Part shown: piece after piece, positions 1 to 64,000 of the stretch
Layout: the number at the start of each line of letters is the position of its first letter
How positions within the stretch are numbered: position 1 is the first letter of the stretch
NCBI GenBank assembly: GCA_937125225.1
Contig: CAKZLE010000006.1
Location: 62,001-126,000 of the forward strand
From: an uncultured Spirochaetia bacterium
GTDB taxonomy: Bacteria; Spirochaetota; Spirochaetia; CAKZLE01
Reading direction: 5' to 3'
DNA: 64,000 nt
Program-made: the position numbers and the translations under genes
Notes under the pieces: generated by a model
What the model saw: the letters and a program-made list of their open reading frames with translations, nothing else
What the model was told of the DNA's origin: nothing
The model's database searches: none

Positions 1-636
1 CTTACCGTAGGACAGCATATACTACACCCCGTTCTAGCTCATGCTTGCAAGAGATTAGGTCCCCCGATCATCCGAAGTCAGGCAACGATCGGAGGGAGTC
101 TGTGCCATCCCAATCTCAGGCTCAACCTCGCAACAGCACTCATGATCCTCGAGACTCAGGTAGAGATCAAGGATTCAAGATCAACTAAATCCTCTACGAG
201 ATGGGTACCCATTCATCGTCTCTATAAACGGGACGGTTCATTGGGATTGATTCATGGAGAGATCATCACACGTTTGAGAGTATTCTTCGAGGATGCCAAC
301 TTCCAGTGCTTTTCGATCATAGGAGACCCTTTCTATCATCCGGAGACTGCCGTGATCTTCGCAGTCTTTGCGAAATATGAAAAATCTACCATATCAGAAT
401 TCAGGTTTTCCCTATCCCTGCCATCGATCGATATATTCAGGAGCAAGGAGATCGAAGCCTCGATTACGAGCAAAGACCTACCTCTCTCAGCTAAAGAGAT
501 CATCGCTATCTCTGGACAGCTTCGGGAGTTATTGTCCAACTACTCCTCTAAGATCCAGAAGGTCCAGATAGAACGATCATGTAGGATCCTTGAGAAGACT
601 CTTCAAGATATGAATACCAAAGTCTTTGCGAATTGA
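1..636 (+). CDS. FAD-binding subunit of a molybdenum hydroxylase (xanthine/CO dehydrogenase family), 5'-truncated
   Basis: The reading frame is open from base 1, so the gene begins upstream of the window. The upstream part contains IRSQATIGGSLCHP, which matches the flavin-binding R-N-x-A-T-I-G-G-N-L signature of the medium (FAD) subunit of xanthine dehydrogenase, CO dehydrogenase and related molybdopterin enzymes. It is followed by the usual stretch on which the R-W-x-P/V-P-I and G-E-I-I segments lie. These subunits pass electrons between the Fe-S subunit and NAD or another acceptor. Only about 211 residues are visible. The last 50 or so residues (after about residue 160) have no recognisable motif and could be the CoxM-type C-terminal domain. 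The Mo and Fe-S subunits are not in view, so the substrate cannot be named. The next gene, dnaE, has its own promoter. Confidence 0.6.
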   Translation, partial: LTVGQHILHPVLAHACKRLGPPIIRSQATIGGSLCHPNLRLNLATALMILETQVEIKDSRSTKSSTRWVPIHRLYKRDGSLGLIHGEIITRLRVFFEDANFQCFSIIGDPFYHPETAVIFAVFAKYEKSTISEFRFSLSLPSIDIFRSKEIEASITSKDLPLSAKEIIAISGQLRELLSNYSSKIQKVQIERSCRILEKTLQDMNTKVFAN

Positions 637-649
637 TCTGAGCGCTACC

Positions 650-678
650 TTTACGGGATGCGGTGAGATTGATATAGT
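650..678 (+). promoter_or_regulatory. Putative sigma-70 promoter of dnaE
   Basis: TTTACG at 650-655 and TATAGT at 673-678 are separated by 17 bases, with the predicted start near 685, just upstream of the dnaE ribosome-binding site. The -35 matches four and the -10 five of six consensus bases. Confidence 0.45.
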
Positions 679-716
679 TATGGGATCAGTACAGACCGAT
701 GACAATGAGGGATTCC

Positions 717-3700
717 ATGACAGATTTCGTACACTTGCATAACCACTCAGACTTCTCCCTGCTCGATGGTGCAGCCCCGGTAAAACGGATGGCCGCAAAA
801 GCTAAAGAGCTGGGAATGAAACATCTCGCAATCACAGATCATGGAAGTATGTTCGGAGCCTTGAGATTCTATAAAGCCTGTAGAGATGAGGATATCAATC
901 CGATCATCGGTTGTGAGTTCTATGTCGCTCCAAAGTCCCGCCATATAAAATCGGGAACTGAGAATGGAAGTAGAGCCTATCATCTAGTACTACTTGCCAT
1001 GAACGAAGTGGGTTATAAGAACCTCATATATCTTGATTCGATGGCCTATGTCGAGGGCTTCTATTATAAACCAAGAATCGATGATGAGCTCATGGCAGAA
1101 CATCATGAGGGGCTCATCTGTATGTCTGCCTGTCTTGGGGGAGAGATCTCTGTACACCTCAAGAACAATCAGCTTGAACTTGCCAAAGAGAGGGCTCTCT
1201 TCTATCGAGACCTGTTCGGCAAAGAGAACTACTACCTTGAACTCCAAGACCACGGGATCCCTGACCAGAAGACGGTCAATACTCGTATGGTCAAGTTATC
1301 TCAGGATACCGGTATCCCACTTGTGGCATCCAATGATATCCACTATATCGATCAGGAGGATGCCAATGCACAGGATATCCTCATCTGTATCGGGACTAAC
1401 AGAAAGAAGCATGAGCTCGGACGAATGAAATTCGAAACTGATCAATTCTATCTAAAATCAGGTGATGAGATGGCAGATCTTTTCAAATATGCCCCGGAGG
1501 CTATCACGAATACCATAAAGATAGCTGAACGTTGCAACCTAGAGATCAAGTTCCCTGGACCGCTACTCCCGGATTTCGAGATTCCACCAGAGTTCAATGA
1601 CCCTGATGAATACTTGAGACATATCACCTATGAAGGTCTTAAAGATCGCTATCATGAGATCAATGAGGAGATCAAAGAGAGAGCAGAGTACGAGTTGGGA
1701 ATCATCATAGAAATGAAATTCACCGGGTATTTCCTTATCGTATGGGACTTTATCCACTGGGCAAAACAGAATGATATCCCAGTCGGACCTGGAAGAGGAT
1801 CAGGAGCAGGGTCAATCGTTGCCTATGCTATGACGATCACCGATATCGACCCCTTGAAATACAAACTCCTCTTCGAACGATTCCTCAATCCAGAGAGAGT
1901 ATCGATGCCTGACTTCGATATCGACTTCTGCTTTGAACGTCGTGGAGAGGTGATCGAATATGTTACCCAGAAATATGGTACTGACCGAGTCGGCCAGATC
2001 ATCACCTTCGGGACTCTGAAAGCGAAAGCCGTTCTCAAAGATGTTGCTAGAGTCCTCGATATACCATTCTCAGAGACTAATGAGATCAGCAAACTGATCC
2101 CTTCAGATCCTAAGATGACAATCGCTAAGGCGATGAAAGAGGAGCCGAAACTCCAGGAACTCGAGAACAAGGGAGGCATCTATGCTGAACTCTTCGATGT
2201 AAGTAGAAGGCTAGAGGGGCTGAACCGACACTGTTCGACCCATGCGGCAGGTATCGTCATAGGTAAAGACGTACTCACAGAATATGTCCCACTCTATAGA
2301 GATTCGAAGACCGGTTCCATCTCCACTCAATACACGATGGATGTACTCGAAGATTGTGGACTGGTGAAGATGGATTTCCTCGGACTCAAGACCTTGACCT
2401 TGATCAAGAATACGGTGGATCTCGTGAAGAAACGAGGAATCGACATTGATATCACTACGATCCCTGAAGATGATGAGAAGACCTACAGGATGTTGTGGGA
2501 AGGCTTGAGCTCTTGTATCTTCCAGTTTGAGAGTTCTGGTATGCAAGGTATCCTTCGTGATGCAAAACCGAACTCCATAGAGGACCTCATAGCCCTTAAT
2601 GCACTCTATCGTCCAGGGCCAATGGCCAATATCCCAAAATATGTAGCAAGTAAGAACGGTCTTGAACCAATAGAATACCCGCATAAGGATCTTGAAGAAT
2701 ATCTGAAACAGACCTATGGAGTCATCGTCTATCAGGAACAGGTCATGCAGGTCGCTCAGACTATCGGTGGGTTCTCCCTCGGTAGAGCCGATATCATGAG
2801 ACGTGCGATGGGAAAGAAAAAGGTCAAAGACTTGATGGAGATGAAGGAAGAGTTCATCCAAGGAGCAGAGTCCCGGGGTTATACCAAGGACTTTGCGAAC
2901 TATATCTTCGAGATGCTCGAACCTTTTGCAGGTTACGGTTTCAATAAATCACATGCTGCAGCCTACTCCGTAGTAGCCTATCAGACAGCCTATCTGAAAG
3001 CTAACTACCCGGTAGAGTTCATGGCAGCGAACCTTACCAATGAGATAAACTCCCCAGACAAGCTCACCCTCTATATCAATGAGACCAAGAGCATGGGTAT
3101 CGAAATACTCCCCCCAGATATCAATCTCTCGGAACAGCGATTCAATGTTGCGAACAAGAAGGTCGTCTATGGACTCAATGGAATTAAGAATGTAGGGACT
3201 GCAGCCGTAGATGCTATTATTAGTGAAAGAGAGGCTAACGGTACTTTTACCTCCTTCATGGATTACCTCAACCGAGTAGACTTGAAAGTAGTGAACAAGA
3301 AGGTCCTTGAGTCTCTTATCCAAAGTGGAGCCTTTGATAGTGTCGGGGAGAACCGGTCCACTCTCATGCATAACCTTGAAGAGGTTACCGAATATGTCTC
3401 AAAGCGAAAGGCTGCCGAACAGTTCGGACAGGTCTCCCTGTTCGATATACAGGAAGAGGAGTCCCTAGGGAATTTCCAGATGCAGAGTGCTGAGGACATA
3501 TCTCTACCTGAGAAGCTACAGCTAGAGAAAGAGTTGCTCGGATTCTATTTCTCTGGTCACCCTATGGATGACTTCAAAGATATTTGGACTAGGACCGTCC
3601 GAGTCGACCTCTCAAAGCCAGATCATCTTTTTGATAAACATGCATGCAATCTTGTGGGGATGGTCAATACAGTCAGAACTATCGTCACCAAGAAAGGTGA

Positions 3701-4139
3701 TCCGATGGCCTTCTGTCAGATCGAGGATTTCAATGGGAAGATAGAGATTATCCTGTTCCCGAAGACCTGGGCAAAATATCGTCATCTCATAGAGCCGGAT
3801 AAGATCATCGGTCTTACCGGTAAGATCGATACAGGAAAAGGGGAACCGAAGTACCTTGTAGATACGATCACAGACCCGAATGAACTCAAACAGAGTGGTG
3901 TCACACAGATTCATGTGAAGATCAAGAAGGCCATCTGTACCAATGAGAATCTGAATTCATTGAGAGAGGCGTTCTTAGAACACCTAGGCAGTTGTGCACT
4001 CCTGCTCCATATTTATGATGAGAAGACCGATACCGATTCTGTAATTAAGGCATCAGGGCAATTAAATGTTGCATTTTCTGATGTTTTTATCGATATTCTA
4101 AAGAGAAACCCTTTGATAAGTGATGTTTGGTACTTGTGA
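717..4139 (+). CDS. dnaE: DNA polymerase III alpha subunit (DnaE type)
   Basis: This is the catalytic subunit of the replicative polymerase, about 1140 residues, a normal length for DnaE1. An N-terminal PHP domain opens with HLHNHSDFSLLDG and ITDHG, so its metal-binding histidines appear kept. The polymerase core shows PGRGSGAGS and PDFDIDF (residues 398-404) with the catalytic aspartates, then NKSHAAAYSVVAYQ. A C-terminal OB-fold lies roughly at residues 975-1050. No 3'-5' exonuclease domain is inserted, so it is not PolC. ATG codons at 699 and 705 are also in frame, but only the one at 717 has a good Shine-Dalgarno (GAGGG about 6 bases upstream), and MTDFVHLHNHSDF fits the family start. No polymerase accessory genes lie nearby. 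Confidence 0.96.
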   Translation: MTDFVHLHNHSDFSLLDGAAPVKRMAAKAKELGMKHLAITDHGSMFGALRFYKACRDEDINPIIGCEFYVAPKSRHIKSGTENGSRAYHLVLLAMNEVGYKNLIYLDSMAYVEGFYYKPRIDDELMAEHHEGLICMSACLGGEISVHLKNNQLELAKERALFYRDLFGKENYYLELQDHGIPDQKTVNTRMVKLSQDTGIPLVASNDIHYIDQEDANAQDILICIGTNRKKHELGRMKFETDQFYLKSGDEMADLFKYAPEAITNTIKIAERCNLEIKFPGPLLPDFEIPPEFNDPDEYLRHITYEGLKDRYHEINEEIKERAEYELGIIIEMKFTGYFLIVWDFIHWAKQNDIPVGPGRGSGAGSIVAYAMTITDIDPLKYKLLFERFLNPERVSMPDFDIDFCFERRGEVIEYVTQKYGTDRVGQIITFGTLKAKAVLKDVARVLDIPFSETNEISKLIPSDPKMTIAKAMKEEPKLQELENKGGIYAELFDVSRRLEGLNRHCSTHAAGIVIGKDVLTEYVPLYRDSKTGSISTQYTMDVLEDCGLVKMDFLGLKTLTLIKNTVDLVKKRGIDIDITTIPEDDEKTYRMLWEGLSSCIFQFESSGMQGILRDAKPNSIEDLIALNALYRPGPMANIPKYVASKNGLEPIEYPHKDLEEYLKQTYGVIVYQEQVMQVAQTIGGFSLGRADIMRRAMGKKKVKDLMEMKEEFIQGAESRGYTKDFANYIFEMLEPFAGYGFNKSHAAAYSVVAYQTAYLKANYPVEFMAANLTNEINSPDKLTLYINETKSMGIEILPPDINLSEQRFNVANKKVVYGLNGIKNVGTAAVDAIISEREANGTFTSFMDYLNRVDLKVVNKKVLESLIQSGAFDSVGENRSTLMHNLEEVTEYVSKRKAAEQFGQVSLFDIQEEESLGNFQMQSAEDISLPEKLQLEKELLGFYFSGHPMDDFKDIWTRTVRVDLSKPDHLFDKHACNLVGMVNTVRTIVTKKGDPMAFCQIEDFNGKIEIILFPKTWAKYRHLIEPDKIIGLTGKIDTGKGEPKYLVDTITDPNELKQSGVTQIHVKIKKAICTNENLNSLREAFLEHLGSCALLLHIYDEKTDTDSVIKASGQLNVAFSDVFIDILKRNPLISDVWYL

Positions 4140-4150
4140 TTAGGGTTCTG

Positions 4151-4159
4151 TGTTATACT
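4151..4159 (+). promoter_or_regulatory. Putative extended -10 promoter of the YggT gene
   Basis: TGTTATACT combines an upstream TG with a TATACT hexamer at 4154-4159. It lies in the short gap between dnaE and the YggT gene, just before the CAGGAG ribosome-binding site at 4165. No good -35 hexamer is seen, which is common for extended -10 promoters. Confidence 0.4.
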
Positions 4160-4175
4160 ATTTTCAGGAGTCTTT

Positions 4176-4769
4176 ATGCAAGCTGTAGCAACAATTCTAG
4201 GTGGCCTACTTTCCCTCTATTCACTAGCGATCGTCATGAGGATCGTATTATCTTGGGGGGGTATCGGTGAACTTAAATTCGGGAACGCCTACCGGATCCT
4301 CAAGTCAGTCACAGACCCATACCTTAATGTATTCAATTCTTTACCGGGCCTTCAGAGAGGGAATCTAGATTTCTCTCCTATCATCGCCATGATCCTTCTT
4401 GGCATCGTCAACAATATTCTGCAGATATTCGCAGCAGAAGGTACGATCACTTTAGGAATCGTACTTGCCCTGATCACAAGCGCCGCATGGTCAGTACTCT
4501 CCTTCTTCCTGATGCTTTTCATACTCTTATCAATAGCGCGAGTAGTACTCGAGTATCGTCCAAGTGCGAATTCGATTCAGTATATTGCGATTCTAGACAA
4601 CCTACTCAGGGGTCCTATGGATAAAGTACATACGATGATCTTTTCCGGAAAGGAGATGGAAGTTAAGACTCTCCTCATAACAACTGCTGGTTCCTTTATT
4701 GTAATTAGAATGTTATTGAAAGTACTCTTTGATTGGCTCACACAGATGTTAGCTAATCTACCATTCTAA
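4176..4769 (+). CDS. YggT family integral membrane protein
   Basis: A 197-residue hydrophobic protein with four or more membrane segments. It has the YggT pattern twice: an R-x-x-L-S-W segment followed by a D-P-Y-L motif (residues about 20-50, VLSW and TDPYLNVF), and a second copy near residues 115-160 (a loop with ARVVLEYRP and NLLRGPMDKV). YggT proteins are inner-membrane proteins found near cell-division or pyrroline-carboxylate reductase genes in other bacteria. A role in osmotic shock tolerance or division-site organisation has been suggested, but no reaction is known. A CAGGAG ribosome-binding site precedes the ATG. The gene lies 36 bases after dnaE and 18 bases before recG, so it may be co-transcribed with recG. 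Confidence 0.75.
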   Translation: MQAVATILGGLLSLYSLAIVMRIVLSWGGIGELKFGNAYRILKSVTDPYLNVFNSLPGLQRGNLDFSPIIAMILLGIVNNILQIFAAEGTITLGIVLALITSAAWSVLSFFLMLFILLSIARVVLEYRPSANSIQYIAILDNLLRGPMDKVHTMIFSGKEMEVKTLLITTAGSFIVIRMLLKVLFDWLTQMLANLPF

Positions 4770-4787
4770 GCAGAGGTTACTGATCAG

Positions 4788-6881
4788 ATGTTTCTAGGTG
4801 AGGTACGCACATCCATTCGTGAACTCAAGGGGGTAGGCCCCTCACGAGCAAAGGCTTATGCCTCCATGGGGATCCTCACCTATGAGAATCTGTTGACTCA
4901 TCTCCCTAGGAGCTTTGAAGACCGACAACATCCTACTACCCTTTCACGATCCTATGAGGAGAAGTCTTCTTATGTGATTGCTGAAGTCATAGCCCATGAT
5001 TCGATCGGAGGGGGAAGAAAGAAGACTCTGAAGGTCATCATCTCCGACAATAGTGGTTATGCCTCCCTATTGTGCTTCGGACGCAACTTCTTGGAAAACA
5101 TGCTTACGGTAGGAAAGACTTTTCATATCTATGGTAATTTTAGTTTCCACTTTGGGGAGATCCAGTGCTCTACCTTCGAGGTCGAACCCCTCATTGAGGG
5201 TCAACCTCCAGTGAAGTTCGGAGCTATCCTACCTCTCTACCCCCTGACCGCAGGATTGACACAGAATATTATCCGACGTGACATGAAGAATCTCCTGTCA
5301 CAAATCGTTCCCTATATCGAAGATCAACTACCAACCGGCCTATTGCAGGAACAAAAGCTCTTAAGCTATGGAGAGGCACTACAGAATCTCCATTTCCCAG
5401 GGGCAATGAGTAATTATGATCAGGCCAAGAGGACTCTAGCCTATACAGAACTCTTCTACCTTCAAGCTACCTTGATCAGGAAACAGATTAATCGAAAAAG
5501 AGAGATCTTTAATTCTCGAGAGCTTAAAGAGAGGAGACTCACAAGTATAGATAGTGCGAACTCCTTGGCTCAGAGACTCATTAAGTCGTTGCCCTTCACC
5601 CTGACACAAGATCAGGTAACCGTCCTCCATGAGATCGAACAGGATCTAAGTAGGCCCTATCCGATGAATAGACTTGTCCAGGGGGACGTCGGCTCAGGTA
5701 AGACGCTTACCGGTTTCCTGTCAATGCTTCCTATCATAGAGGCAGGAGGGCAGGTAGCATTCATGGCTCCGACTGAACTGTTGGCAAAGCAACATGCCGA
5801 GAGCGCTGCCAGATTTCTGGAGCCTTTAGGAGTCAAGATAGCACTGCTTACCGGTTCTGTACCTGCAAAAAGAAGGTCATTATTATTGGAAGCCCTCAAG
5901 GATGGTAGCCTCGACTGCATCATCGGTACACATGCACTCTTCTCGGGTGATGTTGTATTTCATGATCTCCAATATGCTATCATCGATGAGCAACAAAGAT
6001 TCGGAGTCGCACAGAGAATCTCCCTATCTCAGAAAGGCAGGGCCCCACACCTACTTCTGATGACAGCGACTCCAATACCAAGGACTATGGCCCTTACACT
6101 CTTCGGAGACCTAGACATCTCAACGATCACTACGATGCCACCGGGAAGAAAACCGATAATCACCCACCTTGCTGCTGAAAAGAGCAGACAGCGAGTATAT
6201 GACGCTGTGAAGGTAGAACTAGATAGAGCTCATCAGGCCTATTTTGTATATCCTAAGATTGAAGCGACTGAGAAATCAGAGCTGAGAGATGTCCATACTA
6301 TGTATCAATTTCTCGGAGAAGAATATCCCGAGTTCCGGGGTGGATTGATCCATTCTCGTATAGCCGAAGATGAGAAAGAATCGATCATGCACCAGTTCAG
6401 AGAGGGGACGATTCAGTATCTTGTCTCTACGAGTGTCGTCGAGGTCGGAGTCGACGTCCCGAATGCCACCTGTATGATCATTGAACATGCGGAGAGGTTC
6501 GGACTCTCTGCACTTCATCAGTTAAGAGGAAGAGTAGGACGAGGGGCCGAACAGGCCTATGCCTTCCTTGTCTTCTCTAGTGAACTGCAGGAGGATGGGA
6601 AGAAACGGCTCAAGGTCATGAAGGAGTCCCATGATGGATTCTATATCGCTGAACAGGACCTTCTGATCCGTGGACCTGGAGAGATAACTGGAGGAAGACA
6701 ATCAGGGTATCTTGGACTGGTCTTCGCCGATATCGTGAAGGATCTTGAGTTGATGAAGGTTGCTCGGGGAAGTGCCGAAAAGGTGCTCTCCAAGGATGAA
6801 AGACTGTTATCTGCAGAGTATGCAGTGATCAGAAGAGTATTTCAGAAGGTTCCACCATTTGATGATCTCCTAGTCGAATAG
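4788..6881 (+). CDS. recG: ATP-dependent DNA helicase RecG
   Basis: A 697-residue superfamily-2 helicase that remodels stalled replication forks and branch-migrates Holliday junctions. The N-terminal wedge/OB region begins with the L-K-G-V-G-P-S-R-A helix-hairpin and continues to about residue 230. The helicase core has Walker A VQGDVGSGKT, a DEQQ box in IIDEQQRFGVAQR and motif III TATPIPRT. The second RecA lobe contains STSVVEVGVDVPNA and the QLRGRVGRG motif VI. The C-terminal GPGEITGGRQSG is typical of RecG. Length and motif order are complete. The start is supported by an AGAGG about 11 bases upstream, slightly long spacing. rsmD follows 67 bases downstream, a pairing often seen with genome-maintenance genes but not diagnostic. 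Confidence 0.95.
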   Translation: MFLGEVRTSIRELKGVGPSRAKAYASMGILTYENLLTHLPRSFEDRQHPTTLSRSYEEKSSYVIAEVIAHDSIGGGRKKTLKVIISDNSGYASLLCFGRNFLENMLTVGKTFHIYGNFSFHFGEIQCSTFEVEPLIEGQPPVKFGAILPLYPLTAGLTQNIIRRDMKNLLSQIVPYIEDQLPTGLLQEQKLLSYGEALQNLHFPGAMSNYDQAKRTLAYTELFYLQATLIRKQINRKREIFNSRELKERRLTSIDSANSLAQRLIKSLPFTLTQDQVTVLHEIEQDLSRPYPMNRLVQGDVGSGKTLTGFLSMLPIIEAGGQVAFMAPTELLAKQHAESAARFLEPLGVKIALLTGSVPAKRRSLLLEALKDGSLDCIIGTHALFSGDVVFHDLQYAIIDEQQRFGVAQRISLSQKGRAPHLLLMTATPIPRTMALTLFGDLDISTITTMPPGRKPIITHLAAEKSRQRVYDAVKVELDRAHQAYFVYPKIEATEKSELRDVHTMYQFLGEEYPEFRGGLIHSRIAEDEKESIMHQFREGTIQYLVSTSVVEVGVDVPNATCMIIEHAERFGLSALHQLRGRVGRGAEQAYAFLVFSSELQEDGKKRLKVMKESHDGFYIAEQDLLIRGPGEITGGRQSGYLGLVFADIVKDLELMKVARGSAEKVLSKDERLLSAEYAVIRRVFQKVPPFDDLLVE

Positions 6882-6948
6882 GACAATTGCATATTTCTCC
6901 CCAGATGTTTATCATATCACCAATTCTACATGAGCAAAGGAGCAGTGT

Positions 6949-7500
6949 ATGCGAATCACTGGAGGAAAGTATCGTGGGAGGACAATCAAATGTCCACCTG
7001 GGGTCATAAGACCGGCAATGGACAGAATGAGAGAATCTCTCTTCTCGATCCTTGGGAATATGGAAGGATACTCATTTCTCGATCTCTTCTCAGGTTCTGG
7101 TCTCGTCGGGATCGAAGCAGCCTCCCGTGGTTGTGTTCCTGTACACCTAGTTGAGATGGATGGAAAGAAACGGAACACCATGAAGAATAACATGAGTATG
7201 GTAGATACCGAGATGCGACTCTATATGATGTCTGTACAGAAGTTCTCTCATATCGCTCCCCGCTCTTATGATCTTGTATATGCAGATCCTCCATTTCCTA
7301 TGAAAGGAAAGGATAGAATATCTCAGCTTGTCATTGATAATGGACTCGTCAAAGAGGATGGCACCTATATCATCCATTATCCAAGTGAAGATACACTACC
7401 GGATACGATAGGAAGGTTCTCCTGTATTGATGAGAGAAAATATGGTCGATCACTACTACGTTTCTATAAGGTTTCTGATGAGATGAGGGATGATAGATAA
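6949..7500 (+). CDS. rsmD: 16S rRNA (guanine966-N2)-methyltransferase RsmD
   Basis: A 183-residue SAM-dependent methyltransferase that modifies G966 of 16S rRNA. It opens with MRITGGKYRGRTIKCPPG and RPAMDRMRESLFSIL, the RsmD hallmark, followed by the SAM-binding motif DLFSGSGLVGIEAASRG and the catalytic DPPF motif (YADPPFPMKG). AAAGGAG lies 6 bases before the ATG. The stop codon overlaps the next start by one base (TAATG), so translation of the thioesterase is probably coupled. Length and all core motifs fit the family. Confidence 0.92.
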   Translation: MRITGGKYRGRTIKCPPGVIRPAMDRMRESLFSILGNMEGYSFLDLFSGSGLVGIEAASRGCVPVHLVEMDGKKRNTMKNNMSMVDTEMRLYMMSVQKFSHIAPRSYDLVYADPPFPMKGKDRISQLVIDNGLVKEDGTYIIHYPSEDTLPDTIGRFSCIDERKYGRSLLRFYKVSDEMRDDR

Positions 7501-8264
7501 TGGCAAAGTTCACCTCATCCTATTCCCGATCATTCACGATACCATCTTATGCTCTTGATAAACATGAGAAGACTAACCTCACCTATCTAATCCAGCTGAT
7601 ACAGGAGACAGGCTCCTATCATGCACATGGTTTTAATCTAACGGTCTCAGATCTGATAAAAGAGGGCAAAACCTGGATGCTCACAAAACAGAGGATCGAT
7701 ATCCTGCGATATCCGACCTGGCCTGATAGGGTCAGAGTCGATACCTGGATCGAGAAACCTACAAGATTCAGCACACCCCGACTCTTCAAGGTCTATGATG
7801 AGAATGAGAATCTGATTCTGACAGCTGTCACCTACTGGTGTATTATCGATCTTGACACCCATAGGCCCCTTCCTATTACCTCTCTCGAAGATCTCGGTTG
7901 GGTAGAGACTTCCCCATTACCATTAGAGCCCATCAAGAAATTGAGGATTCCTGAAGATGACTCTTTTGCACTCTTTTCCAGTGATCCAATCATCCGTTAT
8001 CAAGATTCTGATCTCAACAAGCATGTGAACAACACCGTCTATAGTGATTGGTGTCTCGATTCACTGCCCGCAGCTTTTCGAGATAAGAAACAACCTAAGA
8101 GTATCGAGATCCATTACCTGAAAGAGACCTATGCTGATGATCGAGTTTCTGTCACCTCTCGCTTCGAGGAGGCTACGGGCATCTGTTATCATACGATCGA
8201 GGCATCCAACGGTGGTGAGATGAGAATTGTCTGTAATGCGAAGAGTATCTGGGAAGATCGTTAA
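7500..8264 (+). CDS. Acyl-ACP thioesterase (FatA/FatB-like)
   Basis: A 254-residue double hot-dog protein that should hydrolyse acyl-ACP to free fatty acid and ACP in the cytoplasm. Hot-dog 1 contains the G-x-T-W-M-L-T-K-Q-R-I-D pattern (residues about 55-70) and hot-dog 2 contains D-L-N-K-H-V-N-N-T-V-Y (residues about 172-182), the segment that carries the catalytic Asn and His in plant and bacterial acyl-ACP thioesterases. It overlaps rsmD by one base. Its stop codon overlaps the convergent HAD gene by four bases and there is no terminator between them. Acyl chain preference cannot be read from sequence. Confidence 0.85.
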   Translation: MAKFTSSYSRSFTIPSYALDKHEKTNLTYLIQLIQETGSYHAHGFNLTVSDLIKEGKTWMLTKQRIDILRYPTWPDRVRVDTWIEKPTRFSTPRLFKVYDENENLILTAVTYWCIIDLDTHRPLPITSLEDLGWVETSPLPLEPIKKLRIPEDDSFALFSSDPIIRYQDSDLNKHVNNTVYSDWCLDSLPAAFRDKKQPKSIEIHYLKETYADDRVSVTSRFEEATGICYHTIEASNGGEMRIVCNAKSIWEDR

Positions 8265-8944
8265 CAGAGCAGATTTCTATCGATCTCTGAAAAATCAACG
8301 ATGAACTGATCTACTTCAGGATGAGTCGATATACTCTGATGATCCCTTGAAGGTTCTCCAGTTGCTATAAGAAACCCACATCCAGATCTACTTGCCGCAA
8401 CGATCCCTGAGAATGAATCTTCGATCATAACTAGTCTCTCAGGAGTTATTCCTAGATTCAGTGCAGCCTGAATGTAGATATCGGGTTCAGGTTTATTAGC
8501 TACTTCTCCATCATCATAAACGATCTGATCAGTATCGAACCATCGCCCGAGAGAAAAATGTTCGATGAAGAAATCCACATTCTCGACCTCAGAGGCTGTC
8601 GCGATATTCATAGGAATCTCATTCTCCCTGAGGTGATCGAGGAAATCCTCGACACCAGGAGCTAAGACGAATATCTCAGGATTCTCAAGGCATATCTTAC
8701 GATAGAGGGCCTCTTTCTCACGAGAGAGATCCGCTATCTCCTGCTCATCGACTGCATGACCGAGGAGCATCTCTAGGATGTTCTTAGTGGTCTTTCCGTG
8801 AATATCACGGTAATAGGTCTCCACATCCACAGGATTACCGATCTGCTGCGAAAAAGCTATCCAAGCTTTTTCATGCAGACCAGTATCCCAGACGAGAGTA
8901 CCATTGAAATCAAAGATGATCCCATCGAATCTATTCTTCGTCAT
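8261..8944 (-). CDS. HAD-superfamily phosphatase, beta-phosphoglucomutase-like
   Basis: A 227-residue haloacid-dehalogenase hydrolase. Motif I is FDFNGTLV (an Asn in place of the usual second Asp environment, DxDGT becoming DFNGT), motif II is in NIATASE, and motifs III/IV are KPEPDIYIQAALNLG and MIEDSFSGIVAA. The D-F-N-G-T form means the second Asp that acts as general acid is replaced by Asn, seen in some HAD subgroups, so activity may be altered. The start at 8944 is chosen because GAGG lies 6 bases upstream; upstream ATGs in the same run lack one. It overlaps the 3' end of aspS by 14 bases. Substrate unknown; sugar-phosphate is a family guess. Confidence 0.75.
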   Translation of the reverse strand: MTKNRFDGIIFDFNGTLVWDTGLHEKAWIAFSQQIGNPVDVETYYRDIHGKTTKNILEMLLGHAVDEQEIADLSREKEALYRKICLENPEIFVLAPGVEDFLDHLRENEIPMNIATASEVENVDFFIEHFSLGRWFDTDQIVYDDGEVANKPEPDIYIQAALNLGITPERLVMIEDSFSGIVAASRSGCGFLIATGEPSRDHQSISTHPEVDQFIVDFSEIDRNLLC

Positions 8945-10733
8945 CATCATCCTCATCATCAAAGAGGAACACATCGATAGATAATTCTTCTAACTGTTCC
9001 TCTGAGACCGCACCAGGAGCTTCTGTCATGAGGTCTGTTGCCTTCTGAGTCTTTGGGAAGGCGATGACATCACGGATGGAGTCTGTTCCAAGAAGGATCA
9101 TCATGACCCTATCGAGTCCTAATGCCAACCCACCATGTGGTGGAGCTCCATACTGGAGAGCATCAAGGAGAAAACCGAATTTCTCTTCAGCCTCTTCGTC
9201 TTCGATCCCGAGGATCGAGAATATCTTATTCTGTATCTCATGATCATGGATTCTGATAGATCCACCACCGATCTCACTACCGTTTAGGACCAGGTCATAG
9301 GCATCTGAATCAATAGAGAGGATATCTTCTGTTGAGCCATCAAGTTTATAGAGTTCCTCAGCCTTTGGAGAGGTGAACGGATGGTGTACTGGAGTCGGAT
9401 TACCATCATCATCAGCCTCAAAGAGAGGGAAGTCAACGACCCAGGTAAAGGCGAACTGGTCTTCTTTGATCAATCCGAGTCTTTTAGCAAAATGGGTTCT
9501 CAATGCAGAAAGACAGTTACAGACGATCTTCTCTGTATCAGCAAGGAAGATGATCACATCTCCTACCTCTGCATCCATCTTCTTATAGAGGTTAGCAGCC
9601 TCCTCTTCAGAGAAGAACTTGATGATAGGTGATTGTGGGCCTGCCTCATTCATTCTGATCCAGGCGACTCCCTTCCCTCGATAAGGTTTTACGAATGGAG
9701 TCATCGCATCGAGATCCTTTCTTGTCAAATCACTACTGTAGCCCTTGAGGTTTATAGCACGAACGACTCCACCAGCATCGATAGCTCTTTTGAAGACACC
9801 GAAATCGGTATCCTTGAGCACATCGGTGATGTCTGAGATCTCTAGATCGTATCTTAGATCGGGAGCATCAGAACCATACTTGAGCATCGCATCCTTATAC
9901 GTGATCTGAGGAATCGGGGTAGTGATATCGATCCCCTTCAGATCCTTCATCATCTTTGAGAAAAGACCCTCTAGCAGCGACATGATGTCTCCACTCGTGA
10001 CGAAGGCCATCTCGAGGTCCACCTGAGTGAACTCAGGTTGTCTATCGGCTCGAAGATCCTCATCTCTGAAACATTTAGCAATCTGAAAGTATCGGTCAAA
10101 TCCAGAAACCATCAAAGACTGTTTATAGAGCTGTGGGCTCTGTGGCAATGCATAGAACTTCCCAGGGTTCACACGGCTAGGAACAAGATAATCTCTCGCA
10201 CCCTCAGGTGTCGAACGTCCCAGAATAGGAGTCTCTATCTCTACGAACTCCTCTTCATACAGATAACTTCTGATCATTGCAGCTGCTTTTGACCTGAAAA
10301 TCAGTTTCTGCTGGAGATCAGGGTTTCTCAAGTCCAAATACCGATGCTTCAATCGTGTCTCAGGATGGACCTGTGAGGTATGGAGGATATCAAAAGGAGG
10401 AGTCTTAGATTTATTGAGTAGCTCGAAATCTGTCACATATACATCGATCGCACCAGTTGCCAGATTGGAATTCTCCATTCCTTCAGGTCTTCTCCGAACT
10501 TCACCGGTGATCGCAACGATATATTGGTTACGAAGTGTATGAGCCACCTTATGTGCCTCTGCAGAAATCTCAGGGTCAAAGACTATTTGAGTCAGTCCCC
10601 ATCTATCAAACAGGTCGATGAATGTCACCCCGCCATGGTCACGGTAACTACCTACCCATCCATTGAGGACCACACTTTGGCCGACCTCATTAGCAGTGAG
10701 TTCACCACAAGTATGTGTTCTCTTTAATCTCAT
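8931..10733 (-). CDS. aspS: Aspartyl-tRNA synthetase, predicted non-discriminating
   Basis: A 600-residue class II synthetase of the bacterial type, with N-terminal OB anticodon-binding domain, GAD insertion domain (roughly residues 280-420) and class II motifs (FRDEDLRADRQPEFTQ motif 2, GLALGLDRVMM motif 3). Residues His33 (RDHGG) and Gly85 (PEGM) match the His/Gly pair associated with relaxed tRNA recognition in Pseudomonas-type AspRS; E. coli has Leu/Lys there. This fits the GatCAB genes just upstream, which would convert Asp-tRNAAsn to Asn-tRNAAsn. The start at 10733 has GGAG 6 bases upstream, whereas the in-frame ATG at 10778 does not. The protein ends in a run of acidic residues whose codons hold the ribosome-binding site of the HAD gene. 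Confidence 0.93.
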   Translation of the reverse strand: MRLKRTHTCGELTANEVGQSVVLNGWVGSYRDHGGVTFIDLFDRWGLTQIVFDPEISAEAHKVAHTLRNQYIVAITGEVRRRPEGMENSNLATGAIDVYVTDFELLNKSKTPPFDILHTSQVHPETRLKHRYLDLRNPDLQQKLIFRSKAAAMIRSYLYEEEFVEIETPILGRSTPEGARDYLVPSRVNPGKFYALPQSPQLYKQSLMVSGFDRYFQIAKCFRDEDLRADRQPEFTQVDLEMAFVTSGDIMSLLEGLFSKMMKDLKGIDITTPIPQITYKDAMLKYGSDAPDLRYDLEISDITDVLKDTDFGVFKRAIDAGGVVRAINLKGYSSDLTRKDLDAMTPFVKPYRGKGVAWIRMNEAGPQSPIIKFFSEEEAANLYKKMDAEVGDVIIFLADTEKIVCNCLSALRTHFAKRLGLIKEDQFAFTWVVDFPLFEADDDGNPTPVHHPFTSPKAEELYKLDGSTEDILSIDSDAYDLVLNGSEIGGGSIRIHDHEIQNKIFSILGIEDEEAEEKFGFLLDALQYGAPPHGGLALGLDRVMMILLGTDSIRDVIAFPKTQKATDLMTEAPGAVSEEQLEELSIDVFLFDDEDDDDEE

Positions 10734-10767
10734 TATATATTCTCCTTCGTACCCTGTTGAGGCACCT

Positions 10768-12195
10768 CTATATTCCAAGTAATTCTAAGAGCTTAGCTCT
10801 GACTGTCGCTGGATCAAAAGACCCTTTTGTCTCTTTCATCACCTTTCCCATCAAGAATCCGATAGCCTTCTGATTTCCCTCTTTGATATCTGCGATGGCA
10901 GCAGGTTCTAAAGCTATGATCTCTTTGATCAGGTTCTCTAGTCCTGAAGCATCCGCAGCAGGCCTCATCAACTCTCTTTCGGATATGATCACTGAGGGAT
11001 CCTTATCCTCTTCGAGGATGATCTCAAGAATCTGTTTTGCGATATTGGCATGGATAGTACCATCACCCAATAGTTTCATCAAGTCACTGAAACGCTGAGG
11101 TGTCATATTCGTGGTAGAAATATCTAAACCTTCTCTACTGAGGAGTTTAGTAAATTCACCTTTCATCCACTTAGCACTCGTTTCCTTATCAGCCCCTGAA
11201 GCTATGACCTTCTCGTAGAAATCTGCTCGGGACTTCTCTGCAGTCAGAAAATCTACCATATCATTCTGAAGACCATATTCACCCTTCATTCGCTCTTTTC
11301 GTACGGCAGGCAGTTCGACCATAGCGGCCCTCACAGCTTCTTTGAACTGTTCATCAGGTATGAATGGTGGTATATCAGGTTCAGGAAAGTATCGGTAATC
11401 ATGAGCAGCCTCTTTAGTCCTCATTTTCTGAGTCTTCTTATTCTCTGCATCCCAGAGGCGGGTCTCCTGTACTATCTTGGTACCAGTCTTCTTCGCTCTA
11501 GCCTGTCGCCTCTGCTCATAACGCATCGCGATCCTGACATTCCTCGAAGAGTTCATATTCTTGATCTCGACCTTCGTACCGAGCCCTTTACCCTTCTTGT
11601 TGATCGATATATTGGCATCACATCTAAGAGAACCCTCTTCCATGTTTCCATCACAAACACCCATGTACTGGACCATCTGTCTGAAGGCCTGCAGGAAGTC
11701 TTCTGCCTCCTCCCCACTTGAGAGGTCTGGTTCTGTTACTATTTCCAATAATGAGGTCCCTGCTCTGTTATAATCAACGAGAGATCGATTCCCATCATGG
11801 ATCATCTTTCCTGCATCCTCTTCAAGATGGATATCATGTATCCTTATCTTCTTTGTCTTTCCCTGAGTCTTGAATTCGAAATAACCTCCAAGACCGACAG
11901 GTTCCTGAAATTGTGTTATCTGATAGTTCTTTGACATATCGGGGTAGAAGTAGTTCTTTCGTTCGAAGAAGGTTTTCTCAGAAGGGGTACAATGAAGAGC
12001 CTCCCCAACCATATATGAGAATTTCAAAGCCTCTCTATTGACTGTAGGGAGGACGCCGGGATAACCGAGACATACTGGACAGACATGTGTGTTAGGTGGT
12101 GCCCCATACTCAAAAGCACAGTCACAGAAGACTTTCGTCTTCGTTAAGAGGTGTATGTGTACTTCAAGTCCGATAAAGGTATCAAAAGCAGCCAT
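10768..12195 (-). CDS. gatB: Asp-tRNA(Asn)/Glu-tRNA(Gln) amidotransferase subunit B
   Basis: A 475-residue GatB, the subunit that binds misacylated tRNA and activates the acyl group with ATP before amidation. It begins with the F-x-x-x-I-G-L-E-V-H type motif (TFIGLEVHIHL). It has the zinc-binding cysteines in FCDCAFEYGAPP and HVCPVCLGYPG, the GTSLLEIVTEPD motif and the DYRYFPEPD motif, and a C-terminal YqeY-like tail. Its ATG overlaps the gatA stop by one base, with a GGAGG ribosome-binding site. It is the middle gene of gatC-gatA-gatB-aspS, and the gap to aspS is 34 bases. Confidence 0.95.
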   Translation of the reverse strand: MAAFDTFIGLEVHIHLLTKTKVFCDCAFEYGAPPNTHVCPVCLGYPGVLPTVNREALKFSYMVGEALHCTPSEKTFFERKNYFYPDMSKNYQITQFQEPVGLGGYFEFKTQGKTKKIRIHDIHLEEDAGKMIHDGNRSLVDYNRAGTSLLEIVTEPDLSSGEEAEDFLQAFRQMVQYMGVCDGNMEEGSLRCDANISINKKGKGLGTKVEIKNMNSSRNVRIAMRYEQRRQARAKKTGTKIVQETRLWDAENKKTQKMRTKEAAHDYRYFPEPDIPPFIPDEQFKEAVRAAMVELPAVRKERMKGEYGLQNDMVDFLTAEKSRADFYEKVIASGADKETSAKWMKGEFTKLLSREGLDISTTNMTPQRFSDLMKLLGDGTIHANIAKQILEIILEEDKDPSVIISERELMRPAADASGLENLIKEIIALEPAAIADIKEGNQKAIGFLMGKVMKETKGSFDPATVRAKLLELLGI

Positions 12196-13604
12196 TATCT
12201 TACCTCCTGGATCAAATGAAGGCTCTTGCTCGCCCTCTGAGGTCTGTAGATCGCTTCATAGGCCTTTGCAGCCTTGAAAAGATGTGTCTCACAGAATTCC
12301 GGTGCCATGAACTGTACCCCTACAGGTAATCCATTCTTGACACCCGTCGGGACACTCATCGCAGGAAGTCCTGCAAGATTGGCGGTGATCGTATATCTAT
12401 CAGCGAGTTTCTGCTGAAATGGCGTCAGGCTGTCCCCGGTCGCAGGAAATGCCTGTGTAGGGAATACCGGCATCATCAGAAGATCGACCTTCTCATATAC
12501 TTCAGCTAGATCCATCTTGATACGAGTCCGTATCTTCTGAGCTCTGACATAGTATTGATCCTGAAAACCAGACCTGAGCACATAGGTTCCAAGGATTATT
12601 CGTGATTTGACCTCAGAGCCGAAACCCTCTTCCCGAGTTTCTCGTGTCATCGACTGGACATCAGTACTCTGAGCTGAACGATGTCCATATCGAACCCCGG
12701 TATATCGTGCCAGATTCGCAGAAGCTTCCGCCGCTGCAATCGTATAATATACGGGAACTACATAGTTCAATGAGTCGATAGTCACCGGTAGAATGTTCCA
12801 TCCGAGACTCTTGCACTGATTGATAGCTTCCTCATAGGCCTGTGCGACCTCTTCATCTAAACCCTCAGTACTCTCGAGTACCCCAATAGTCATCGTTTCA
12901 TGGTGAAGATCAGGAATCTCTCCTGAGGCATCTCTAGAGGTCTGATCCTTAGGATCTGAACCCTTGATCGTCTCATAGACCCTCTCCATCATATCAACAC
13001 TCTCAGAGAGGATGCCGATACATTCCAATGATGAGGCATAAGCTACTAGACCATATCGTGAGACTGCGCCGTAGGTGGGTTTGAGTCCATATACCCCACA
13101 GAAGTTCGCAGGTTGTCGAACTGATCCACCGGTATCACTACCGAGAGAGAACGGTACCATCCCAGCGGCAACAGCTGCTGCTGATCCACCACTGGAGCCT
13201 CCGGGTACTCTATCAGGATTCCAAGGATTCACCGTCTTCCTCAAAGCTGAGTTTGTTGTGGCGGAACCCATCCCGAACTCATCGAGGTTCACTTTACCGA
13301 CAGGTATTGCTCCCGCCTCAAGCAACCGCTTAACCGCTGTGGCAGAGTAGGGCGAGGAAAATGTCTCAAGGATCTTTGAGCCACAGGTTAGATTGAAATC
13401 TTTTACTGCGATATTGTCTTTCACAGCGAAAGGAAGCCCCTTCAAGGAATTCTCACTCCCACCGGTAGTCAATGCTGCCCCCAAATCGGGATCGAACTGA
13501 AGGAAGGCGCCGATCTCATCATCGAGATCCTGGACCTCTTTGATATAGGCTCCTTTATTCTCTGATGAGTTGAGTATCTCACTCCATTTAGTATCAATAG
13601 CCAT
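12195..13604 (-). CDS. gatA: Asp-tRNA(Asn)/Glu-tRNA(Gln) amidotransferase subunit A
   Basis: A 469-residue amidase-signature enzyme that releases ammonia from glutamine (or asparagine) for the amidotransferase. The Lys-cisSer-Ser triad can be read in AVKDNI (Lys), PGGSSGGSAAAVAAG (Ser) and GSDTGGSVRQPA (nucleophile Ser), followed by FCGVYGLKPTYGAVSRYGL. Length is normal for GatA. It lies 9 bases downstream of gatC and overlaps gatB, so the three subunits are translated from one mRNA. Confidence 0.95.
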   Translation of the reverse strand: MAIDTKWSEILNSSENKGAYIKEVQDLDDEIGAFLQFDPDLGAALTTGGSENSLKGLPFAVKDNIAVKDFNLTCGSKILETFSSPYSATAVKRLLEAGAIPVGKVNLDEFGMGSATTNSALRKTVNPWNPDRVPGGSSGGSAAAVAAGMVPFSLGSDTGGSVRQPANFCGVYGLKPTYGAVSRYGLVAYASSLECIGILSESVDMMERVYETIKGSDPKDQTSRDASGEIPDLHHETMTIGVLESTEGLDEEVAQAYEEAINQCKSLGWNILPVTIDSLNYVVPVYYTIAAAEASANLARYTGVRYGHRSAQSTDVQSMTRETREEGFGSEVKSRIILGTYVLRSGFQDQYYVRAQKIRTRIKMDLAEVYEKVDLLMMPVFPTQAFPATGDSLTPFQQKLADRYTITANLAGLPAMSVPTGVKNGLPVGVQFMAPEFCETHLFKAAKAYEAIYRPQRASKSLHLIQEVR

Positions 13605-13613
13605 TACACCCTC

Positions 13614-13898
13614 CTACAAGACATTCGGAATGATGAAATGATCTTCATCATGTTCCGGACCGCGGGAAAGCAGCTCTTTGGGTTCGACCTCTGGGACCTC
13701 TGCGATGATATCATCTCGTACAGATTCCTGAGCAATGAATGCGTGAGTGGTTGGTGCAAGACCCGAAATATCCACATCCTCCATCAAGGAGAAATAGTCA
13801 AGCATAGTCGTCACTGCATCTGTTAATGTATCTACCTCATCCTCATGCAATTGCAGCATGGCAAGAGAGGCTGTCGTCTCTAGTTCTTTTCTATCCAT
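13614..13898 (-). CDS. gatC: Asp-tRNA(Asn)/Glu-tRNA(Gln) amidotransferase subunit C
   Basis: A 94-residue GatC, the small belt-like subunit that stabilises the GatA-GatB complex. The sequence MDRKELETTASLAMLQL matches the typical GatC start, and the C-terminal half has the R-D-D-I segment and a short acidic tail. The in-frame ATG at 13928 would add ten residues (HKIYYKRKP) that do not fit the family. Neither start has a strong Shine-Dalgarno. It is the first gene of the amidotransferase operon. A 10-base inverted repeat lies 14 to 40 bases upstream of its ATG. Confidence 0.85.
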   Translation of the reverse strand: MDRKELETTASLAMLQLHEDEVDTLTDAVTTMLDYFSLMEDVDISGLAPTTHAFIAQESVRDDIIAEVPEVEPKELLSRGPEHDEDHFIIPNVL

Positions 13899-13911
13899 AG
13901 GTTTCCGCTTA

Positions 13912-13938
13912 TAGTATATTTTGTGCATAAATATACTA
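13912..13938. promoter_or_regulatory. Inverted repeat upstream of gatC
   Basis: Arms TAGTATATTT (13912-13921) and AAATATACTA (13929-13938) are perfect reverse complements separated by 7 bases. One arm supplies a TATACT -10-like hexamer on the minus strand (13918 down to 13913). It could be a transcription-factor operator in the gatC promoter. It is not a terminator, because no T-run follows. Confidence 0.4.
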
Positions 13939-13988
13939 AATTAGTCACAAAAGGTATAGTAGTACTGTTTGTATCTTACCTTTCATTA

Positions 13989-14606
13989 TCAATCTTTTCG
14001 TAAAAGAAAACTCGTCCAGGTAAGACTTCTCCCAAGTGCATCTTTCTCATGAGTGATTTTTTCGATACGAAGTCCTCCACAGGAGAAGAGTTCTTCCCAA
14101 TCACTGATAGAGATTGGTGTGAAATATCGCCCATGTTCATCCAGGGCTGGTGAGGAAGAGAGAGCTCTTCGAACAGTGATCAATACCAGCCCCTTGATAT
14201 TGAGTATACGATGTATCTCTGACAGGATCTGACCGATCTCTACGGGATCGAAGTGCATAAGACACGCAATCGAGACTACCGCATCCAATGAGTCATCAGC
14301 AAAGGAGAGAACTCCAGGTAAAACCTGGAAGATCAGTCTATCTGAGAGTTCTGGATGAGACCTCATAGCCTCCTCAAGCATCGACTGTGAACCGTCTAGC
14401 CCTAAGACATCAAATCCTTCTGAAAGAAGGTAGGCTGCATCCCGACCACTCCCACATCCAAGATCAAGGACCTTCGAACCCGCAGGAATCATATCGATGA
14501 GACCCGAAAGGAATCTACTGCTTGAAACACTCTCATACCGCTTTGTGAGATCACAGGCATGCTCATCATAATAGATACGTGTTTGGTCTTTCATTGATCT
14601 TTTCAT
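13989..14606 (-). CDS. SAM-dependent methyltransferase, class I
   Basis: A 205-residue Rossmann-fold methyltransferase. Motif I is VLDLGCGSGRDAAYLLSEG (residues about 46-64), with the acidic residue of motif II in VLGLDGSQSMLEEA and a DAVVSIACLMHFDP region corresponding to motif IV. The family covers many small-molecule and tRNA targets. No substrate can be read from sequence, and no specific subfamily was recognised. AAGGTG lies just upstream of the ATG, so the start is well supported. The gene is upstream of gatC on the same strand with a 90-base gap and may share no transcript with it. It diverges from the MFS transporter at 14705. Confidence 0.75.
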   Translation of the reverse strand: MKRSMKDQTRIYYDEHACDLTKRYESVSSSRFLSGLIDMIPAGSKVLDLGCGSGRDAAYLLSEGFDVLGLDGSQSMLEEAMRSHPELSDRLIFQVLPGVLSFADDSLDAVVSIACLMHFDPVEIGQILSEIHRILNIKGLVLITVRRALSSSPALDEHGRYFTPISISDWEELFSCGGLRIEKITHEKDALGRSLTWTSFLLRKD

Positions 14607-14640
14607 GTCACACCTTTTGTTACATTGTGTAATATTATGC

Positions 14641-14669
14641 TTTATTCTCTTCGATTCTCATGATATACT
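14641..14669 (+). promoter_or_regulatory. Putative promoter of the MFS transporter gene
   Basis: TATACT at 14664-14669 has TTTATT 17 bases upstream (14641-14646), a weak -35. It lies 35 bases before the ATG at 14705, in the divergent gap with the methyltransferase. Confidence 0.35.
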
Positions 14670-14704
14670 ACCCTTGTAACATTCATATTACCATTGGAGG
14701 ACAT

Positions 14705-16081
14705 ATGTCACAACCTTCCTCACTACCACTATCTAAGAAGATCATCTTTGCGCTTGGTCAGCTTGGTTGGGCTCTTACATCTTATGCACCGGGTATGCTA
14801 CTAGTCTATTTCTATATGCCACCGGAAGGTACCGGTATAGAGACATTCCCTCCACGTATCTACCAAGGATATGTTCTTGGCATCCTTACCATCATAGGTC
14901 TCGCCTATGGGGTAGGTCGACTCTTTGATGCCATCACAGACCCTCTGATCGCTGGATTATCAGACAGGAGTAACTCAAGACTTGGGAGAAGACGCCTTTT
15001 CCTCTCAATCAGTATCCTTCCCTTTGCTCTCACCTCGATCCTAGTCTTTACCCCACCGGCAGCAGGACAGAGTATTTTGAACTCGATTTGGGTCTTCTCC
15101 CTCGTCATCGTCTTCTATTGGTTCATGACTATGTACGTGACCCCTTACTTCGCTCTTATGTCAGAACTAGGACATACTCCTGATGAGAGACTCTTCCTAA
15201 GTACACTCATCTCTATCACTTGGGCTATAGGTACTGCTATCGGTACCCAGATCTACAGTATAAAAGGGCTCTTCGAAGCCCAGGGAATGTCTTCGACAGC
15301 AGCATTTCAAACTACGATCATCATCTTCGCTGTTGTAGGATTTCTTTTCATGTTATTACCCATATTATTCATAGATGAGAAAAAATATAGTTCAGGAGAT
15401 GTGAACGACCAGAAGATCATAGCATCCCTGAAAGAGGCTTTCAGTAATAAGGACTTTAGAGTATTCTCGATTTCAGACCTTGCCTACTGGGTCGCCATGA
15501 CCTTCGCTAGTACAGGGCTTGTCTACTACGTGACGATACTATTGGGGCTAGAGGAGGCCTTCACCTCTACCCTTCAACTGTTGATGTTCCTGATCTCTTT
15601 CCTCTTCTATATTCCAACAAATCTGATAGCGAAGAGAACAGGCAAGAAGTTGCTGATAAATATAGCTTTCATCCTCTTCATCATCGTCTATGCATATATC
15701 ATGATATTGGGAAAGATCCCCCTACCAACGGTATTACAAGGATATATCGTCATCATCCTCATGGGTATTCCTCTAGCTATCTTCGGGATACTCCCCAATG
15801 CTATCATCGGAGATATCGCAGAGGCTGATGCCATAGAGACCGGAAGACATAAGAATGCGATCTTCTACGGAACAAGGACCTTCATGTCCAAAGTCGGTCA
15901 GATGATTGGTGGACTTGTCTTCCCCTCCCTTCTTCTCTTGGGATCTACTCCTGGAGATGATATAGGAATCAGATTGACAGGTCTTGCAGCTATAATCTTC
16001 GTGGTGATAGGATTTGTCCTGTTCCTGATGTATGATGAGAAAAAGGTCCTGAAGACCCTACAAAAGAGAGAGGAGAATTAA
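14705..16081 (+). CDS. MFS transporter, glycoside-pentoside-hexuronide (GPH) type
   Basis: A 458-residue membrane protein with about twelve transmembrane segments. The GPH/MelB-like signature is in GVGRLFDAITDPLIAGLSDRS (residues about 66-86, D-x-x-x-D-P-x-x-x-x-L-S-D), followed by R-L-G-R-R-R. This family usually imports sugars or sugar conjugates with a cation, though some spirochaetal members have lost that role. The start at 14705 is chosen because GGAGG lies 6 bases upstream. The ATG at 14660 lacks one and overlaps the promoter. It is followed after one base by an alpha/beta hydrolase, so substrate processing may follow import. Confidence 0.75.
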   Translation: MSQPSSLPLSKKIIFALGQLGWALTSYAPGMLLVYFYMPPEGTGIETFPPRIYQGYVLGILTIIGLAYGVGRLFDAITDPLIAGLSDRSNSRLGRRRLFLSISILPFALTSILVFTPPAAGQSILNSIWVFSLVIVFYWFMTMYVTPYFALMSELGHTPDERLFLSTLISITWAIGTAIGTQIYSIKGLFEAQGMSSTAAFQTTIIIFAVVGFLFMLLPILFIDEKKYSSGDVNDQKIIASLKEAFSNKDFRVFSISDLAYWVAMTFASTGLVYYVTILLGLEEAFTSTLQLLMFLISFLFYIPTNLIAKRTGKKLLINIAFILFIIVYAYIMILGKIPLPTVLQGYIVIILMGIPLAIFGILPNAIIGDIAEADAIETGRHKNAIFYGTRTFMSKVGQMIGGLVFPSLLLLGSTPGDDIGIRLTGLAAIIFVVIGFVLFLMYDEKKVLKTLQKREEN

Positions 16082-16082
16082 T

Positions 16083-17015
16083 ATGAATATCATATGGATC
16101 ATCTGCCTGCTAGTCTTCCTCTATTATATGAGTGCAAGTGTGATTGGTTGGTATCTTACAAGACGTTTTGTATTCTCAACCAGTAAATCTCTGGATTTTA
16201 CCTATGCAAAGTGTATAGAGAATGAGGATTTCACTGAAGAGGAGTTCTTATCCTATAAACTGCAGGATTTCAGCGTCGAGTCACAATTCGATTATACGCT
16301 CAAGGGTGTCTACTCTCCCGGTAGTGATCCAACGAAGACTGTAGTCTTCGTCCATGGTCATACCTGGAGTTGGCATGGACAAGTGAAGTACTTCAAGCTC
16401 TATCGGGAACGGGGATATAATATTGTAGCCTACAATCACCGCTATCATGGAGACAGTGGTGGTCCAAATTGTTCTGCCGGGTTCTTCGAGAAATTTGACC
16501 TAAAGAGGATAACTGACTGGGCAATGGAACAGTTTCCACAGACAGAGATCCTAGGGGTTATGGGAGAATCATTGGGAGCCGCAACAACACTGCAGTTCCT
16601 GCCATTAGAGGATCGGTTGACCTTCGCTCATGTGGACTGTCCCTATAACGATATGTTAGACCTCTATGATTACCAATTGAGTCTGAATCATGTCCCAAGA
16701 CTCTTCAGAAGACCTGCTGTCCGTTATGGAATCGCCTACACGAAGAGAAGAGCTGGTTTCGATGCCCATCAGGTATCGCCAAAGAGATCCATCATGGAGA
16801 CCAAGGTTCCGATTCTCTTCATCCATGGAGATAACGATGACTATGTACCGACACAGATGTCAATTGATATGTATGAAGCACGTAAAGAGTCAGCTGATAC
16901 GACCTTAGTCCTGATCAAAGGGGCAAAACACGCCCTATCGATAAAGGTAGACCTAGCAGAGTATAAGAGGAGTGTGACCGAATTCTTAGATAGGATCGAG
17001 ACTACTCAGGGATGA
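16083..17015 (+). CDS. Alpha/beta hydrolase, membrane-anchored
   Basis: A 310-residue serine hydrolase with one N-terminal transmembrane segment (residues 3-24), so the catalytic domain is held at the membrane. Residues around the nucleophile are MGESLGAATTL (G-x-S-x-G). The acid is probably Asp in HGDNDDYVP and the histidine lies in AKHALSI. FVHGHTW is the oxyanion-hole segment. It resembles the YqkD/bem46-type lipases and esterases. It starts one base after the MFS gene with GAGAGGAG upstream, so the two are a transcription unit. It converges with and overlaps tetR by 14 bases. Confidence 0.75.
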   Translation: MNIIWIICLLVFLYYMSASVIGWYLTRRFVFSTSKSLDFTYAKCIENEDFTEEEFLSYKLQDFSVESQFDYTLKGVYSPGSDPTKTVVFVHGHTWSWHGQVKYFKLYRERGYNIVAYNHRYHGDSGGPNCSAGFFEKFDLKRITDWAMEQFPQTEILGVMGESLGAATTLQFLPLEDRLTFAHVDCPYNDMLDLYDYQLSLNHVPRLFRRPAVRYGIAYTKRRAGFDAHQVSPKRSIMETKVPILFIHGDNDDYVPTQMSIDMYEARKESADTTLVLIKGAKHALSIKVDLAEYKRSVTEFLDRIETTQG

Positions 17016-17586
17016 TGAGGCCATGCATGATGAGTTCTAGAGCTTGGAGGAACATCGCCTTCCCTCTATCCCCTTCACGGCTAAAGAAGGTCTTCCTCAA
17101 GAGCATGATATAGAGGGTAAAGAAGAATTCAGCAGTTGCTTCACTGTCTAGGTTCCTGAAAATCCCACTCTCTATCCCCTCATCGAGCATCGAGACTATC
17201 GATTCACGAGATCTCATATTAACAGCCTTGAACTTATCTTCATGTAGTACATGAGTCAGGATAGAGGGATCTTTCAAGATGATCTTCGCTAACTGCTCAT
17301 CTTCGTTCAGATAATAATAGGCGTTAGTTGCAAGTAGACGAAATCGAATTCGTAGATCATCAATCCCATCTAAGGATTCAAGGACCCTGCCATACCAATC
17401 GTTGAGAGCTATCCTAACGACTTGGTCATAGAGGTCCTGTTTACTGCTCACATAGAAATAGAGATTGCTTTTCGTCATATTCATCGCAGAGGCAATATCT
17501 TCTACGGTTGTCTTCTTATAACCATACAGAGCAAAGACCTCTTTTGCGGTCTTGAGGATCAATTCTTTTTTCTTCTTAGACTCCAT
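17002..17586 (-). CDS. TetR-family transcriptional regulator
   Basis: A 194-residue repressor. The N-terminal helix-turn-helix is in TTVEDIASAMNMTKSNLYFYVSSKQDLYDQ (residues about 26-55), the typical TetR pattern. A ligand-binding domain follows. The start is the ATG at 17586, with AAGGTG 6 bases upstream; an upstream TTG at 17601 is in frame but has no ribosome-binding site. It follows tolC in the RND operon and has its own promoter. It probably represses its own gene and perhaps the efflux operon. The inducer is unknown. Confidence 0.85.
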   Translation of the reverse strand: MESKKKKELILKTAKEVFALYGYKKTTVEDIASAMNMTKSNLYFYVSSKQDLYDQVVRIALNDWYGRVLESLDGIDDLRIRFRLLATNAYYYLNEDEQLAKIILKDPSILTHVLHEDKFKAVNMRSRESIVSMLDEGIESGIFRNLDSEATAEFFFTLYIMLLRKTFFSREGDRGKAMFLQALELIMHGLIIPE

Positions 17587-17627
17587 TAACAACACCTTCA
17601 AATATGAATTCTAAACCAAAATATTCA

Positions 17628-17664
17628 GTTATTCTTATTATACTAGGAAATAACCGCAAGTCAA
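17628..17664 (-). promoter_or_regulatory. tetR promoter with candidate operator
   Basis: On the minus strand, TTGACT (17664-17659) and TATAAT (17642-17637) are 16 bases apart, a near-consensus sigma-70 promoter. The 6-base inverted repeat GTTATT/AATAAC (17628-17633 and 17649-17654) frames the -10 box, as a TetR autorepressor site would. It lies between tolC and tetR, so tetR can be expressed apart from the efflux operon. Confidence 0.6.
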
Positions 17665-17671
17665 GGTATTG

Positions 17672-19078
17672 TTAGTTGGCAGAAGCGAATAAAAGTGCTT
17701 GGATGGTATGATACTGAGTAGAAAGGTCAATATAAGATTGGTAAAGCTCTAATCTACTGACATATAGATCGAGTTTTGCTAGAATCAGATCTGTCTCCAT
17801 GCCAATCCCATTCTTGAATTGCTGCTCTTTGAAGGATATGGTCTCTTCATTAACTTCGATCTTCTTTGTTGCATAATCGATCGCATATTGTGCATATTGA
17901 TATTGAGATACCGTTTGTCTGAAGGTATGAATGATCTGATTCACGGCTGAAGACCTTGTAGCAATGGCCTGTTCTACACCAATCGTAGAGAGTGCTTGAT
18001 CGATTAGTTGAGAACCCCCATCCCAGATTGTGGTCTTGATTGCGATAGTCGCATTAAGAGAGATATCATCCTGTCGGTACCAGTCTCTTTCGATTAAGGG
18101 GAGTCTGGGACCTGCATAACCTAAATCGAACCTCAAGGCAAGATCGGGTTTCCAATAGATGGTATTCTTCTTGATCCTCTCAGCCAACTTACTGATGGAG
18201 ATATAGGTATCGATGAGTTCGATCGATCGTTGCTGACTGATAAGGGTCTCAGAAGAAGTATCTAGATACTCCTGTACCTCTCTAGAGAGCATTCTAGCAG
18301 TATCTGGTTTATGATCGATCTGTTCCACAGAGAGGTCATAGATACCGATGAGATTCCCAATCTCATTACAGATCTTTGAAATATCGACAGAAAGGCTATC
18401 ATGGGCAAGCTGGACCTCATGTAATCGAATCTCTGCTGAGAGGACCTCATCTTTAAGGATGAAACCGTTATCGAAATTCTGTTGTGAGATCTCAACAAGT
18501 CTTGAGACCTGTATCAGTTGTTGATTGACGATCTCCTCTATTCTCTGGAGATACCAAAGAGTATCGAGCAGGATCTCCAAGGTCGTTTCTAACTGATCTC
18601 GCTCGATATAGAGTTCAAGCCACTTAACCTCCACATCTCTATCTGAGATCTCTATAGAATCAGTGATCTTCCCCCAGGTGAACACCGGTTGGGTGATCGA
18701 TAGATTGAATTGGTAGTAGGTCGGTTCTTGCCCACCATACAATTCTACTGGACCTCCAGAACTCGAGGGCTCCATACCTGCAGGCCAATCTATCCCTGCC
18801 AGGATCTCATCTGGATAGACATAGACTGGTGCAATGGGATTCGTGATATAGGTACTGAGGATCTCCCCTTCGATCGTAGGAAATCGCGCGGCTCGAGAAG
18901 AAAAAGTCCGATACTCACTTTCCTCGATCGATAATCTCATCGTTGAAAGATCGCTGTTCTGACTATCGATCAATTCAATCATCTCAGCCAGATCATATCC
19001 TCCTATGAGTGGAGTGGTGAGTATCAGGATACAGCCTAAGATGATCGACCTGAAATCAGTTGATCTCGATCTCCTCAT
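17672..19078 (-). CDS. Outer-membrane efflux protein (TolC family)
   Basis: A 468-residue protein with an N-terminal signal segment (hydrophobic, residues 9-26, cleavage around GGYD) and two copies of the TolC/OEP helical repeat. Long amphipathic helices with many Gln/Ser/Leu residues span roughly residues 40-250 and 270-460. It should form the trimeric outer-membrane channel for the RND pump. The start at 19078 has GGAGGG 5 bases upstream. Its 5' end overlaps the preceding lipoprotein gene by 23 bases, and it is the last structural gene before tetR. No outer-membrane lipobox is seen, unlike some OprM-type members. Confidence 0.85.
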   Translation of the reverse strand: MRRSRSTDFRSIILGCILILTTPLIGGYDLAEMIELIDSQNSDLSTMRLSIEESEYRTFSSRAARFPTIEGEILSTYITNPIAPVYVYPDEILAGIDWPAGMEPSSSGGPVELYGGQEPTYYQFNLSITQPVFTWGKITDSIEISDRDVEVKWLELYIERDQLETTLEILLDTLWYLQRIEEIVNQQLIQVSRLVEISQQNFDNGFILKDEVLSAEIRLHEVQLAHDSLSVDISKICNEIGNLIGIYDLSVEQIDHKPDTARMLSREVQEYLDTSSETLISQQRSIELIDTYISISKLAERIKKNTIYWKPDLALRFDLGYAGPRLPLIERDWYRQDDISLNATIAIKTTIWDGGSQLIDQALSTIGVEQAIATRSSAVNQIIHTFRQTVSQYQYAQYAIDYATKKIEVNEETISFKEQQFKNGIGMETDLILAKLDLYVSRLELYQSYIDLSTQYHTIQALLFASAN

Positions 19079-20768
19079 AATTCCCTCCATTCATATCGGC
19101 GAAGATGGTGGCGGCTATCGCCTCATCCCAAAGATCATCACTATCTGTATCAATCATGATATAGGCCTTCTGAGAAGATCTATTCCCAGTATAACTGTCA
19201 TCGCTCCAGGAGATTCCGTCAAAGGAGTAATAGCCGTTCCCCTCAGTTCCTCTCCTAGAACTATCGAGAAGGTAGGCGTCATCGATAGTATCGGCTCCGG
19301 GTTGCACATCAGTAAGATAGAGACCTATTCGATATCCGTTGAGACCCTCATCATACTCATCTGTACGGTCGAGGATATTATTATTGACAGGCGATGCCGA
19401 TGGGTAGGAGTCCCTGAATAGATACCCATAGAGTTGTTGATCCTCGAAATGGGTCTTCTTACTGGTAAACTCATAGGTGACATCAAGATCCCCAGTGATT
19501 ATCTTCTCATAGAACCTAGTATAGTCATCTTCAAAGGGAATAGGTTCCCATGTTGCATCCGCTGCATCATAGGCCTCTTCTAGAGTGGTATCCTCTTTCT
19601 CGATAACGATCCTGATTGGGGCAGAACCCTTATTATCTAAGACTGATGGTAGTCGGTCAAACTCGATCGTAACAGTGAAAAGTCCCTCTGCATCTGTGGA
19701 ACCACTATAGGAGACCCCTTCAGGCCAGATAATAGAACTTGTATCGATGATATCTCCGGTATAGGTCCACTCCTGTGCAAGGTATACTCGAACAGCTGCA
19801 TCTTCCACACCCGTTTGTGTGCTCACATCCGAGAGGTCTATAGTGAGATCTGTCTCATTGTTCTCCTTAGCCAGAATAATATCATCTGCAGTGAAAGGTG
19901 TGTCATCCTCTAACTCCACCTGGTAATAGGGGTCATCTTCCCCATCATCATCTGCATCCCAACCAGAATCGGTGATATCATCATCTGCATGATTCTCTGC
20001 CACATATTGAGTATGTGAGAAGAGAATCCTTGCAAGGGTATTACCGTTGTTCTGATCATGTGAAGGCATCTGTGGATAGGATACCGTCAGGTCATACTCG
20101 CCATCTGCACCTGTTATCGCCGATGCTGTCGGTTCTTGCGGCCATTGTACAGTCGCTTCGTTGATGAGCCCACCGGTATACTCCCACTGTTCTGCCACAT
20201 AGACAGCTACCGTTACGTTCTCTAGTTCTAGATAGGCATCATCAAAGACTGTTCCCATCAATCGAGTTGTATTGGCGCTTTTCTCAATGAGCAGATTCGC
20301 TATGGTATTATCGGTATCAGAGAGAATATAGAGATGGTCAGGATCTTCATTTTTCTTCACCCCGTAATCCTCGTGATAGATCAACAGGAAGATCTCTTCT
20401 CTATCGGCTGTCTTGCCGAATTCGGGGTTCAGGGACTTCCAGGTAAAACCACTGAAAGTGTAGGTACCATCACCATCGGTATACTCGATCATAAAATAAG
20501 AGGGGTCCGACTGTTCTTCAGGAAGTAGACCATCCTCATCACCAGATGCGAACCAAGTATTATAATCCTCATCTCTCGCCTCTTCGGTCCCATATAGGTA
20601 GACATGAGCCCCGTCTATAGCTCCCTGAGCACCAGAAGGGTCATAATCCTCGGCATCGAAGATCTGTCCGCTGATATAGGCGCTGAACACCGAAGAGCAT
20701 CCTGAGAGTAACACTCCCAATACTAGAACCATAAAGAGCATGAGTATGGTACTATTCTTGTATCTCAT
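19056..20768 (-). CDS. Lipoprotein with four carboxypeptidase-regulatory-like modules in the RND operon
   Basis: A 570-residue predicted lipoprotein with a lipobox near residue 22 (LLSGC). It contains at least four similar modules of about 100 residues, each with G-x-V-x-D-type start, a V-Y-x-x-x-x-W-x-Y-T segment and a D-G-x-Y/F-x-F-turn. Two central copies are clearest: the second begins around residue 160 and the third around 295. They resemble carboxypeptidase-D regulatory / SpaA-like beta-sandwich repeats. Such domains bind protein or peptidoglycan, but the partner here is unknown. Its start is the ATG at 20768, with AAAGGAGG 9 bases upstream, and it overlaps the RND gene by 17 bases and tolC by 23. 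I know no RND operon where such a protein is standard. Confidence 0.7.
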   Translation of the reverse strand: MRYKNSTILMLFMVLVLGVLLSGCSSVFSAYISGQIFDAEDYDPSGAQGAIDGAHVYLYGTEEARDEDYNTWFASGDEDGLLPEEQSDPSYFMIEYTDGDGTYTFSGFTWKSLNPEFGKTADREEIFLLIYHEDYGVKKNEDPDHLYILSDTDNTIANLLIEKSANTTRLMGTVFDDAYLELENVTVAVYVAEQWEYTGGLINEATVQWPQEPTASAITGADGEYDLTVSYPQMPSHDQNNGNTLARILFSHTQYVAENHADDDITDSGWDADDDGEDDPYYQVELEDDTPFTADDIILAKENNETDLTIDLSDVSTQTGVEDAAVRVYLAQEWTYTGDIIDTSSIIWPEGVSYSGSTDAEGLFTVTIEFDRLPSVLDNKGSAPIRIVIEKEDTTLEEAYDAADATWEPIPFEDDYTRFYEKIITGDLDVTYEFTSKKTHFEDQQLYGYLFRDSYPSASPVNNNILDRTDEYDEGLNGYRIGLYLTDVQPGADTIDDAYLLDSSRRGTEGNGYYSFDGISWSDDSYTGNRSSQKAYIMIDTDSDDLWDEAIAATIFADMNGGNYEEIEIN

Positions 20769-23700
20769 CTGTTTTTTCCTCCTTTGAAATGATCGCATAC
20801 AGGACGGGGATCAGAATCAGGGTGATCGATGTAGAGGTTATAAGACCTCCAGCTATCGCCTGACCGAGAGGTGCATAGACCTCTGACCCACCACCTCTAC
20901 TCATCGCCATCGGCAAGACTCCAAACAGAGTCGTAAGTGTCGTCATGAGTACAGGTCTCAAACGGGTCACTGCCCCATTTATGATCCGCAGATCCAGATC
21001 TTTTTCCTGCCCATGATTCATTCGGTCGATAAGTACTATCGCATTATTCACGACGATCCCTGCCAGAGCTATAATTCCAAGAAATGCGATCAATGAGAGA
21101 TCTGAACCGAAAAGCAACAGTCCAAGGATTACTCCGATGAAACAAAAAGGGACACTGACCATGATGATCAGAGGCTGGATGAATCTCTCGAACTGAATGA
21201 CCATGACCATATAGACGAGGAATACTGCAACGACCAATACAAGAAGCAGGGTTGATAAGGACTCACTGAGAAGTGATGAGGTTCCTGAGATCTTCCACTG
21301 GATTGAGGGATCGATCGTACCCGCGGAAAGATAATCTTCCATATGGGTCCGGATCATTGAGGTATCATCGGTAATACTGTAACCGGTGATGATAATGGAC
21401 TTCATCCTGTTTTTATGATTTATCGTCGATACCGATGTATCTACATGGGTTTCGGAAAAAGATTCAAAAGAGATGGGTGCCCCCTGCATGGAGGGAATAG
21501 ATATCTGTTCAAGGGTATGGAGAGTCATCGGTTCGGTGGCCAACTCAGATTTCAATCTGATAGGATAATCTCGATCATTGGTATCGGTGAATGAGCCGAT
21601 CTCGATCCCATTGAATAGGATCCTTGAGGTGAAAGCTGCCTCCTGAGCTGAGATTCCCAATCTTCCCATATGATCAAGTGCAAGATCTGTGATCAGTGTT
21701 TCCTGATCTTCCTGGATATTCAAAACAGCCTTATGGATCTGTGAATCCGCCTCAAGAGTGACTCTGACTTCCTCTGCAGCCTTGAAGAGATCATCAAGAT
21801 CATTCCCATATAGCTCAACCTGAAACCCACTACCGCCAGAAGCTATGGCTATCAACTTATCAAAACCACCGTTCTCTACGATCACATCGACATCAGGAAC
21901 CGTTGTTATGATATCACTCTGCAACCTAGTGATAATCTCTTTGATATCTCTTTCTCGTTCATCGGAGTCGATGAGTAGGATCTTGGCATAGGCTCTATTA
22001 GCTATCGAATAGGAGCGTGAGAACTCATTAGAGAAACCAGTGAAGAAGGTACTATGATCTATCTCGGGAACGGAATCCTCGATCAACTGCTGTACCAATG
22101 CCACCTTCTCATGGGTCTGCTCGATATGATACCCCTGTGGGAATTTAAGATAGACATAGAAGTCCCCGGTATCAGCAGAGGGGATGAAGACTACCCCCAG
22201 GACAGAGATCGCAAGAAAACTCAGCAGAAGGATTACTATCGTCACTAAGATGATGAAGCTCTTATGCCTGATAGACCATGAAAGAATGAGCCTGTATACG
22301 GCTTCAACCTTCTCCATCATATCAAAGCGTTTTTTTGTATCTTGAGCTACGGCCTCTCGTTCTAATTTGAGATGGGTCGCTAAGAATGGGACAACCACTA
22401 AAGAGACCAGCAGAGAGGCCGCAAGAGCGAATATGATTGTAAGGGAGATATCAGTCATAATGATCCCGATGATACCTGTCAGGACTAGGAGTGGAATAAA
22501 CACTGCAATCGTGGTGGCACCTGATGCGAAGACTGCTCCTCCTACCTCATCAGTACCCTTCTCAGCTGCCTCAACCACATTATACCCAGCATGTTCATAA
22601 CGAAAGATATTCTCAAGGATCACTATCGAACTATCTACGACCATCCCCAATGCTACGATCAATCCTGATAGACTCAGAATATTGATCGACTGCCCGGCAA
22701 ACTTCATCCCAATAAAGGCAAAGACTATACTCAAGGGGATAGAAACCCCTATGATCAAGGTGGCTCGCATATCACCTATGAATATGAGAATGACTAGAAC
22801 AGCCATCGCAGCGCCGATAAGCCCTGAACGAATAGTCGTACTAAGGGATTGCGTTATGAAGGAACTATCATTCTGGATCTCTTCAAAAGAGATCACTCCC
22901 TCATACTGCCGATCATACTGTCTAATGATCCTTTCGATCTCTTCTATGATCTTTATCGTATTCCCATCCCCACGCTTTGTCACATCGATGACGATCGCCC
23001 TTTTCCCATCGACCTCGATGAACAGTTCTTCAGAGGGATATTGTTTCTTAATCTCAGCGATATCACTGAGATAGATATATGAGTTGTTCTTGAACCCGAT
23101 CACTAAATCTTCAAGCTCTCTCAAGCTCGTATAGGTACCCTCGACACTAAAATAGATCTGAGAATCCCTATAGGTAGGGGTCCCTGATGGCAAGGTAATA
23201 TTCGAAGCACTGAGAATTTGATATACCTCTAGGACTGAGATCCCGAGTTGTTTCAAAACCTTTGTATCAAGGGTGATACTCACCTCTTGTTCTCGCCCTC
23301 CATAGGCATAGACACCTGCAGTACCGGGTATCCTCGAGATGGATGGGGTTATCTCTTCTTCGACGAACCTGAAGAGACTATCAGGATTCCTGTCGCTTAT
23401 AACAGCAAAAGAGTAGATTGACAACATCCCAGATCCACCAACGAAGGCATAGGGATCACTCTCTATACCATCGGGGAGAGAGCCCTTCACTCTATCGATA
23501 CTTGCCCGCACATCGGGAAGGATCAAAAAGGGATCGATTCGACTCGAGAATTCCAGTGTGACCACACTCATGGAGTTCCTGCTTTGGGAGGAGATATTCT
23601 TCAACCCCTGAAGGGTAACCATAGCCTCCTCTATCGTCTCAGAAACCTCTTCGACCTTTTGAGCATCCACGCCAGGATATTGAGTCAGAATCATGATGGA

Positions 23701-23829
23701 AGGGATAGAGACATCAGGAAGAAATTCTTGGTTCAGTGTACTGAGAGATATGATACCAAAAATGATAACAGCTAGCCCCAAGATGATGATGATAGCAGAA
23801 TGGTGAATAGCGAAGGATGATAACCTCAT
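20752..23829 (-). CDS. RND efflux transporter, HAE1/AcrB type
   Basis: A 1025-residue inner-membrane pump with the AcrB layout: TM1, a large periplasmic loop, TM2-6, TM7, a second loop, TM8-12. TM4 contains GMVVDSSIVILENI, with one of the two usual adjacent Asp residues replaced by Ser. Proton-relay geometry therefore resembles multidrug pumps of the HAE1 group but is not identical. The substrate cannot be told; the group includes drug and lipid exporters. The ATG at 23829 has GGAG about 8 bases upstream and is preferred to the GTG at 23838. It lies 5 bases after the adaptor gene. Confidence 0.88.
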   Translation of the reverse strand: MRLSSFAIHHSAIIIILGLAVIIFGIISLSTLNQEFLPDVSIPSIMILTQYPGVDAQKVEEVSETIEEAMVTLQGLKNISSQSRNSMSVVTLEFSSRIDPFLILPDVRASIDRVKGSLPDGIESDPYAFVGGSGMLSIYSFAVISDRNPDSLFRFVEEEITPSISRIPGTAGVYAYGGREQEVSITLDTKVLKQLGISVLEVYQILSASNITLPSGTPTYRDSQIYFSVEGTYTSLRELEDLVIGFKNNSYIYLSDIAEIKKQYPSEELFIEVDGKRAIVIDVTKRGDGNTIKIIEEIERIIRQYDRQYEGVISFEEIQNDSSFITQSLSTTIRSGLIGAAMAVLVILIFIGDMRATLIIGVSIPLSIVFAFIGMKFAGQSINILSLSGLIVALGMVVDSSIVILENIFRYEHAGYNVVEAAEKGTDEVGGAVFASGATTIAVFIPLLVLTGIIGIIMTDISLTIIFALAASLLVSLVVVPFLATHLKLEREAVAQDTKKRFDMMEKVEAVYRLILSWSIRHKSFIILVTIVILLLSFLAISVLGVVFIPSADTGDFYVYLKFPQGYHIEQTHEKVALVQQLIEDSVPEIDHSTFFTGFSNEFSRSYSIANRAYAKILLIDSDERERDIKEIITRLQSDIITTVPDVDVIVENGGFDKLIAIASGGSGFQVELYGNDLDDLFKAAEEVRVTLEADSQIHKAVLNIQEDQETLITDLALDHMGRLGISAQEAAFTSRILFNGIEIGSFTDTNDRDYPIRLKSELATEPMTLHTLEQISIPSMQGAPISFESFSETHVDTSVSTINHKNRMKSIIITGYSITDDTSMIRTHMEDYLSAGTIDPSIQWKISGTSSLLSESLSTLLLVLVVAVFLVYMVMVIQFERFIQPLIIMVSVPFCFIGVILGLLLFGSDLSLIAFLGIIALAGIVVNNAIVLIDRMNHGQEKDLDLRIINGAVTRLRPVLMTTLTTLFGVLPMAMSRGGGSEVYAPLGQAIAGGLITSTSITLILIPVLYAIISKEEKTDEIQE

Positions 23830-23834
23830 ACTAC

Positions 23835-24896
23835 TCACTCCCTCTCTGAGATGATCAGGACTTCCTGTCCATCTTTGAGAAAGTGATGTCCATCGATGAT
23901 GAACAGATAGTCTTTCATTTCAGTGGAGATCGAGAATCTGTCTTCTCCAGTATAACGAGGTTCGACACGCGCCTGGTGTGCGGTTGAGGTATCTGAGTCC
24001 ACATACCATAGGACTCCCTCATTGGCAAACACATCGAATGGGAGTACATAGATATCCGAGACCTGCTCAAGCAGACATATGACTTCAAGATACATACCTG
24101 GTATGATCCTTTGTGGGTCATCGATCGAGCAGGTGACTTCAAAGGTCTTGGTCGATGGATCGATGAAAGCTGCAACCCGAACGATATCCCCGTCCATCAC
24201 CCTATCCGGAAAATCTGCACGCCGCATGGATACTGAGATATTATTATCAAGGAATTGCTCGTAATAGACCTCAGGAATATTGATACTCACCAATAATCTA
24301 TCGAGGTCTGCAATAGTGACTATGGGGACCTGTGGGCCCACAAGTTCCCCATTTGTAGCATGACGAATGAGAACCGTCCCCTGAACAGGAGATATGATAT
24401 CGGTATAGGACATCTGGAGTTGGGCTAGTTCATACTGTGATAGGTAGGCCTCATATTGAGCCCTTGTCTGATCTAAGGTCTGCTGGGTAGCAGCACCGGA
24501 GTTAAAGAGATTCTCAACCCTTTTAAAGCTTGATTCAGCCGATATATAAGCAGCCTTGGCCTGATCTACCTGCAGTTGATAGGAGGTCGTATCGATCTTT
24601 CCGATGAGATCTCCCTTCTTGACAGTATCACCCTCTTCGACAAGCAGTTCATCTAGTCGACCTCCGACCTGTGGGAGGATAGTTATCGTACTCTCTGTTA
24701 GTACGATCCCTCCGCTTAAGACCTCTGTTTTTATTGAAGAGTATTCAGGGCTGATCACACGAACAACTGGAATCGAGACATTCACTACCGGCTCTTCTTT
24801 GACCATATTGTTCTTCCAGAACCAGAGAATAACAAGGACTATCCCAATGAGTATCACATACTTGATCAAACGCAACAAAAGTCTCAAGAATCTCAT
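23835..24896 (-). CDS. RND periplasmic adaptor (HlyD/MFP family)
   Basis: A 353-residue membrane-fusion protein with an N-terminal transmembrane anchor (residues about 10-28, very hydrophobic). A biotinyl-lipoyl motif is split around a helical hairpin: VGGRLDELLVEEGDTVKKGDLIGKID on one side and PVQGTVLIRHATNGELV on the other. Beta-barrel and membrane-proximal domains follow. It links the RND pump to TolC. The start at 24896 has AGGAAG about 8 bases upstream; a GTG at 24905 is also in frame. It is the first gene of the efflux operon and diverges from the histidine kinase. Confidence 0.9.
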   Translation of the reverse strand: MRFLRLLLRLIKYVILIGIVLVILWFWKNNMVKEEPVVNVSIPVVRVISPEYSSIKTEVLSGGIVLTESTITILPQVGGRLDELLVEEGDTVKKGDLIGKIDTTSYQLQVDQAKAAYISAESSFKRVENLFNSGAATQQTLDQTRAQYEAYLSQYELAQLQMSYTDIISPVQGTVLIRHATNGELVGPQVPIVTIADLDRLLVSINIPEVYYEQFLDNNISVSMRRADFPDRVMDGDIVRVAAFIDPSTKTFEVTCSIDDPQRIIPGMYLEVICLLEQVSDIYVLPFDVFANEGVLWYVDSDTSTAHQARVEPRYTGEDRFSISTEMKDYLFIIDGHHFLKDGQEVLIISERE

Positions 24897-24970
24897 ACCA
24901 TCCACTTCCTAGGTACTATGGTAATTGAATCTACTTACTAGCGGCAGATACCAGATGTAAGGAGATACCC

Positions 24971-25013
24971 TGACAGGTGTCACATTTGAAGAGTGCTATC
25001 TGTCATATATGAA
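24971..25013. promoter_or_regulatory. Direct and inverted repeats in the efflux/two-component divergent region
   Basis: TGTCACATTTGAA (24978-24990) and TGTCATATATGAA (25001-25013) are direct repeats with two mismatches. The first overlaps the inverted repeat TGACAGGTGTCA (24971-24982). They lie between the efflux operon and the kinase gene and could be binding sites for the NarL-type regulator encoded just downstream, or for the TetR. This is inferred from position only. Confidence 0.35.
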
Positions 25014-25030
25014 ACCCTTAACAGGTATGC

Positions 25031-25036
25031 TATAGT
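25031..25036 (+). promoter_or_regulatory. -10 box of the histidine-kinase gene, predicted leaderless
   Basis: TATAGT ends 7 bases before the A of the ATG at 25043, so transcription should start at or next to the start codon. No Shine-Dalgarno lies between them. No clear -35 hexamer is visible. Confidence 0.45.
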
Positions 25037-25042
25037 GTAGAA

Positions 25043-26299
25043 ATGAGAAAGCGAGTCGGTATCAGTTACGAACCAGGTCTCATTATGATCTTCAGACTAT
25101 TCTGTGCAGCAGTCTCACTTATCTTCTTCATCTTCTCCCTATTCCCCCCACTATTCTATAGTGTCACATTGGATACCTCTGTATGGCTAGGGATGGGTGG
25201 TGCTTATGCTGTCATAGCGATATACCTCATTATCCCCTTCTTTAAAGAGAGGATGAGTCTATTCTTCCTTCCGGTCGCAATCATCGCGACCATTGTGATT
25301 CCTGTCATAAGTCTCACTTGGCAGCCCGATCTGTTTGGTGATGATTTCCTGCAACTCAGTATGATCTCCTCCTACAGTCTCTCAATACTACTTCTATTCC
25401 CTCTTATTCTGACTGCATGGCAATATAATTTTCGTATGGTGATACTCTTATATGCGATTCTTGGTGCAATGGATCCATTGATCTATCTGCTTCGAATAGG
25501 CCCCTATGATAATAGATTCCCTGCATACCTCTACTTCTCTCTTATCAGGATCGCATCCTTCGTGGCTATCGGGTTCATCATCACAGAGTTGATGAAGAAT
25601 CAGAGGTTGAGGCAGAAACAACTTTCTGAAATGAATGAGAGGATAAAACGCCAGGCAGATATAGCCCTAGAGTTATCTGCTACAAGAGAACGCAATAGGT
25701 TATCCCATGAACTACATGATGTACTTGCCCATACCTTGAGTTCCTTGGCAGTCCAGCTCGAAGCAATGAAGGCAACTTTCGAGATTGACAATCAGAGAAC
25801 TGGAGAGCTTCTCGATAGGGCTCTAGATAATACGAGAAGCGGGTTACAGGAAACTAGACGGGTGGTAAAGAACCTCCGGTATGAACCCCTTATAGGGGTG
25901 GGTTTCAATGAGGCGATCAAGCAACTTGCCAGAGATGCCGAGTTAAGAGGGGATCTCACCGTCATCCTCGATCTTCAGATAGAGATCGATCAATGGGAGT
26001 ATGAGGTGATTCATGGGATCTACAGGATCATCTCCGAAGCTCTGCAGAACTGTATCACACATGCAGAAGCCACTACAGTCAGTATTTCAGTACGTAGGAT
26101 GCAAGAAGGCGGAACCGAGCTGATCATTAAAGATGATGGTATCGGTTTCAATGTAGGAAAGAAGATAGATTCACATCATTTTGGTGTCAGTATCATGAGA
26201 GAGAGGGCTCAAACTATTGGAGCTGACTTCTTCATTGGACCTGATGAGAAGAGTGGATCAGGAACTCAGATCCGAATGGTGTTCAGGAGTACCACATGA
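25043..26299 (+). CDS. Sensor histidine kinase, NarL/LiaS/DesK type (HisKA_3)
   Basis: A 418-residue membrane sensor kinase with about six transmembrane segments (residues 15-195) and no large periplasmic domain, so it may sense the membrane itself. The phospho-acceptor is in RNRLSHELHDVLAHTLSSL (HisKA_3, H around residue 227). A HATPase domain follows with DDGIGFN and GVSIMRERA. It overlaps the response-regulator gene by four bases. The ATG at 25043 has no ribosome-binding site. An internal ATG at 25085 has a weak AGG, so a shorter product is possible. It diverges from the RND efflux operon and may control it. Confidence 0.85.
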   Translation: MRKRVGISYEPGLIMIFRLFCAAVSLIFFIFSLFPPLFYSVTLDTSVWLGMGGAYAVIAIYLIIPFFKERMSLFFLPVAIIATIVIPVISLTWQPDLFGDDFLQLSMISSYSLSILLLFPLILTAWQYNFRMVILLYAILGAMDPLIYLLRIGPYDNRFPAYLYFSLIRIASFVAIGFIITELMKNQRLRQKQLSEMNERIKRQADIALELSATRERNRLSHELHDVLAHTLSSLAVQLEAMKATFEIDNQRTGELLDRALDNTRSGLQETRRVVKNLRYEPLIGVGFNEAIKQLARDAELRGDLTVILDLQIEIDQWEYEVIHGIYRIISEALQNCITHAEATTVSISVRRMQEGGTELIIKDDGIGFNVGKKIDSHHFGVSIMRERAQTIGADFFIGPDEKSGSGTQIRMVFRSTT

Positions 26300-26955
26300 T
26301 CAAAATAATCATCTGTGATGATCAGGATATTGTTAGAGAGGGGCTTCAGACCATTCTCGATACAGAAAAGACTATAGAAGTGTTGAATACCGCTACAGAC
26401 GGACAGGACCTCTTGGATAAGTTAGCCCTTCAGGGAACTTCGTTACCTGATTTGATCCTACTCGACTTGAAGATGCCGATAAAGAATGGTATTCAGGCGA
26501 CAAAGGAGATCAGGCGCTCCTATCCCCAGATAAAGATACTGATCCTCACTACCTATGCAGAGGACCAATGGGTCATTGATGCGTTGAAGGCTGGTGCATC
26601 AGGCTACTTGTTAAAGGATACACCTAAGGAGAAGCTCATAGATGCCATCAAGGGTACCGTTATAGGAGAGACCTATGTCGACCCTTCGGTTGCAGGAAAG
26701 CTACTTCCCTTCGTTCAACATCGAAGTACTCTGAGCTCCATATCGAAGATTATACTTACTGTTCGAGAGAAAGAGATTCTTCTTTTCATTGCAAAAGGTC
26801 TCTCTAATGGGGAGATCGGAGAGAAATTATTCCTCTCTACGGGTACTGTACGCAACTATATCAGTATGATCTTCACAAAACTTGAGGTCTCTGACAGGAC
26901 TGAAGCCGCTATAGCAGGATTACGTGAAGAGTTGATCAAGTTAGAAGATATCTGA
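26296..26955 (+). CDS. Response regulator, NarL/FixJ family
   Basis: A 219-residue two-domain regulator. The receiver has the acidic pocket in ICDDQDIV, the phospho-acceptor Asp in LLDLKMP (residue about 57), and later conserved Thr and Lys residues (LTTYA, LLKD). A LuxR-type helix-turn-helix ends the protein (LTVREKEILLFIAKGLSNGEIGEKL, about residues 150-175). Its ATG overlaps the kinase stop (ATGA). It is the partner of the upstream kinase. Its own 3' end overlaps the convergent pyrC by 20 bases. The likely target is the neighbouring divergent efflux operon, but this is inference. Confidence 0.9.
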   Translation: MIKIIICDDQDIVREGLQTILDTEKTIEVLNTATDGQDLLDKLALQGTSLPDLILLDLKMPIKNGIQATKEIRRSYPQIKILILTTYAEDQWVIDALKAGASGYLLKDTPKEKLIDAIKGTVIGETYVDPSVAGKLLPFVQHRSTLSSISKIILTVREKEILLFIAKGLSNGEIGEKLFLSTGTVRNYISMIFTKLEVSDRTEAAIAGLREELIKLEDI

Positions 26956-28000
26956 AAGGGTCCCATGGGTAATCATCAGCTTTCTTAGGATCAAGTTCCT
27001 TTGGGATACAGAAGAACCGGTTATCTACACCAGAGAGCCCTATCACATTAAGGAATCTTCTTCCAATAAGATCTTTCAATAGTTCTGAATCAATCTTATC
27101 AGCTAAAAGCTTCTGGACAAGTCGAACATAGCCGGTGAATCCAGGAATTCCGGAGGCACCTGCACGCTTATCCTCTAGGGTATGCGGTGCATGATCACTC
27201 TCTATCCAGTCTATATCCCCATGAATCAGCTGAGAGTAGAGTTTCAGCTGTGAAGCCCTATCCCGTAACGGAGGGTTCATCTTCATAAGATTTCCATTAT
27301 GATCCACATCATCATTGTTTAGTAGAGCGTGATGAGGAGTCACACCACAGGTGATCTTGAAACACAGATCACCTGATTTGATCTCTTTTATCAACTCAAC
27401 CGTGTCAGGATGGCTGACATGACAGATATGAAGGGTACCGGAGAATCCAGTCTCAATCGCATGAGTGAGCTGGTCCTTGACGGACTGCAACTCTGCCACA
27501 GAAGGCCTTGCATCACCGTGAGTCTCAGGTCTATCGATATCCCAGAGTTCAGGATGCATGAGAGATTCCTTCTCACAGTGAACTGCAAGGATCCCCTCAT
27601 ATCCGGAATCGGCAAGCTGCCTATAGATTGCTCTTTGTGCATCTTCTTCAGTTATTCCCATATTTCCGGTGGAATGTCCGGCAAAGAGTTTGAAACCGAT
27701 GACCGTCGGAAAGAACTCATCATAGAGTTCTAAGGCCTCAGTTCGTTGCTCCCTATCATGAGTCAGACCTGTATAGATGCCATACAGTATATCTCCGGGA
27801 CCTAAAGAGAGCTTCTTAAGAGCCTCTCCAGCATCAGCTATCCTATGGACGATCGCATCCCGACAAGTCAGGACAGGAGATGTATTGGGCATCTCGAATA
27901 GACCATTGATCCCGCTTCGATAGGCAGTACCTATCCCATGAAGGAGAGTCTCTTTATTAGACTGTTCCCAATCTCTGAGATGCACATGAGGATCTATCAT
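26936..28000 (-). CDS. pyrC: Dihydroorotase
   Basis: A 354-residue zinc amidohydrolase that cyclises N-carbamoyl-aspartate to dihydroorotate, the third pyrimidine step. The metal-binding HVHLRD motif is at residues 5-10, with downstream conserved residues in EMPNTSP, FKLFAGHSTG, CHVSHPD and ESDHAPHTLEDK. Its ATG overlaps the pyrDK stop by 4 bases (ATGA), with GGAG 5 bases upstream. It is the last gene of the pyr operon. The 3' end overlaps the convergent response-regulator gene by 20 bases, and no terminator is seen. Confidence 0.92.
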   Translation of the reverse strand: MIDPHVHLRDWEQSNKETLLHGIGTAYRSGINGLFEMPNTSPVLTCRDAIVHRIADAGEALKKLSLGPGDILYGIYTGLTHDREQRTEALELYDEFFPTVIGFKLFAGHSTGNMGITEEDAQRAIYRQLADSGYEGILAVHCEKESLMHPELWDIDRPETHGDARPSVAELQSVKDQLTHAIETGFSGTLHICHVSHPDTVELIKEIKSGDLCFKITCGVTPHHALLNNDDVDHNGNLMKMNPPLRDRASQLKLYSQLIHGDIDWIESDHAPHTLEDKRAGASGIPGFTGYVRLVQKLLADKIDSELLKDLIGRRFLNVIGLSGVDNRFFCIPKELDPKKADDYPWDPFRYLLT

Positions 28001-29712
28001 AAGAGCTCCGGTGCATGTTCTTTGAGAAAATCTAGTCGAACGAAGGTTCCATACTGACAGGTAAGTCTATCACCACAGGCACATTCTCCACACATACCAA
28101 TACCACAGAGGCTCGGTCTCTCCATAGAGAGAAAGATCTTATCATCTGCAAGACCTCTGCGACTCATGTTATCTGCTGCGATACTCATGAAGATCTCTGG
28201 TCCGATGGTATAGAAGGCACAATCATCAGAAATGTTGAGAGTCTTCTCCATCTCAGCGATGACCCGGCCTGGCACACCATCATCATACACGGGAACGAAG
28301 GTCCCATATTCACTCAATTCATCTTCGAGGAGAGCCTTTTGAGAATCTTCCTCCTGACCAGAAGCCCCATAGTAGCAGGTGATCTTCGTACCATCTTCTT
28401 TCAACCTTTTGACAAGCGAGGGAACCACTGCGATACCTGTCCCGCCTGCAAGGATCACTGCCTCTTGAGTCTTTGCAGTCTCAACAGGTTCGCCATAGAC
28501 ACCTCTCACATAGAGTTGATCCCCTACCGCTAACTCCATCATCGCATGGGTGAACTCACCCCGGTCCTTGATGATGAAGGTAAGTGGTTCAGACTCTGCT
28601 ATGGAAAAAGGCTTCTCACCGATTCCTGGTAACCATATGAAAGCATACTGACCCGGTCCACAATCGAGGGTACCATCAGTATAGAAGATCTTTACACCAG
28701 GACTGTGCTCGATGATCCTCTCAATCGTAAAGGGTTCGAATCTCATTTGTTGATGATCACAGAGATAACTACTTCCTGTATCTTTACCTGACTCACAGTC
28801 ATCCAAGAGGGCTGAAGTATAGCTTCCCCAGTCTCTTTGGTGAACCCGTCCGAATGCACTACCGATCCCAATCGTATCAGCACCTGCTGATTTCATTCGT
28901 TTCACATCTTCGAAGTTCGAGACACCCCCCATACCTATGATGGGATATTCCTCACCGATCGCGGATCTGATCTGAGAGATGGCATCGATCGCTCGATCCT
29001 TGACCCATTCACCACTCATACCACCCTTACCACCAATCTTATTATTGAGTATGGGTCTTTGAGAATGTTCTTCAAGATAAACTTCAGGGCCGACAGTATT
29101 GATTGCAGAAATCCCATCAGCCCCGGCATCGATAAGAGCCTTGGCGATACTCCCAATATCCTCGACATTTGGTGTCAGCTTTGGGATGATCAGAGCAGGA
29201 AAATCATCTCCAACCGCCTCTCTGATCCTATTCATATATTCCCTAGCAATATTCTGATCACAACCGATACTAGCTCCGAACCCCGCAGAAGCATGGGGAC
29301 AGGAGAAGTTGAGTTCGATCAGATCAGCAACGGGAGCAAAGGCTTTGACTAGTGTGATAAAATCTTCGGGAGTAGAGGCTGAGACAGATACATTCAAGAA
29401 TGCTCTCATATCGATCCTCTCTCTGAGATCATTCAACTCCTTTAGAGCGACTTCCATCCCGGGGTTCTTCAATCCTACAGAATTTCCAAAGTCCCCTGCT
29501 CCGATCTCAGTGATGATCGGTTCACGGTTTCCGCTGTTAGGAACCACCTGATAACTTTTAGTCGTGATCAATCCTATAGCAGGAAGCTCGTGATCAATAA
29601 ACTCAACGAGCCTTGTCTTTGTGGAGGCTACCCCTGATACAGTACCTAGGATGATATCTCCTCTCCAATGAGCTCCACTCAACTGCTGTTTTATATACTC
29701 TTTGCCTCTCAC
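27997..29712 (-). CDS. Dihydroorotate dehydrogenase, fused catalytic (PyrDB) and electron-transfer (PyrK) subunits
   Basis: A 571-residue fusion. Residues 1 to about 305 are a class 1B dihydroorotate dehydrogenase with the FMN barrel and the LNFSCPHA catalytic Cys motif. Residues about 310-571 are a PyrK-type flavodoxin-reductase fold with an R-P-x-S/T-like flavin site (KPFSIAE), an NAD site (AGGTGIAV) and the [2Fe-2S] cysteines in CGIGMCGECACG and a later Cys in LTCQYGTF. The unit should use NAD+ as acceptor. In most bacteria PyrD and PyrK are separate and form a heterotetramer. Here one polypeptide encodes both. The start is a GTG with AGGGAG 7 bases upstream. Confidence 0.88.
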   Translation of the reverse strand: MRGKEYIKQQLSGAHWRGDIILGTVSGVASTKTRLVEFIDHELPAIGLITTKSYQVVPNSGNREPIITEIGAGDFGNSVGLKNPGMEVALKELNDLRERIDMRAFLNVSVSASTPEDFITLVKAFAPVADLIELNFSCPHASAGFGASIGCDQNIAREYMNRIREAVGDDFPALIIPKLTPNVEDIGSIAKALIDAGADGISAINTVGPEVYLEEHSQRPILNNKIGGKGGMSGEWVKDRAIDAISQIRSAIGEEYPIIGMGGVSNFEDVKRMKSAGADTIGIGSAFGRVHQRDWGSYTSALLDDCESGKDTGSSYLCDHQQMRFEPFTIERIIEHSPGVKIFYTDGTLDCGPGQYAFIWLPGIGEKPFSIAESEPLTFIIKDRGEFTHAMMELAVGDQLYVRGVYGEPVETAKTQEAVILAGGTGIAVVPSLVKRLKEDGTKITCYYGASGQEEDSQKALLEDELSEYGTFVPVYDDGVPGRVIAEMEKTLNISDDCAFYTIGPEIFMSIAADNMSRRGLADDKIFLSMERPSLCGIGMCGECACGDRLTCQYGTFVRLDFLKEHAPELL

Positions 29713-29722
29713 ACGAAACTCC

Positions 29723-30613
29723 CTATACTAATGCCTTTTCTATCTCTTCATTCAAGGTACGGAGATTACCTACCACTACATCTTCCCAGTCTTCAGGTAT
29801 CGGATTCCCCTTCCATGGATGGGTGATTCCGCTTGAACTGTTTATCCTTGCTAGAGCAAGATCATATCCTGAACTCTTCAAGCGAGAGACTACCTCAGAC
29901 GCACTCCCCCCCTGAGAACCTACTCCAGGGATCAGTAGTGGAATCTGTGCTCCTGAGTCTGCATAGCGCTTAGCTACGGCCTCTAATTCTGCAGGACTTG
30001 TAGCGCCTACTACCGCACCGACACCAGCGTGCTGTCGGCTCCATTCGATGATCACATCGGCTACTTTCAAGTAGAGATCCTCTCCATCGACCTGGAGGTT
30101 CTGAAGGTCCTTCCCCCCGGGGTTAGAAGTCCTGTTCAAAACATATATTCCCTTCTCTGCGACCATGAAGGGAGAGACTGAATCTGTCCCCATATAGGGT
30201 GAGACAGTAATCGCATCGGCGTTCCAACTGTCAAACGCTTCGACTGCATAGTTCTGACTGGATCTTGCAATATCACCTCTTTTAGAGTCCATGATCACAG
30301 GGATGCCAGGAAAGAAGTTCTGCAGCATCTCTAGGAGGTCTGCCAGTGCTAATGAACCGGTAAAATCCTCCTCTAAGGGTCTATCAAGCGCTGAATAATA
30401 CCCTATGTTCGGTTTGAAGGCTCCAGGATAGACACCTAAGAGATTCATCTCTTTGAAGATCGTCCGATAGAAGGTATTCAGGTCTGCCCGAACAGAATCA
30501 GACTGTACCGGAAGGAACTCTACGATCGGATCCAAACCCATACATACCAACGAACCGGTATGAGCATAACTATCTTTTAATTGATCTAGATAACTTCTTT
30601 GTTCACTCATCAT
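29723..30613 (-). CDS. pyrF: Orotidine 5'-phosphate decarboxylase (type 2)
   Basis: A 296-residue OMP decarboxylase, which makes UMP in the last de novo step. It is the longer type-2 form. The D-x-K-x-x-D catalytic motif is in MDSKRGDIARSS (residues about 105-116), with the phosphate-binding R and GVGSQGG near residues 235-245. GAGAGG lies upstream of two adjacent ATG codons (30613 and 30610). The gene lies 1 base after pyrE on its upstream side and 10 bases before pyrDK. Confidence 0.93.
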   Translation of the reverse strand: MMSEQRSYLDQLKDSYAHTGSLVCMGLDPIVEFLPVQSDSVRADLNTFYRTIFKEMNLLGVYPGAFKPNIGYYSALDRPLEEDFTGSLALADLLEMLQNFFPGIPVIMDSKRGDIARSSQNYAVEAFDSWNADAITVSPYMGTDSVSPFMVAEKGIYVLNRTSNPGGKDLQNLQVDGEDLYLKVADVIIEWSRQHAGVGAVVGATSPAELEAVAKRYADSGAQIPLLIPGVGSQGGSASEVVSRLKSSGYDLALARINSSSGITHPWKGNPIPEDWEDVVVGNLRTLNEEIEKALV

Positions 30614-30614
30614 T

Positions 30615-31319
30615 TTACCTCTCTACCTTTGGGAATCCATTTGCCTCACCCCATCCAAAGGGGTCCGATTTCCATTGAGTAAGCAGCTGTGCTGATTTCT
30701 CATCGATATAGCCACTCTTCACTGCAGCCTCTACCATGATATCATAGGTCAGGATGGTTATGGGGGTGCAAGAAGGTTCTAGAGCTGCAAAGTTATCGAC
30801 TGCCGCTTTCAGACCGTAGGTGAAGATCGCTAAACAATAGGGGACCTCTCCATTCGATGCGGTGATAGCTTCCACAGCTTTGATAGAGCTTCCACCTGTG
30901 GAGATCAGATCTTCGATCAGTGCGACTCGCTGTCCCTCATAAGTGCCTCCTATGGGAAGTCCCTCGATAGCATTCTTCAATCCATGACCTTTACTCGTAC
31001 TTCTGATATATGTCAGAGGCAGCCCCATCCGGTCAGCAAGTGTCGTTGCGTGAGGAATTCCGGCTGTAGCAGTTCCTGCTACTGCATCTGGACTAAATCC
31101 CATAGCTTCCATCAACTGGAAGAATCCCTCTCCTACGAGAGCCCTCACCTCTGCATCTCTAAGCAACTGTCTATTATCATTATAGATTGGCATCCTGTAA
31201 CCTGAGGCCCACTGAAAGGGATTCTCAGTATTCAACCTGATAGCTCCCAGATCAAAAGCTCTTTGTGCCAATCCTAATCCTATGGTTTCTTGTATCTCTT
31301 TGATTCTCTGTTCATTCAT
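30615..31319 (-). CDS. pyrE: Orotate phosphoribosyltransferase
   Basis: A 234-residue enzyme joining orotate and PRPP to OMP. The PRPP-binding signature is VALIEDLISTGGSS (residues about 124-137), with conserved substrate residues in FQWASGYRMPIYNDNR and the catalytic loop YIRSTSKGHG. The start is the ATG at 31319, with AGAGG 8 bases upstream. An in-frame TTG at 31340 has none. It lies 11 bases downstream of pyrBI in the same operon. Confidence 0.92.
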   Translation of the reverse strand: MNEQRIKEIQETIGLGLAQRAFDLGAIRLNTENPFQWASGYRMPIYNDNRQLLRDAEVRALVGEGFFQLMEAMGFSPDAVAGTATAGIPHATTLADRMGLPLTYIRSTSKGHGLKNAIEGLPIGGTYEGQRVALIEDLISTGGSSIKAVEAITASNGEVPYCLAIFTYGLKAAVDNFAALEPSCTPITILTYDIMVEAAVKSGYIDEKSAQLLTQWKSDPFGWGEANGFPKVER

Positions 31320-31330
31320 CTTTTTTTCCT

Positions 31331-32914
31331 CTAGTTCCAAATCTCTTTAAACGAGTGGAGTTTTCCACAGTATTCACAGACGAAGGTCTCTCCCTTAGTC
31401 TTCCAGAAATAGGCAGGTACTCCCTCATCATGTGCTCGATGAGAGATGCAGTTGGGGTTCTTGCACCCTAAATCCTCGAAGTTATAGATCTTTGGGGGAA
31501 GATGCATCCTGTACTTCTCTTTGATCTTTCCATCCTCTATGATATTCAATGTCGAACCTGGAGCTAAAGCTGCAAGCCTCTTGAGGGAGGTCAGGTCGAA
31601 CTGTTGAAAATCAGGTCTGAATATGATTCCCTTATAGCGATCTTCCGTATTGCTTGAGGTGGAGACCCACTCTCCACCCTTACCATGAAGTCCCAGGACT
31701 TTTGTGATCGAAGTCATATGGGCTCGTATCTCACTAGTGGTATCACCCGCTCCAATATGATCGATCACTATCCCGTTCGTGATGGGATGAACACCTTCTG
31801 AGTATTGGGCAGACTTCTTCTTGACCTTAGGTTCGACCTTCTCGATGAACTCGACCCTCTTGTTCGATTTAACGACTCGCTTAGTGGGGAGGAAATCCTC
31901 TCCAAGCTTACCACTGAATAGGGCAAGCAAGACTATCCTCACAAGCATACCATTCGCAGATTGTCTCTCCCATCCATTGAAGGGCGTCTCATCGAGGAAG
32001 GTCGGGATCACAGGATGTGATTTATGTCTAGGAAGAGGATGATAGAACTTCGTCCCTTCAGCTACTATATCCAGATGAGCTCTATTGAAAGTGATACTCT
32101 TTCTTAACTCGTCCTGTTTCTGCAAGATCCTATCACCCATTCTCTCAAGTTGAGGTCTTGTGAAGTACCATTTATCTGCTACCTCCCCTTGGGAAAGATA
32201 TGCATCGATGGAGGGAAAACACCTTATCTCATATCCATGCGATTCCATTATAGCGATATAGGTGGGAGGCATCTCTAGCTCTTCTGGTGCTATCAGATCT
32301 ATTTTCACCTTATCAAAGATTGTCAGTCCATGAGCCTTTGAATGTACTGTTCTTCCATGAAACAGATCCCCTACTAGAGCTATATGGATGGAATCAGTAT
32401 TCCAGTCATTATCTTCGAGGAAGGTATATTCATCTAGCAACTCCTGGGTCGGATGCTCATGCTTTCCATCACCTGCATTGATGAAAGAGGGAGTGAACGG
32501 AAGATTGTTACGTTCTGCGAACCCTGATGTCTCACTCTGTAACCATCTACAAACACCTTCTAGCTTACTACGAATGATGAATACTCTATTATCATACCCC
32601 GTCAAGGTATTGAAGGTGTCGGCATAACTCTCCCCCTTATTGAAGGAGGAGCTATCGGTACTCAGTGATGAGAGTTTCACTCTATGGAACTTAGCAGCAT
32701 TCTTAAAAGACTCGCGTGTTCTCGTGCTGTCTTCGAGGAAGACCTCATAGATACCGAAGGTCGGGTCATCGATCCTATAGTTCGACAGAACCTCCTGGTC
32801 ATCCTTTACGACAGCCTCCTTGAGTTCCTTCGTCTTATTGAATAGATAGAGTCGTTCTTCATTAGACAGGTCGTTGATGACCGCTAATGTTCTTCCTTTA
32901 AACACATGCTCCAT
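31331..32914 (-). CDS. pyrBI: Aspartate carbamoyltransferase, catalytic and regulatory chains fused
   Basis: A 527-residue fusion. Residues 1 to about 350 are the catalytic ATCase with STRTRESFKNAAKFH (carbamoyl-phosphate site), the HPTQELLDEY aspartate region and HPLPRHKSHPV. Residues about 375-527 match the PyrI regulatory chain: an allosteric nucleotide domain starting VHPITNGIVIDHI and a zinc domain with Cys pairs in LGCKNPNCISH and VCEYCGK. The fused form is known in Thermotoga and treponemes. It should be the allosterically controlled first committed step of pyrimidine synthesis. It begins with a strong AAGGAGG and follows a terminator-like leader. Confidence 0.93.
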   Translation of the reverse strand: MEHVFKGRTLAVINDLSNEERLYLFNKTKELKEAVVKDDQEVLSNYRIDDPTFGIYEVFLEDSTRTRESFKNAAKFHRVKLSSLSTDSSSFNKGESYADTFNTLTGYDNRVFIIRSKLEGVCRWLQSETSGFAERNNLPFTPSFINAGDGKHEHPTQELLDEYTFLEDNDWNTDSIHIALVGDLFHGRTVHSKAHGLTIFDKVKIDLIAPEELEMPPTYIAIMESHGYEIRCFPSIDAYLSQGEVADKWYFTRPQLERMGDRILQKQDELRKSITFNRAHLDIVAEGTKFYHPLPRHKSHPVIPTFLDETPFNGWERQSANGMLVRIVLLALFSGKLGEDFLPTKRVVKSNKRVEFIEKVEPKVKKKSAQYSEGVHPITNGIVIDHIGAGDTTSEIRAHMTSITKVLGLHGKGGEWVSTSSNTEDRYKGIIFRPDFQQFDLTSLKRLAALAPGSTLNIIEDGKIKEKYRMHLPPKIYNFEDLGCKNPNCISHRAHDEGVPAYFWKTKGETFVCEYCGKLHSFKEIWN

Positions 32915-32940
32915 AAGTACCTCCTTATAGCATTCGGGCG

Positions 32941-32970
32941 AAAAAAAACGTCGGTAATAATTACCGACGT
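32941..32970 (-). terminator. Attenuator (intrinsic terminator) in the pyr operon leader
   Basis: On the minus strand, an 11-base perfect stem (32948-32958 paired with 32960-32970, one-base loop, in practice a 9-10 bp stem with a small loop) is followed by eight T residues. It lies upstream of the pyrBI start, so it must be read through to express the operon. Confidence 0.75.
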
Positions 32971-33051
32971 CTATATATTGATCATAGAAAACAATGACTG
33001 GACTACACGAGTGCAGCCTGATGTATCATATCGTCTTCTGATTCTATTCAT
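32971..33051 (-). CDS. Predicted pyr operon leader peptide
   Basis: A 26-codon ORF (ATG at 33051, stop TAG at 32973-32971) whose stop codon touches the 5' arm of the attenuator hairpin. Five of its first fifteen residues are Arg and the codons before the stop are U-rich (Leu-Phe-Ser). An AGGGAAGAG lies about 6-14 bases upstream of the ATG, weak but usable. The arrangement matches the E. coli pyrBI leader, where a ribosome close behind RNA polymerase blocks the terminator when UTP is low. The sequence is not like the E. coli peptide. The ORF could be fortuitous. Confidence 0.45.
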   Translation of the reverse strand: MNRIRRRYDTSGCTRVVQSLFSMINI

Positions 33052-33085
33052 TAATATCTCTTCCCTTTGCAAATTCAATGTAAAC

Positions 33086-33115
33086 ATTGTATCAGATTTT
33101 TAGCGAATATATCAA
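33086..33115 (-). promoter_or_regulatory. pyr operon promoter
   Basis: TTGATA (33115-33110) and TACAAT (33091-33086) are separated by 18 bases. The predicted start near 33079 gives a leader of about 110 bases before the attenuator. No PyrR-type binding loop was seen. Confidence 0.6.
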
Positions 33116-33246
33116 TAACTCGAACCTTGGTCAAGGGTAAGCTATAGAAATTCTTAGGATGTGGTATCTCACATATCAATATGCTATCTTCTTCTTGGTA
33201 ACACTCTATTTACAGAGTTTATATATTGTTTAGTAAGATAGTATAG

Positions 33247-33252
33247 TATACT
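33247..33252 (+). promoter_or_regulatory. -10 box of the GGDEF gene, predicted leaderless
   Basis: TATACT ends 7 bases before the A of the ATG at 33259, with no Shine-Dalgarno between them. TATTGT lies 17 bases upstream of the box as a weak -35. Confidence 0.45.
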
Positions 33253-33258
33253 TATAGC

Positions 33259-34713
33259 ATGTCAAAACTCCTTATGAAAAAACGTATGTTCAGTATAGTG
33301 ATAATTCTACTTTTCCCCTCATTCTTATTTGTCAGCCTTCTCAATTATTATGTCCAGAGAGATGCGATCAAAGATGAATTGATAAATTCATCACTTCCAT
33401 TAGTTCGAGATTATATCTATGACCATATATCAGATAATCTAGAAGGGCCAATTCTTACATCAAGACTCATGGCACGAGATACGTTCTTAGTGAATTGGGC
33501 AATAGCAGGCGAACTCGATATCTCAGAGATTCAAAACTATTTAAGGACGATTAAAACAGATCATGATCTTTCATCAACTTTTTTCGTATCAGCTATGACT
33601 AATCAGTATTACAGCTATGAGGGAGTCCATAAAACGATCTCAGAAGGTGATCCACATGATACCTGGTATTATGACTTCGTCAATTCAGGGAATGCAATTG
33701 CTTTTGACGTTGACTCTGATGAAGTACTTAATGGAACTTTGACAATATTCATCAATGTGAGAGTAGTAGATGACCAGGGGACGTTCCTAGGGGTCACAGG
33801 TGTTGGAATAGAGATGACTGATATATCTTCCCTATTAGCAGAGACCCAAGTCGTGTATGGACGAGACATCTTTATGATCGATTCTGCAGGGTTGATTCAA
33901 GCCCATTCAGATTTTAGTAAAATCGAAAAGACATCCATCTATGATATGGAAGGACTGCAAAACATAGCAGCAACACTATTGTCATCTATTGAGGGAACAA
34001 TCTCTGATGAATATGTAGTACAGAGAGGAACTGTCATATTTACAGCGAAATATTTAGAGAATATCGACTGGTTCATCGTTGTTCAACAGGACTTGGAAAA
34101 CTCTTTACGATTAGCCCGAAAGAATCTTCTAATTAGTATTCTCATCGGTGTCACAGTCTCAATAATCATCACTCTTTTAAGTATGGCTATATTGAAGACC
34201 TACCAAAAAGAGGTTACAAAACTTACCATAACAGACCATTTGACTGGCGCCTTCAATCGTTTATATATTGAGAGTATTCTCTTACAAGAGATTGGAAGAG
34301 GTAAACGATATAAATATCCTCTAGCAATTTTCATGATCGACCTTGACCAGTTCAAGGAGATAAACGATAGTTTTGGACATGATGTCGGAGACACAATCCT
34401 CAAACAGTTCGTTACCCTATTCAAAGACCACCTTAGACAAACTGATATCTTTGCTCGCTGGGGTGGAGATGAGTTCATTGCAGTATTACCCCATACGAAT
34501 AGACAGGAGGCAAGGTTACTTGCAAACCGTTGTTTGAAGTTGGTGAGAGCTGCAAACTACTCAAATAATATCGCTCTTCGAATAAGTATCGGTGCTACAA
34601 CAATATTAGAGACTGATACCCCTCAATCTCTTGTTAATCGAGCAGATGAGGCCCTCTACTACGTGAAGAAACATGGAAAGAACAGTTATCATTTCTTGAG
34701 TATCTCTGAATGA
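33259..34713 (+). CDS. Cache-domain diguanylate cyclase
   Basis: A 484-residue membrane protein. TM1 spans residues about 10-26, followed by a periplasmic region of about 250 residues resembling a Cache sensor, then TM2 near residues 295-315. A complete GGDEF domain fills the rest: FMIDLDQFKEINDSFGHDVGD, then RWGGDEF (active-site motif intact) and an R-Q-T-D inhibitory site five residues upstream of GGDEF. It should make c-di-GMP in response to an extracellular ligand. It diverges from the pyr operon. The ATG at 33259 lacks a ribosome-binding site. It ends 73 bases before a hairpin shared with the small outer-membrane gene array. Confidence 0.88.
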   Translation: MSKLLMKKRMFSIVIILLFPSFLFVSLLNYYVQRDAIKDELINSSLPLVRDYIYDHISDNLEGPILTSRLMARDTFLVNWAIAGELDISEIQNYLRTIKTDHDLSSTFFVSAMTNQYYSYEGVHKTISEGDPHDTWYYDFVNSGNAIAFDVDSDEVLNGTLTIFINVRVVDDQGTFLGVTGVGIEMTDISSLLAETQVVYGRDIFMIDSAGLIQAHSDFSKIEKTSIYDMEGLQNIAATLLSSIEGTISDEYVVQRGTVIFTAKYLENIDWFIVVQQDLENSLRLARKNLLISILIGVTVSIIITLLSMAILKTYQKEVTKLTITDHLTGAFNRLYIESILLQEIGRGKRYKYPLAIFMIDLDQFKEINDSFGHDVGDTILKQFVTLFKDHLRQTDIFARWGGDEFIAVLPHTNRQEARLLANRCLKLVRAANYSNNIALRISIGATTILETDTPQSLVNRADEALYYVKKHGKNSYHFLSISE

Positions 34714-34775
34714 TTTTAATCTTCCATGATCAGCATGACTGGTAATTGATAGTACAAGTATCAAGGAATATCAAT

Positions 34776-34833
34776 AAAAAAGAAAAAGCTTGGCTATGAT
34801 CTGATGAATTACCATCAGTTCCTAACCAAGCTT
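34776..34833 (-). terminator. Terminator after the first small secreted-protein gene
   Basis: On the minus strand, AAGCTTGG (34833-34826) pairs with CCAAGCTT (34793-34786) around an inner CTGATG/CATCAG hairpin, followed by a T-rich run (34785-34776). Confidence 0.65.
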
Positions 34834-34878
34834 TAAAAAATATGCTCTTTAAGCCGATTATCCTATAACAGGAAAATC

Positions 34879-35466
34879 CTAGAAGATTGCAAACATAGCA
34901 GAGACACCAAATAGACCTGTAGGATTCTCGAAGAGCGTTGCAGCCTCGAAGTCCCCGATATTTTCTAGTGATACATTAGTGTCCATGATAGCCGAAGCGC
35001 CAATAGATAGATCACCAAGTTCTATATCTGCAGTCAATCGCAGGTTCAGTCCCCAATTCATGGGATCTTCATCCAGTCCATCAATCACGTTCTCATCTCC
35101 AAGATTCACTGTGAATTTAGGTCCTGCTGATGCACCTAATCTCAGTATATCAAATAGAGACATCGACAGTCCTGCATTCGCATACACATCAAGTGCCACA
35201 GCAGAATAATCATCTTCTAGTGCTGTCACCAACGCTAGCGCATTCACTTCGATAACTGACAGATTCATTCTGATATCAGCGCCATAAGTGAAGCTCTCTA
35301 GGCCAATCCCGTCTACATCTATTCCCCAGTTTGGTGAATCAAAATCCAATGTGGTATTCATCATTGCAGTTGGTCCTACTCTAAGACCAATCAGATCCAC
35401 AGCAAAGATTGATGCTGGGACAACCATCAATAATGCCAAAACTACTAAAACTACTCTTTTACTCAT
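34879..35466 (-). CDS. Small secreted, probably outer-membrane beta-barrel protein, array member 1
   Basis: A 195-residue protein with a signal peptide (cleavage near FA/VDL, residues 18-22). The rest is a string of alternating hydrophobic strands with aromatic or Gly turns, like a small beta-barrel, and the C terminus is ...FAIF, ending in Phe as many outer-membrane proteins do. It is the most divergent of the five tandem paralogues: it keeps the G-P-T-A-M motif near residue 35 and Y-G-A-D-I-R, but not the GDG start. The start at 35466 follows GAGGGGG; an upstream TTG is false. Function unknown. Confidence 0.65.
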   Translation of the reverse strand: MSKRVVLVVLALLMVVPASIFAVDLIGLRVGPTAMMNTTLDFDSPNWGIDVDGIGLESFTYGADIRMNLSVIEVNALALVTALEDDYSAVALDVYANAGLSMSLFDILRLGASAGPKFTVNLGDENVIDGLDEDPMNWGLNLRLTADIELGDLSIGASAIMDTNVSLENIGDFEAATLFENPTGLFGVSAMFAIF

Positions 35467-35520
35467 AATAAGCCCCCTCAAAGCTTCGTTTCTATAAAAA
35501 ACTTTTTGTTACGTATATAT

Positions 35521-35549
35521 ATAATACTCATAGAAGCATAAAAGTTACA
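35521..35549 (-). promoter_or_regulatory. Putative promoter, array member 1
   Basis: On the minus strand, TGTAAC (35549-35544) is 17 bases from TATTAT (35526-35521). The TGTAAC hexamer recurs before four of the five paralogues in place of a -35. Confidence 0.35.
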
Positions 35550-35559
35550 GATAAACAGT

Positions 35560-35583
35560 AAAAAAAGCATCCCGAAGGATGCT
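35560..35583 (-). terminator. Terminator after array member 2
   Basis: On the minus strand, AGCATCC and its complement form a 7-bp stem (35583-35577 with 35572-35566) with a tetraloop, followed by a run of T. The stem sequence is identical to that after member 3. Confidence 0.8.
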
Positions 35584-35605
35584 TTCTATGAACAATAAGG
35601 ATTTC

Positions 35606-36118
35606 TTATAGATTTAGAAGTACAGAGACTCCAGCCCACCCATAAAGATTCATGAATTCTGGTTCTTCAACAAATGCTTCCAAGTCTGGTACATAGCCTG
35701 CAAAGAAACCAGTTACCGTTGCTCCACCAAGATTAAGATCAGCTGCCAGCTTTATATTGGATCCAAATTCAATAGCATCTTCTGCATTTTCTACTATCAA
35801 GAAGTTAGGACCTGCTGTCAGACCTAGACCAATAGGTCCAAGATCAATGTTCACACCTGCATTGACAAATGCCAAGATGATACCATCAGCAGCGACATAC
35901 GCATTTGTGCTCACCTGGAATAAGCTGAAGTCAGCTCGTGCCTCAACTCCGTAAAACAGATCCTCTGGATCAAATTCAGCAGAACTAGGATCATCAACAT
36001 ACTGTTGTAGGGTTGCCCCTGATGAATTCAATACTGATGGTCCAATTGAAAGACCTGCTGCAAATACCAAACCTGTGAACAATAGAAATACTAAAACTAC
36101 TAATAATGATTTTTTCAT
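35606..36118 (-). CDS. Small secreted, probably outer-membrane protein, array member 2
   Basis: A 170-residue protein with a typical signal peptide (MKKSLLVVLVFLLF..., cleavage near VFAA/GLS). The mature part has the shared core: Y-G-V-E-A-R-A-D-F-S-L-F-Q-V-S-T-N-A, then N-A-G-V-N-I-D-L-G-P-I-G-L-G-L, a KL-A-A-D-L-N-L segment and a C-terminal V-S-V-L-L-N-L. Spacing of alternating residues suggests a small barrel. It is close to members 3-5 but shorter in the N-terminal loop. AGGAGAGAG precedes the ATG. Function unknown. Confidence 0.7.
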   Translation of the reverse strand: MKKSLLVVLVFLLFTGLVFAAGLSIGPSVLNSSGATLQQYVDDPSSAEFDPEDLFYGVEARADFSLFQVSTNAYVAADGIILAFVNAGVNIDLGPIGLGLTAGPNFLIVENAEDAIEFGSNIKLAADLNLGGATVTGFFAGYVPDLEAFVEEPEFMNLYGWAGVSVLLNL

Positions 36119-36146
36119 AAACTCTCTCCTCTATGTGATTCATAAG

Positions 36147-36176
36147 TTTACACAACTCAGCATCCAATTAGTTACA
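36147..36176 (-). promoter_or_regulatory. Putative promoter, array member 2
   Basis: On the minus strand, TGTAAC (36176-36171) is 18 bases from TGTAAA (36152-36147). The -10 is a weak match. Confidence 0.3.
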
Positions 36177-36177
36177 A

Positions 36178-36203
36178 AAAAAAGCATCCCATAGGATGCT
36201 TTT
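36178..36203 (-). terminator. Terminator after array member 3
   Basis: On the minus strand, a stem of AGCATCC with its complement and a tetraloop (36200-36194, 36189-36183) is followed by a T-run. It shares its stem with the terminator after member 2. Confidence 0.8.
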
Positions 36204-36226
36204 TCAAGCCTCTAAAAGTAAAGAAT

Positions 36227-36739
36227 TTAGAGTTGAATTAAAACTGAAGCTCCTACAACTCCGACAAGATCATCTGGAGTCTCAACTAGGTCTGGTTCAT
36301 CAGTATAACCAATAACAAAACCACTTAATATCATTGATCCTAAGATCAGATCCACATTCGCTTTTGCTGAATAATACTCACCAAATTCAATATCTGAAAA
36401 ATCTGTAACATATGTGGCTCCACCTGAAACTCCAAGACCAATAATACCTAGATCAAGATACACTCCAGCATTGACAAAGCCTTCAATTAATTCATTAGAA
36501 TAGAATGCATTAGTACTTACTTGGAATATACTCAAATCAAGTCTTACTTCTCCACCATAATATAGGTTCTCAGATGAAATACTCTCTGCTACCTCTTCTG
36601 GGTAATCGATAATGTCACCTAAGGTGAACCCATCTAGTGCCATTGCTGTTGGACCAAACGACAATCCATCACCTGCGAACACTGCTGCCGGTATAGCCAA
36701 CAATATTACTATCATAATCAAAACCATTCTCTTTTTCAT
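36227..36739 (-). CDS. Small secreted, probably outer-membrane protein, array member 3
   Basis: A 170-residue protein with a signal peptide (MKKRMVLIMIVILL, cleavage near VFA/GDG). Core motifs shared with members 2, 4 and 5: LSFGPTAM, Y-Y-G-G-E-V-R-L-D-L-S-I-F-Q-V, NAGVYLDLGIIGLGV, LI-L-G-S, and C-terminal G-A-S-V-L-I-Q-L. Closest to member 4, with an almost identical signal peptide, which points to recent duplication. AGGGGGGAGAG precedes the ATG. Function unknown. Confidence 0.72.
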   Translation of the reverse strand: MKKRMVLIMIVILLAIPAAVFAGDGLSFGPTAMALDGFTLGDIIDYPEEVAESISSENLYYGGEVRLDLSIFQVSTNAFYSNELIEGFVNAGVYLDLGIIGLGVSGGATYVTDFSDIEFGEYYSAKANVDLILGSMILSGFVIGYTDEPDLVETPDDLVGVVGASVLIQL

Positions 36740-36802
36740 GTCTCTCCCCCATTTTTAAAATCATTAACTCGTATAGAAAACTGCTTCCTTACTACTATTA
36801 AG

Positions 36803-36832
36803 CTTATACAACGAATAATCTCTGCCAGTTCA
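36803..36832 (-). promoter_or_regulatory. Putative promoter, array member 3
   Basis: On the minus strand, TGTATAAG holds a -10 (TATAAG, 36808-36803) preceded by TG. TGAACT (36832-36827) lies 18 bases upstream. TGTAAC itself is not present here. Confidence 0.4.
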
Positions 36833-36947
36833 GATTTGACTATTCATCCTGCTAAGACAATTATTCAGTAAGTACTAACATTATACCTAATCAGTAAAAG
36901 AATACAAGATAATAGTTTTCTATCTTTGATAATTGCAGAAAGGACTA

Positions 36948-36977
36948 AACAAAAAGCACCTTATGTTCAGGTGCTTT
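36948..36977 (-). terminator. Terminator after array member 4
   Basis: On the minus strand a 9-bp stem (36977-36969 with 36961-36953) is followed by TTTTTGTTT. Confidence 0.75.
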
Positions 36978-36998
36978 CCTTTAATAGTGAATATCGTA

Positions 36999-37520
36999 TT
37001 ATAGCTGTATTAAGACAGAGGCCCCAATAGCCATATCCATATCTTCATACTCATCAGCAATATTGGTGAGGTCTTCGACTAAGCCTGCTGCATAGGTACT
37101 TAAGATCAATGAACCCAGTCTAAGGTCGGCAGTCGCTTTTACATTATATCCAGTAATCATAGCATCTGAGAAATCAGTTATTACGACTGGTCCAGCTCCA
37201 GCTCCAAAACCTATGATACCAAGATCAAGATAGACTCCTGCATTGGTGTACAGAACTGCTGCACCCAAGTCCTCACTGTATAAGATCTCTGCACCGACCT
37301 GAAATAGGCTCAGATCAAGACGAACCTCTGCACCATAAAGCAGATCCTCAGGATCTATCTCAGGAATCTCTGGAGCCTCTTCCATATCCATGACCTCACC
37401 GATCGTTAAAGGTGTATCGTAGATAGCGGTCATTCCTAGTGATATTCCATCACCTGCGAACAAGGCTGCTGGTACTGCGATCATTACAACTATCATCATC
37501 AAAACCATTCTCTTTTTCAT
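36999..37520 (-). CDS. Small secreted, probably outer-membrane protein, array member 4
   Basis: A 173-residue protein with a signal peptide (MKKRMVLMMIVVMI..., cleavage near LFA/GDG). It has the array's core: ISLGMTAIYDTPLTIGE, D-L-L-Y-G-A-E-V-R-L-D-L-S-L-F-Q-V, NAGVYLDLGIIGFGAGAGP, A-D-L-R-L-G-S and the C-terminal G-A-S-V-L-I-Q-L. It has a longer acidic loop near residues 45-60 (EEAPEIPEIDPEDL). GGGGGGAATGAT precedes the ATG. Function unknown. Confidence 0.72.
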   Translation of the reverse strand: MKKRMVLMMIVVMIAVPAALFAGDGISLGMTAIYDTPLTIGEVMDMEEAPEIPEIDPEDLLYGAEVRLDLSLFQVGAEILYSEDLGAAVLYTNAGVYLDLGIIGFGAGAGPVVITDFSDAMITGYNVKATADLRLGSLILSTYAAGLVEDLTNIADEYEDMDMAIGASVLIQL

Positions 37521-37582
37521 ATCATTCCCCCCATTAAGAAATCTTATTTACTATAACAGAAAATAATTACTTACTTATATAA

Positions 37583-37612
37583 CTTATACAGTTAAAGCTT
37601 TGAAACGTTACA
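37583..37612 (-). promoter_or_regulatory. Putative promoter, array member 4
   Basis: On the minus strand, TGTAAC (37612-37607), 18 bases, then TATAAG (37588-37583) preceded by TG. This is the clearest copy of the array promoter pattern. From 37613 to 37779 I see no gene or structure. Confidence 0.45.
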
Positions 37613-37779
37613 ACATATTTCATGAAGCTCTTATACCCCTCTGTATATAACTCACTTCCAGCCGTTTTTTAATCAGCATGATGAGGACACTCGTATTCCA
37701 ATCACTGAAGAACTCATACCCTTGAAGCCTCTGAACTCTCATAGTTCACATCCAAGACAATCATCCTACAGGGGCCATT

Positions 37780-37809
37780 AAAAAAAGAGACACCTACTCA
37801 GGTGTCTCT
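37780..37809 (-). terminator. Terminator after array member 5
   Basis: On the minus strand a 10-bp stem (AGAGACACCT with its complement, 37809-37800 and 37795-37786) with a 4-base loop is followed by a T-run. Confidence 0.8.
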
Positions 37810-37829
37810 CATATGATTAGTGGAAAGTC

Positions 37830-38411
37830 TTATAGTTGGAATAGTACAGATAGACCTGCCTGGCCCATCATATTCTCAATGTCTGCTTCATCAGCAAAAG
37901 CTTCTAGATCATTGGTATAACCCATGAAATAGGCACTGAATATGGTTGATCCCAGAATAAGATCAGCTTCAGCTTTTACATTATATCCTAGACTAAAGGG
38001 TTCAAATTCATCCACAGCTTCATCTAGAAGTACCAAGTAGCGAGGTCCTGCACCTAGTCCAAGACCTACAATCCCAAGATCGGCATAGATACCAAGATTC
38101 GCAGATGCCTCTAATGAGGGGCCAAGATCAATATATGAAGGGCCAATCATTCTAACTTCTGCGTAAGTAGTTGGGCTATATATAGCATTCACACTAGCCT
38201 GAAAGATACCAATATCTAATCTAGCCTCAGCACCATAAGAGAAGTTTTCTGGATTGAATACGACTTCATCATAGTTCTCTACCAGATAACCAAGGGTAAC
38301 CGGTGTATTATACATTGCCGTAGGTCCTACCCAAAGTCCATCACCTGCAAATACAGAAAAAGGTACTGCTAACAATAGGATAGCCATAAGTGTAATCATT
38401 GTTTTCTTCAT
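37830..38411 (-). CDS. Small secreted, probably outer-membrane protein, array member 5
   Basis: A 193-residue protein with a signal peptide (cleavage near VFA/GDG). It keeps VGPTAMYNTPVTLGY, F-S-Y-G-A-E-A-R-L-D-I-G-I-F-Q-A, NLGIYADLGIVGLGLGAGP, A-D-L-I-L-G-S and C-terminal G-L-S-V-L-F-Q-L. It is longer than members 2-4 because of a loop around residues 85-105 (MIGPSYIDLGPSLEASA). It is the 5'-most gene on the minus strand in the array. GGAGG precedes the ATG. Function unknown. Confidence 0.72.
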   Translation of the reverse strand: MKKTMITLMAILLLAVPFSVFAGDGLWVGPTAMYNTPVTLGYLVENYDEVVFNPENFSYGAEARLDIGIFQASVNAIYSPTTYAEVRMIGPSYIDLGPSLEASANLGIYADLGIVGLGLGAGPRYLVLLDEAVDEFEPFSLGYNVKAEADLILGSTIFSAYFMGYTNDLEAFADEADIENMMGQAGLSVLFQL

Positions 38412-38505
38412 AATTCATTTCCTCCAAAATATCCATCTGAGTCTTAACATCTCAGATCAACTGTTTACTATTTTTATATGGACTATGCCATATCCCTCTC
38501 ATGAA

Positions 38506-38536
38506 TATATACAACTACACAAGGTATTATGTTACA
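38506..38536 (-). promoter_or_regulatory. Putative promoter, array member 5
   Basis: On the minus strand, TGTAAC (38536-38531) is 19 bases from TATATA (38511-38506). Weak, but the TGTAAC element is again in the -35 position. Confidence 0.3.
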
Positions 38537-38564
38537 AAAAAAATAAAAAACTATGATTATGGGG

Positions 38565-38570
38565 TATAGT
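38565..38570 (+). promoter_or_regulatory. -10 box of the zinc peptidase gene, predicted leaderless
   Basis: TATAGT ends 7 bases before the A of the ATG at 38577. There is no Shine-Dalgarno between them. Confidence 0.4.
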
Positions 38571-38576
38571 AGAGTT

Positions 38577-39644
38577 ATGAGAACTAAACTTGCGATGGGT
38601 GTGGGAGTCGTTCTAGTCATGGGATTAAGTCTATTTTCTACAGGATGTTATCTATTATCACAAAGTGGGACATACCTCTCTGACAGAATGCAGGCTAAAC
38701 CCCTTGAAAAATTAGAGAAAGATCCCTCTTTGGATGAGATAACAAAAGATTTCTTAGCAGAAGTAAGAGATATCAATTCATTTGCTATTGATGAGATCGG
38801 ACTTATCGAATCAAAGAACTATACCTCATATGTTGAGCTTGACAGAGCACATCTTGCCTATATCGTCTACGCTTCAGATGAGTTAAGACTCAAGCAATAT
38901 CTGTGGAAGTTCCCCCTTGTCGGAGCACTCCCGTATAAAGGATATTTCTCATTAGCCTCTGCTCGTAAAGAAGAACAGAAGATGAAGGATAGAGGATATG
39001 ATACATGGGTGGGTATCGTCGATGGCTTCAGCTCCCTGGGAATGTTCAGAGATCCCCTGTACTCCTTTATGAAGGAGTACTCTCCCTATAGGTTATCAAA
39101 CCTGATCATCCATGAACTCACCCATGCTACGATCTGGGTCAAAGGGTATACTACGTTCAATGAACAATTGGCAGCGTTCATCGGTGATAAAGGGGCAAAG
39201 CAATATATCAGCTCGAAGTTTTCAGAAGACTCAGAAGAATATACTGAGATCTTCCAAAAAGAATATGACAGGGATCTATTCTTGCAAAAGATCGACAGCT
39301 TGAGGATCTCACTGACTGAACTATATGATGACAGCTTTATCACAGATTTCGAGAAGCGGTCAAAGAAGGAGCATATCCTTGAGGAGTTCTCAAAGCAGTT
39401 CGCACTGACCTATGAGGAGGAGTTCAAGACTGATACCTATCGTCATATCTCGGAGCTTCCGATCAATAATGCCTTCATAGGTCTGTATGGAGTCTATTAT
39501 GGCTCAGATAACTATTTTGATAAGCTCTACACCTATTTCGATGAAGACCTGAAGACCATGCTAGAGGCTCTACGACCACTTGATAAGAGTAGGGATGACC
39601 CCTACCCTAAGATCAAAGAGTTGATAACTGAGGGATCCTTTTAA
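38577..39644 (+). CDS. Predicted aminopeptidase lipoprotein (HExxH zinc peptidase)
   Basis: A 355-residue predicted lipoprotein: signal region (residues 1-24), lipobox near FSTGC, then the metal site HELTHATIW (residues about 180-188) and a downstream Glu in FNEQLAAF. This pattern matches the COG4324/PF10023 putative aminopeptidase family, found in several diderms. It should act in the periplasm or at the outer membrane. The start at 38577 gives a proper lipoprotein signal; the upstream ATG at 38553 does not. It converges with and overlaps rlmD by 32 bases. Substrate unknown. Confidence 0.75.
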   Translation: MRTKLAMGVGVVLVMGLSLFSTGCYLLSQSGTYLSDRMQAKPLEKLEKDPSLDEITKDFLAEVRDINSFAIDEIGLIESKNYTSYVELDRAHLAYIVYASDELRLKQYLWKFPLVGALPYKGYFSLASARKEEQKMKDRGYDTWVGIVDGFSSLGMFRDPLYSFMKEYSPYRLSNLIIHELTHATIWVKGYTTFNEQLAAFIGDKGAKQYISSKFSEDSEEYTEIFQKEYDRDLFLQKIDSLRISLTELYDDSFITDFEKRSKKEHILEEFSKQFALTYEEEFKTDTYRHISELPINNAFIGLYGVYYGSDNYFDKLYTYFDEDLKTMLEALRPLDKSRDDPYPKIKELITEGSF

Positions 39645-40803
39645 GAAGTGCGACTGACTCTAGATGAGTAGTCTGGGGATAGAAGTCATACCCATGGAGC
39701 ACTCTAAGTGAGTAACCACGATTTGTTATATCCTTAAGGTCTCTTGCCAGGGTCACCGGATTACAGGATACATACATCAACCATTCCGGTTGCCATGAGA
39801 GCATGATATCAACAACACTTTGCGGAAGGCCCGTCCTTGGAGGATCGACTACGAGTAGATCGAGTCCGAACTCACCTCTTCCCTGCACCCACTTCTCAAC
39901 AGAATCGGTATAGAATGTGGTCTTAGCCAGATCGAGATTCTGCTTAGCGAACTGGAGACATCGAGGTTCTCTTTCGACAGCAATGATCTGTTTATAATGA
40001 TCTTGAAGAAATGCAGCGAAGGTACCGACTCCAGAGAATAGATCCATGGCTCTATTTCCATAGAGCATTGGAAGCATATCACCGATAAGCTTCTCGAACA
40101 TCACTTGATTAGACTGAAAGAAGACTGATCCATCAACTGCGAACGAATGAGCTTTCAGATGCTTAGGAGAAAGAGTCTGAATTATCTGATCCTTTTCAAC
40201 AGCAGCTCCGGTATCACCTGCGATACTCTGGATCTCCCTATTGGGTCCAATACCTTTCTTGACCCAGTTGCTCCATCCATAATCCAGGACTTCAGAGATT
40301 CTGGGATCGAGGATCGGGCAGAACTCCAGACCGATGACCTCTTTGGAATTCTTAGCAAGGAAACCCATTTGACCTTTCTTGAAATCGATTTGGAACTTTG
40401 CCCTAGTACGGTATTCCCACATAGGACCCTCGACCATCACAAAACGACTGCCCAGCTCTGATATATCTATTCCACCGATACGTCTCATCGTATCTTTGAA
40501 TATGCTCTCTTTTACCAATAGTTGTGAATCCTCTTTGACATGCTGCATATTACAGCCACCACAAAGGTAGAAATAGGGACATTTCGGTTCAGCTCTCAAC
40601 GGAGAAGGGATATCAATAGATTCGATCTGGGCCTTGGCAAAATCCTTTTTGCTTTTATCGATACGAATATTAATCTCTTCATCAGGTAATGCACCTGGGA
40701 TGAAGATGACTCGACCATCAGGTAGGTGAGCAAGCCCATCACCTCCAGAGACGATCTTTTCCACATGAACTTTTACTCTCTTACCCACATCAAACTCACT
40801 CAT
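39613..40803 (-). CDS. 23S rRNA (uracil-5-)-methyltransferase, RlmD/TrmA family
   Basis: A 396-residue RNA methyltransferase. It has an N-terminal TRAM domain (residues 8-65), then [4Fe-4S] cysteines in CPYFYLCGGCNMQH and a fourth in LEFCPILD. The SAM motif is AMDLFSGVGTFAAFL, with a D-P-P-R-T-G motif and the catalytic SCNPVTLARD. It most resembles RlmD (m5U1939 in 23S rRNA). RlmC or tRNA TrmA-like activity cannot be excluded by sequence alone. A weak AGGA precedes the ATG. It lies 14 bases downstream of the cysteine desulfidase-like gene, and its 3' end overlaps the convergent peptidase. Confidence 0.85.
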   Translation of the reverse strand: MSEFDVGKRVKVHVEKIVSGGDGLAHLPDGRVIFIPGALPDEEINIRIDKSKKDFAKAQIESIDIPSPLRAEPKCPYFYLCGGCNMQHVKEDSQLLVKESIFKDTMRRIGGIDISELGSRFVMVEGPMWEYRTRAKFQIDFKKGQMGFLAKNSKEVIGLEFCPILDPRISEVLDYGWSNWVKKGIGPNREIQSIAGDTGAAVEKDQIIQTLSPKHLKAHSFAVDGSVFFQSNQVMFEKLIGDMLPMLYGNRAMDLFSGVGTFAAFLQDHYKQIIAVEREPRCLQFAKQNLDLAKTTFYTDSVEKWVQGRGEFGLDLLVVDPPRTGLPQSVVDIMLSWQPEWLMYVSCNPVTLARDLKDITNRGYSLRVLHGYDFYPQTTHLESVALLKRIPQLSTL

Positions 40804-40817
40804 ATACTTTTTCCTGA

Positions 40818-42095
40818 TTACTCTTTTGATACCATGATATCAAGAATCATACGATCAGTCTCTTCCATACCTTTCGTGCTTATCTGAACGAGGTTTCGAA
40901 TACTCTTCTCTATATCATCTTCGATGATACCCTCTTTACCGGATACCTCTAATCTATCTATAGCTAATAGAGCAGATCTAAAAGCCGATTCGACGGAGGT
41001 CGCGACCTTCAGAGAACAGCTATTCTTCGCTCCATCACAGATCATACCTGCGAGGTCACCGATCATATTATTGATGACCGCATACATAGAAGCGAGATCG
41101 CCACCAAGGAGCCAAGCTATACCACAGCCCGCTCCGATCGCAGCTGTCGTAGCTCCACAGAGGGCCGATAATCTTCCGATCCCAGCCTTAATGTGTATTG
41201 CAGTCAGGTTACTCAGGACAAGAGCACGAACGAGTCTCTCATCAGTCACACCAAGCTTCTCAGCTACTGCAACAACCGGCAAGAATACTGTTATTCCTTG
41301 GTTACCACTACCGGAATTGGTCATGACGGGCATCATACATCCGGCCATTCGTGCATCTGCTGCAGCTGCAGCAAGTTCAACAGCGAACTTCTCCATATCC
41401 TCAGCGATGATCTTCCTTTCAATGTTATTTCTTATGGTCTTCCCTACTCGTAGCCCATAATCACGAAGAAGTCCCTCATTCGCGATGCTTCTATTCATTC
41501 GCGCTCCCTCTAAGAGGAAATCTACCGTCTCAAGATCACAGGTAGTTGCAAACTCATAGAGTTCAGAGATAGAGGTATCCATGACAACATCATTTGACGG
41601 TACCTTAGGAAGATCTTCATGGAATAGAGAAGTATCATTCAAACGTATATCAGTGATATGACTGTGTTCACGTTGGATCACGACAGTCGAATAATCCTTA
41701 CCACAAATCAACGTCACTTTTACATAGAGTTTCTCTGAAGAATCAGCTATCGCTACCGATACCCGCTTCTGTTCAACCAGGCGTGCTGCAATCGTGAAAT
41801 CAGCTGGAGTGATCACAGAGAGGACCTCTAATCCGATCCCTGCATCGCCTCCCACGGCCCCTAGGGCGGCAGCTATGGGGATACCGACCATATCAGTGCC
41901 TGGTATGCCGACACCCATCGCATTCTTAATGACATTTGTACTCAATGAGAGCTCAATAGATATCATTGAAGGATCACAGTCCGGCATCACCTCTCGTGCC
42001 TTTGCACAAGCTAATGCGATCGCTATAGGTTCTGTACAACCAACCGCTGGAGAGATCTCTGTTCGTAACAGGTCTAAATATTTATTCTGATTCAC
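40818..42095 (-). CDS. L-serine dehydratase / L-cysteine desulfidase family (UPF0597, CyuA-like)
   Basis: A 425-residue protein of the iron-sulfur serine dehydratase alpha-like / CyuA (YhaM) family. Conserved Cys residues that would hold the cluster are in SPAVGCTEPIA, GAGCGIAWL, and in MICDGAKNSCSLK; NSGSGNQG is a shared substrate-loop motif. Members degrade L-cysteine to pyruvate, sulfide and ammonia, or L-serine to pyruvate. It starts with GTG at 42095, with AGGAG 6-7 bases upstream. It lies between a DUF819 membrane protein and rlmD. The neighbourhood suggests amino-acid uptake followed by catabolism, but no transporter specificity is proven. Confidence 0.75.
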   Translation of the reverse strand: MNQNKYLDLLRTEISPAVGCTEPIAIALACAKAREVMPDCDPSMISIELSLSTNVIKNAMGVGIPGTDMVGIPIAAALGAVGGDAGIGLEVLSVITPADFTIAARLVEQKRVSVAIADSSEKLYVKVTLICGKDYSTVVIQREHSHITDIRLNDTSLFHEDLPKVPSNDVVMDTSISELYEFATTCDLETVDFLLEGARMNRSIANEGLLRDYGLRVGKTIRNNIERKIIAEDMEKFAVELAAAAADARMAGCMMPVMTNSGSGNQGITVFLPVVAVAEKLGVTDERLVRALVLSNLTAIHIKAGIGRLSALCGATTAAIGAGCGIAWLLGGDLASMYAVINNMIGDLAGMICDGAKNSCSLKVATSVESAFRSALLAIDRLEVSGKEGIIEDDIEKSIRNLVQISTKGMEETDRMILDIMVSKE

Positions 42096-42193
42096 ACGCT
42101 TCTCCTAAGACTGCTGATCTCTCAGCAGTAAGACTATGGAGCCTCCCCGCAGCCCTTAATCATAACCAAACCAAGTATATATAAAAGTACTGT

Positions 42194-42210
42194 ATTATAC
42201 CACGTATAAT
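42194..42210. promoter_or_regulatory. Palindrome and -10 box before the cysteine desulfidase-like gene
   Basis: ATTATAC-CAC-GTATAAT is a perfect 7-base inverted repeat with a 3-base centre. One arm supplies TATAAT on the minus strand. It could be both the -10 box and an operator. A second hairpin (ACTGCTG/CAGCAGT) follows within the leader but has no T-run. Confidence 0.4.
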
Positions 42211-43379
42211 CAGAGCATCTTCATAAGATAACCGAAGGCGACTCCGATATAATTACCAATTACCCAGCCAGCTATCCCCGTTACCATACCTGTCATGATC
42301 ACACTCCTGTTCTTCAGTGAAGCCGCTACGACAGGAACGAATGGAGGTGAGAAGATCAGGGAGGTAGCAGTGATCAGTTGTGTATCACCATCGACCTTCA
42401 TGATCTTCGACAGCACAACATGGATGATGAACGTGATAGTGATCAAAGTCGCTATATACCCCATGAATACGGGAGCAGTCTTGGTCATCTGTGAGATATT
42501 AGCCATGGAACTGACTACAAGAGAGAAGACTAATAGAAAATAGTATCCTAACTGGAAAGTGAAGGCGCTCTCCCTCATATGCTTACTGAAGGAACCAATG
42601 ACCCCTAACGTAGTGATTACGATGATCGCTACTACCGGTGCGATCCATTCGGGGACTATGAAACTCAATCCACCACCGATTGCAAAGATGATGATAGAGA
42701 AGAGAAGCGCTCTGATCAGGGGGGGGAGGTCCTGTCTATTGAAGCCTGAGAAATAGGGGGTGAACTCCTTCTGTCCGAACACTGCATCCTCTTCTGGCTT
42801 CTTAAACATACCCTCTTCTATTGAAGCTTTCTGTATAGGGAGTATCTTTCTCAAGACTTTCGGGAGTACAGAGATCATGATGAGAAATAGTAGACCACAT
42901 ACCAGTACATCCGAGGCATGTACCGCTATATAGGTGGAGGTATCGACCTCCAAAGCAGTTCCTAATGCTGCCATATTAGGGGTGCCACCTGTATAACAGC
43001 CTACGAGCATACCGGCGACCTTCCAGGCATCTGGACCGATCCGGTCACCGAAGATGAGAAAAGAGATGAAGGAACCTATAAGAACAGCTATGAGAGCACC
43101 AACAAAGGATCGGATAACCAGAGAGGACTGGTCTTTCCAATTGGCAATATGCATCGAGAAGAAGATGAGAGGTAAGGCTATAGGAACAGTTAAGGTCGTC
43201 ATATAATCCTGGATCACAGCGCTGTTTGTTGGTAAGATATTCACATTACCTATCACTATCCCGATCACATAACAGATCACTACACCACCGATCGCATCAA
43301 GAATCGCATACTTTGAACAAGCCCAAAGTACTGCTACAGGAAGAAGCAGGAAGATCAATACCCAGATTAACGTCATCAT
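42210..43379 (-). CDS. DUF819 family membrane protein
   Basis: A 389-residue integral membrane protein with ten or more hydrophobic segments. It resembles the DUF819/YjcL family, marked by Y-T-G-G-T-P-N-M-A-A-L near residue 130 and a repeated GD-R-I-G-P-style loop. The family is thought to be transporters, but no substrate is proven. Placement beside cysteine desulfidase-like and oligopeptidase genes fits amino-acid or small-anion transport, inference only. Two ATG codons open the gene. It is 20 bases after pepF. Confidence 0.65.
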   Translation of the reverse strand: MMTLIWVLIFLLLPVAVLWACSKYAILDAIGGVVICYVIGIVIGNVNILPTNSAVIQDYMTTLTVPIALPLIFFSMHIANWKDQSSLVIRSFVGALIAVLIGSFISFLIFGDRIGPDAWKVAGMLVGCYTGGTPNMAALGTALEVDTSTYIAVHASDVLVCGLLFLIMISVLPKVLRKILPIQKASIEEGMFKKPEEDAVFGQKEFTPYFSGFNRQDLPPLIRALLFSIIIFAIGGGLSFIVPEWIAPVVAIIVITTLGVIGSFSKHMRESAFTFQLGYYFLLVFSLVVSSMANISQMTKTAPVFMGYIATLITITFIIHVVLSKIMKVDGDTQLITATSLIFSPPFVPVVAASLKNRSVIMTGMVTGIAGWVIGNYIGVAFGYLMKML

Positions 43380-43399
43380 AGTTCACATACCGCCTGTTA

Positions 43400-45193
43400 T
43401 TATTTCAATCGCTCATCTGCAAGATCACAGAACTCATCAATATAGCCCTCTAGTATAGAGATGCCCTTTCTCCAGAAGTCTTTTGTCTCGATATCGAATC
43501 CTGCAGAGGCTGTTACAGTCTCTGCAGATTCACTACCAGTCTGTTCCAGCAATCTGACATATCGTTCACAGAAGGTATCACCTTCGCTTTGATACTGTGC
43601 ATATAAAGACATACCAAAAAGCTGTCCAAAGGCATAAGGATAGTTATAGAAGGCTAGATCAGTCCCATAGTAGTGTCCTTTGACAGCCCACATATAGGGG
43701 TGGAGTTCCTCTTCGTTGAGGGCATCGCCATAGGTACGTTTCTGGGCATCTGCCATGACTTCACAGCATTCACCGGGAGTCAGTTCTGTGGTAGCTCTTC
43801 TCATGAAGACTTCACTCTCAAAGTAGTATCTGCTCAATATATCTACTACCGTCTGGGCAGCATCCATAAGAAAAGATTCGATCATCGTGAGCCGCTGTTC
43901 AATGGAGGATCGTTTCAGTGCGCCATTGAAGATGACCGTCTCTGAGAAGATCGAGGCGGTCTCTGCAAGGGTCATAGGGTAATCTCTTAGAAGTGCAGGA
44001 CTCTCAGTGAGGACCTTGCCATGGAAGGCATGTCCTAGTTCATGGGCAACTGTCGATACACCTGAGAAGCTCCCGTCAAAGTTACAGAGAATACGACTCT
44101 CTTTAGCTAGGGGAAAACCGATACAGTAGGCCCCACCGACCTTGCCATCATCAGGTTCAGCATCGATCCAATCATGGGAGAAGGCGTATTCCGCGAACTC
44201 CCCCATAGGAGAATAGAATTCACTGAAGATCTCTGTGATGAAATCTTTTGCCTCACCGAAGCCCCACTGTCTCTCATCTTTATTGATTGGTGCGAACAGA
44301 TCATAAAAGGACAGTCTATCGAGACCTAAGAGTTCTGCCTTCTTCTTGAAATAGGTGCGGAAGAGGGGTTGAGCCTCTTCTAAAACAGCAATGAGCGCAT
44401 CAAGAGTCTTCGTCGATATCCTTGCCTGTTCTATACTGTGCTCGATACTCGAGTTATAGGATCTTCGCTTATCATAAACAGCGGTGAAACCTTTTACACC
44501 GTTAAGTGCATAGGCTAATGGAATCTCCTGAGATCTCCATATCTCAATCTCCTTCCTGTAAGCCTTCTCTCTTATCTCTCTATCGGGATGGAAGGCTAGT
44601 GACCTGAGTTCTATGACCGTCTTCCTCTCTCCACTCTTCTTATCCCATAAGATCGAAGAGGTAGAAGAGATCGCCTCCTGTAATCTTCCCCAAGCATCAC
44701 CACCGGCTCTCTGCAACTCAGCAGCAAGGGCTTCGAGCTCCGGGCTCATCAGGTGAGAAGACTCCTTGATCATACGCTCGAAGGTATAGGTATATTGCAC
44801 CAACCGGGGATCCTCAGTACAGAGACTCATGATCATCTCAGCTCTTTGACCAAAGGCATTGGTGATCGCCACATTCGCAGATTTCACCTTCAGGGAGATC
44901 TCCTCGATCTCCTGAAGTGTATCCTGAGCAGCCTTATCACGGGTATTCACTGAGAATCGAGTATAGGCATAGGATTCCAGGTTCTCATAGAGATCGGACA
45001 TCATATTCACATGACCGAGAACATCCTTGAGCCAAAGTGAGATATCCTCTAGGTCATGGAGCTCAGAGATTTCCCCCGCAAGCAGTTCCACCGCTTCACA
45101 GGTCTTATAGAGGAGGTTCTTATTATCGTTATATGCATCACAGTCTGGACTCGAGTAGATCGAATCGAGTGACCATCTTGGAAGAGGTTGCAT
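43400..45193 (-). CDS. pepF: Oligoendopeptidase F (M3 family)
   Basis: A 597-residue cytoplasmic zinc peptidase that cuts short peptides. The metal motif HELGHAFHG (residues about 385-393) is intact, with a downstream Glu in the SIFSETV helix (E-T-A-S-I-F-S-E) that is the third ligand. The first 200 residues are the helical lid. It has an AAGGAG ribosome-binding site. It is the third gene of a minus-strand run (kinase, NtrC-like regulator, pepF, DUF819, desulfidase-like, rlmD), though a 95-base gap separates it from the regulator gene and no promoter was found there. Confidence 0.9.
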   Translation of the reverse strand: MQPLPRWSLDSIYSSPDCDAYNDNKNLLYKTCEAVELLAGEISELHDLEDISLWLKDVLGHVNMMSDLYENLESYAYTRFSVNTRDKAAQDTLQEIEEISLKVKSANVAITNAFGQRAEMIMSLCTEDPRLVQYTYTFERMIKESSHLMSPELEALAAELQRAGGDAWGRLQEAISSTSSILWDKKSGERKTVIELRSLAFHPDREIREKAYRKEIEIWRSQEIPLAYALNGVKGFTAVYDKRRSYNSSIEHSIEQARISTKTLDALIAVLEEAQPLFRTYFKKKAELLGLDRLSFYDLFAPINKDERQWGFGEAKDFITEIFSEFYSPMGEFAEYAFSHDWIDAEPDDGKVGGAYCIGFPLAKESRILCNFDGSFSGVSTVAHELGHAFHGKVLTESPALLRDYPMTLAETASIFSETVIFNGALKRSSIEQRLTMIESFLMDAAQTVVDILSRYYFESEVFMRRATTELTPGECCEVMADAQKRTYGDALNEEELHPYMWAVKGHYYGTDLAFYNYPYAFGQLFGMSLYAQYQSEGDTFCERYVRLLEQTGSESAETVTASAGFDIETKDFWRKGISILEGYIDEFCDLADERLK

Positions 45194-45288
45194 AGGGACT
45201 CCTTAACTGAAGATTCGCAGAAGAAACAAGCGTCTGCTACCACCCATTATGGGTCGAGAGTCCCACCTCGTCAAGGGAGAAGCTCTTC

Positions 45289-46662
45289 CTAGATATCTCC
45301 ACCATATTCTGCGATCTTATTGATGAGAGTTCGTCTTGAGATACCGAGTTCTTCTGCTGCATGAGTCCTATTACCCTCCCATCTATGGAGAGACCGAATG
45401 ATCGCATGCATCTCAATCTCCTTAAGGGTCCTCGCCTCATCCTCTGAAGCATCGATAGCGAGGATAGCCTCTTTCGATTCCTTCGCTACGTCATGTAGGA
45501 CTACTCCTCGAAGTTCAAGATCAGATAGTTCTATCTCATCCCCTTCAGCAAAAATCACGGCCCGTTCGAGAATATTCTCAAGTTCTCTCACATTACCAGG
45601 AAAACTATACTGTTGGAGTTCACTAAAAGCCGCCTCTGAAACCCCAGACAACGAGACTCCCATCTCCGTGTTGAGGCGTGCCAATATTCTAGCCGTCAAT
45701 ATCGGGATATCATCGAGTCTATCACGGAGAGGTGGGATCTCAATACGAACCACATTCAATCTATAGAAAAGATCCTCTCTGAAAAGTCCCTCTCTGACCT
45801 GGTCCTCAATCCGTTTATTGGTAGCTGCGATGATCCTAGCATCGATCGGGATAGGAGAGGTCCCTCCTAATCGTGTGATCTTACGATCCTGTAAGACTCT
45901 CAGTAGCTTCACCTGTAGAGCCAGGGGCATATCCCCGATCTCATCTAGGAACAGTGTACCACCTGAAGCCACTTCGAACATACCGATCTTTCTCCCGACA
46001 GCTCCAGTGAAGGCTCCCTTCTCATAACCGAAGAGTTCACTCTCAAGGAGTTGTTCGGGGACTCCACCGATATTGATTGCCACAAAAGGCCCCTCGTTCC
46101 TGATCGATTTCTGGTGGATCTCTCGTGCTACCACCTCTTTACCGGTACCACTCTCTCCGGTGATCAATACCGTAGCAGGAGTCTTTCCGATCCGCTCTAT
46201 GATATCACGTATCTTATTCATAGGTTCTGAGGTGCCGATAAGATTCTCTTCTCTTTGGCTTCCTTTTCCGAACTGTTCTGACTCCACAAGATTCTTCAAT
46301 CTCTGATGTTCGATCAGTTTTGATAATCGAATACTGATCTCCTCAGGATCAAAGGGCTTCTCAATATAATCCTGGGCCCCCTCTTTGAGAGCCTTTACCG
46401 CATCTCGGATCTCTCCATGGGCAGACATCATGATGACAGGCATGCGGAACCCCTCATCTCTGATCCATTTGATCAGAGAGAGTCCATCCATCCCGGGCAT
46501 CTTAAGGTCCACAAGACAGGCATCATAGAGACGTTCTCTCAAGAATCTTTGAGCTGACAGCCCATTCTCTGCACTGTCACTCTCCATACCTTCGAGTCCT
46601 AGATAGGTCCCCATCAATTCTCTTATATTCTTCTCATCATCTACAATGAGTACATGCATCAT
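45289..46662 (-). CDS. NtrC-family sigma-54-dependent response regulator
   Basis: A 457-residue regulator: receiver domain (phospho-acceptor Asp in CLVDLKMPGMDG), AAA+ domain with Walker A GESGTGKEVVARE, the sigma-54 contact loop GAFTGAVGRK, LFLDEIGDMPLALQ as Walker B, and a FIS-type helix-turn-helix (HAAEELGISRRTLINKIAEYG). It should activate sigma-54 promoters when phosphorylated by the kinase encoded upstream, whose stop overlaps its ATG by 4 bases. The target genes are not obvious; pepF lies immediately downstream but I found no -24/-12 promoter before it. Confidence 0.93.
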   Translation of the reverse strand: MMHVLIVDDEKNIRELMGTYLGLEGMESDSAENGLSAQRFLRERLYDACLVDLKMPGMDGLSLIKWIRDEGFRMPVIMMSAHGEIRDAVKALKEGAQDYIEKPFDPEEISIRLSKLIEHQRLKNLVESEQFGKGSQREENLIGTSEPMNKIRDIIERIGKTPATVLITGESGTGKEVVAREIHQKSIRNEGPFVAINIGGVPEQLLESELFGYEKGAFTGAVGRKIGMFEVASGGTLFLDEIGDMPLALQVKLLRVLQDRKITRLGGTSPIPIDARIIAATNKRIEDQVREGLFREDLFYRLNVVRIEIPPLRDRLDDIPILTARILARLNTEMGVSLSGVSEAAFSELQQYSFPGNVRELENILERAVIFAEGDEIELSDLELRGVVLHDVAKESKEAILAIDASEDEARTLKEIEMHAIIRSLHRWEGNRTHAAEELGISRRTLINKIAEYGGDI

Positions 46663-47921
46663 TCACTCCTTGGGATGACCACTTTGACTATGGTCCCTCC
46701 ACCATCTCGTTTCTGAAACTCTATTGAACCATGGGCAGCCATGATGAACCGTCTTGAGATCGCTAGTCCGATACCGGAGCCATGGATCTTGGTAGTGAAG
46801 AAGGGGTCGAAGAGTTGTTCGGTATCACCATCAGGAATACCGACACCTCTATCCATGACTTCGATCTGTAGGTGTTGTTTGCCTTTCTTGATCTTGATCG
46901 AGACATCGAGTTCACAGTCCCTACAACTCTCGAGAGCATTCTTGATCAGATTCTCAAAAACAGACCTTGCCCGATCCTGGTCGAAGAGGATTGTAGCGCT
47001 ATATCTCCCGGAGACCTCTAGGGGAATCGGATGATCAAATAACTGTGCTATCTCGTTTATAAAATCGACAAGATCGATCTCTACCGGTTCCCCTACGGGA
47101 TTACGCAGGTATTCCCCCACCCTATCGGAGAGATTCTTCAATCGCAAAAGTTCTGCATCTATTACATCAAGGCCTTCATGGTGTTCTTCCGGGATCGTCT
47201 TCCTCAATACCGCAGATTGAATAGAGAGGGCGCTGAGAGGGTTCTTGATCTCATGAGCAAGAGTTCTGGCAGCCTGTCCCATTCGAACGAGACTCTCCTG
47301 TTGTGCTAGTGTCTTTCGGTAGTCCCTATTACGCCTGAAAAACCTCAGCAAGGCACCAAACACTGAGATCAGGATAATGAATACCAGACCTCCAAGACCT
47401 TTCCAGAGGAGAAGCTTACTTCGATAGATCGAACCATCGAAGGAGATATACAGGTATTCAGCAACAGGAATCTCAAGCTGATCAAACGTACTCTCATCAA
47501 CCCCATCGTTCAATCGTGTTGCAGTAAAAGTCAGCTTTGCTCTTCTGATATACTCGATGTGACCTGAGTCTTTATCATATTCAGCGAAATTACCCTCAGT
47601 GAACTCATATGCCTCGGGTAAGAGTCTTTCAGGGACTTCTCCCATACCCACCATGCGCCTTCCATCCCGAAGATAGATTCCTAGCCCTCTGATATCTGAA
47701 TCAGCTGACAACAGTTCATCTGCAGAGATCGAATCTGATTGAATGCGATAAAGATAGTTGGTCAGTATCTGCTCTGCATCATAACGAAGAAGAACCTCTT
47801 CTCGCTCTATCATGGAAAACATCAGTAAAGAGAACAGTAATGCTATGAGAATCAAGAGTACTCCTGAAACACCTATGATCGAGAGCTCTTCTTTATCCAT
47901 CTTTGAGAATCTTTGAAACAT
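46659..47921 (-). CDS. Sensor histidine kinase (NtrB/ZraS-like)
   Basis: A 420-residue kinase. TM1 is near residues 16-38, followed by a periplasmic region of about 130 residues, then TM2 near residues 175-195. The H-box is LAHEIKNPLSALS (phosphorylated His about residue 228). The HATPase domain has an N-box (ENLIKNALE) and G-boxes (MDRGVGIPDGD, GSGIGLAIS). It should phosphorylate the NtrC-like partner. The periplasmic domain has no motif I recognise. A weak GGAAG precedes the ATG at 47921. Confidence 0.9.
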   Translation of the reverse strand: MFQRFSKMDKEELSIIGVSGVLLILIALLFSLLMFSMIEREEVLLRYDAEQILTNYLYRIQSDSISADELLSADSDIRGLGIYLRDGRRMVGMGEVPERLLPEAYEFTEGNFAEYDKDSGHIEYIRRAKLTFTATRLNDGVDESTFDQLEIPVAEYLYISFDGSIYRSKLLLWKGLGGLVFIILISVFGALLRFFRRNRDYRKTLAQQESLVRMGQAARTLAHEIKNPLSALSIQSAVLRKTIPEEHHEGLDVIDAELLRLKNLSDRVGEYLRNPVGEPVEIDLVDFINEIAQLFDHPIPLEVSGRYSATILFDQDRARSVFENLIKNALESCRDCELDVSIKIKKGKQHLQIEVMDRGVGIPDGDTEQLFDPFFTTKIHGSGIGLAISRRFIMAAHGSIEFQKRDGGGTIVKVVIPRSE

Positions 47922-48068
47922 CTATTCTTCCCTATATAACTCGTATTCATATTTATGCAGTTTTCATGCCATCTCATAGCTGTCTTAGAACGCTACAAAC
48001 GTCTCTAGACTATACGAGACATGAGAAACATTAACCTATTATGCCACAGGTGTGAAAGAATTGCACAG

Positions 48069-48102
48069 AAAAAGGCCAGATCAGCTTTACGCTTCTCCGG
48101 CC
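48069..48102 (-). terminator. Terminator after the XRE regulator gene
   Basis: On the minus strand, GGCC-GGA (48102 side) pairs with TCT-GGCC (48074 side) around an inner AGC/GCT hairpin, followed by five T. It stops transcription before the kinase gene. Confidence 0.6.
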
Positions 48103-48158
48103 TCTTCAGGGATTCATAGAAATGAATCAGTTACGGTTGTTAATCAGCTCTTAGGCGA

Positions 48159-48458
48159 TTATGTCAAACGAATATAATCTTTCACCCTATCAAGCAGGTA
48201 TAATACCTCTTCCTGACTTGATGGTTTTCTATCATCTGGGTCGACAAAGAACTCGAATGGTTTTACTTCTAGAATCTGTGAAAACTTCTCAAGAGTTTTA
48301 ACAGAAGGAAAGCTTCGACCCACTTCAATCTCACCGACAAATCCAGCTGAAATAGTGCAAAGCTCTGCGAGCTTAGCTTGTGAAAGACCCTTTGACTTTC
48401 TAAATCGCTTCAGGTTACTAATAAAAACCTTTTGTAGATCCGGTACATATTTACTCAT
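48159..48458 (-). CDS. XRE-family helix-turn-helix regulator
   Basis: A 99-residue DNA-binding protein. The helix-turn-helix is in SKGLSQAKLAELCTISAGFVGEIEVGRSFPSVKTLEKFSQIL (residues 20-60), the lambda Cro/CI type. The C-terminal 30 residues are a short helical tail with no motif. The ATG at 48458 is used because a -10 box lies 7 bases upstream. A longer ORF upstream (to 48545) has only unlikely residues. No neighbouring gene obviously belongs to it. It is monocistronic, with a terminator 57 bases downstream. Confidence 0.8.
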   Translation of the reverse strand: MSKYVPDLQKVFISNLKRFRKSKGLSQAKLAELCTISAGFVGEIEVGRSFPSVKTLEKFSQILEVKPFEFFVDPDDRKPSSQEEVLYLLDRVKDYIRLT

Positions 48459-48464
48459 ATATAT

Positions 48465-48493
48465 AATATACAATAAAACCAAATATATGTGTA
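48465..48493 (-). promoter_or_regulatory. XRE gene promoter, predicted leaderless
   Basis: On the minus strand, TATATT (48470-48465) ends 7 bases before the A of the ATG at 48458. TACACA lies 17 bases upstream (48493-48488) as a fair -35. Confidence 0.5.
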
Positions 48494-48651
48494 GTCTTTT
48501 TCGTACGATTTTACACAGTTTACTCATTAATAGCATATCCCACATTAATAGAAAGATTTATCTATAATCACTTTATTCTTTTTATTACATACACTTAAAC
48601 TGTTGACTTTTTTAGTCAAATATTCTACTTTCATTTTGGCAACTCGGTTAT

Positions 48652-49395
48652 TTAGAGTAGGTGCCCCCCGCCATCTATTTTCAGGACCTCACCTGTTATA
48701 AACTCTTCCACTAACAAGAATTGAGTAGCCATAACTATATCCTCGACTGATCCAGTTCTTCTGAGAGGAAGGATTTTACTCATTTTCTCGAAGTAGCTCT
48801 CATCTCTATTCTCTAGAGGGATTATCGCTCCAGGAGAGATCCCATTGACACGAACCCTAGGTGCAAGGCTTAGGGCAAGGCTCTTTGTATGATTATAGAG
48901 GACCTGTTTTGAGGTATAATAGGCTCGATACCCATCCGAGGGGCAATCGATTCTGGAATCGATCAGATTGATGATAGCTCCTGTAGCAAAGTCATCATGA
49001 GATTGGGTGAAGGCATCGGCGAACATTTCAGAAAGGATCAGCGGTACGGTGGCATTGATTGCCAGATGCTCTGAGAGGAGCTTTTGCTGATTATTCGAGG
49101 AGGAGTCCTTTTTGAATATCGCTGCACAGTTTATCAGACCATCGATAGGCCCTAGAGCCTCTTCACTTCTACGTATCAGCGAATCTAGACCCAAAGGGTT
49201 CCGTAGATCCTGTCCGATCGCTATGGCTTTACCCCCCCAAGTCTCTATCTGAGAGACGACTTCAAAAGCCTCTTTTTCAGAGGTGTGGTAACAAATCACA
49301 CAATTCCCCCCTGATCTTGCCAGCCCCAGAGCTATAGCCCTTCCTAATCTCTTCGCACCACCTGTAATCAAAAAATTACTGTTTTCTATCTTCAT
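48652..49395 (-). CDS. Short-chain dehydrogenase/reductase, pteridine-reductase-like
   Basis: A 247-residue NAD(P)-dependent SDR. It has the nucleotide-binding T-G-G-A-K-R-L-G-R-A-I motif and the catalytic Y-x-x-x-K in AYYTSKQV (about residue 156), with a Ser-containing segment (LIDSRIDCP) before it. INGISPGAIIPLE matches PTR1/FolM-like reductases better than other SDRs, but the SDR family is very broad. Substrate unknown. The leaderless-type -10 box is directly upstream. A weak TTGACT/AGTCAA hairpin lies downstream at about 48600-48620 with no T-run. Confidence 0.75.
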   Translation of the reverse strand: MKIENSNFLITGGAKRLGRAIALGLARSGGNCVICYHTSEKEAFEVVSQIETWGGKAIAIGQDLRNPLGLDSLIRRSEEALGPIDGLINCAAIFKKDSSSNNQQKLLSEHLAINATVPLILSEMFADAFTQSHDDFATGAIINLIDSRIDCPSDGYRAYYTSKQVLYNHTKSLALSLAPRVRVNGISPGAIIPLENRDESYFEKMSKILPLRRTGSVEDIVMATQFLLVEEFITGEVLKIDGGGHLL

Positions 49396-49401
49396 GGGTT
49401 C

Positions 49402-49431
49402 ACTATAACGGGAAACCCAATAGGGGGTAAA
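49402..49431 (-). promoter_or_regulatory. SDR gene promoter, predicted leaderless
   Basis: On the minus strand, TATAGT (49407-49402) ends 7 bases before the A of the ATG at 49395. TTTACC (49431-49426) lies 18 bases upstream as a -35. There is no Shine-Dalgarno. Confidence 0.5.
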
Positions 49432-49482
49432 TAGTCCTTGTTCTGATCAAAAAGAAGAAATTTCAGTCTTCCTTCTAGACAA

Positions 49483-49630
49483 TATAACCGAATGGGAGTA
49501 TCGTAGAGTTAGTATTTATCATATGACAAATACTCTTCTTGTAATTGTACCTTCGATCTTTTCCTGGGTCGATGTTACACATAACTCTCTCTCATGTAGT
49601 CGCCTGTGTTACAGGCGACTTTTTTATTTT
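49483..49630 (+). ncRNA. Candidate small RNA or ftsH leader ending in an orphan terminator
   Basis: A TATAAC -10 box (49483-49488) with a poor -35, then a 7-bp dyad AGTATTT/AAATACT (49511-49517, 49528-49534). A strong intrinsic terminator follows: a 10-bp stem (49598-49607 with 49611-49620) and TTTTTATTTT. No gene reads into this terminator on the plus strand, and the SDR gene is transcribed away from it. A 56-codon ORF begins at 49523 but overlaps the hairpin and has no ribosome-binding site. It is either a short RNA of about 135 bases or a leader attenuator of ftsH. Confidence 0.35.
49598..49630 (+). terminator. Strong intrinsic terminator upstream of ftsH
   Basis: Perfect 10-bp GC-rich stem with a 3-base loop, then a long T-rich tail on the plus strand. 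It lies before the ftsH promoter. Confidence 0.85.
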
Positions 49631-49631
49631 A

Positions 49632-49661
49632 TTGACTCTTATAAACTCCCATATCTATATT
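49632..49661 (+). promoter_or_regulatory. ftsH promoter
   Basis: TTGACT (49632-49637), 18 bases, TATATT (49656-49661). The predicted start near 49668 gives a leader of about 84 bases. Confidence 0.55.
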
Positions 49662-49751
49662 CAATATTGATGACATGAGAATTGTGACTGATTGAAGAGT
49701 ATTTGAGTGATAGTCCTAACAGACTGTCTTCTACATATAAGGAGTTCAGTG

Positions 49752-51713
49752 ATGGACAAGAACAACGACCGAGATAAATCTAACAGGACAGATAGCAGCA
49801 ACTCAAACAACAAGAAGGAACCTGGTATTCATAATGATGATTCTCTGCTATCACGATTGAAGAACAACAAACATCGCTATACGTTTGTCTTCTTCATCTT
49901 CTTCTTTATAGCACTCTCATTGATCAACTCATTCTTGAGTGTTGACAGGAACCGGCAAGAGATCGAATACAATGTATTCAAGAACTACATCGTATCGGGA
50001 CAGATAAAGCGGATAGAGATCACTGATGAACTGTATATCGGTTATCCTGTAGATAGAGATGAACTAGTCGCAGTTCAGGAGACCAACGATCTGAGATCGA
50101 TGATCAATATAGCAACCTATTCTACCTATAGAATTGATGATCCTGCATTCATCCCCCTCCTCGATGAGCAGGGGGTCGAGTACTATGCAACAGCTCCAAC
50201 ACAACCGAGCATATTACAGACGATCATCAGCTGGATACTCCCATTAGCCATTATGCTCCTACTCTGGAGATTCCTATTCAATAAGATGGGGAAAGGTATG
50301 GGTCAGGGAGTCATGTCTTTCAATCAGAATAAGGCAAAGATCGTCGCAGAAGGTGATACCGATACCAGATTCGATGATGTCGCAGGAGCGGATGAGAGTA
50401 AACAGGAGCTTGAAGAGGTTGTCGATTTTCTCAAGGACTCCAAGAAATATACAGATGTCGGAGGGAAGGTACCGAAAGGGGTCCTCCTCGTAGGTCCTCC
50501 AGGAACCGGAAAGACGCTTCTTGCGAAGGCTGTCGCAGGAGAGGCCGGTGTCCCATTCTTTAAGATGAGTGGTGCCGATTTTGTCGAGATGTTCGTTGGT
50601 GTCGGGGCTGCAAGGGTCAGAGACCTCTTCAGACAGGCTCGAGAGAAGGCCCCCTGTATCATCTTCATCGATGAGATCGATGCGATCGGGAAGTCACGTG
50701 GTGGTGGTATCTCAGGAAACGATGAACGGGAACAGACTTTGAACCAACTCCTAGTAGAGATGGATGGCTTCAACTCTGCAGAGAGTGTCATTATCCTCGG
50801 TGCAACTAACAGACCAGAGATTCTAGACCCTGCTCTCCTGAGACCGGGAAGATTCGACCGACAGGTCCTTGTCGACAAGCCAGACCTTCTAGGGCGACAT
50901 GAGATCCTGAAGATCCACTCGAAGAATGTCAAACTATCAGAAGAGGTAGATCTACATGCTATCGCACAAGCCACTGCAGGACTATCGGGAGCAGATCTAG
51001 CAAATATCGTGAATGAATCAGCACTACTTGCGGTCAGAAACAAACGTAAAGAGGTCGCTCAGGAAGATTTGATGGAGGCGATAGAGAAATCGATCGCTGG
51101 GCTTCAGAGAAAGGGAAGGATCATGAATCCCAAAGAGCGTGAGCGCGTCGCCTATCATGAGGTCGGTCATGCCCTTGCAGCCTATTTCACCACAGGAGCA
51201 GACCCTGTTATCAAGATCTCTATCATCCCAAGAGGGATGAGTGCCTTGGGATATACTCTCCAGCAACCTACAGAGGATAGATATCTCTTATCAAAAAGTG
51301 AGATCCTCGATACCATCGTCGTACTCATGGGGGGACGTGCTGCAGAAGAGGTCAAATACCAAGAGATCTCAACAGGTGCTGGTAATGATATCAGCAGAGC
51401 CAGTGATCTTGTACGGAGGATGATCACAGAATATGGGATGAGTGAACAGTTCAGGAACATCACGCTGCCAAGTGGCCAATCGCAGACTATGCTCGGCACC
51501 GGTCTTGGCGGACAGAAAGAGTACTCAGAAGAGACTCAACAGTACATTGACACACAGACTGCACAGATTGTAAATATTGAATATGATAAGATCGTAGAAC
51601 TACTCTCTAGCAAGAAGGACCTTCTTGAGCTCGTAACGAAGGAATTGCTTGAACGAGAGACTCTCGATGGGGCACAGTTCAGTAAACTCGTCGCCGATTA
51701 TGAAGAGAAATAG
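49752..51713 (+). CDS. ftsH: ATP-dependent zinc metalloprotease FtsH
   Basis: A 653-residue membrane-anchored AAA+ protease. It has an N-terminal polar region, TM1 (about residues 45-62), a periplasmic loop, TM2 (about residues 155-175), then AAA+ with Walker A GPPGTGKT, Walker [12 protein letters not shown], the SRH with [19 protein letters not shown] and a peptidase with HEVGH. The final coiled part is variable. The start at 49752 has GGAG 8 bases upstream; the ATG at 49707 has none. It degrades membrane and short-lived soluble proteins. It is preceded by a strong promoter and a terminator. Confidence 0.96.
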
Positions 51714-51730
51714 GCTACCCTTACCTCACA

Positions 51731-51755
51731 AGGAGACTCCTTCAGAGAGTCTCCT
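51731..51755 (+). terminator. Hairpin after ftsH
   Basis: AGGAGACTC (51731-51739) and GAGTCTCCT (51747-51755) form a 9-bp stem with a 7-base loop just after the ftsH stop. The tail is pyrimidine-rich but lacks a run of T, so it may be a weak terminator or an mRNA-end stabiliser. Confidence 0.45.
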
Positions 51756-51970
51756 CCACCGACGTCTTCCTTTGCAGAATAGCAAATAAGAAAGACATCT
51801 TTTTAAACTACTCAAGCGAAACATACTCTTCTTATAATTCAATACAGGTTAAGAAATACCTCTAGTATTGTTTATTGAATTTCTATATGGTAGGGTACTA
51901 ATCAGGTCTGTTGTTACACAAACACAATATACTAAGAAGACCACAGGTACCTATGTAGGAGAAATCTACT

Positions 51971-54208
51971 ATGAGATTCTTTGCGCAAACCGCAGCAAAC
52001 ATTAACGACATCACTGCCTCTGAGATCAGAGATCTTGGAGGAGAGAAGATAAAACTAGTCCCTGGAGGAGTTCAATTCCAGGGCGATATAGAACTTGGCT
52101 ACCGAGTCTGTCTCTATTCACGAACAGCATCAAGGTTACTAGTCGAGTTAGAATCAGCGACTCCAGGAAGGGCCCCCATCGTCATCACAAACAAAGACAC
52201 GCTTTATGATGCTGCCTATGCCATCGCATGGGATGAACACTTCTCAAGCGATATGACCTTTGCGGTCACCGTAACAGCGAATAAGACGAAATGGTTGACT
52301 AATACTCAGTTCGGAGCACTGCGAGTAAAGGATGCAATCGTTGATTATATGAGACAGAAATATCAGGAACGACCTGATGTCGATACAAAACATCCACATG
52401 TGACCTTCCATGCACATGTAACAGGGAAACAAGCCTTCTTCTATTTAGATTTCTCCGGACAGGGATTACACAGGAGAGGTTACCGTAAACATACGAGTGA
52501 GGCGATGCTCAAGGAACACCTTGCCGCATCACTTCTCCACAGAGCCGGGTATAAGACCTTTCATGATGAACTTCCCCCTATCCTTGATCCTTTCTGCGGA
52601 ATGGGAACCATACCTATAGAGGCTGCTCTCATTGCTACGAACACAGCACCTGGTCTTATCGCATCTGAGCGATTCGGTTTCACCACCTGGCTTGGTCATG
52701 TCCCTACAATCTGGGAGAGACTCATTGAAGAGGCAAAAGCAAAAATACAACCCTGCGAATCGAAGATCACAGGATGGGATATCAATGATCAGTATGTAGA
52801 ATATGCTAAAGAACATGCTCAGAGAGCTGGTGTGGAAAACTGTATCGAGTTCGATATAAAAGATTTCACCAAACTCACTAAAACCTATCCGAAGGGACTC
52901 ATGGTCACAGACCCTCCCTATGGAGTCAGGATGGGAAGCGCTAAAGAGGTGACCCTCCTCTTCCACCAGATGGGAAAAGTGTTTCAGAACAACTTCCCGG
53001 GATGGAAGATCAGTCTCCTCTGTGGAGAACCTGATCTTCTTGATGAGATCAAACTCCGACCTTCTTCAGCAAATACTATCTTCAATGGTGCTATACGATG
53101 TCTCTTCGTTCGGTATGATATCTTCGATGAAGATAAACGTATCGAACTCGAGCAAAAGGCTGAAGAGAAGAAACTCGCAAGACTATCGGCACCTCTCGGT
53201 GACCGTGCTGAGATGTGTAAGAACCGTATCAAGAAGAACAAACGAGTCATGAAATCTTACTTGAGTAAGAATGAAGTGACTAGTTACCGAATATATGATG
53301 CTGATATCCCTGAATTCTCAGCTGCTGTCGATATCTATGAGAATAGATGGGCTCATATTCAGGAATATGCTCCACCTAAGACTATCGAAACGGCAAAAGC
53401 TGAAGATAACTTCAGACAACTCATCGATGCAGTCCAAAGAGCAACCGGGATAGACTATGATAACATCTTCACGAAACAGAGGAAAAAACAGTCGGGAACT
53501 GATCAGTACGATAAGATGAATACGAAGGGTCAGACCTATATCATGAGAGAACATGGTTTGAAATTTCTCGTGAACTTCACAGACTATATCGATACAGGAA
53601 TCTTTCTCGATCACAGACCTGCAAGAGAAATGATCAAAGATATGGCAAAAGACTGCAGATTCTTGAATCTATTCGCCTATACCGGGACCGCGACAGTTCA
53701 TGCAGCAGCAGGTGGAGCACTCAGTACAATAACAGTTGATAGCTCTGCCACCTATCTCAAATGGGCTGAAGAGAACATGGAGCTCAATGGTTTCACAACT
53801 ATGAATCATATCTATGAAAAAGATGACTGTATTCACTGGCTCAAGGCAAACAGGGAAAAGTTCGATCTTATCTTCTTGGACCCTCCTACCTTCTCAAATT
53901 CAAAAAGCAGAAAAGATACCTTTGATATCCAAAAAGACCATAGAGGGCTCATTATGCTCGTCATGAGGCATCTGACACCTAATGGCACATTGATCTTCTC
54001 TAATAACTTCAGACGTTTCTACCTTGATCCTAGATTGAAAGAACAATATTCCATAGAAGAGATCACCGACCGGTCGATCCCTCAGGACTTCAAGAGGAAT
54101 ACAAAGATCCATAGGTGTTGGCTTTTCAAGCCGAAGAGAGTCGTTGCTAAAGTACAGCCTAAGGCTAAACCGGTGAGAAAGATCAAACTGAAAAAACCTA
54201 TCGAATAG
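51971..54208 (+). CDS. rlmKL: 23S rRNA bifunctional methyltransferase RlmKL
   Basis: A 745-residue protein combining RlmL (m2G2445) and RlmK (m7G2069). The N-terminal THUMP domain is followed by the first Rossmann fold with PFCGMGTIPIEAALIA and TDPPYGVRM. The second, after about residue 430, has RFLNLFAYTGTATVHAAAGGA and LDPPTFSNSKS, the DPPTFS motif of RlmK. Both catalytic cores appear intact. A TAGGAGA ribosome-binding site precedes the ATG. TATACT (51928-51933) is a possible -10 box without a good -35. A terminator follows. Confidence 0.92.
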   Translation: MRFFAQTAANINDITASEIRDLGGEKIKLVPGGVQFQGDIELGYRVCLYSRTASRLLVELESATPGRAPIVITNKDTLYDAAYAIAWDEHFSSDMTFAVTVTANKTKWLTNTQFGALRVKDAIVDYMRQKYQERPDVDTKHPHVTFHAHVTGKQAFFYLDFSGQGLHRRGYRKHTSEAMLKEHLAASLLHRAGYKTFHDELPPILDPFCGMGTIPIEAALIATNTAPGLIASERFGFTTWLGHVPTIWERLIEEAKAKIQPCESKITGWDINDQYVEYAKEHAQRAGVENCIEFDIKDFTKLTKTYPKGLMVTDPPYGVRMGSAKEVTLLFHQMGKVFQNNFPGWKISLLCGEPDLLDEIKLRPSSANTIFNGAIRCLFVRYDIFDEDKRIELEQKAEEKKLARLSAPLGDRAEMCKNRIKKNKRVMKSYLSKNEVTSYRIYDADIPEFSAAVDIYENRWAHIQEYAPPKTIETAKAEDNFRQLIDAVQRATGIDYDNIFTKQRKKQSGTDQYDKMNTKGQTYIMREHGLKFLVNFTDYIDTGIFLDHRPAREMIKDMAKDCRFLNLFAYTGTATVHAAAGGALSTITVDSSATYLKWAEENMELNGFTTMNHIYEKDDCIHWLKANREKFDLIFLDPPTFSNSKSRKDTFDIQKDHRGLIMLVMRHLTPNGTLIFSNNFRRFYLDPRLKEQYSIEEITDRSIPQDFKRNTKIHRCWLFKPKRVVAKVQPKAKPVRKIKLKKPIE

Positions 54209-54235
54209 TCTGATAGATAAATACAAATAGGAAAG

Positions 54236-54274
54236 CAGCTATCTGTTAATGAATAACAGATCAGCTGTTTTTTT
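54236..54274 (+). terminator. rlmKL terminator
   Basis: CAGCTATCTGTTA pairs with TAACAGATCAGCTG (one unpaired G) around a 5-base loop, followed by seven T. Confidence 0.8.
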
Positions 54275-54280
54275 GGGCTC

Positions 54281-54306
54281 AAAAAAGCCGTTCCCGAAGG
54301 AACGGC
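54281..54306 (-). terminator. Terminator of the major outer-membrane protein gene
   Basis: On the minus strand, GCCGTTCC and its complement form an 8-bp stem (54287-54294, 54299-54306) with a tetraloop, followed by six T (54286-54281). Confidence 0.85.
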
Positions 54307-54333
54307 TTTATATAAACTAGTTAAGAAATAATC

Positions 54334-55521
54334 TTAAAGAGCGATAGTTACTGAAGCAGCTACAACGCCCTTAGCATCAGTTGCATCAGCTCCAACATCT
54401 GTAAAGTCGTCAGCCTCGTATCCAAGATACAAAGTAGCACCATCAATAAGAGTAGTGTTTTCGATTGTAGCTGTTAAATCAATAACGCCAGCGCTAGTAT
54501 AACCACCACCGAGAGTTACGGTATAATCTTCAACTGTATAAACAGCTGATGCACCAGCACTCCAAGCATTTGCATTATCAAATGATCCGTCTACGGTAAG
54601 AGCAATCTCATCATTAAGATCAGTTGAAGCTTCTACTGCAAGGTCCCATCCAGTGATAAGTGTAGAACCAGTTACTGTTAATGCAACTGCATCAAGAGTA
54701 AGTCCAGCTTCTACTGCAAGGTCAGTACCTGCAACAGTATCATTGAAGAAATATCCATCAAGTGTTACAGCAGTTCCATCCATATCTAATGTTGTTGCAA
54801 GAGATACATCCATATCAGCAAAGTTATCAGCTGTATCGACAGCTACTGTTACTGCAGTCCCATCCATATCATAAGCAAGCTCAGCGGATACATCAGCTGC
54901 ACCGTCGAATCCTAAACCTAAGCCAACAGTAACGCCATCAGCAACTTCCATTGAAGTTCCAAGGTAAGCAGCATATGCGCCATCATAATAGAAAGCACCT
55001 ACTGTATAGTCTTCATAAGTCAAAGATGCACCATCGCCAGTTCCAAAGGCACCAGAAACAACATTATCATCTGAATCTACTTCATCTGAACCATCACGAT
55101 CCTGAAAATCAGTAGCCATATTGAGGCTGTCATCCATACCAAGGATACTTACTTCCCAGTTCTCACCAACGATCTTAGCTGTGTCGATTGATACAGATGA
55201 AGAAATCTCATCACCAGTCTCATCATCACCTAAGATAACATCATCTTCATCCAAGTCCTGTCCATCGATGTCAACATCGATTGATCCACTCATTTCGATT
55301 ACAGCATAAACGTCTGCATCGCCCATTGCACTAGCATCAGCTGTATCCAGTGTGAAACTGAATTCTGCATCAGCTGTATCTGTTCCATTTACCATTCCAA
55401 ATTCGTCCGCATCCAAGTCATATTGGAGCGCAAGTGAAGCTTCACCTGTTAATGTGATGTCAGCGAAAGCCATACCGCCGATAAGAAGCAGTGCCAAAAG
55501 TACGATAGTTAATTTTTTCAT
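54334..55521 (-). CDS. Major outer-membrane porin-like protein
   Basis: A 395-residue secreted protein: signal peptide (residues 1-20, cleavage near AFA/DIT), then alternating-hydrophobicity strands with many Asp and Gly-turn residues through the length, and a C-terminal segment ...GVVAASVTIAL. The composition is rich in Asp, Ala, Thr and Val and poor in Cys. It looks like a large beta-barrel or porin of a diderm, with no known family motif. A fully consensus promoter, strong AGGAGG and a strong terminator point to very high expression. The codons used are a restricted set unlike the rest of the window, as expected for a highly expressed protein. Confidence 0.75.
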   Translation of the reverse strand: MKKLTIVLLALLLIGGMAFADITLTGEASLALQYDLDADEFGMVNGTDTADAEFSFTLDTADASAMGDADVYAVIEMSGSIDVDIDGQDLDEDDVILGDDETGDEISSSVSIDTAKIVGENWEVSILGMDDSLNMATDFQDRDGSDEVDSDDNVVSGAFGTGDGASLTYEDYTVGAFYYDGAYAAYLGTSMEVADGVTVGLGLGFDGAADVSAELAYDMDGTAVTVAVDTADNFADMDVSLATTLDMDGTAVTLDGYFFNDTVAGTDLAVEAGLTLDAVALTVTGSTLITGWDLAVEASTDLNDEIALTVDGSFDNANAWSAGASAVYTVEDYTVTLGGGYTSAGVIDLTATIENTTLIDGATLYLGYEADDFTDVGADATDAKGVVAASVTIAL

Positions 55522-55592
55522 ACTTCCTCCTAAAAATTTCGGGGCAGGCCAAAGACCCGCGTTATTCCCTTTTATTTAGCTATACTTCGACA

Positions 55593-55621
55593 ATTATAAC
55601 AATCGAGCCTACTACTGTCAA
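55593..55621 (-). promoter_or_regulatory. Full-consensus promoter of the outer-membrane protein gene
   Basis: On the minus strand, TTGACA (55621-55616), 17 bases, TATAAT (55598-55593). All twelve bases match the sigma-70 consensus. The leader is about 70 bases. Confidence 0.9.
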
Positions 55622-55833
55622 GAAATTATCAAATTACTCGTGAAATACGCCTATTTGATGTTTTTTGGCAGGTTTTGACTCCAAATTAGTATAATTCTCT
55701 CCATATATAGACGTCTTCATAGTAAAAACGTCCTACAAACTATAACACAGATATTCAGATATGGTTAATAAAAATGTGAATACATTTGTAAAATATTCTA
55801 AAAATATACAATAAATATTTAAATATAAAAGAA
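55622..55833. other. AT-rich intergenic region
   Basis: About 210 bases, strongly A+T-rich, between the outer-membrane protein promoter and the 3' end of the GNAT gene. I see no intrinsic terminator with a clear T-run and no credible ORF. Several TATA-like hexamers occur by chance in such sequence. Confidence 0.5.
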
Positions 55834-56805
55834 TTAAATCTCTGATTTCTGATTATCTCTCCATGTTGCGATATCAAGGGCAAATCTCTCACTTATCAGG
55901 GAGAAACCTCTTCTATCAAGTGAAGGTGCCAAAGATTTAGCTCTACCACTGAGTTCGATGATAATCCGATCTGCCTCATTCTCTGATGCTTTCCTGCAAA
56001 GAGTATCGATAAGGAGCTTAAAGATACCGAGCCCCCTGTAGATCGGTTCTACATAAAGATCCTTCACTATATATATAAGAGAGGATCCCTCAAAGGAGGA
56101 TGGAGATGCGGCGATGAAACCGGCGAACTCACCAGTCGGGGATTCGATACAGACCATCAGCCAGGAATCATCAAAGGTGTTCCATTCCGCTTCACATTCC
56201 TGGAAGAGGAGTTGATCTAACGGATACCCTACCCCGGAGAATTCAGGTTGGAGTCTCTCTTCTGCGATCTTCCGAATATGGTCCTTCCATTTATCTTGAT
56301 CGAAAGTGACAATAAAATCAGAGAGGATCAGATCTGCTATACTCTCCTCAGGTTCCCCGAGACTCTTCAAGTAGTGAAGTTCAGTCTGCTGTTCATACCA
56401 TTTATAGATCTTCTGCTTTATCTCTCTTTCTTTATAGTAAAACCAGAGTCTCTCAACTGCAGGTTCTTGTTTCAAGACGTTCTTGAACTCTCTAAAGACA
56501 CCCTTCCCTCTAGCAAGGGCAGAACGAAGTTTCTCTCGGTAGATGGGGTTCCGTAAAGAGGAGACGAATTTCTCCATGATACGAAAGCCATCAGAAGGTC
56601 TCCAGGTAGGATGCTCAAGGTAACGTTCTTCATCCCCCTTATCTTCGGAAGCGATCAGATCAAGGGCTATCGGTACACCGGTCTTGAGATCGAGAATATA
56701 ATCTGAGGATTGATCCTCCATGCAGAAGATGATCTGGTATACCAGTTCATCAGTCAATGGAGGTATCGTATAGCGGTCGATTTGAGTCTCTTGTCTATTA
56801 TTCAT
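55834..56805 (-). CDS. GNAT acetyltransferase-domain protein
   Basis: A 323-residue protein. The C-terminal half (residues about 190-310) is a GNAT fold: VKDLYVEPIYRGLGIFKLLIDTL (acetyl-CoA loop R-G-x-G-x-x-K/L) and a following NEADRIIIELS segment. The N-terminal 180 residues contain an acidic helical part of a type I do not recognise, ending near residue 190. The acceptor substrate is unknown. The start is the ATG at 56805, because a promoter -10 box is 8 bases upstream. The longer ORF start at 56832 lacks a ribosome-binding site. It is monocistronic. Confidence 0.75.
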   Translation of the reverse strand: MNNRQETQIDRYTIPPLTDELVYQIIFCMEDQSSDYILDLKTGVPIALDLIASEDKGDEERYLEHPTWRPSDGFRIMEKFVSSLRNPIYREKLRSALARGKGVFREFKNVLKQEPAVERLWFYYKEREIKQKIYKWYEQQTELHYLKSLGEPEESIADLILSDFIVTFDQDKWKDHIRKIAEERLQPEFSGVGYPLDQLLFQECEAEWNTFDDSWLMVCIESPTGEFAGFIAASPSSFEGSSLIYIVKDLYVEPIYRGLGIFKLLIDTLCRKASENEADRIIIELSGRAKSLAPSLDRRGFSLISERFALDIATWRDNQKSEI

Positions 56806-56812
56806 CGTGATT

Positions 56813-56841
56813 ATTGTACAGCTAAGTTCCATGGAAGTAAA
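56813..56841 (-). promoter_or_regulatory. GNAT gene promoter, predicted leaderless
   Basis: On the minus strand, TACAAT (56818-56813) ends 8 bases before the A of the ATG at 56805. TTTACT (56841-56836) lies 17 bases upstream as a good -35. Confidence 0.5.
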
Positions 56842-56886
56842 TAACAGATTGTAGCGGCCTAATTCATAAGCTTAGAGGCTTACCCC

Positions 56887-56915
56887 TTGACTTAGAAGGG
56901 AATAAATTAGATATT
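56887..56915 (+). promoter_or_regulatory. Enolase promoter
   Basis: TTGACT (56887-56892), 17 bases, GATATT (56910-56915). It lies 36 bases before the eno ATG. Confidence 0.6.
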
Positions 56916-56948
56916 CTAGGAGTGAATAACTTATTCAGGAGAGTATAA

Positions 56949-58250
<1,302 letters not shown>

Positions 58251-58272
58251 TCAGTCTTAGATAAGATCAAAG

Positions 58273-58297
58273 GGAGTGCTTCGGCACTCCTTTTTTT
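58273..58297 (+). terminator. Enolase terminator
   Basis: GGAGTGC and GCACTCC form a 7-bp stem around TTCG, followed by seven T. It also blocks convergent transcripts weakly. Confidence 0.9.
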
Positions 58298-58388
58298 GAC
58301 TTTACTTAATAAAGAGCATAGCCTATCATCACTATCTTCACTTAAATAGCATAGTCTTACCTGAGATATCTATTATGTCTATGGGATT

Positions 58389-58991
58389 CTATTGATCTTC
58401 GGAGAAGAATCTATTCACATATTTCTTAACGAGACCATAAGGGAAGCCTTTCCTAGCCAGTCGTTGCATAAGCTTTTGAGGATCATCATTTCTTTTGGAG
58501 AATCTAGTAACGGCCTGCTCGACTATCGAATCATCATCAATCCCTGCAGTATCGATCGCATTCTGTGCAATATCACGATTCACACCCTTCTTCATGAGTC
58601 CCGCAAGTAGCATCTGCCTGCTTTCCGGTTTCTTTCTCAAACGGGCCCTGATCCATATCTCTGCAAATCTCGTATCATCAAGATATCTCCTATCAAGAAG
58701 ATAGGAGATGACTGATTCAATAATACCCTCTGAAAAAGAACGTTGCTTGAGCTTCAACTTAAGTTCTTCGATACTGTGATCTCTCATTGCGAGAAGATCC
58801 AAGGCCTTCTGTTTTGCAGTGATCAGCTGACATATGTCACGGAGCTGCTCGAACTCATGTTCTTCGAGTTCCTGACCATTTACTAGGGCATGATCCTCTA
58901 CTACAGATTTGGGCACAAAAAAAGAGGAGCCATCCTCTGATACAGCGGTAATACCCCTGCCAGATGCTCCTCTTTTGATACGAGCGTACAT
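58389..58991 (-). CDS. recX: RecX regulatory protein
   Basis: A 200-residue RecX-family protein, which binds RecA and limits its filaments. It has the three-helix repeat pattern: ALDLLAMRDHSIEELKLKLKQR (residues about 60-81), YLDDTRFAEIWIRARLRKKPESRQMLLAGLMKKGV (residues 97-131) and a C-terminal repeat with KRNDDPQKLMQRLARKGF. Helix 1 is typical of the family. It starts 9 bases after the rpsI stop without a clear ribosome-binding site, so translation may be coupled. recA is not in the window. Placement after ribosomal genes is unusual. Confidence 0.85.
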   Translation of the reverse strand: MYARIKRGASGRGITAVSEDGSSFFVPKSVVEDHALVNGQELEEHEFEQLRDICQLITAKQKALDLLAMRDHSIEELKLKLKQRSFSEGIIESVISYLLDRRYLDDTRFAEIWIRARLRKKPESRQMLLAGLMKKGVNRDIAQNAIDTAGIDDDSIVEQAVTRFSKRNDDPQKLMQRLARKGFPYGLVKKYVNRFFSEDQ

Positions 58992-59000
58992 AGACGCTTT

Positions 59001-59399
59001 CTATCTTTTTGAGAACTGGAACTTTCTTCGTGCTCCACGCTGTCCGTATTTCTTACGTTCAACCATTCTGGAGTCTCGAGTCAAGAATCCGTTAGCTCTA
59101 AGTACTTTGATATTTGTCTCATCAAAGTGAGCTAGTGCTCTAGCGATACCATGTCTACAAGCTCCTGCCTGTCCTGATGGTCCACCGCCTTTGACATTGA
59201 TAACAATATCGAATTTTGTGAGTGTATCAGTAACATCCATTGGCTGTTTTACCACAAAGACAAAACTTGGGTTACCAAAGAACTCTTCAACGGTTCTGTT
59301 GTTGATCTTGATCTGTCCATTACCTTCTCGAAGGTAGACACGTGCTACTGCAGTTTTTCTTCTTCCTGTTCCCAGTGCAAGGTTTACATTATTTGCCAT
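59001..59399 (-). CDS. rpsI: 30S ribosomal protein S9
   Basis: A 132-residue S9. [17 protein letters not shown] and the C-terminal basic tail ending FQFSKR, whose last residues contact P-site tRNA, are typical, as is [19 protein letters not shown]. Length is normal. It is 17 bases after rplM with a GGGG ribosome-binding site, the usual L13-S9 operon pair. Confidence 0.96.
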
Positions 59400-59416
59400 T
59401 ATTTTGCCCCTAACCC

Positions 59417-59845
59417 TTAAATTTCAACCTTGATAGGTTTCTGAGCCGCATGTGGATGATCGGCTCCTGCATATACTTTAAGATTAGTGAAGAGAGTTCT
59501 TCCTAATCTTCCTTTTGGTAACATACCTCTTACTGCATGTTCCATTGGATATACTGGTTTTCTTTTGACCATGTCTCTATAAGCCTCTGCAGTCAATCCA
59601 CCTGGATATCCTGAGTGTCTATAATAGATCTTTTTAGTCTCTTTTCCACCGGTAACTTCTGCTTTCTCAGCATTCACGATGATTACAAAATCACCAAGAT
59701 CCTGATGAGGTGCAAATTCCGGTTTATTCTTTCCACGAAGAATTTTAGCTGCTTCAACAGCTACTCTACCAAGACGTTTTCCTTCGGCATCAATGATGTA
59801 CCATTTCTTAACTACGTCTTTTGGTTTAACAAATATCGTTTTCAT
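59417..59845 (-). CDS. rplM: 50S ribosomal protein L13
   Basis: A 142-residue L13. It carries the family core: [36 protein letters not shown] and [11 protein letters not shown]. The ATG at 59845 is chosen because it matches the L13 N-terminus, while the longer ORF to 59923 adds an unrelated 26-residue tail. AGGGTAG lies a few bases upstream. It is the first gene of rplM-rpsI-recX. A possible promoter (TAGACT, 16 bases, TATATA) lies near 59900-59930 but is weak. Confidence 0.95.
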
Positions 59846-59992
59846 ATTTTCTACCCTATTCTTTCTAAATAGCTTTACTGCGTAATAGCGGTGTATCTTT
59901 TCATATATACCACTTATTGTCAAGAAGTCTAAAGCGTTAGAGTATCAAAAAATGACACAACTATCCCTATAGACCCTGCAGCCCCGAATCAC

Positions 59993-60021
59993 TTGCTTTC
60001 CTTTGAATCCATCAGTATCTT
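59993..60021 (+). promoter_or_regulatory. Ferredoxin gene promoter, predicted leaderless
   Basis: TATCTT (60016-60021) ends 7 bases before the A of the ATG at 60028. TTGCTT (59993-59998) lies 17 bases upstream. The -10 is a weak match on its own. Confidence 0.4.
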
Positions 60022-60027
60022 CTGCTT

Positions 60028-60267
60028 ATGAAGATAACGATAGATACAAGCAAGTGTGCCGGATGCAGCATCTGCCAGCATATAGCTCCCACACTATTTT
60101 ATATGAACGGTTACCATGCTGAGATCTCGCAAAAGATGCTAGATCAGCTACAGACCGATGAGATCCTGCAATTCAAACTCCAGGAGGTCCTAGATACTTG
60201 TCCTGCAGGCGCGATCACAGTCACTGAGGATGTTGACAACGGGAGTGCAACACCAACAGATCAGTAA
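60028..60267 (+). CDS. [4Fe-4S] ferredoxin, one cluster
   Basis: A 79-residue protein with C-A-G-C-S-I-C near the N terminus and a fourth Cys in DTCPAGAIT, the one-cluster ferredoxin pattern (C-x2-C-x2-C...C-P). It has a loop of about 40 residues between the first three cysteines and the last, as in Thermotoga or archaeal ferredoxins. It should carry single electrons in the cytoplasm. No partner enzyme lies nearby. The ATG has no ribosome-binding site. The 86 bases to the next gene hold no clear terminator. Confidence 0.8.
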   Translation: MKITIDTSKCAGCSICQHIAPTLFYMNGYHAEISQKMLDQLQTDEILQFKLQEVLDTCPAGAITVTEDVDNGSATPTDQ

Positions 60268-60353
60268 GGTTGAGATTCCTTTAAGAAATCCTTTATCTCA
60301 CAACTCTGTGATAGACCATTCATAGACAGTTAGGAGTGTGATCCTTACTGTCC

Positions 60354-61184
60354 CTAGGCTCCATTTACCGACCGCACGAATCGGAGAACACCCTGTATCT
60401 CACCCTCAGAGAACTCTCTGGGAATGATGATTGGATAATTCTCTCCAGGAGGAAGTAAGACCCCCTGTTCTAAAGCCTTCTTAAAGACTTCGATATAGGC
60501 TGCCGAATCAAGCCCTGTATTTATATACGGCCCACGCCGATCCCATTCAAGGAGATCTAACATCCTCTGAAACTCCGAACCATATCCTACAGGGCTGTGC
60601 ATAGTCCGTATCAATCCTGATATGGTCTTGATTAGCACATCGATGAGAAATGGAGAGAGCATATCAGATGGAGGCATCTTCGCTAGCAGCTCCGTATCTT
60701 TGACACAAACAACCTGTGGAGCGAAACTCCCTGGGAAAGGGAAAGTCGGTAAGAGTAGGTTTGGCTGAACCTGCTGCTCCGGGATGAATGGTCTCCAATA
60801 CATGATCTGCTCATGAGTATTGGGTGTCATAGCGGGGTCAAGGATCTGTGATCCTCGAATCCGTTTGCCCAATGCTAACGAGACAGCCTCCATGGTCCGT
60901 TCTCTATTCGCATATAAACGAAATACTGGATAGTCAGTGAACATGAGTTTCAATATTTTTTCAAGCCTTCCATCGTAGATTGAGGGATATTCTGCAAATA
61001 ATCCTCGAGAAACTGTCGATTTAATCGCCTGAGATATTCCCGGAGGTCTATGTCCGAGTATTGCACGCCCATTATTCTGATAAAGATCGATATAACGACG
61101 ACCTTTACGGTCGTATAATCTATATCCTCTCGCTCGTACGATGATAGGCATGGTGTATGCATCTGAATTCACTGATCTTCCCAT
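60354..61184 (-). CDS. Aminotransferase class III-like protein, apparently without the catalytic half
   Basis: A 276-residue protein whose first 75 residues match the start of class III aminotransferases (RARGYRLYDRKGRRYIDLYQNNGRAILGHRPP, then a helix ...AIKSTVSRG). The part that should carry the PLP-binding lysine and D-E-V-Q-x-G-x-G-R loop is missing; the remainder (residues 130-276) shows no aminotransferase motif except a C-terminal LRFVRSV-type helix. Active members are about 430 residues. It is either a degenerate remnant or a protein of other function. The start lies 10 bases after pcrA and lacks a ribosome-binding site. I am not sure of function. Confidence 0.5.
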   Translation of the reverse strand: MGRSVNSDAYTMPIIVRARGYRLYDRKGRRYIDLYQNNGRAILGHRPPGISQAIKSTVSRGLFAEYPSIYDGRLEKILKLMFTDYPVFRLYANRERTMEAVSLALGKRIRGSQILDPAMTPNTHEQIMYWRPFIPEQQVQPNLLLPTFPFPGSFAPQVVCVKDTELLAKMPPSDMLSPFLIDVLIKTISGLIRTMHSPVGYGSEFQRMLDLLEWDRRGPYINTGLDSAAYIEVFKKALEQGVLLPPGENYPIIIPREFSEGEIQGVLRFVRSVNGA

Positions 61185-61190
61185 AACCGT

Positions 61191-61219
61191 ATACTACCAG
61201 TCCTTCGCAATCTTCTCAA
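61191..61219 (-). promoter_or_regulatory. Promoter of the aminotransferase-like gene, predicted leaderless
   Basis: On the minus strand, TAGTAT (61196-61191) ends 7 bases before the A of the ATG at 61184. TTGAGA (61219-61214) lies 17 bases upstream, inside the end of pcrA. Both hexamers are fair matches. Confidence 0.45.
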
Positions 61220-63422
61220 GCGGTGCATACTTGGGAAGGAAGGTCTTTTCTCCACCAGACTCAAATTGGACAGTAACTTTCTCACGTCCAGACTCCATGA
61301 CTGATGTCTTTATATAGCCGGTACCATAGGCATCATGGTATACCTTATCACCCTGGGTGAACTGACATCCGCTATCTTCTGTCGAAGAGGCCTTCTTCTT
61401 GGCATCTGATGCGATACTCTTAGCGAAGGCAGAGGGCTCTGGTTTGCGGAATCGTTCTAAGGAGGGAGTATAAACATCTCTCTCACCCGTTCCATAGGAG
61501 CCTGCTGCGCCATAACTCATAGGAGGCCGACCCACTGTCTCGACATGATCATCCGGTAGTTCATCAAGGAAACGAGAAGGGGCCGGGTATTGAGTCTTTC
61601 CCCAGAGAGAACGTCTTCTGCAGGCAGTGAAATAGAGTTCATCTCGAGCTCTTGTGATACTCACATAGAAGATCCGTCTCTCCTCTTCGATATCCTCATC
61701 ACTCTCGTTGGCACGTCCGGGGAATAGCCCCTCTTCCATGCCGGAGATAATGACCCTGTCAAACTCCAACCCCTTTGTGTTATGCATGGTGATCAGTGTC
61801 ACACCAGGCTGGTCGAGAGGGTTCTTCTTACCCACCGTCGAGGGATCAAGTTCCAGAGTCTCAAGAAAGGTGGCGAGACCGACTCTCCCCTTCTCATATA
61901 AAGAGATCGCATTGACGAGTTCCTGAAGATTCAGGAGTTTCTGAGTCGATGCGATCTTATCCTGTTGTCGGTAGTGATCAAGGACTCCGAACTCAGTCAG
62001 AGTCTCCTGTGTGAAGAAGGCAAGCTCCATCTCATCAAGTCTTTCTACAGCTCTTTTATAACAGGTAAGGAATTCAGAAGAGCCACTTTTAGCCTTCCCT
62101 TTCAGGACAGAGTCGACAGCAGAGGACAGTCCCTCTATGCAGTCACCTCGAAAGTCCCCTGCCTCAGCGATGATCTTATCGAGAGAAGAGGTTCCGATCC
62201 CTCGAGATGGTTTATTGATCACACGCCTGAAGGCGACCTCATCAAAGGGATTCAGGCATAAAGAGAGCAATGCCAATGCATCCTTGATCTCCTCTCTGTC
62301 ATAGAATTTGAGAGCACCAATGATCTTATAGGGGATCTTACGCTTCATGAAGATTGTCTCAAAAGCTGCCGATTGGGCATTAGTCCTGTAAAGTATAGCG
62401 GTATCATCATATCGATGGTCACGAGAGACCATATCAGCACAATATTGAGCCTCAGCATACTGATCCTCAAAGAAATTCAGAGAAGCCTTGCTTCCCTGCT
62501 CTCTGTCGGTCCTCAGGACTTTCTTATGTCTTCCCTTGTTGTTCTTCACCACCTCACTCGCGATCGACAGGATCGTTGCAGTAGAGCGATAGTTCTGCTC
62601 TAAGGTGATGATCCTCGTGTTTGGGAAGTGGTCAGGAAAAGTCAATATATTCTTCAATTCTGCTCCTCTGAATCGATAGATCGACTGATCGTCATCACCA
62701 ACGACACATAAGAAGGTGTTTGGGGTGAACAATTGTTGTAAGAGCTTGAACTGTGCAGCATTAGAATCCTGATACTCATCGACGAGGATCACTCTAAATC
62801 GCATACAGACCTGTTTTCTGATCTGAGGGTTTTTCTGTAGGAGCTCTACACTCTTCTTGATCAGGTCTCCAAAATCGGCGTTCCCGACTGACCGCATCTT
62901 CTTCTCATAGCTCTCATACATCCGGGGAAATTTCGAATCGAAGGTAATGGGGCTCAAATCATCCGTGGGAGTAAGACAATAGTCTTTAGCTTTACTGATC
63001 CACTTCGCATAGGGTTTGAGTTCCTTTCTCTTGTAGTCAGGGCAGATACTGTGAAGAAGTGTCACCGCATCCTCATCATCATAGATGGTAAAATGGTCCG
63101 AAAGACCTGCCTCTTTTGAATAACGCCTGAGTAACCATGCCCCAAAGGCATGGAAGGTCCGAACAGAGGCAAGCTCTGCCCCGTCGACCATCTGCCGCAG
63201 ACGTTCCTTCATCTCCATAGCTGCCTTGTTGGTAAAGGTCACTGCAAGAACAGACCTAGGATCACATCCCAACTCATCGATGAAATAGGCGATCTTTGTG
63301 GTGATGACTCTCGTCTTACCCGATCCGGCCCCTGCTAAAACGAGCAGGGGATGTGTATGCTCGAGAACAGCCTCTTTCTGCTGCTCATTAAGCATCTGTA
63401 GATATTCTTCTGTTGTTGGCAT
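61194..63422 (-). CDS. ATP-dependent DNA helicase PcrA/UvrD
   Basis: A 742-residue superfamily-1A helicase. Walker A LVLAGAGSGKTRVIT lies near residue 35. Motif Ia TFTNKAAMEMKERL, motif II VDEYQDSN, motif III VGDDDQSIYRFRGAE, motif V MHNTKGLEFDRVIISG and motif VI SITRARDELYFTA follow in order. The C-terminal Tudor-like region (GDKVYHDAYGTGYIK) that contacts RNA polymerase is present. It acts in nucleotide excision repair and removal of obstacles to replication. AAGGA lies about 7 bases upstream of the ATG. It lies 26 bases downstream of rimO, so they are probably co-transcribed. Confidence 0.94.
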   Translation of the reverse strand: MPTTEEYLQMLNEQQKEAVLEHTHPLLVLAGAGSGKTRVITTKIAYFIDELGCDPRSVLAVTFTNKAAMEMKERLRQMVDGAELASVRTFHAFGAWLLRRYSKEAGLSDHFTIYDDEDAVTLLHSICPDYKRKELKPYAKWISKAKDYCLTPTDDLSPITFDSKFPRMYESYEKKMRSVGNADFGDLIKKSVELLQKNPQIRKQVCMRFRVILVDEYQDSNAAQFKLLQQLFTPNTFLCVVGDDDQSIYRFRGAELKNILTFPDHFPNTRIITLEQNYRSTATILSIASEVVKNNKGRHKKVLRTDREQGSKASLNFFEDQYAEAQYCADMVSRDHRYDDTAILYRTNAQSAAFETIFMKRKIPYKIIGALKFYDREEIKDALALLSLCLNPFDEVAFRRVINKPSRGIGTSSLDKIIAEAGDFRGDCIEGLSSAVDSVLKGKAKSGSSEFLTCYKRAVERLDEMELAFFTQETLTEFGVLDHYRQQDKIASTQKLLNLQELVNAISLYEKGRVGLATFLETLELDPSTVGKKNPLDQPGVTLITMHNTKGLEFDRVIISGMEEGLFPGRANESDEDIEEERRIFYVSITRARDELYFTACRRRSLWGKTQYPAPSRFLDELPDDHVETVGRPPMSYGAAGSYGTGERDVYTPSLERFRKPEPSAFAKSIASDAKKKASSTEDSGCQFTQGDKVYHDAYGTGYIKTSVMESGREKVTVQFESGGEKTFLPKYAPLEKIAKDW

Positions 63423-63448
63423 ACACCATCCTTATATATAGGTAGAGA

Positions 63449-64000
63449 TCAGCTTATCGGAACAGCTTCTAAGTCTACTCCGATCACTCGTGTTATTCTG
63501 CATCTTAAGATATCACCGGGCTTCCCATGATCCGAGAGGACTACCGTAAGGCCATCGACCTCTGGAGCCTGCAGAGGTATCCGTCCGATCAATAGATCCT
63601 CATGGGGAATGACCTCTTCGATCAATACATCGAACTCTCGTCCTACCCAGCGTTCGAGCTGTGCGGTAGTCACTGACTCCTGCAATGCCTCTAATCTTGG
63701 TTTGAATCGTTCTGCATCACTGATAACCGACTCATGGGTCTCATCATCTCTATCTTCGAAGGCGGGAGTCCCCTCCTCCAACGAGTAGATGAAACTTCCG
63801 ACCCAATCGAGTTTCGCAGCGGTGATGAATTCTAGGAGTTCTGTTCGTGCAGCCTCATCCTCATTCACAAAACCAAGAAGAAAGGTCGATCGTATCACAG
63901 CATCAGGGACTTTAGCTCTTATGGCCTCGACCATAGCAAGGTACGATCTTGCATCACCGGTCCTACCCATCTTCCTGAGAACGGGTACAGAGACATGCTG
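63449..64000 (-). CDS. rimO: Ribosomal protein S12 methylthiotransferase RimO, 5'-truncated
   Basis: The window edge cuts off the N-terminal part, so only the last 183 residues or so are present. Visible are QHVSVPVLRKMGR, RSTFLLGFVNEDEAARTELLEFI, and FIYSLEEGTPAF, the pattern of the MiaB/RimO radical-SAM core (the last part of the TIM barrel), then a C-terminal TRAM domain (residues 105 on in the visible piece). RimO adds methylthio to Asp89 of S12. The radical-SAM CxxxCxxC lies outside the window. The GT-P-A motif and Y-S-L-E-E-G-T favour RimO over MiaB. Confidence 0.8.
   Translation of the reverse strand, partial: QHVSVPVLRKMGRTGDARSYLAMVEAIRAKVPDAVIRSTFLLGFVNEDEAARTELLEFITAAKLDWVGSFIYSLEEGTPAFEDRDDETHESVISDAERFKPRLEALQESVTTAQLERWVGREFDVLIEEVIPHEDLLIGRIPLQAPEVDGLTVVLSDHGKPGDILRCRITRVIGVDLEAVPIS

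Follow-up and report, generated by a model that had tools for sequence, protein, structure and literature searches.

The window analysed here, a 64 kb stretch of DNA from an uncultured Spirochaetia bacterium, carries a pyrimidine biosynthesis operon, pyrBI-E-F-DK-C, preceded by a short open reading frame (ORF) that ends at an intrinsic terminator. In the order in which they would be transcribed, the features of this locus are:

33134-33106, minus strand: likeliest promoter from a consensus scan, with TTGACC (33134-33129), a spacer of 17 nt, TATATT (33111-33106) and an extended TG
33115-33086, minus strand: TTGATA-18-TACAAT, the promoter of the preliminary description, a 10/12 match to the consensus; probably not the main promoter
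33068-33058, minus strand: weak ribosome-binding site of the leader ORF, AAAGGGAAGAG, read from the sequence
33051-32971, minus strand: leader ORF of 26 codons plus TAG, encoding MNRIRRRYDTSGCTRVVQSLFSMINI; present at the same position in relatives
32997-32981, minus strand: U-rich tract within the leader ORF, with the core UUGUUUUCU at 32994-32986; candidate UTP-sensitive pause region
32972-32946, minus strand: intrinsic terminator hairpin (the putative attenuator), its 5' arm abutting the leader TAG
32948-32941, minus strand: T8 tract of the terminator, read from the sequence
32926-32920, minus strand: ribosome-binding site of pyrBI, AAGGAGG, beyond the terminator, read from the sequence
32914-31331, minus strand: pyrBI, fused catalytic and regulatory chains of aspartate carbamoyltransferase, 527 aa (NCBIfam, Pfam)
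31340-30615, minus strand: pyrE, orotate phosphoribosyltransferase (TIGR00336, PRK00455)
30613-29723, minus strand: pyrF, orotidine-5'-phosphate decarboxylase (TIGR02127, above cut-off)
29712-27997, minus strand: fused pyrD-pyrK, 571 aa (PRK07259 at residues 24-287, PRK00054 at 327-555)
28000-26936, minus strand: pyrC-like dihydroorotase, the last gene of the operon (TIGR00857, E=1.3e-54)

The operon is tight: its genes overlap or sit a few nucleotides apart, and no convincing same-strand terminator was found between them. Of the NCBIfam models, NF009916 (bifunctional catalytic/regulatory) matches pyrBI best, with 779.6 bits, slightly short of its cut-off of 800; Pfam recognizes the domains OTCace_N, OTCace, PyrI and PyrI_C. 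The dihydroorotate dehydrogenase and the electron-transfer subunit (PyrD-PyrK; 27997-29712, minus strand) form one protein. Upstream, the neighbour is a divergent gene for a GGDEF protein (33259-34713, plus strand); because of this orientation there is no other gene to terminate, and the putative attenuator can stop only the pyr leader transcript. The region 34879-38411 (minus strand) holds at least five tandem genes for similar proteins of 170-200 aa with signal-peptide-like starts, for one of which, the one tested, there was no Pfam match; several of these genes have intrinsic terminators 19-24 nt past the stop.

As the preliminary description had it, the 26-codon ORF ends in a TAG that touches the 5' arm of a strong hairpin with a T8 tract, and pyrBI follows. 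The hairpin reads ACGTCGGTAA-TTA-TTACCGACGT before the T8, with a stem of 10 perfect pairs (12 if it takes in bases of the TAG and the T-tract) and a calculated free energy of -14.9 kcal/mol. From the end of the leader ORF to the start of pyrBI there are 57 nt, and from the T-run to the pyrBI ATG 26 nt. Among the 11 terminators in the 64 kb, this is the only one with a short ORF led by a ribosome-binding site in front and a gene behind. In the same genome, no comparable leader was seen by eye in the ~490 nt upstream of carA (G000:C14).

Where would the leader RNA begin? The boxes at 33115-33086, proposed earlier, mostly fall into an alignment gap in the other four leaders of the comparison (L041, L070, L106, L045), and that assignment gives way to the pair at 33134-33106. 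Since TTGACC-17-TATATT lines up in all five leaders (the window and these four), the RNA start is predicted near 33099. The predicted start region, CGCTAAAAATC, has no U-run of the kind used for UTP slippage in E. coli.

The layout is not peculiar to this genome. Two sources supplied the relatives of PyrBI: whole genomes in the class, and contigs of named genomes (Sphaerochaeta, Bullifex, Treponema, and Spirochaetales in large number). Many of the relatives are metagenome assemblies; the cultured ones that have the leader include Sphaerochaeta halotolerans (L061) and Bullifex porci (L077). A terminator lies 18-102 nt before the gene in 100 of 117 distinct upstream regions of spirochaete-type pyrBI, and distant branches are among the other 17, as are loci with another gene running close to pyrBI. 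Removal of leaders more than 80% identical left 78 non-redundant ones, which were searched for an ORF beginning with ATG, with a Shine-Dalgarno match of at least 4 bases and at least 12 codons, and reaching to within 27 nt of the hairpin. Such an ORF occurs in 52 of the 78, against 7.4±2.3 in dinucleotide shuffles (maximum 15 in 200 rounds); when a 5-base Shine-Dalgarno match is required, the figures are 36 and 1.0±1.0. Among the leaders with strong sites, 36 of 37 have no stop up to the hairpin in the frame of the start codon; for the other two frames the counts are 17 and 16. The identical procedure recovers pyrL of E. coli. The leader is thus a real and conserved feature.

In 57 leaders the stops span -73 to +11 nt relative to the start of the 5' arm of the hairpin, negative values lying past that start and positive ones ahead of it: 25 lie before the hairpin, 19 within it and 13 past it. 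The leader set was itself defined by a stop no more than 27 nt from the hairpin, so that only the distribution inside this range, and not its upper limit, is informative; within it, no stop occurs at +12 to +27 nt, although the search admitted them. Alignment of the leader in relatives had been suggested as a check of the stop-to-hairpin distance, and its outcome is mixed: a stop within reach of the ribosome is conserved, but the exact distance is not. Terminators of ordinary genes are placed differently, following the stop by 19, 21, 22, 22, 24 and 27 nt in the window (a small sample, n=6) and by 13-98 nt in the flanks of the relatives (median 20.5, n=12).

These distances can be read against measurements in E. 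coli, where termination fell from ~90% to <10% once a stop had been relocated to a distance of 5 nt from a terminator, and where a ribosome stopping more than 27 nt away no longer represses termination (PMC4824070). By this measure, the terminators of ordinary genes would lie at the edge of the reach of the ribosome or outside it, and that of the pyr leader inside it, which suggests that the leader is placed so that a ribosome masks the hairpin. Earlier work has also taken a short distance between stop and terminator as an indicator of uncoupled transcription (PMC7858274); the 19-27 nt that separate ordinary terminators in the window from their stops match what coupled species should show, an indirect hint from a small sample that translation may be coupled to transcription in these organisms.

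A further conserved trait lies just ahead of the hairpin. In the leaders, the T content increases towards the hairpin, with 0.20 at a distance of 70-79 nt and 0.47 at 10-19 nt. Over the last 30 nt it averages 0.44, and the corresponding stretch ahead of 48 other terminators from these sequences has 0.30 (p=8e-9); the U-rich run that had been anticipated in the leaders of relatives is indeed there. The window's own value is moderate (13 T in 30). UTP-dependent pausing underlies the control of pyrBI and pyrE in E. coli (PMC7818426), and from the base composition together with the nature of the controlled gene we infer that UTP is the signal at this leader as well.

Judged on this comparative sequence evidence, the element is very probably a UTP-sensitive, ribosome-mediated transcription attenuator of the E. 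coli pyrBI/pyrE type. RNA polymerase would start near 33099 and transcribe the leader for the 26-residue peptide, and a ribosome would load on the leader ORF. With ample UTP, the polymerase would pass quickly through the U-rich stretch, so that the terminator would form ahead of the ribosome and transcription would stop before pyrBI. With scarce UTP, the polymerase would be slowed in that stretch and the ribosome would catch up; standing at the stop codon that touches the hairpin, it would cover the 5' arm and allow read-through into pyrBI-E-F-DK-C. The peptide itself would have no role, and only its translation and the position of its stop would matter. Attenuation of the pyrBI type by a trailing ribosome had been proposed in the preliminary description, and the comparison strongly supports it, in that the terminator, the short ORF, the stop within reach and the U-rich run are conserved and PyrR is absent from this genome and from nearly all the relatives. 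Two contrary outcomes had been named, an ORF or stop without conservation and control by PyrR; instead, the layout is conserved in relatives and this genome lacks PyrR.

Is UTP what the ribosome reports? The same device might read the general status of translation or of coupling, or ppGpp and growth rate. The anatomy would be identical, and occlusion by a ribosome is by itself enough to prevent termination (PMC4824070). This reading, however, leaves unexplained both the U-enriched run before the hairpin and the position of the element before pyrBI. No other terminator in the window has the layout. We regard this reading as unlikely, if still the strongest of the alternatives.

Another question concerns the peptide. 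The preliminary description had counted five Arg among its first 15 residues, which is correct, and had suggested that the supply of arginine might also be sensed. Arginine attenuation, or dual sensing, would mean that the outcome changes when ribosomes stall at Arg codons. In favour of this is the composition of the window's peptide, together with an Arg-rich start resembling M-x-R-[KIR]-R-Y-R that recurs in a sub-group of leaders (L048, L050-L052 and L070). Arginine is nevertheless not conserved: the median in the first 15 residues is 1, 11 of the 57 leaders have none, and the maximum of 5 belongs to the window and L070. The nearest relative, L041 (72% PyrBI identity; leader MRIDAMHTNADVHGSQAVVQSVFSMSSYEDRRR), has one Arg in this stretch. 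Between close pairs of leaders, no excess of synonymous changes was found (12 synonymous to 50 nonsynonymous in frame, against 13/48 and 12/51 in the other frames). With the share of synonymous changes in frame no higher than out of frame, the identity of the peptide is under no visible selection; the local match VVQS[LV]FSM between the peptides of the window and L041 is confined to that one pair. There is, moreover, no alternative hairpin that a stalled ribosome could free, and a stall at codons 3-7 would merely keep the terminator intact. The suggestion thus finds no support, and arginine sensing of either form seems very improbable.

Hardly better placed is the idea that the leader ORF works through translational coupling to pyrBI or reinitiation there, with the hairpin as mere mRNA structure: short upstream ORFs can promote reinitiation (PMC4833913), but pyrBI has its own strong AAGGAGG past the hairpin, and throughout the relatives the hairpin is followed by the T-run that marks a terminator. 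We hold this, too, to be highly improbable.

PyrR is the usual control of pyr operons in Bacillota. The genome studied here lacks the gene: its best match scores 32.6 bits, with the cut-off at 138. Of 60 relatives, 57 lack it too, and in the remaining three, which carry it, no full-length match to the PyrBI fusion was obtained. No PyrR site had been noticed at first reading, and none appeared in the Rfam scan at E up to 10, in which the best match of any kind, IS102 RNA (E=0.098), is far under its cut-off and was taken as chance. From the ATG to the hairpin the RNA folds no better than shuffled sequences (mean z 0.06, 57 leaders), and pairing to the 5' arm of the hairpin shows no excess (mean z +0.26). 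These two results argue against switching of the trp-like, riboswitch or PyrR type. For the window, pairing of the purine-rich 5' part of the ORF with its U-rich 3' part into a pause hairpin was considered, and the whole leader there gives a z of -1.9 with the terminator included; the idea was dropped since folds from the ATG to the hairpin do no better than shuffles across the 57 leaders. A terminator/antiterminator controlled by a protein or a ligand (PyrR or a riboswitch), for which the custom of Bacillota and the PyrR genes of three relatives speak, is the least probable reading of all, given the lack here of a PyrR above cut-off, of a full-length fusion match in the PyrR-bearing three, of a near-threshold Rfam match and of conserved leader structure.

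The putative UTP-sensitive attenuator also has variants among the relatives. In L053 and L093 there is no dedicated leader: the end of the upstream gene supplies the stop, 7-8 nt before the hairpin and ~50-80 nt before pyrBI, an arrangement that resembles rph-pyrE of E. coli. Other leaders have no ribosome-binding site, and most of these place the ATG 7-11 nt downstream of the best -10 box (L057, L065, L076, L088, L091, L100, L108, L110, L011, L021, L131, L133, L136), against a median of 22 and a minimum of 15 in the others. Because the ATG follows the -10 box so closely, these RNAs are probably leaderless or nearly so. Finally, two loci in Clostridia assemblies, L103 and L113 (2200-6572), carry a PyrBI nested in the spirochaete tree, together with pyrE, pyrF, pyrD and a leader. 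Their genomes both carry PyrR as well, and one has a second pyrB-pyrI pair. The operon and its attenuator were likely transferred together; a binning error is the alternative.

All these points can be joined in a broader picture, which we put forward tentatively, as it is somewhat more doubtful than probable in its entirety. Across a large branch of spirochaetes, pyrimidine synthesis would generally be governed by coupling-based sensing of UTP, which would have arisen independently of the enterobacterial systems or extremely early with respect to them. A single attenuator would serve nearly the whole pathway, its leader RNA would be nearly leaderless in several lineages, and the self-contained module would have moved with its operon into Clostridia that bear PyrR. 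A PyrR-free sensor of UTP, made of polymerase, ribosome and hairpin alone, would explain how spirochaetes control pyrimidine synthesis, for which no description was found in the literature searched. Nor did that search, which was not exhaustive, yield a report of pyrB attenuation in spirochaetes; an earlier mention is possible. Among riboswitches, just one has been characterized in spirochaetes, a TPP riboswitch of Treponema denticola (PMC10319736).

The element may interest a wider community, since transcription-translation coupling outside the Proteobacteria is disputed (PMC7858274). The proposed mechanism works only with a ribosome trailing closely, and for this reason the attenuator would be a natural reporter of coupling outside that phylum. 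It also offers a contrast that can be put to the test: leader stops no more than 11 nt from the hairpin against ordinary stops at least 13 nt away.

How does the window compare with the systems already known? Attenuation of the pyrBI kind is familiar from E. coli, where its mechanism has been summarised (PMC7818426), and here it would operate in a distant phylum. As in E. coli pyrBI (pyrL), a promoter is followed by a short ORF with a U-rich run and by a GC hairpin with T8, and the E. coli terminator lies ~31-34 nt before pyrB. The differences are several. The ORF of pyrL runs through the hairpin, with its stop 47 nt beyond the point where the 5' arm begins, whereas the window's ORF stops at the arm. 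In E. coli, pyrB and pyrI are separate genes, preceded by an attenuator that serves pyrBI alone; in the window they are fused, and the attenuator precedes pyrBI-E-F-DK-C. The start sequence for UTP slippage of E. coli pyrBI has no counterpart in the window. In the PyrR leaders of Bacillota, pyrimidine nucleotides likewise control a terminator of the pyr operon, but these need PyrR and antiterminator/anti-antiterminator structures, neither of which was found in the window. In rph-pyrE of E. coli, the stop is just before the terminator, which a ribosome standing there would cover. The geometry of the window is nearer to this system than to pyrBI; in E. coli pyrE, a full gene, rph, takes the upstream place that a dedicated short ORF has in the window.
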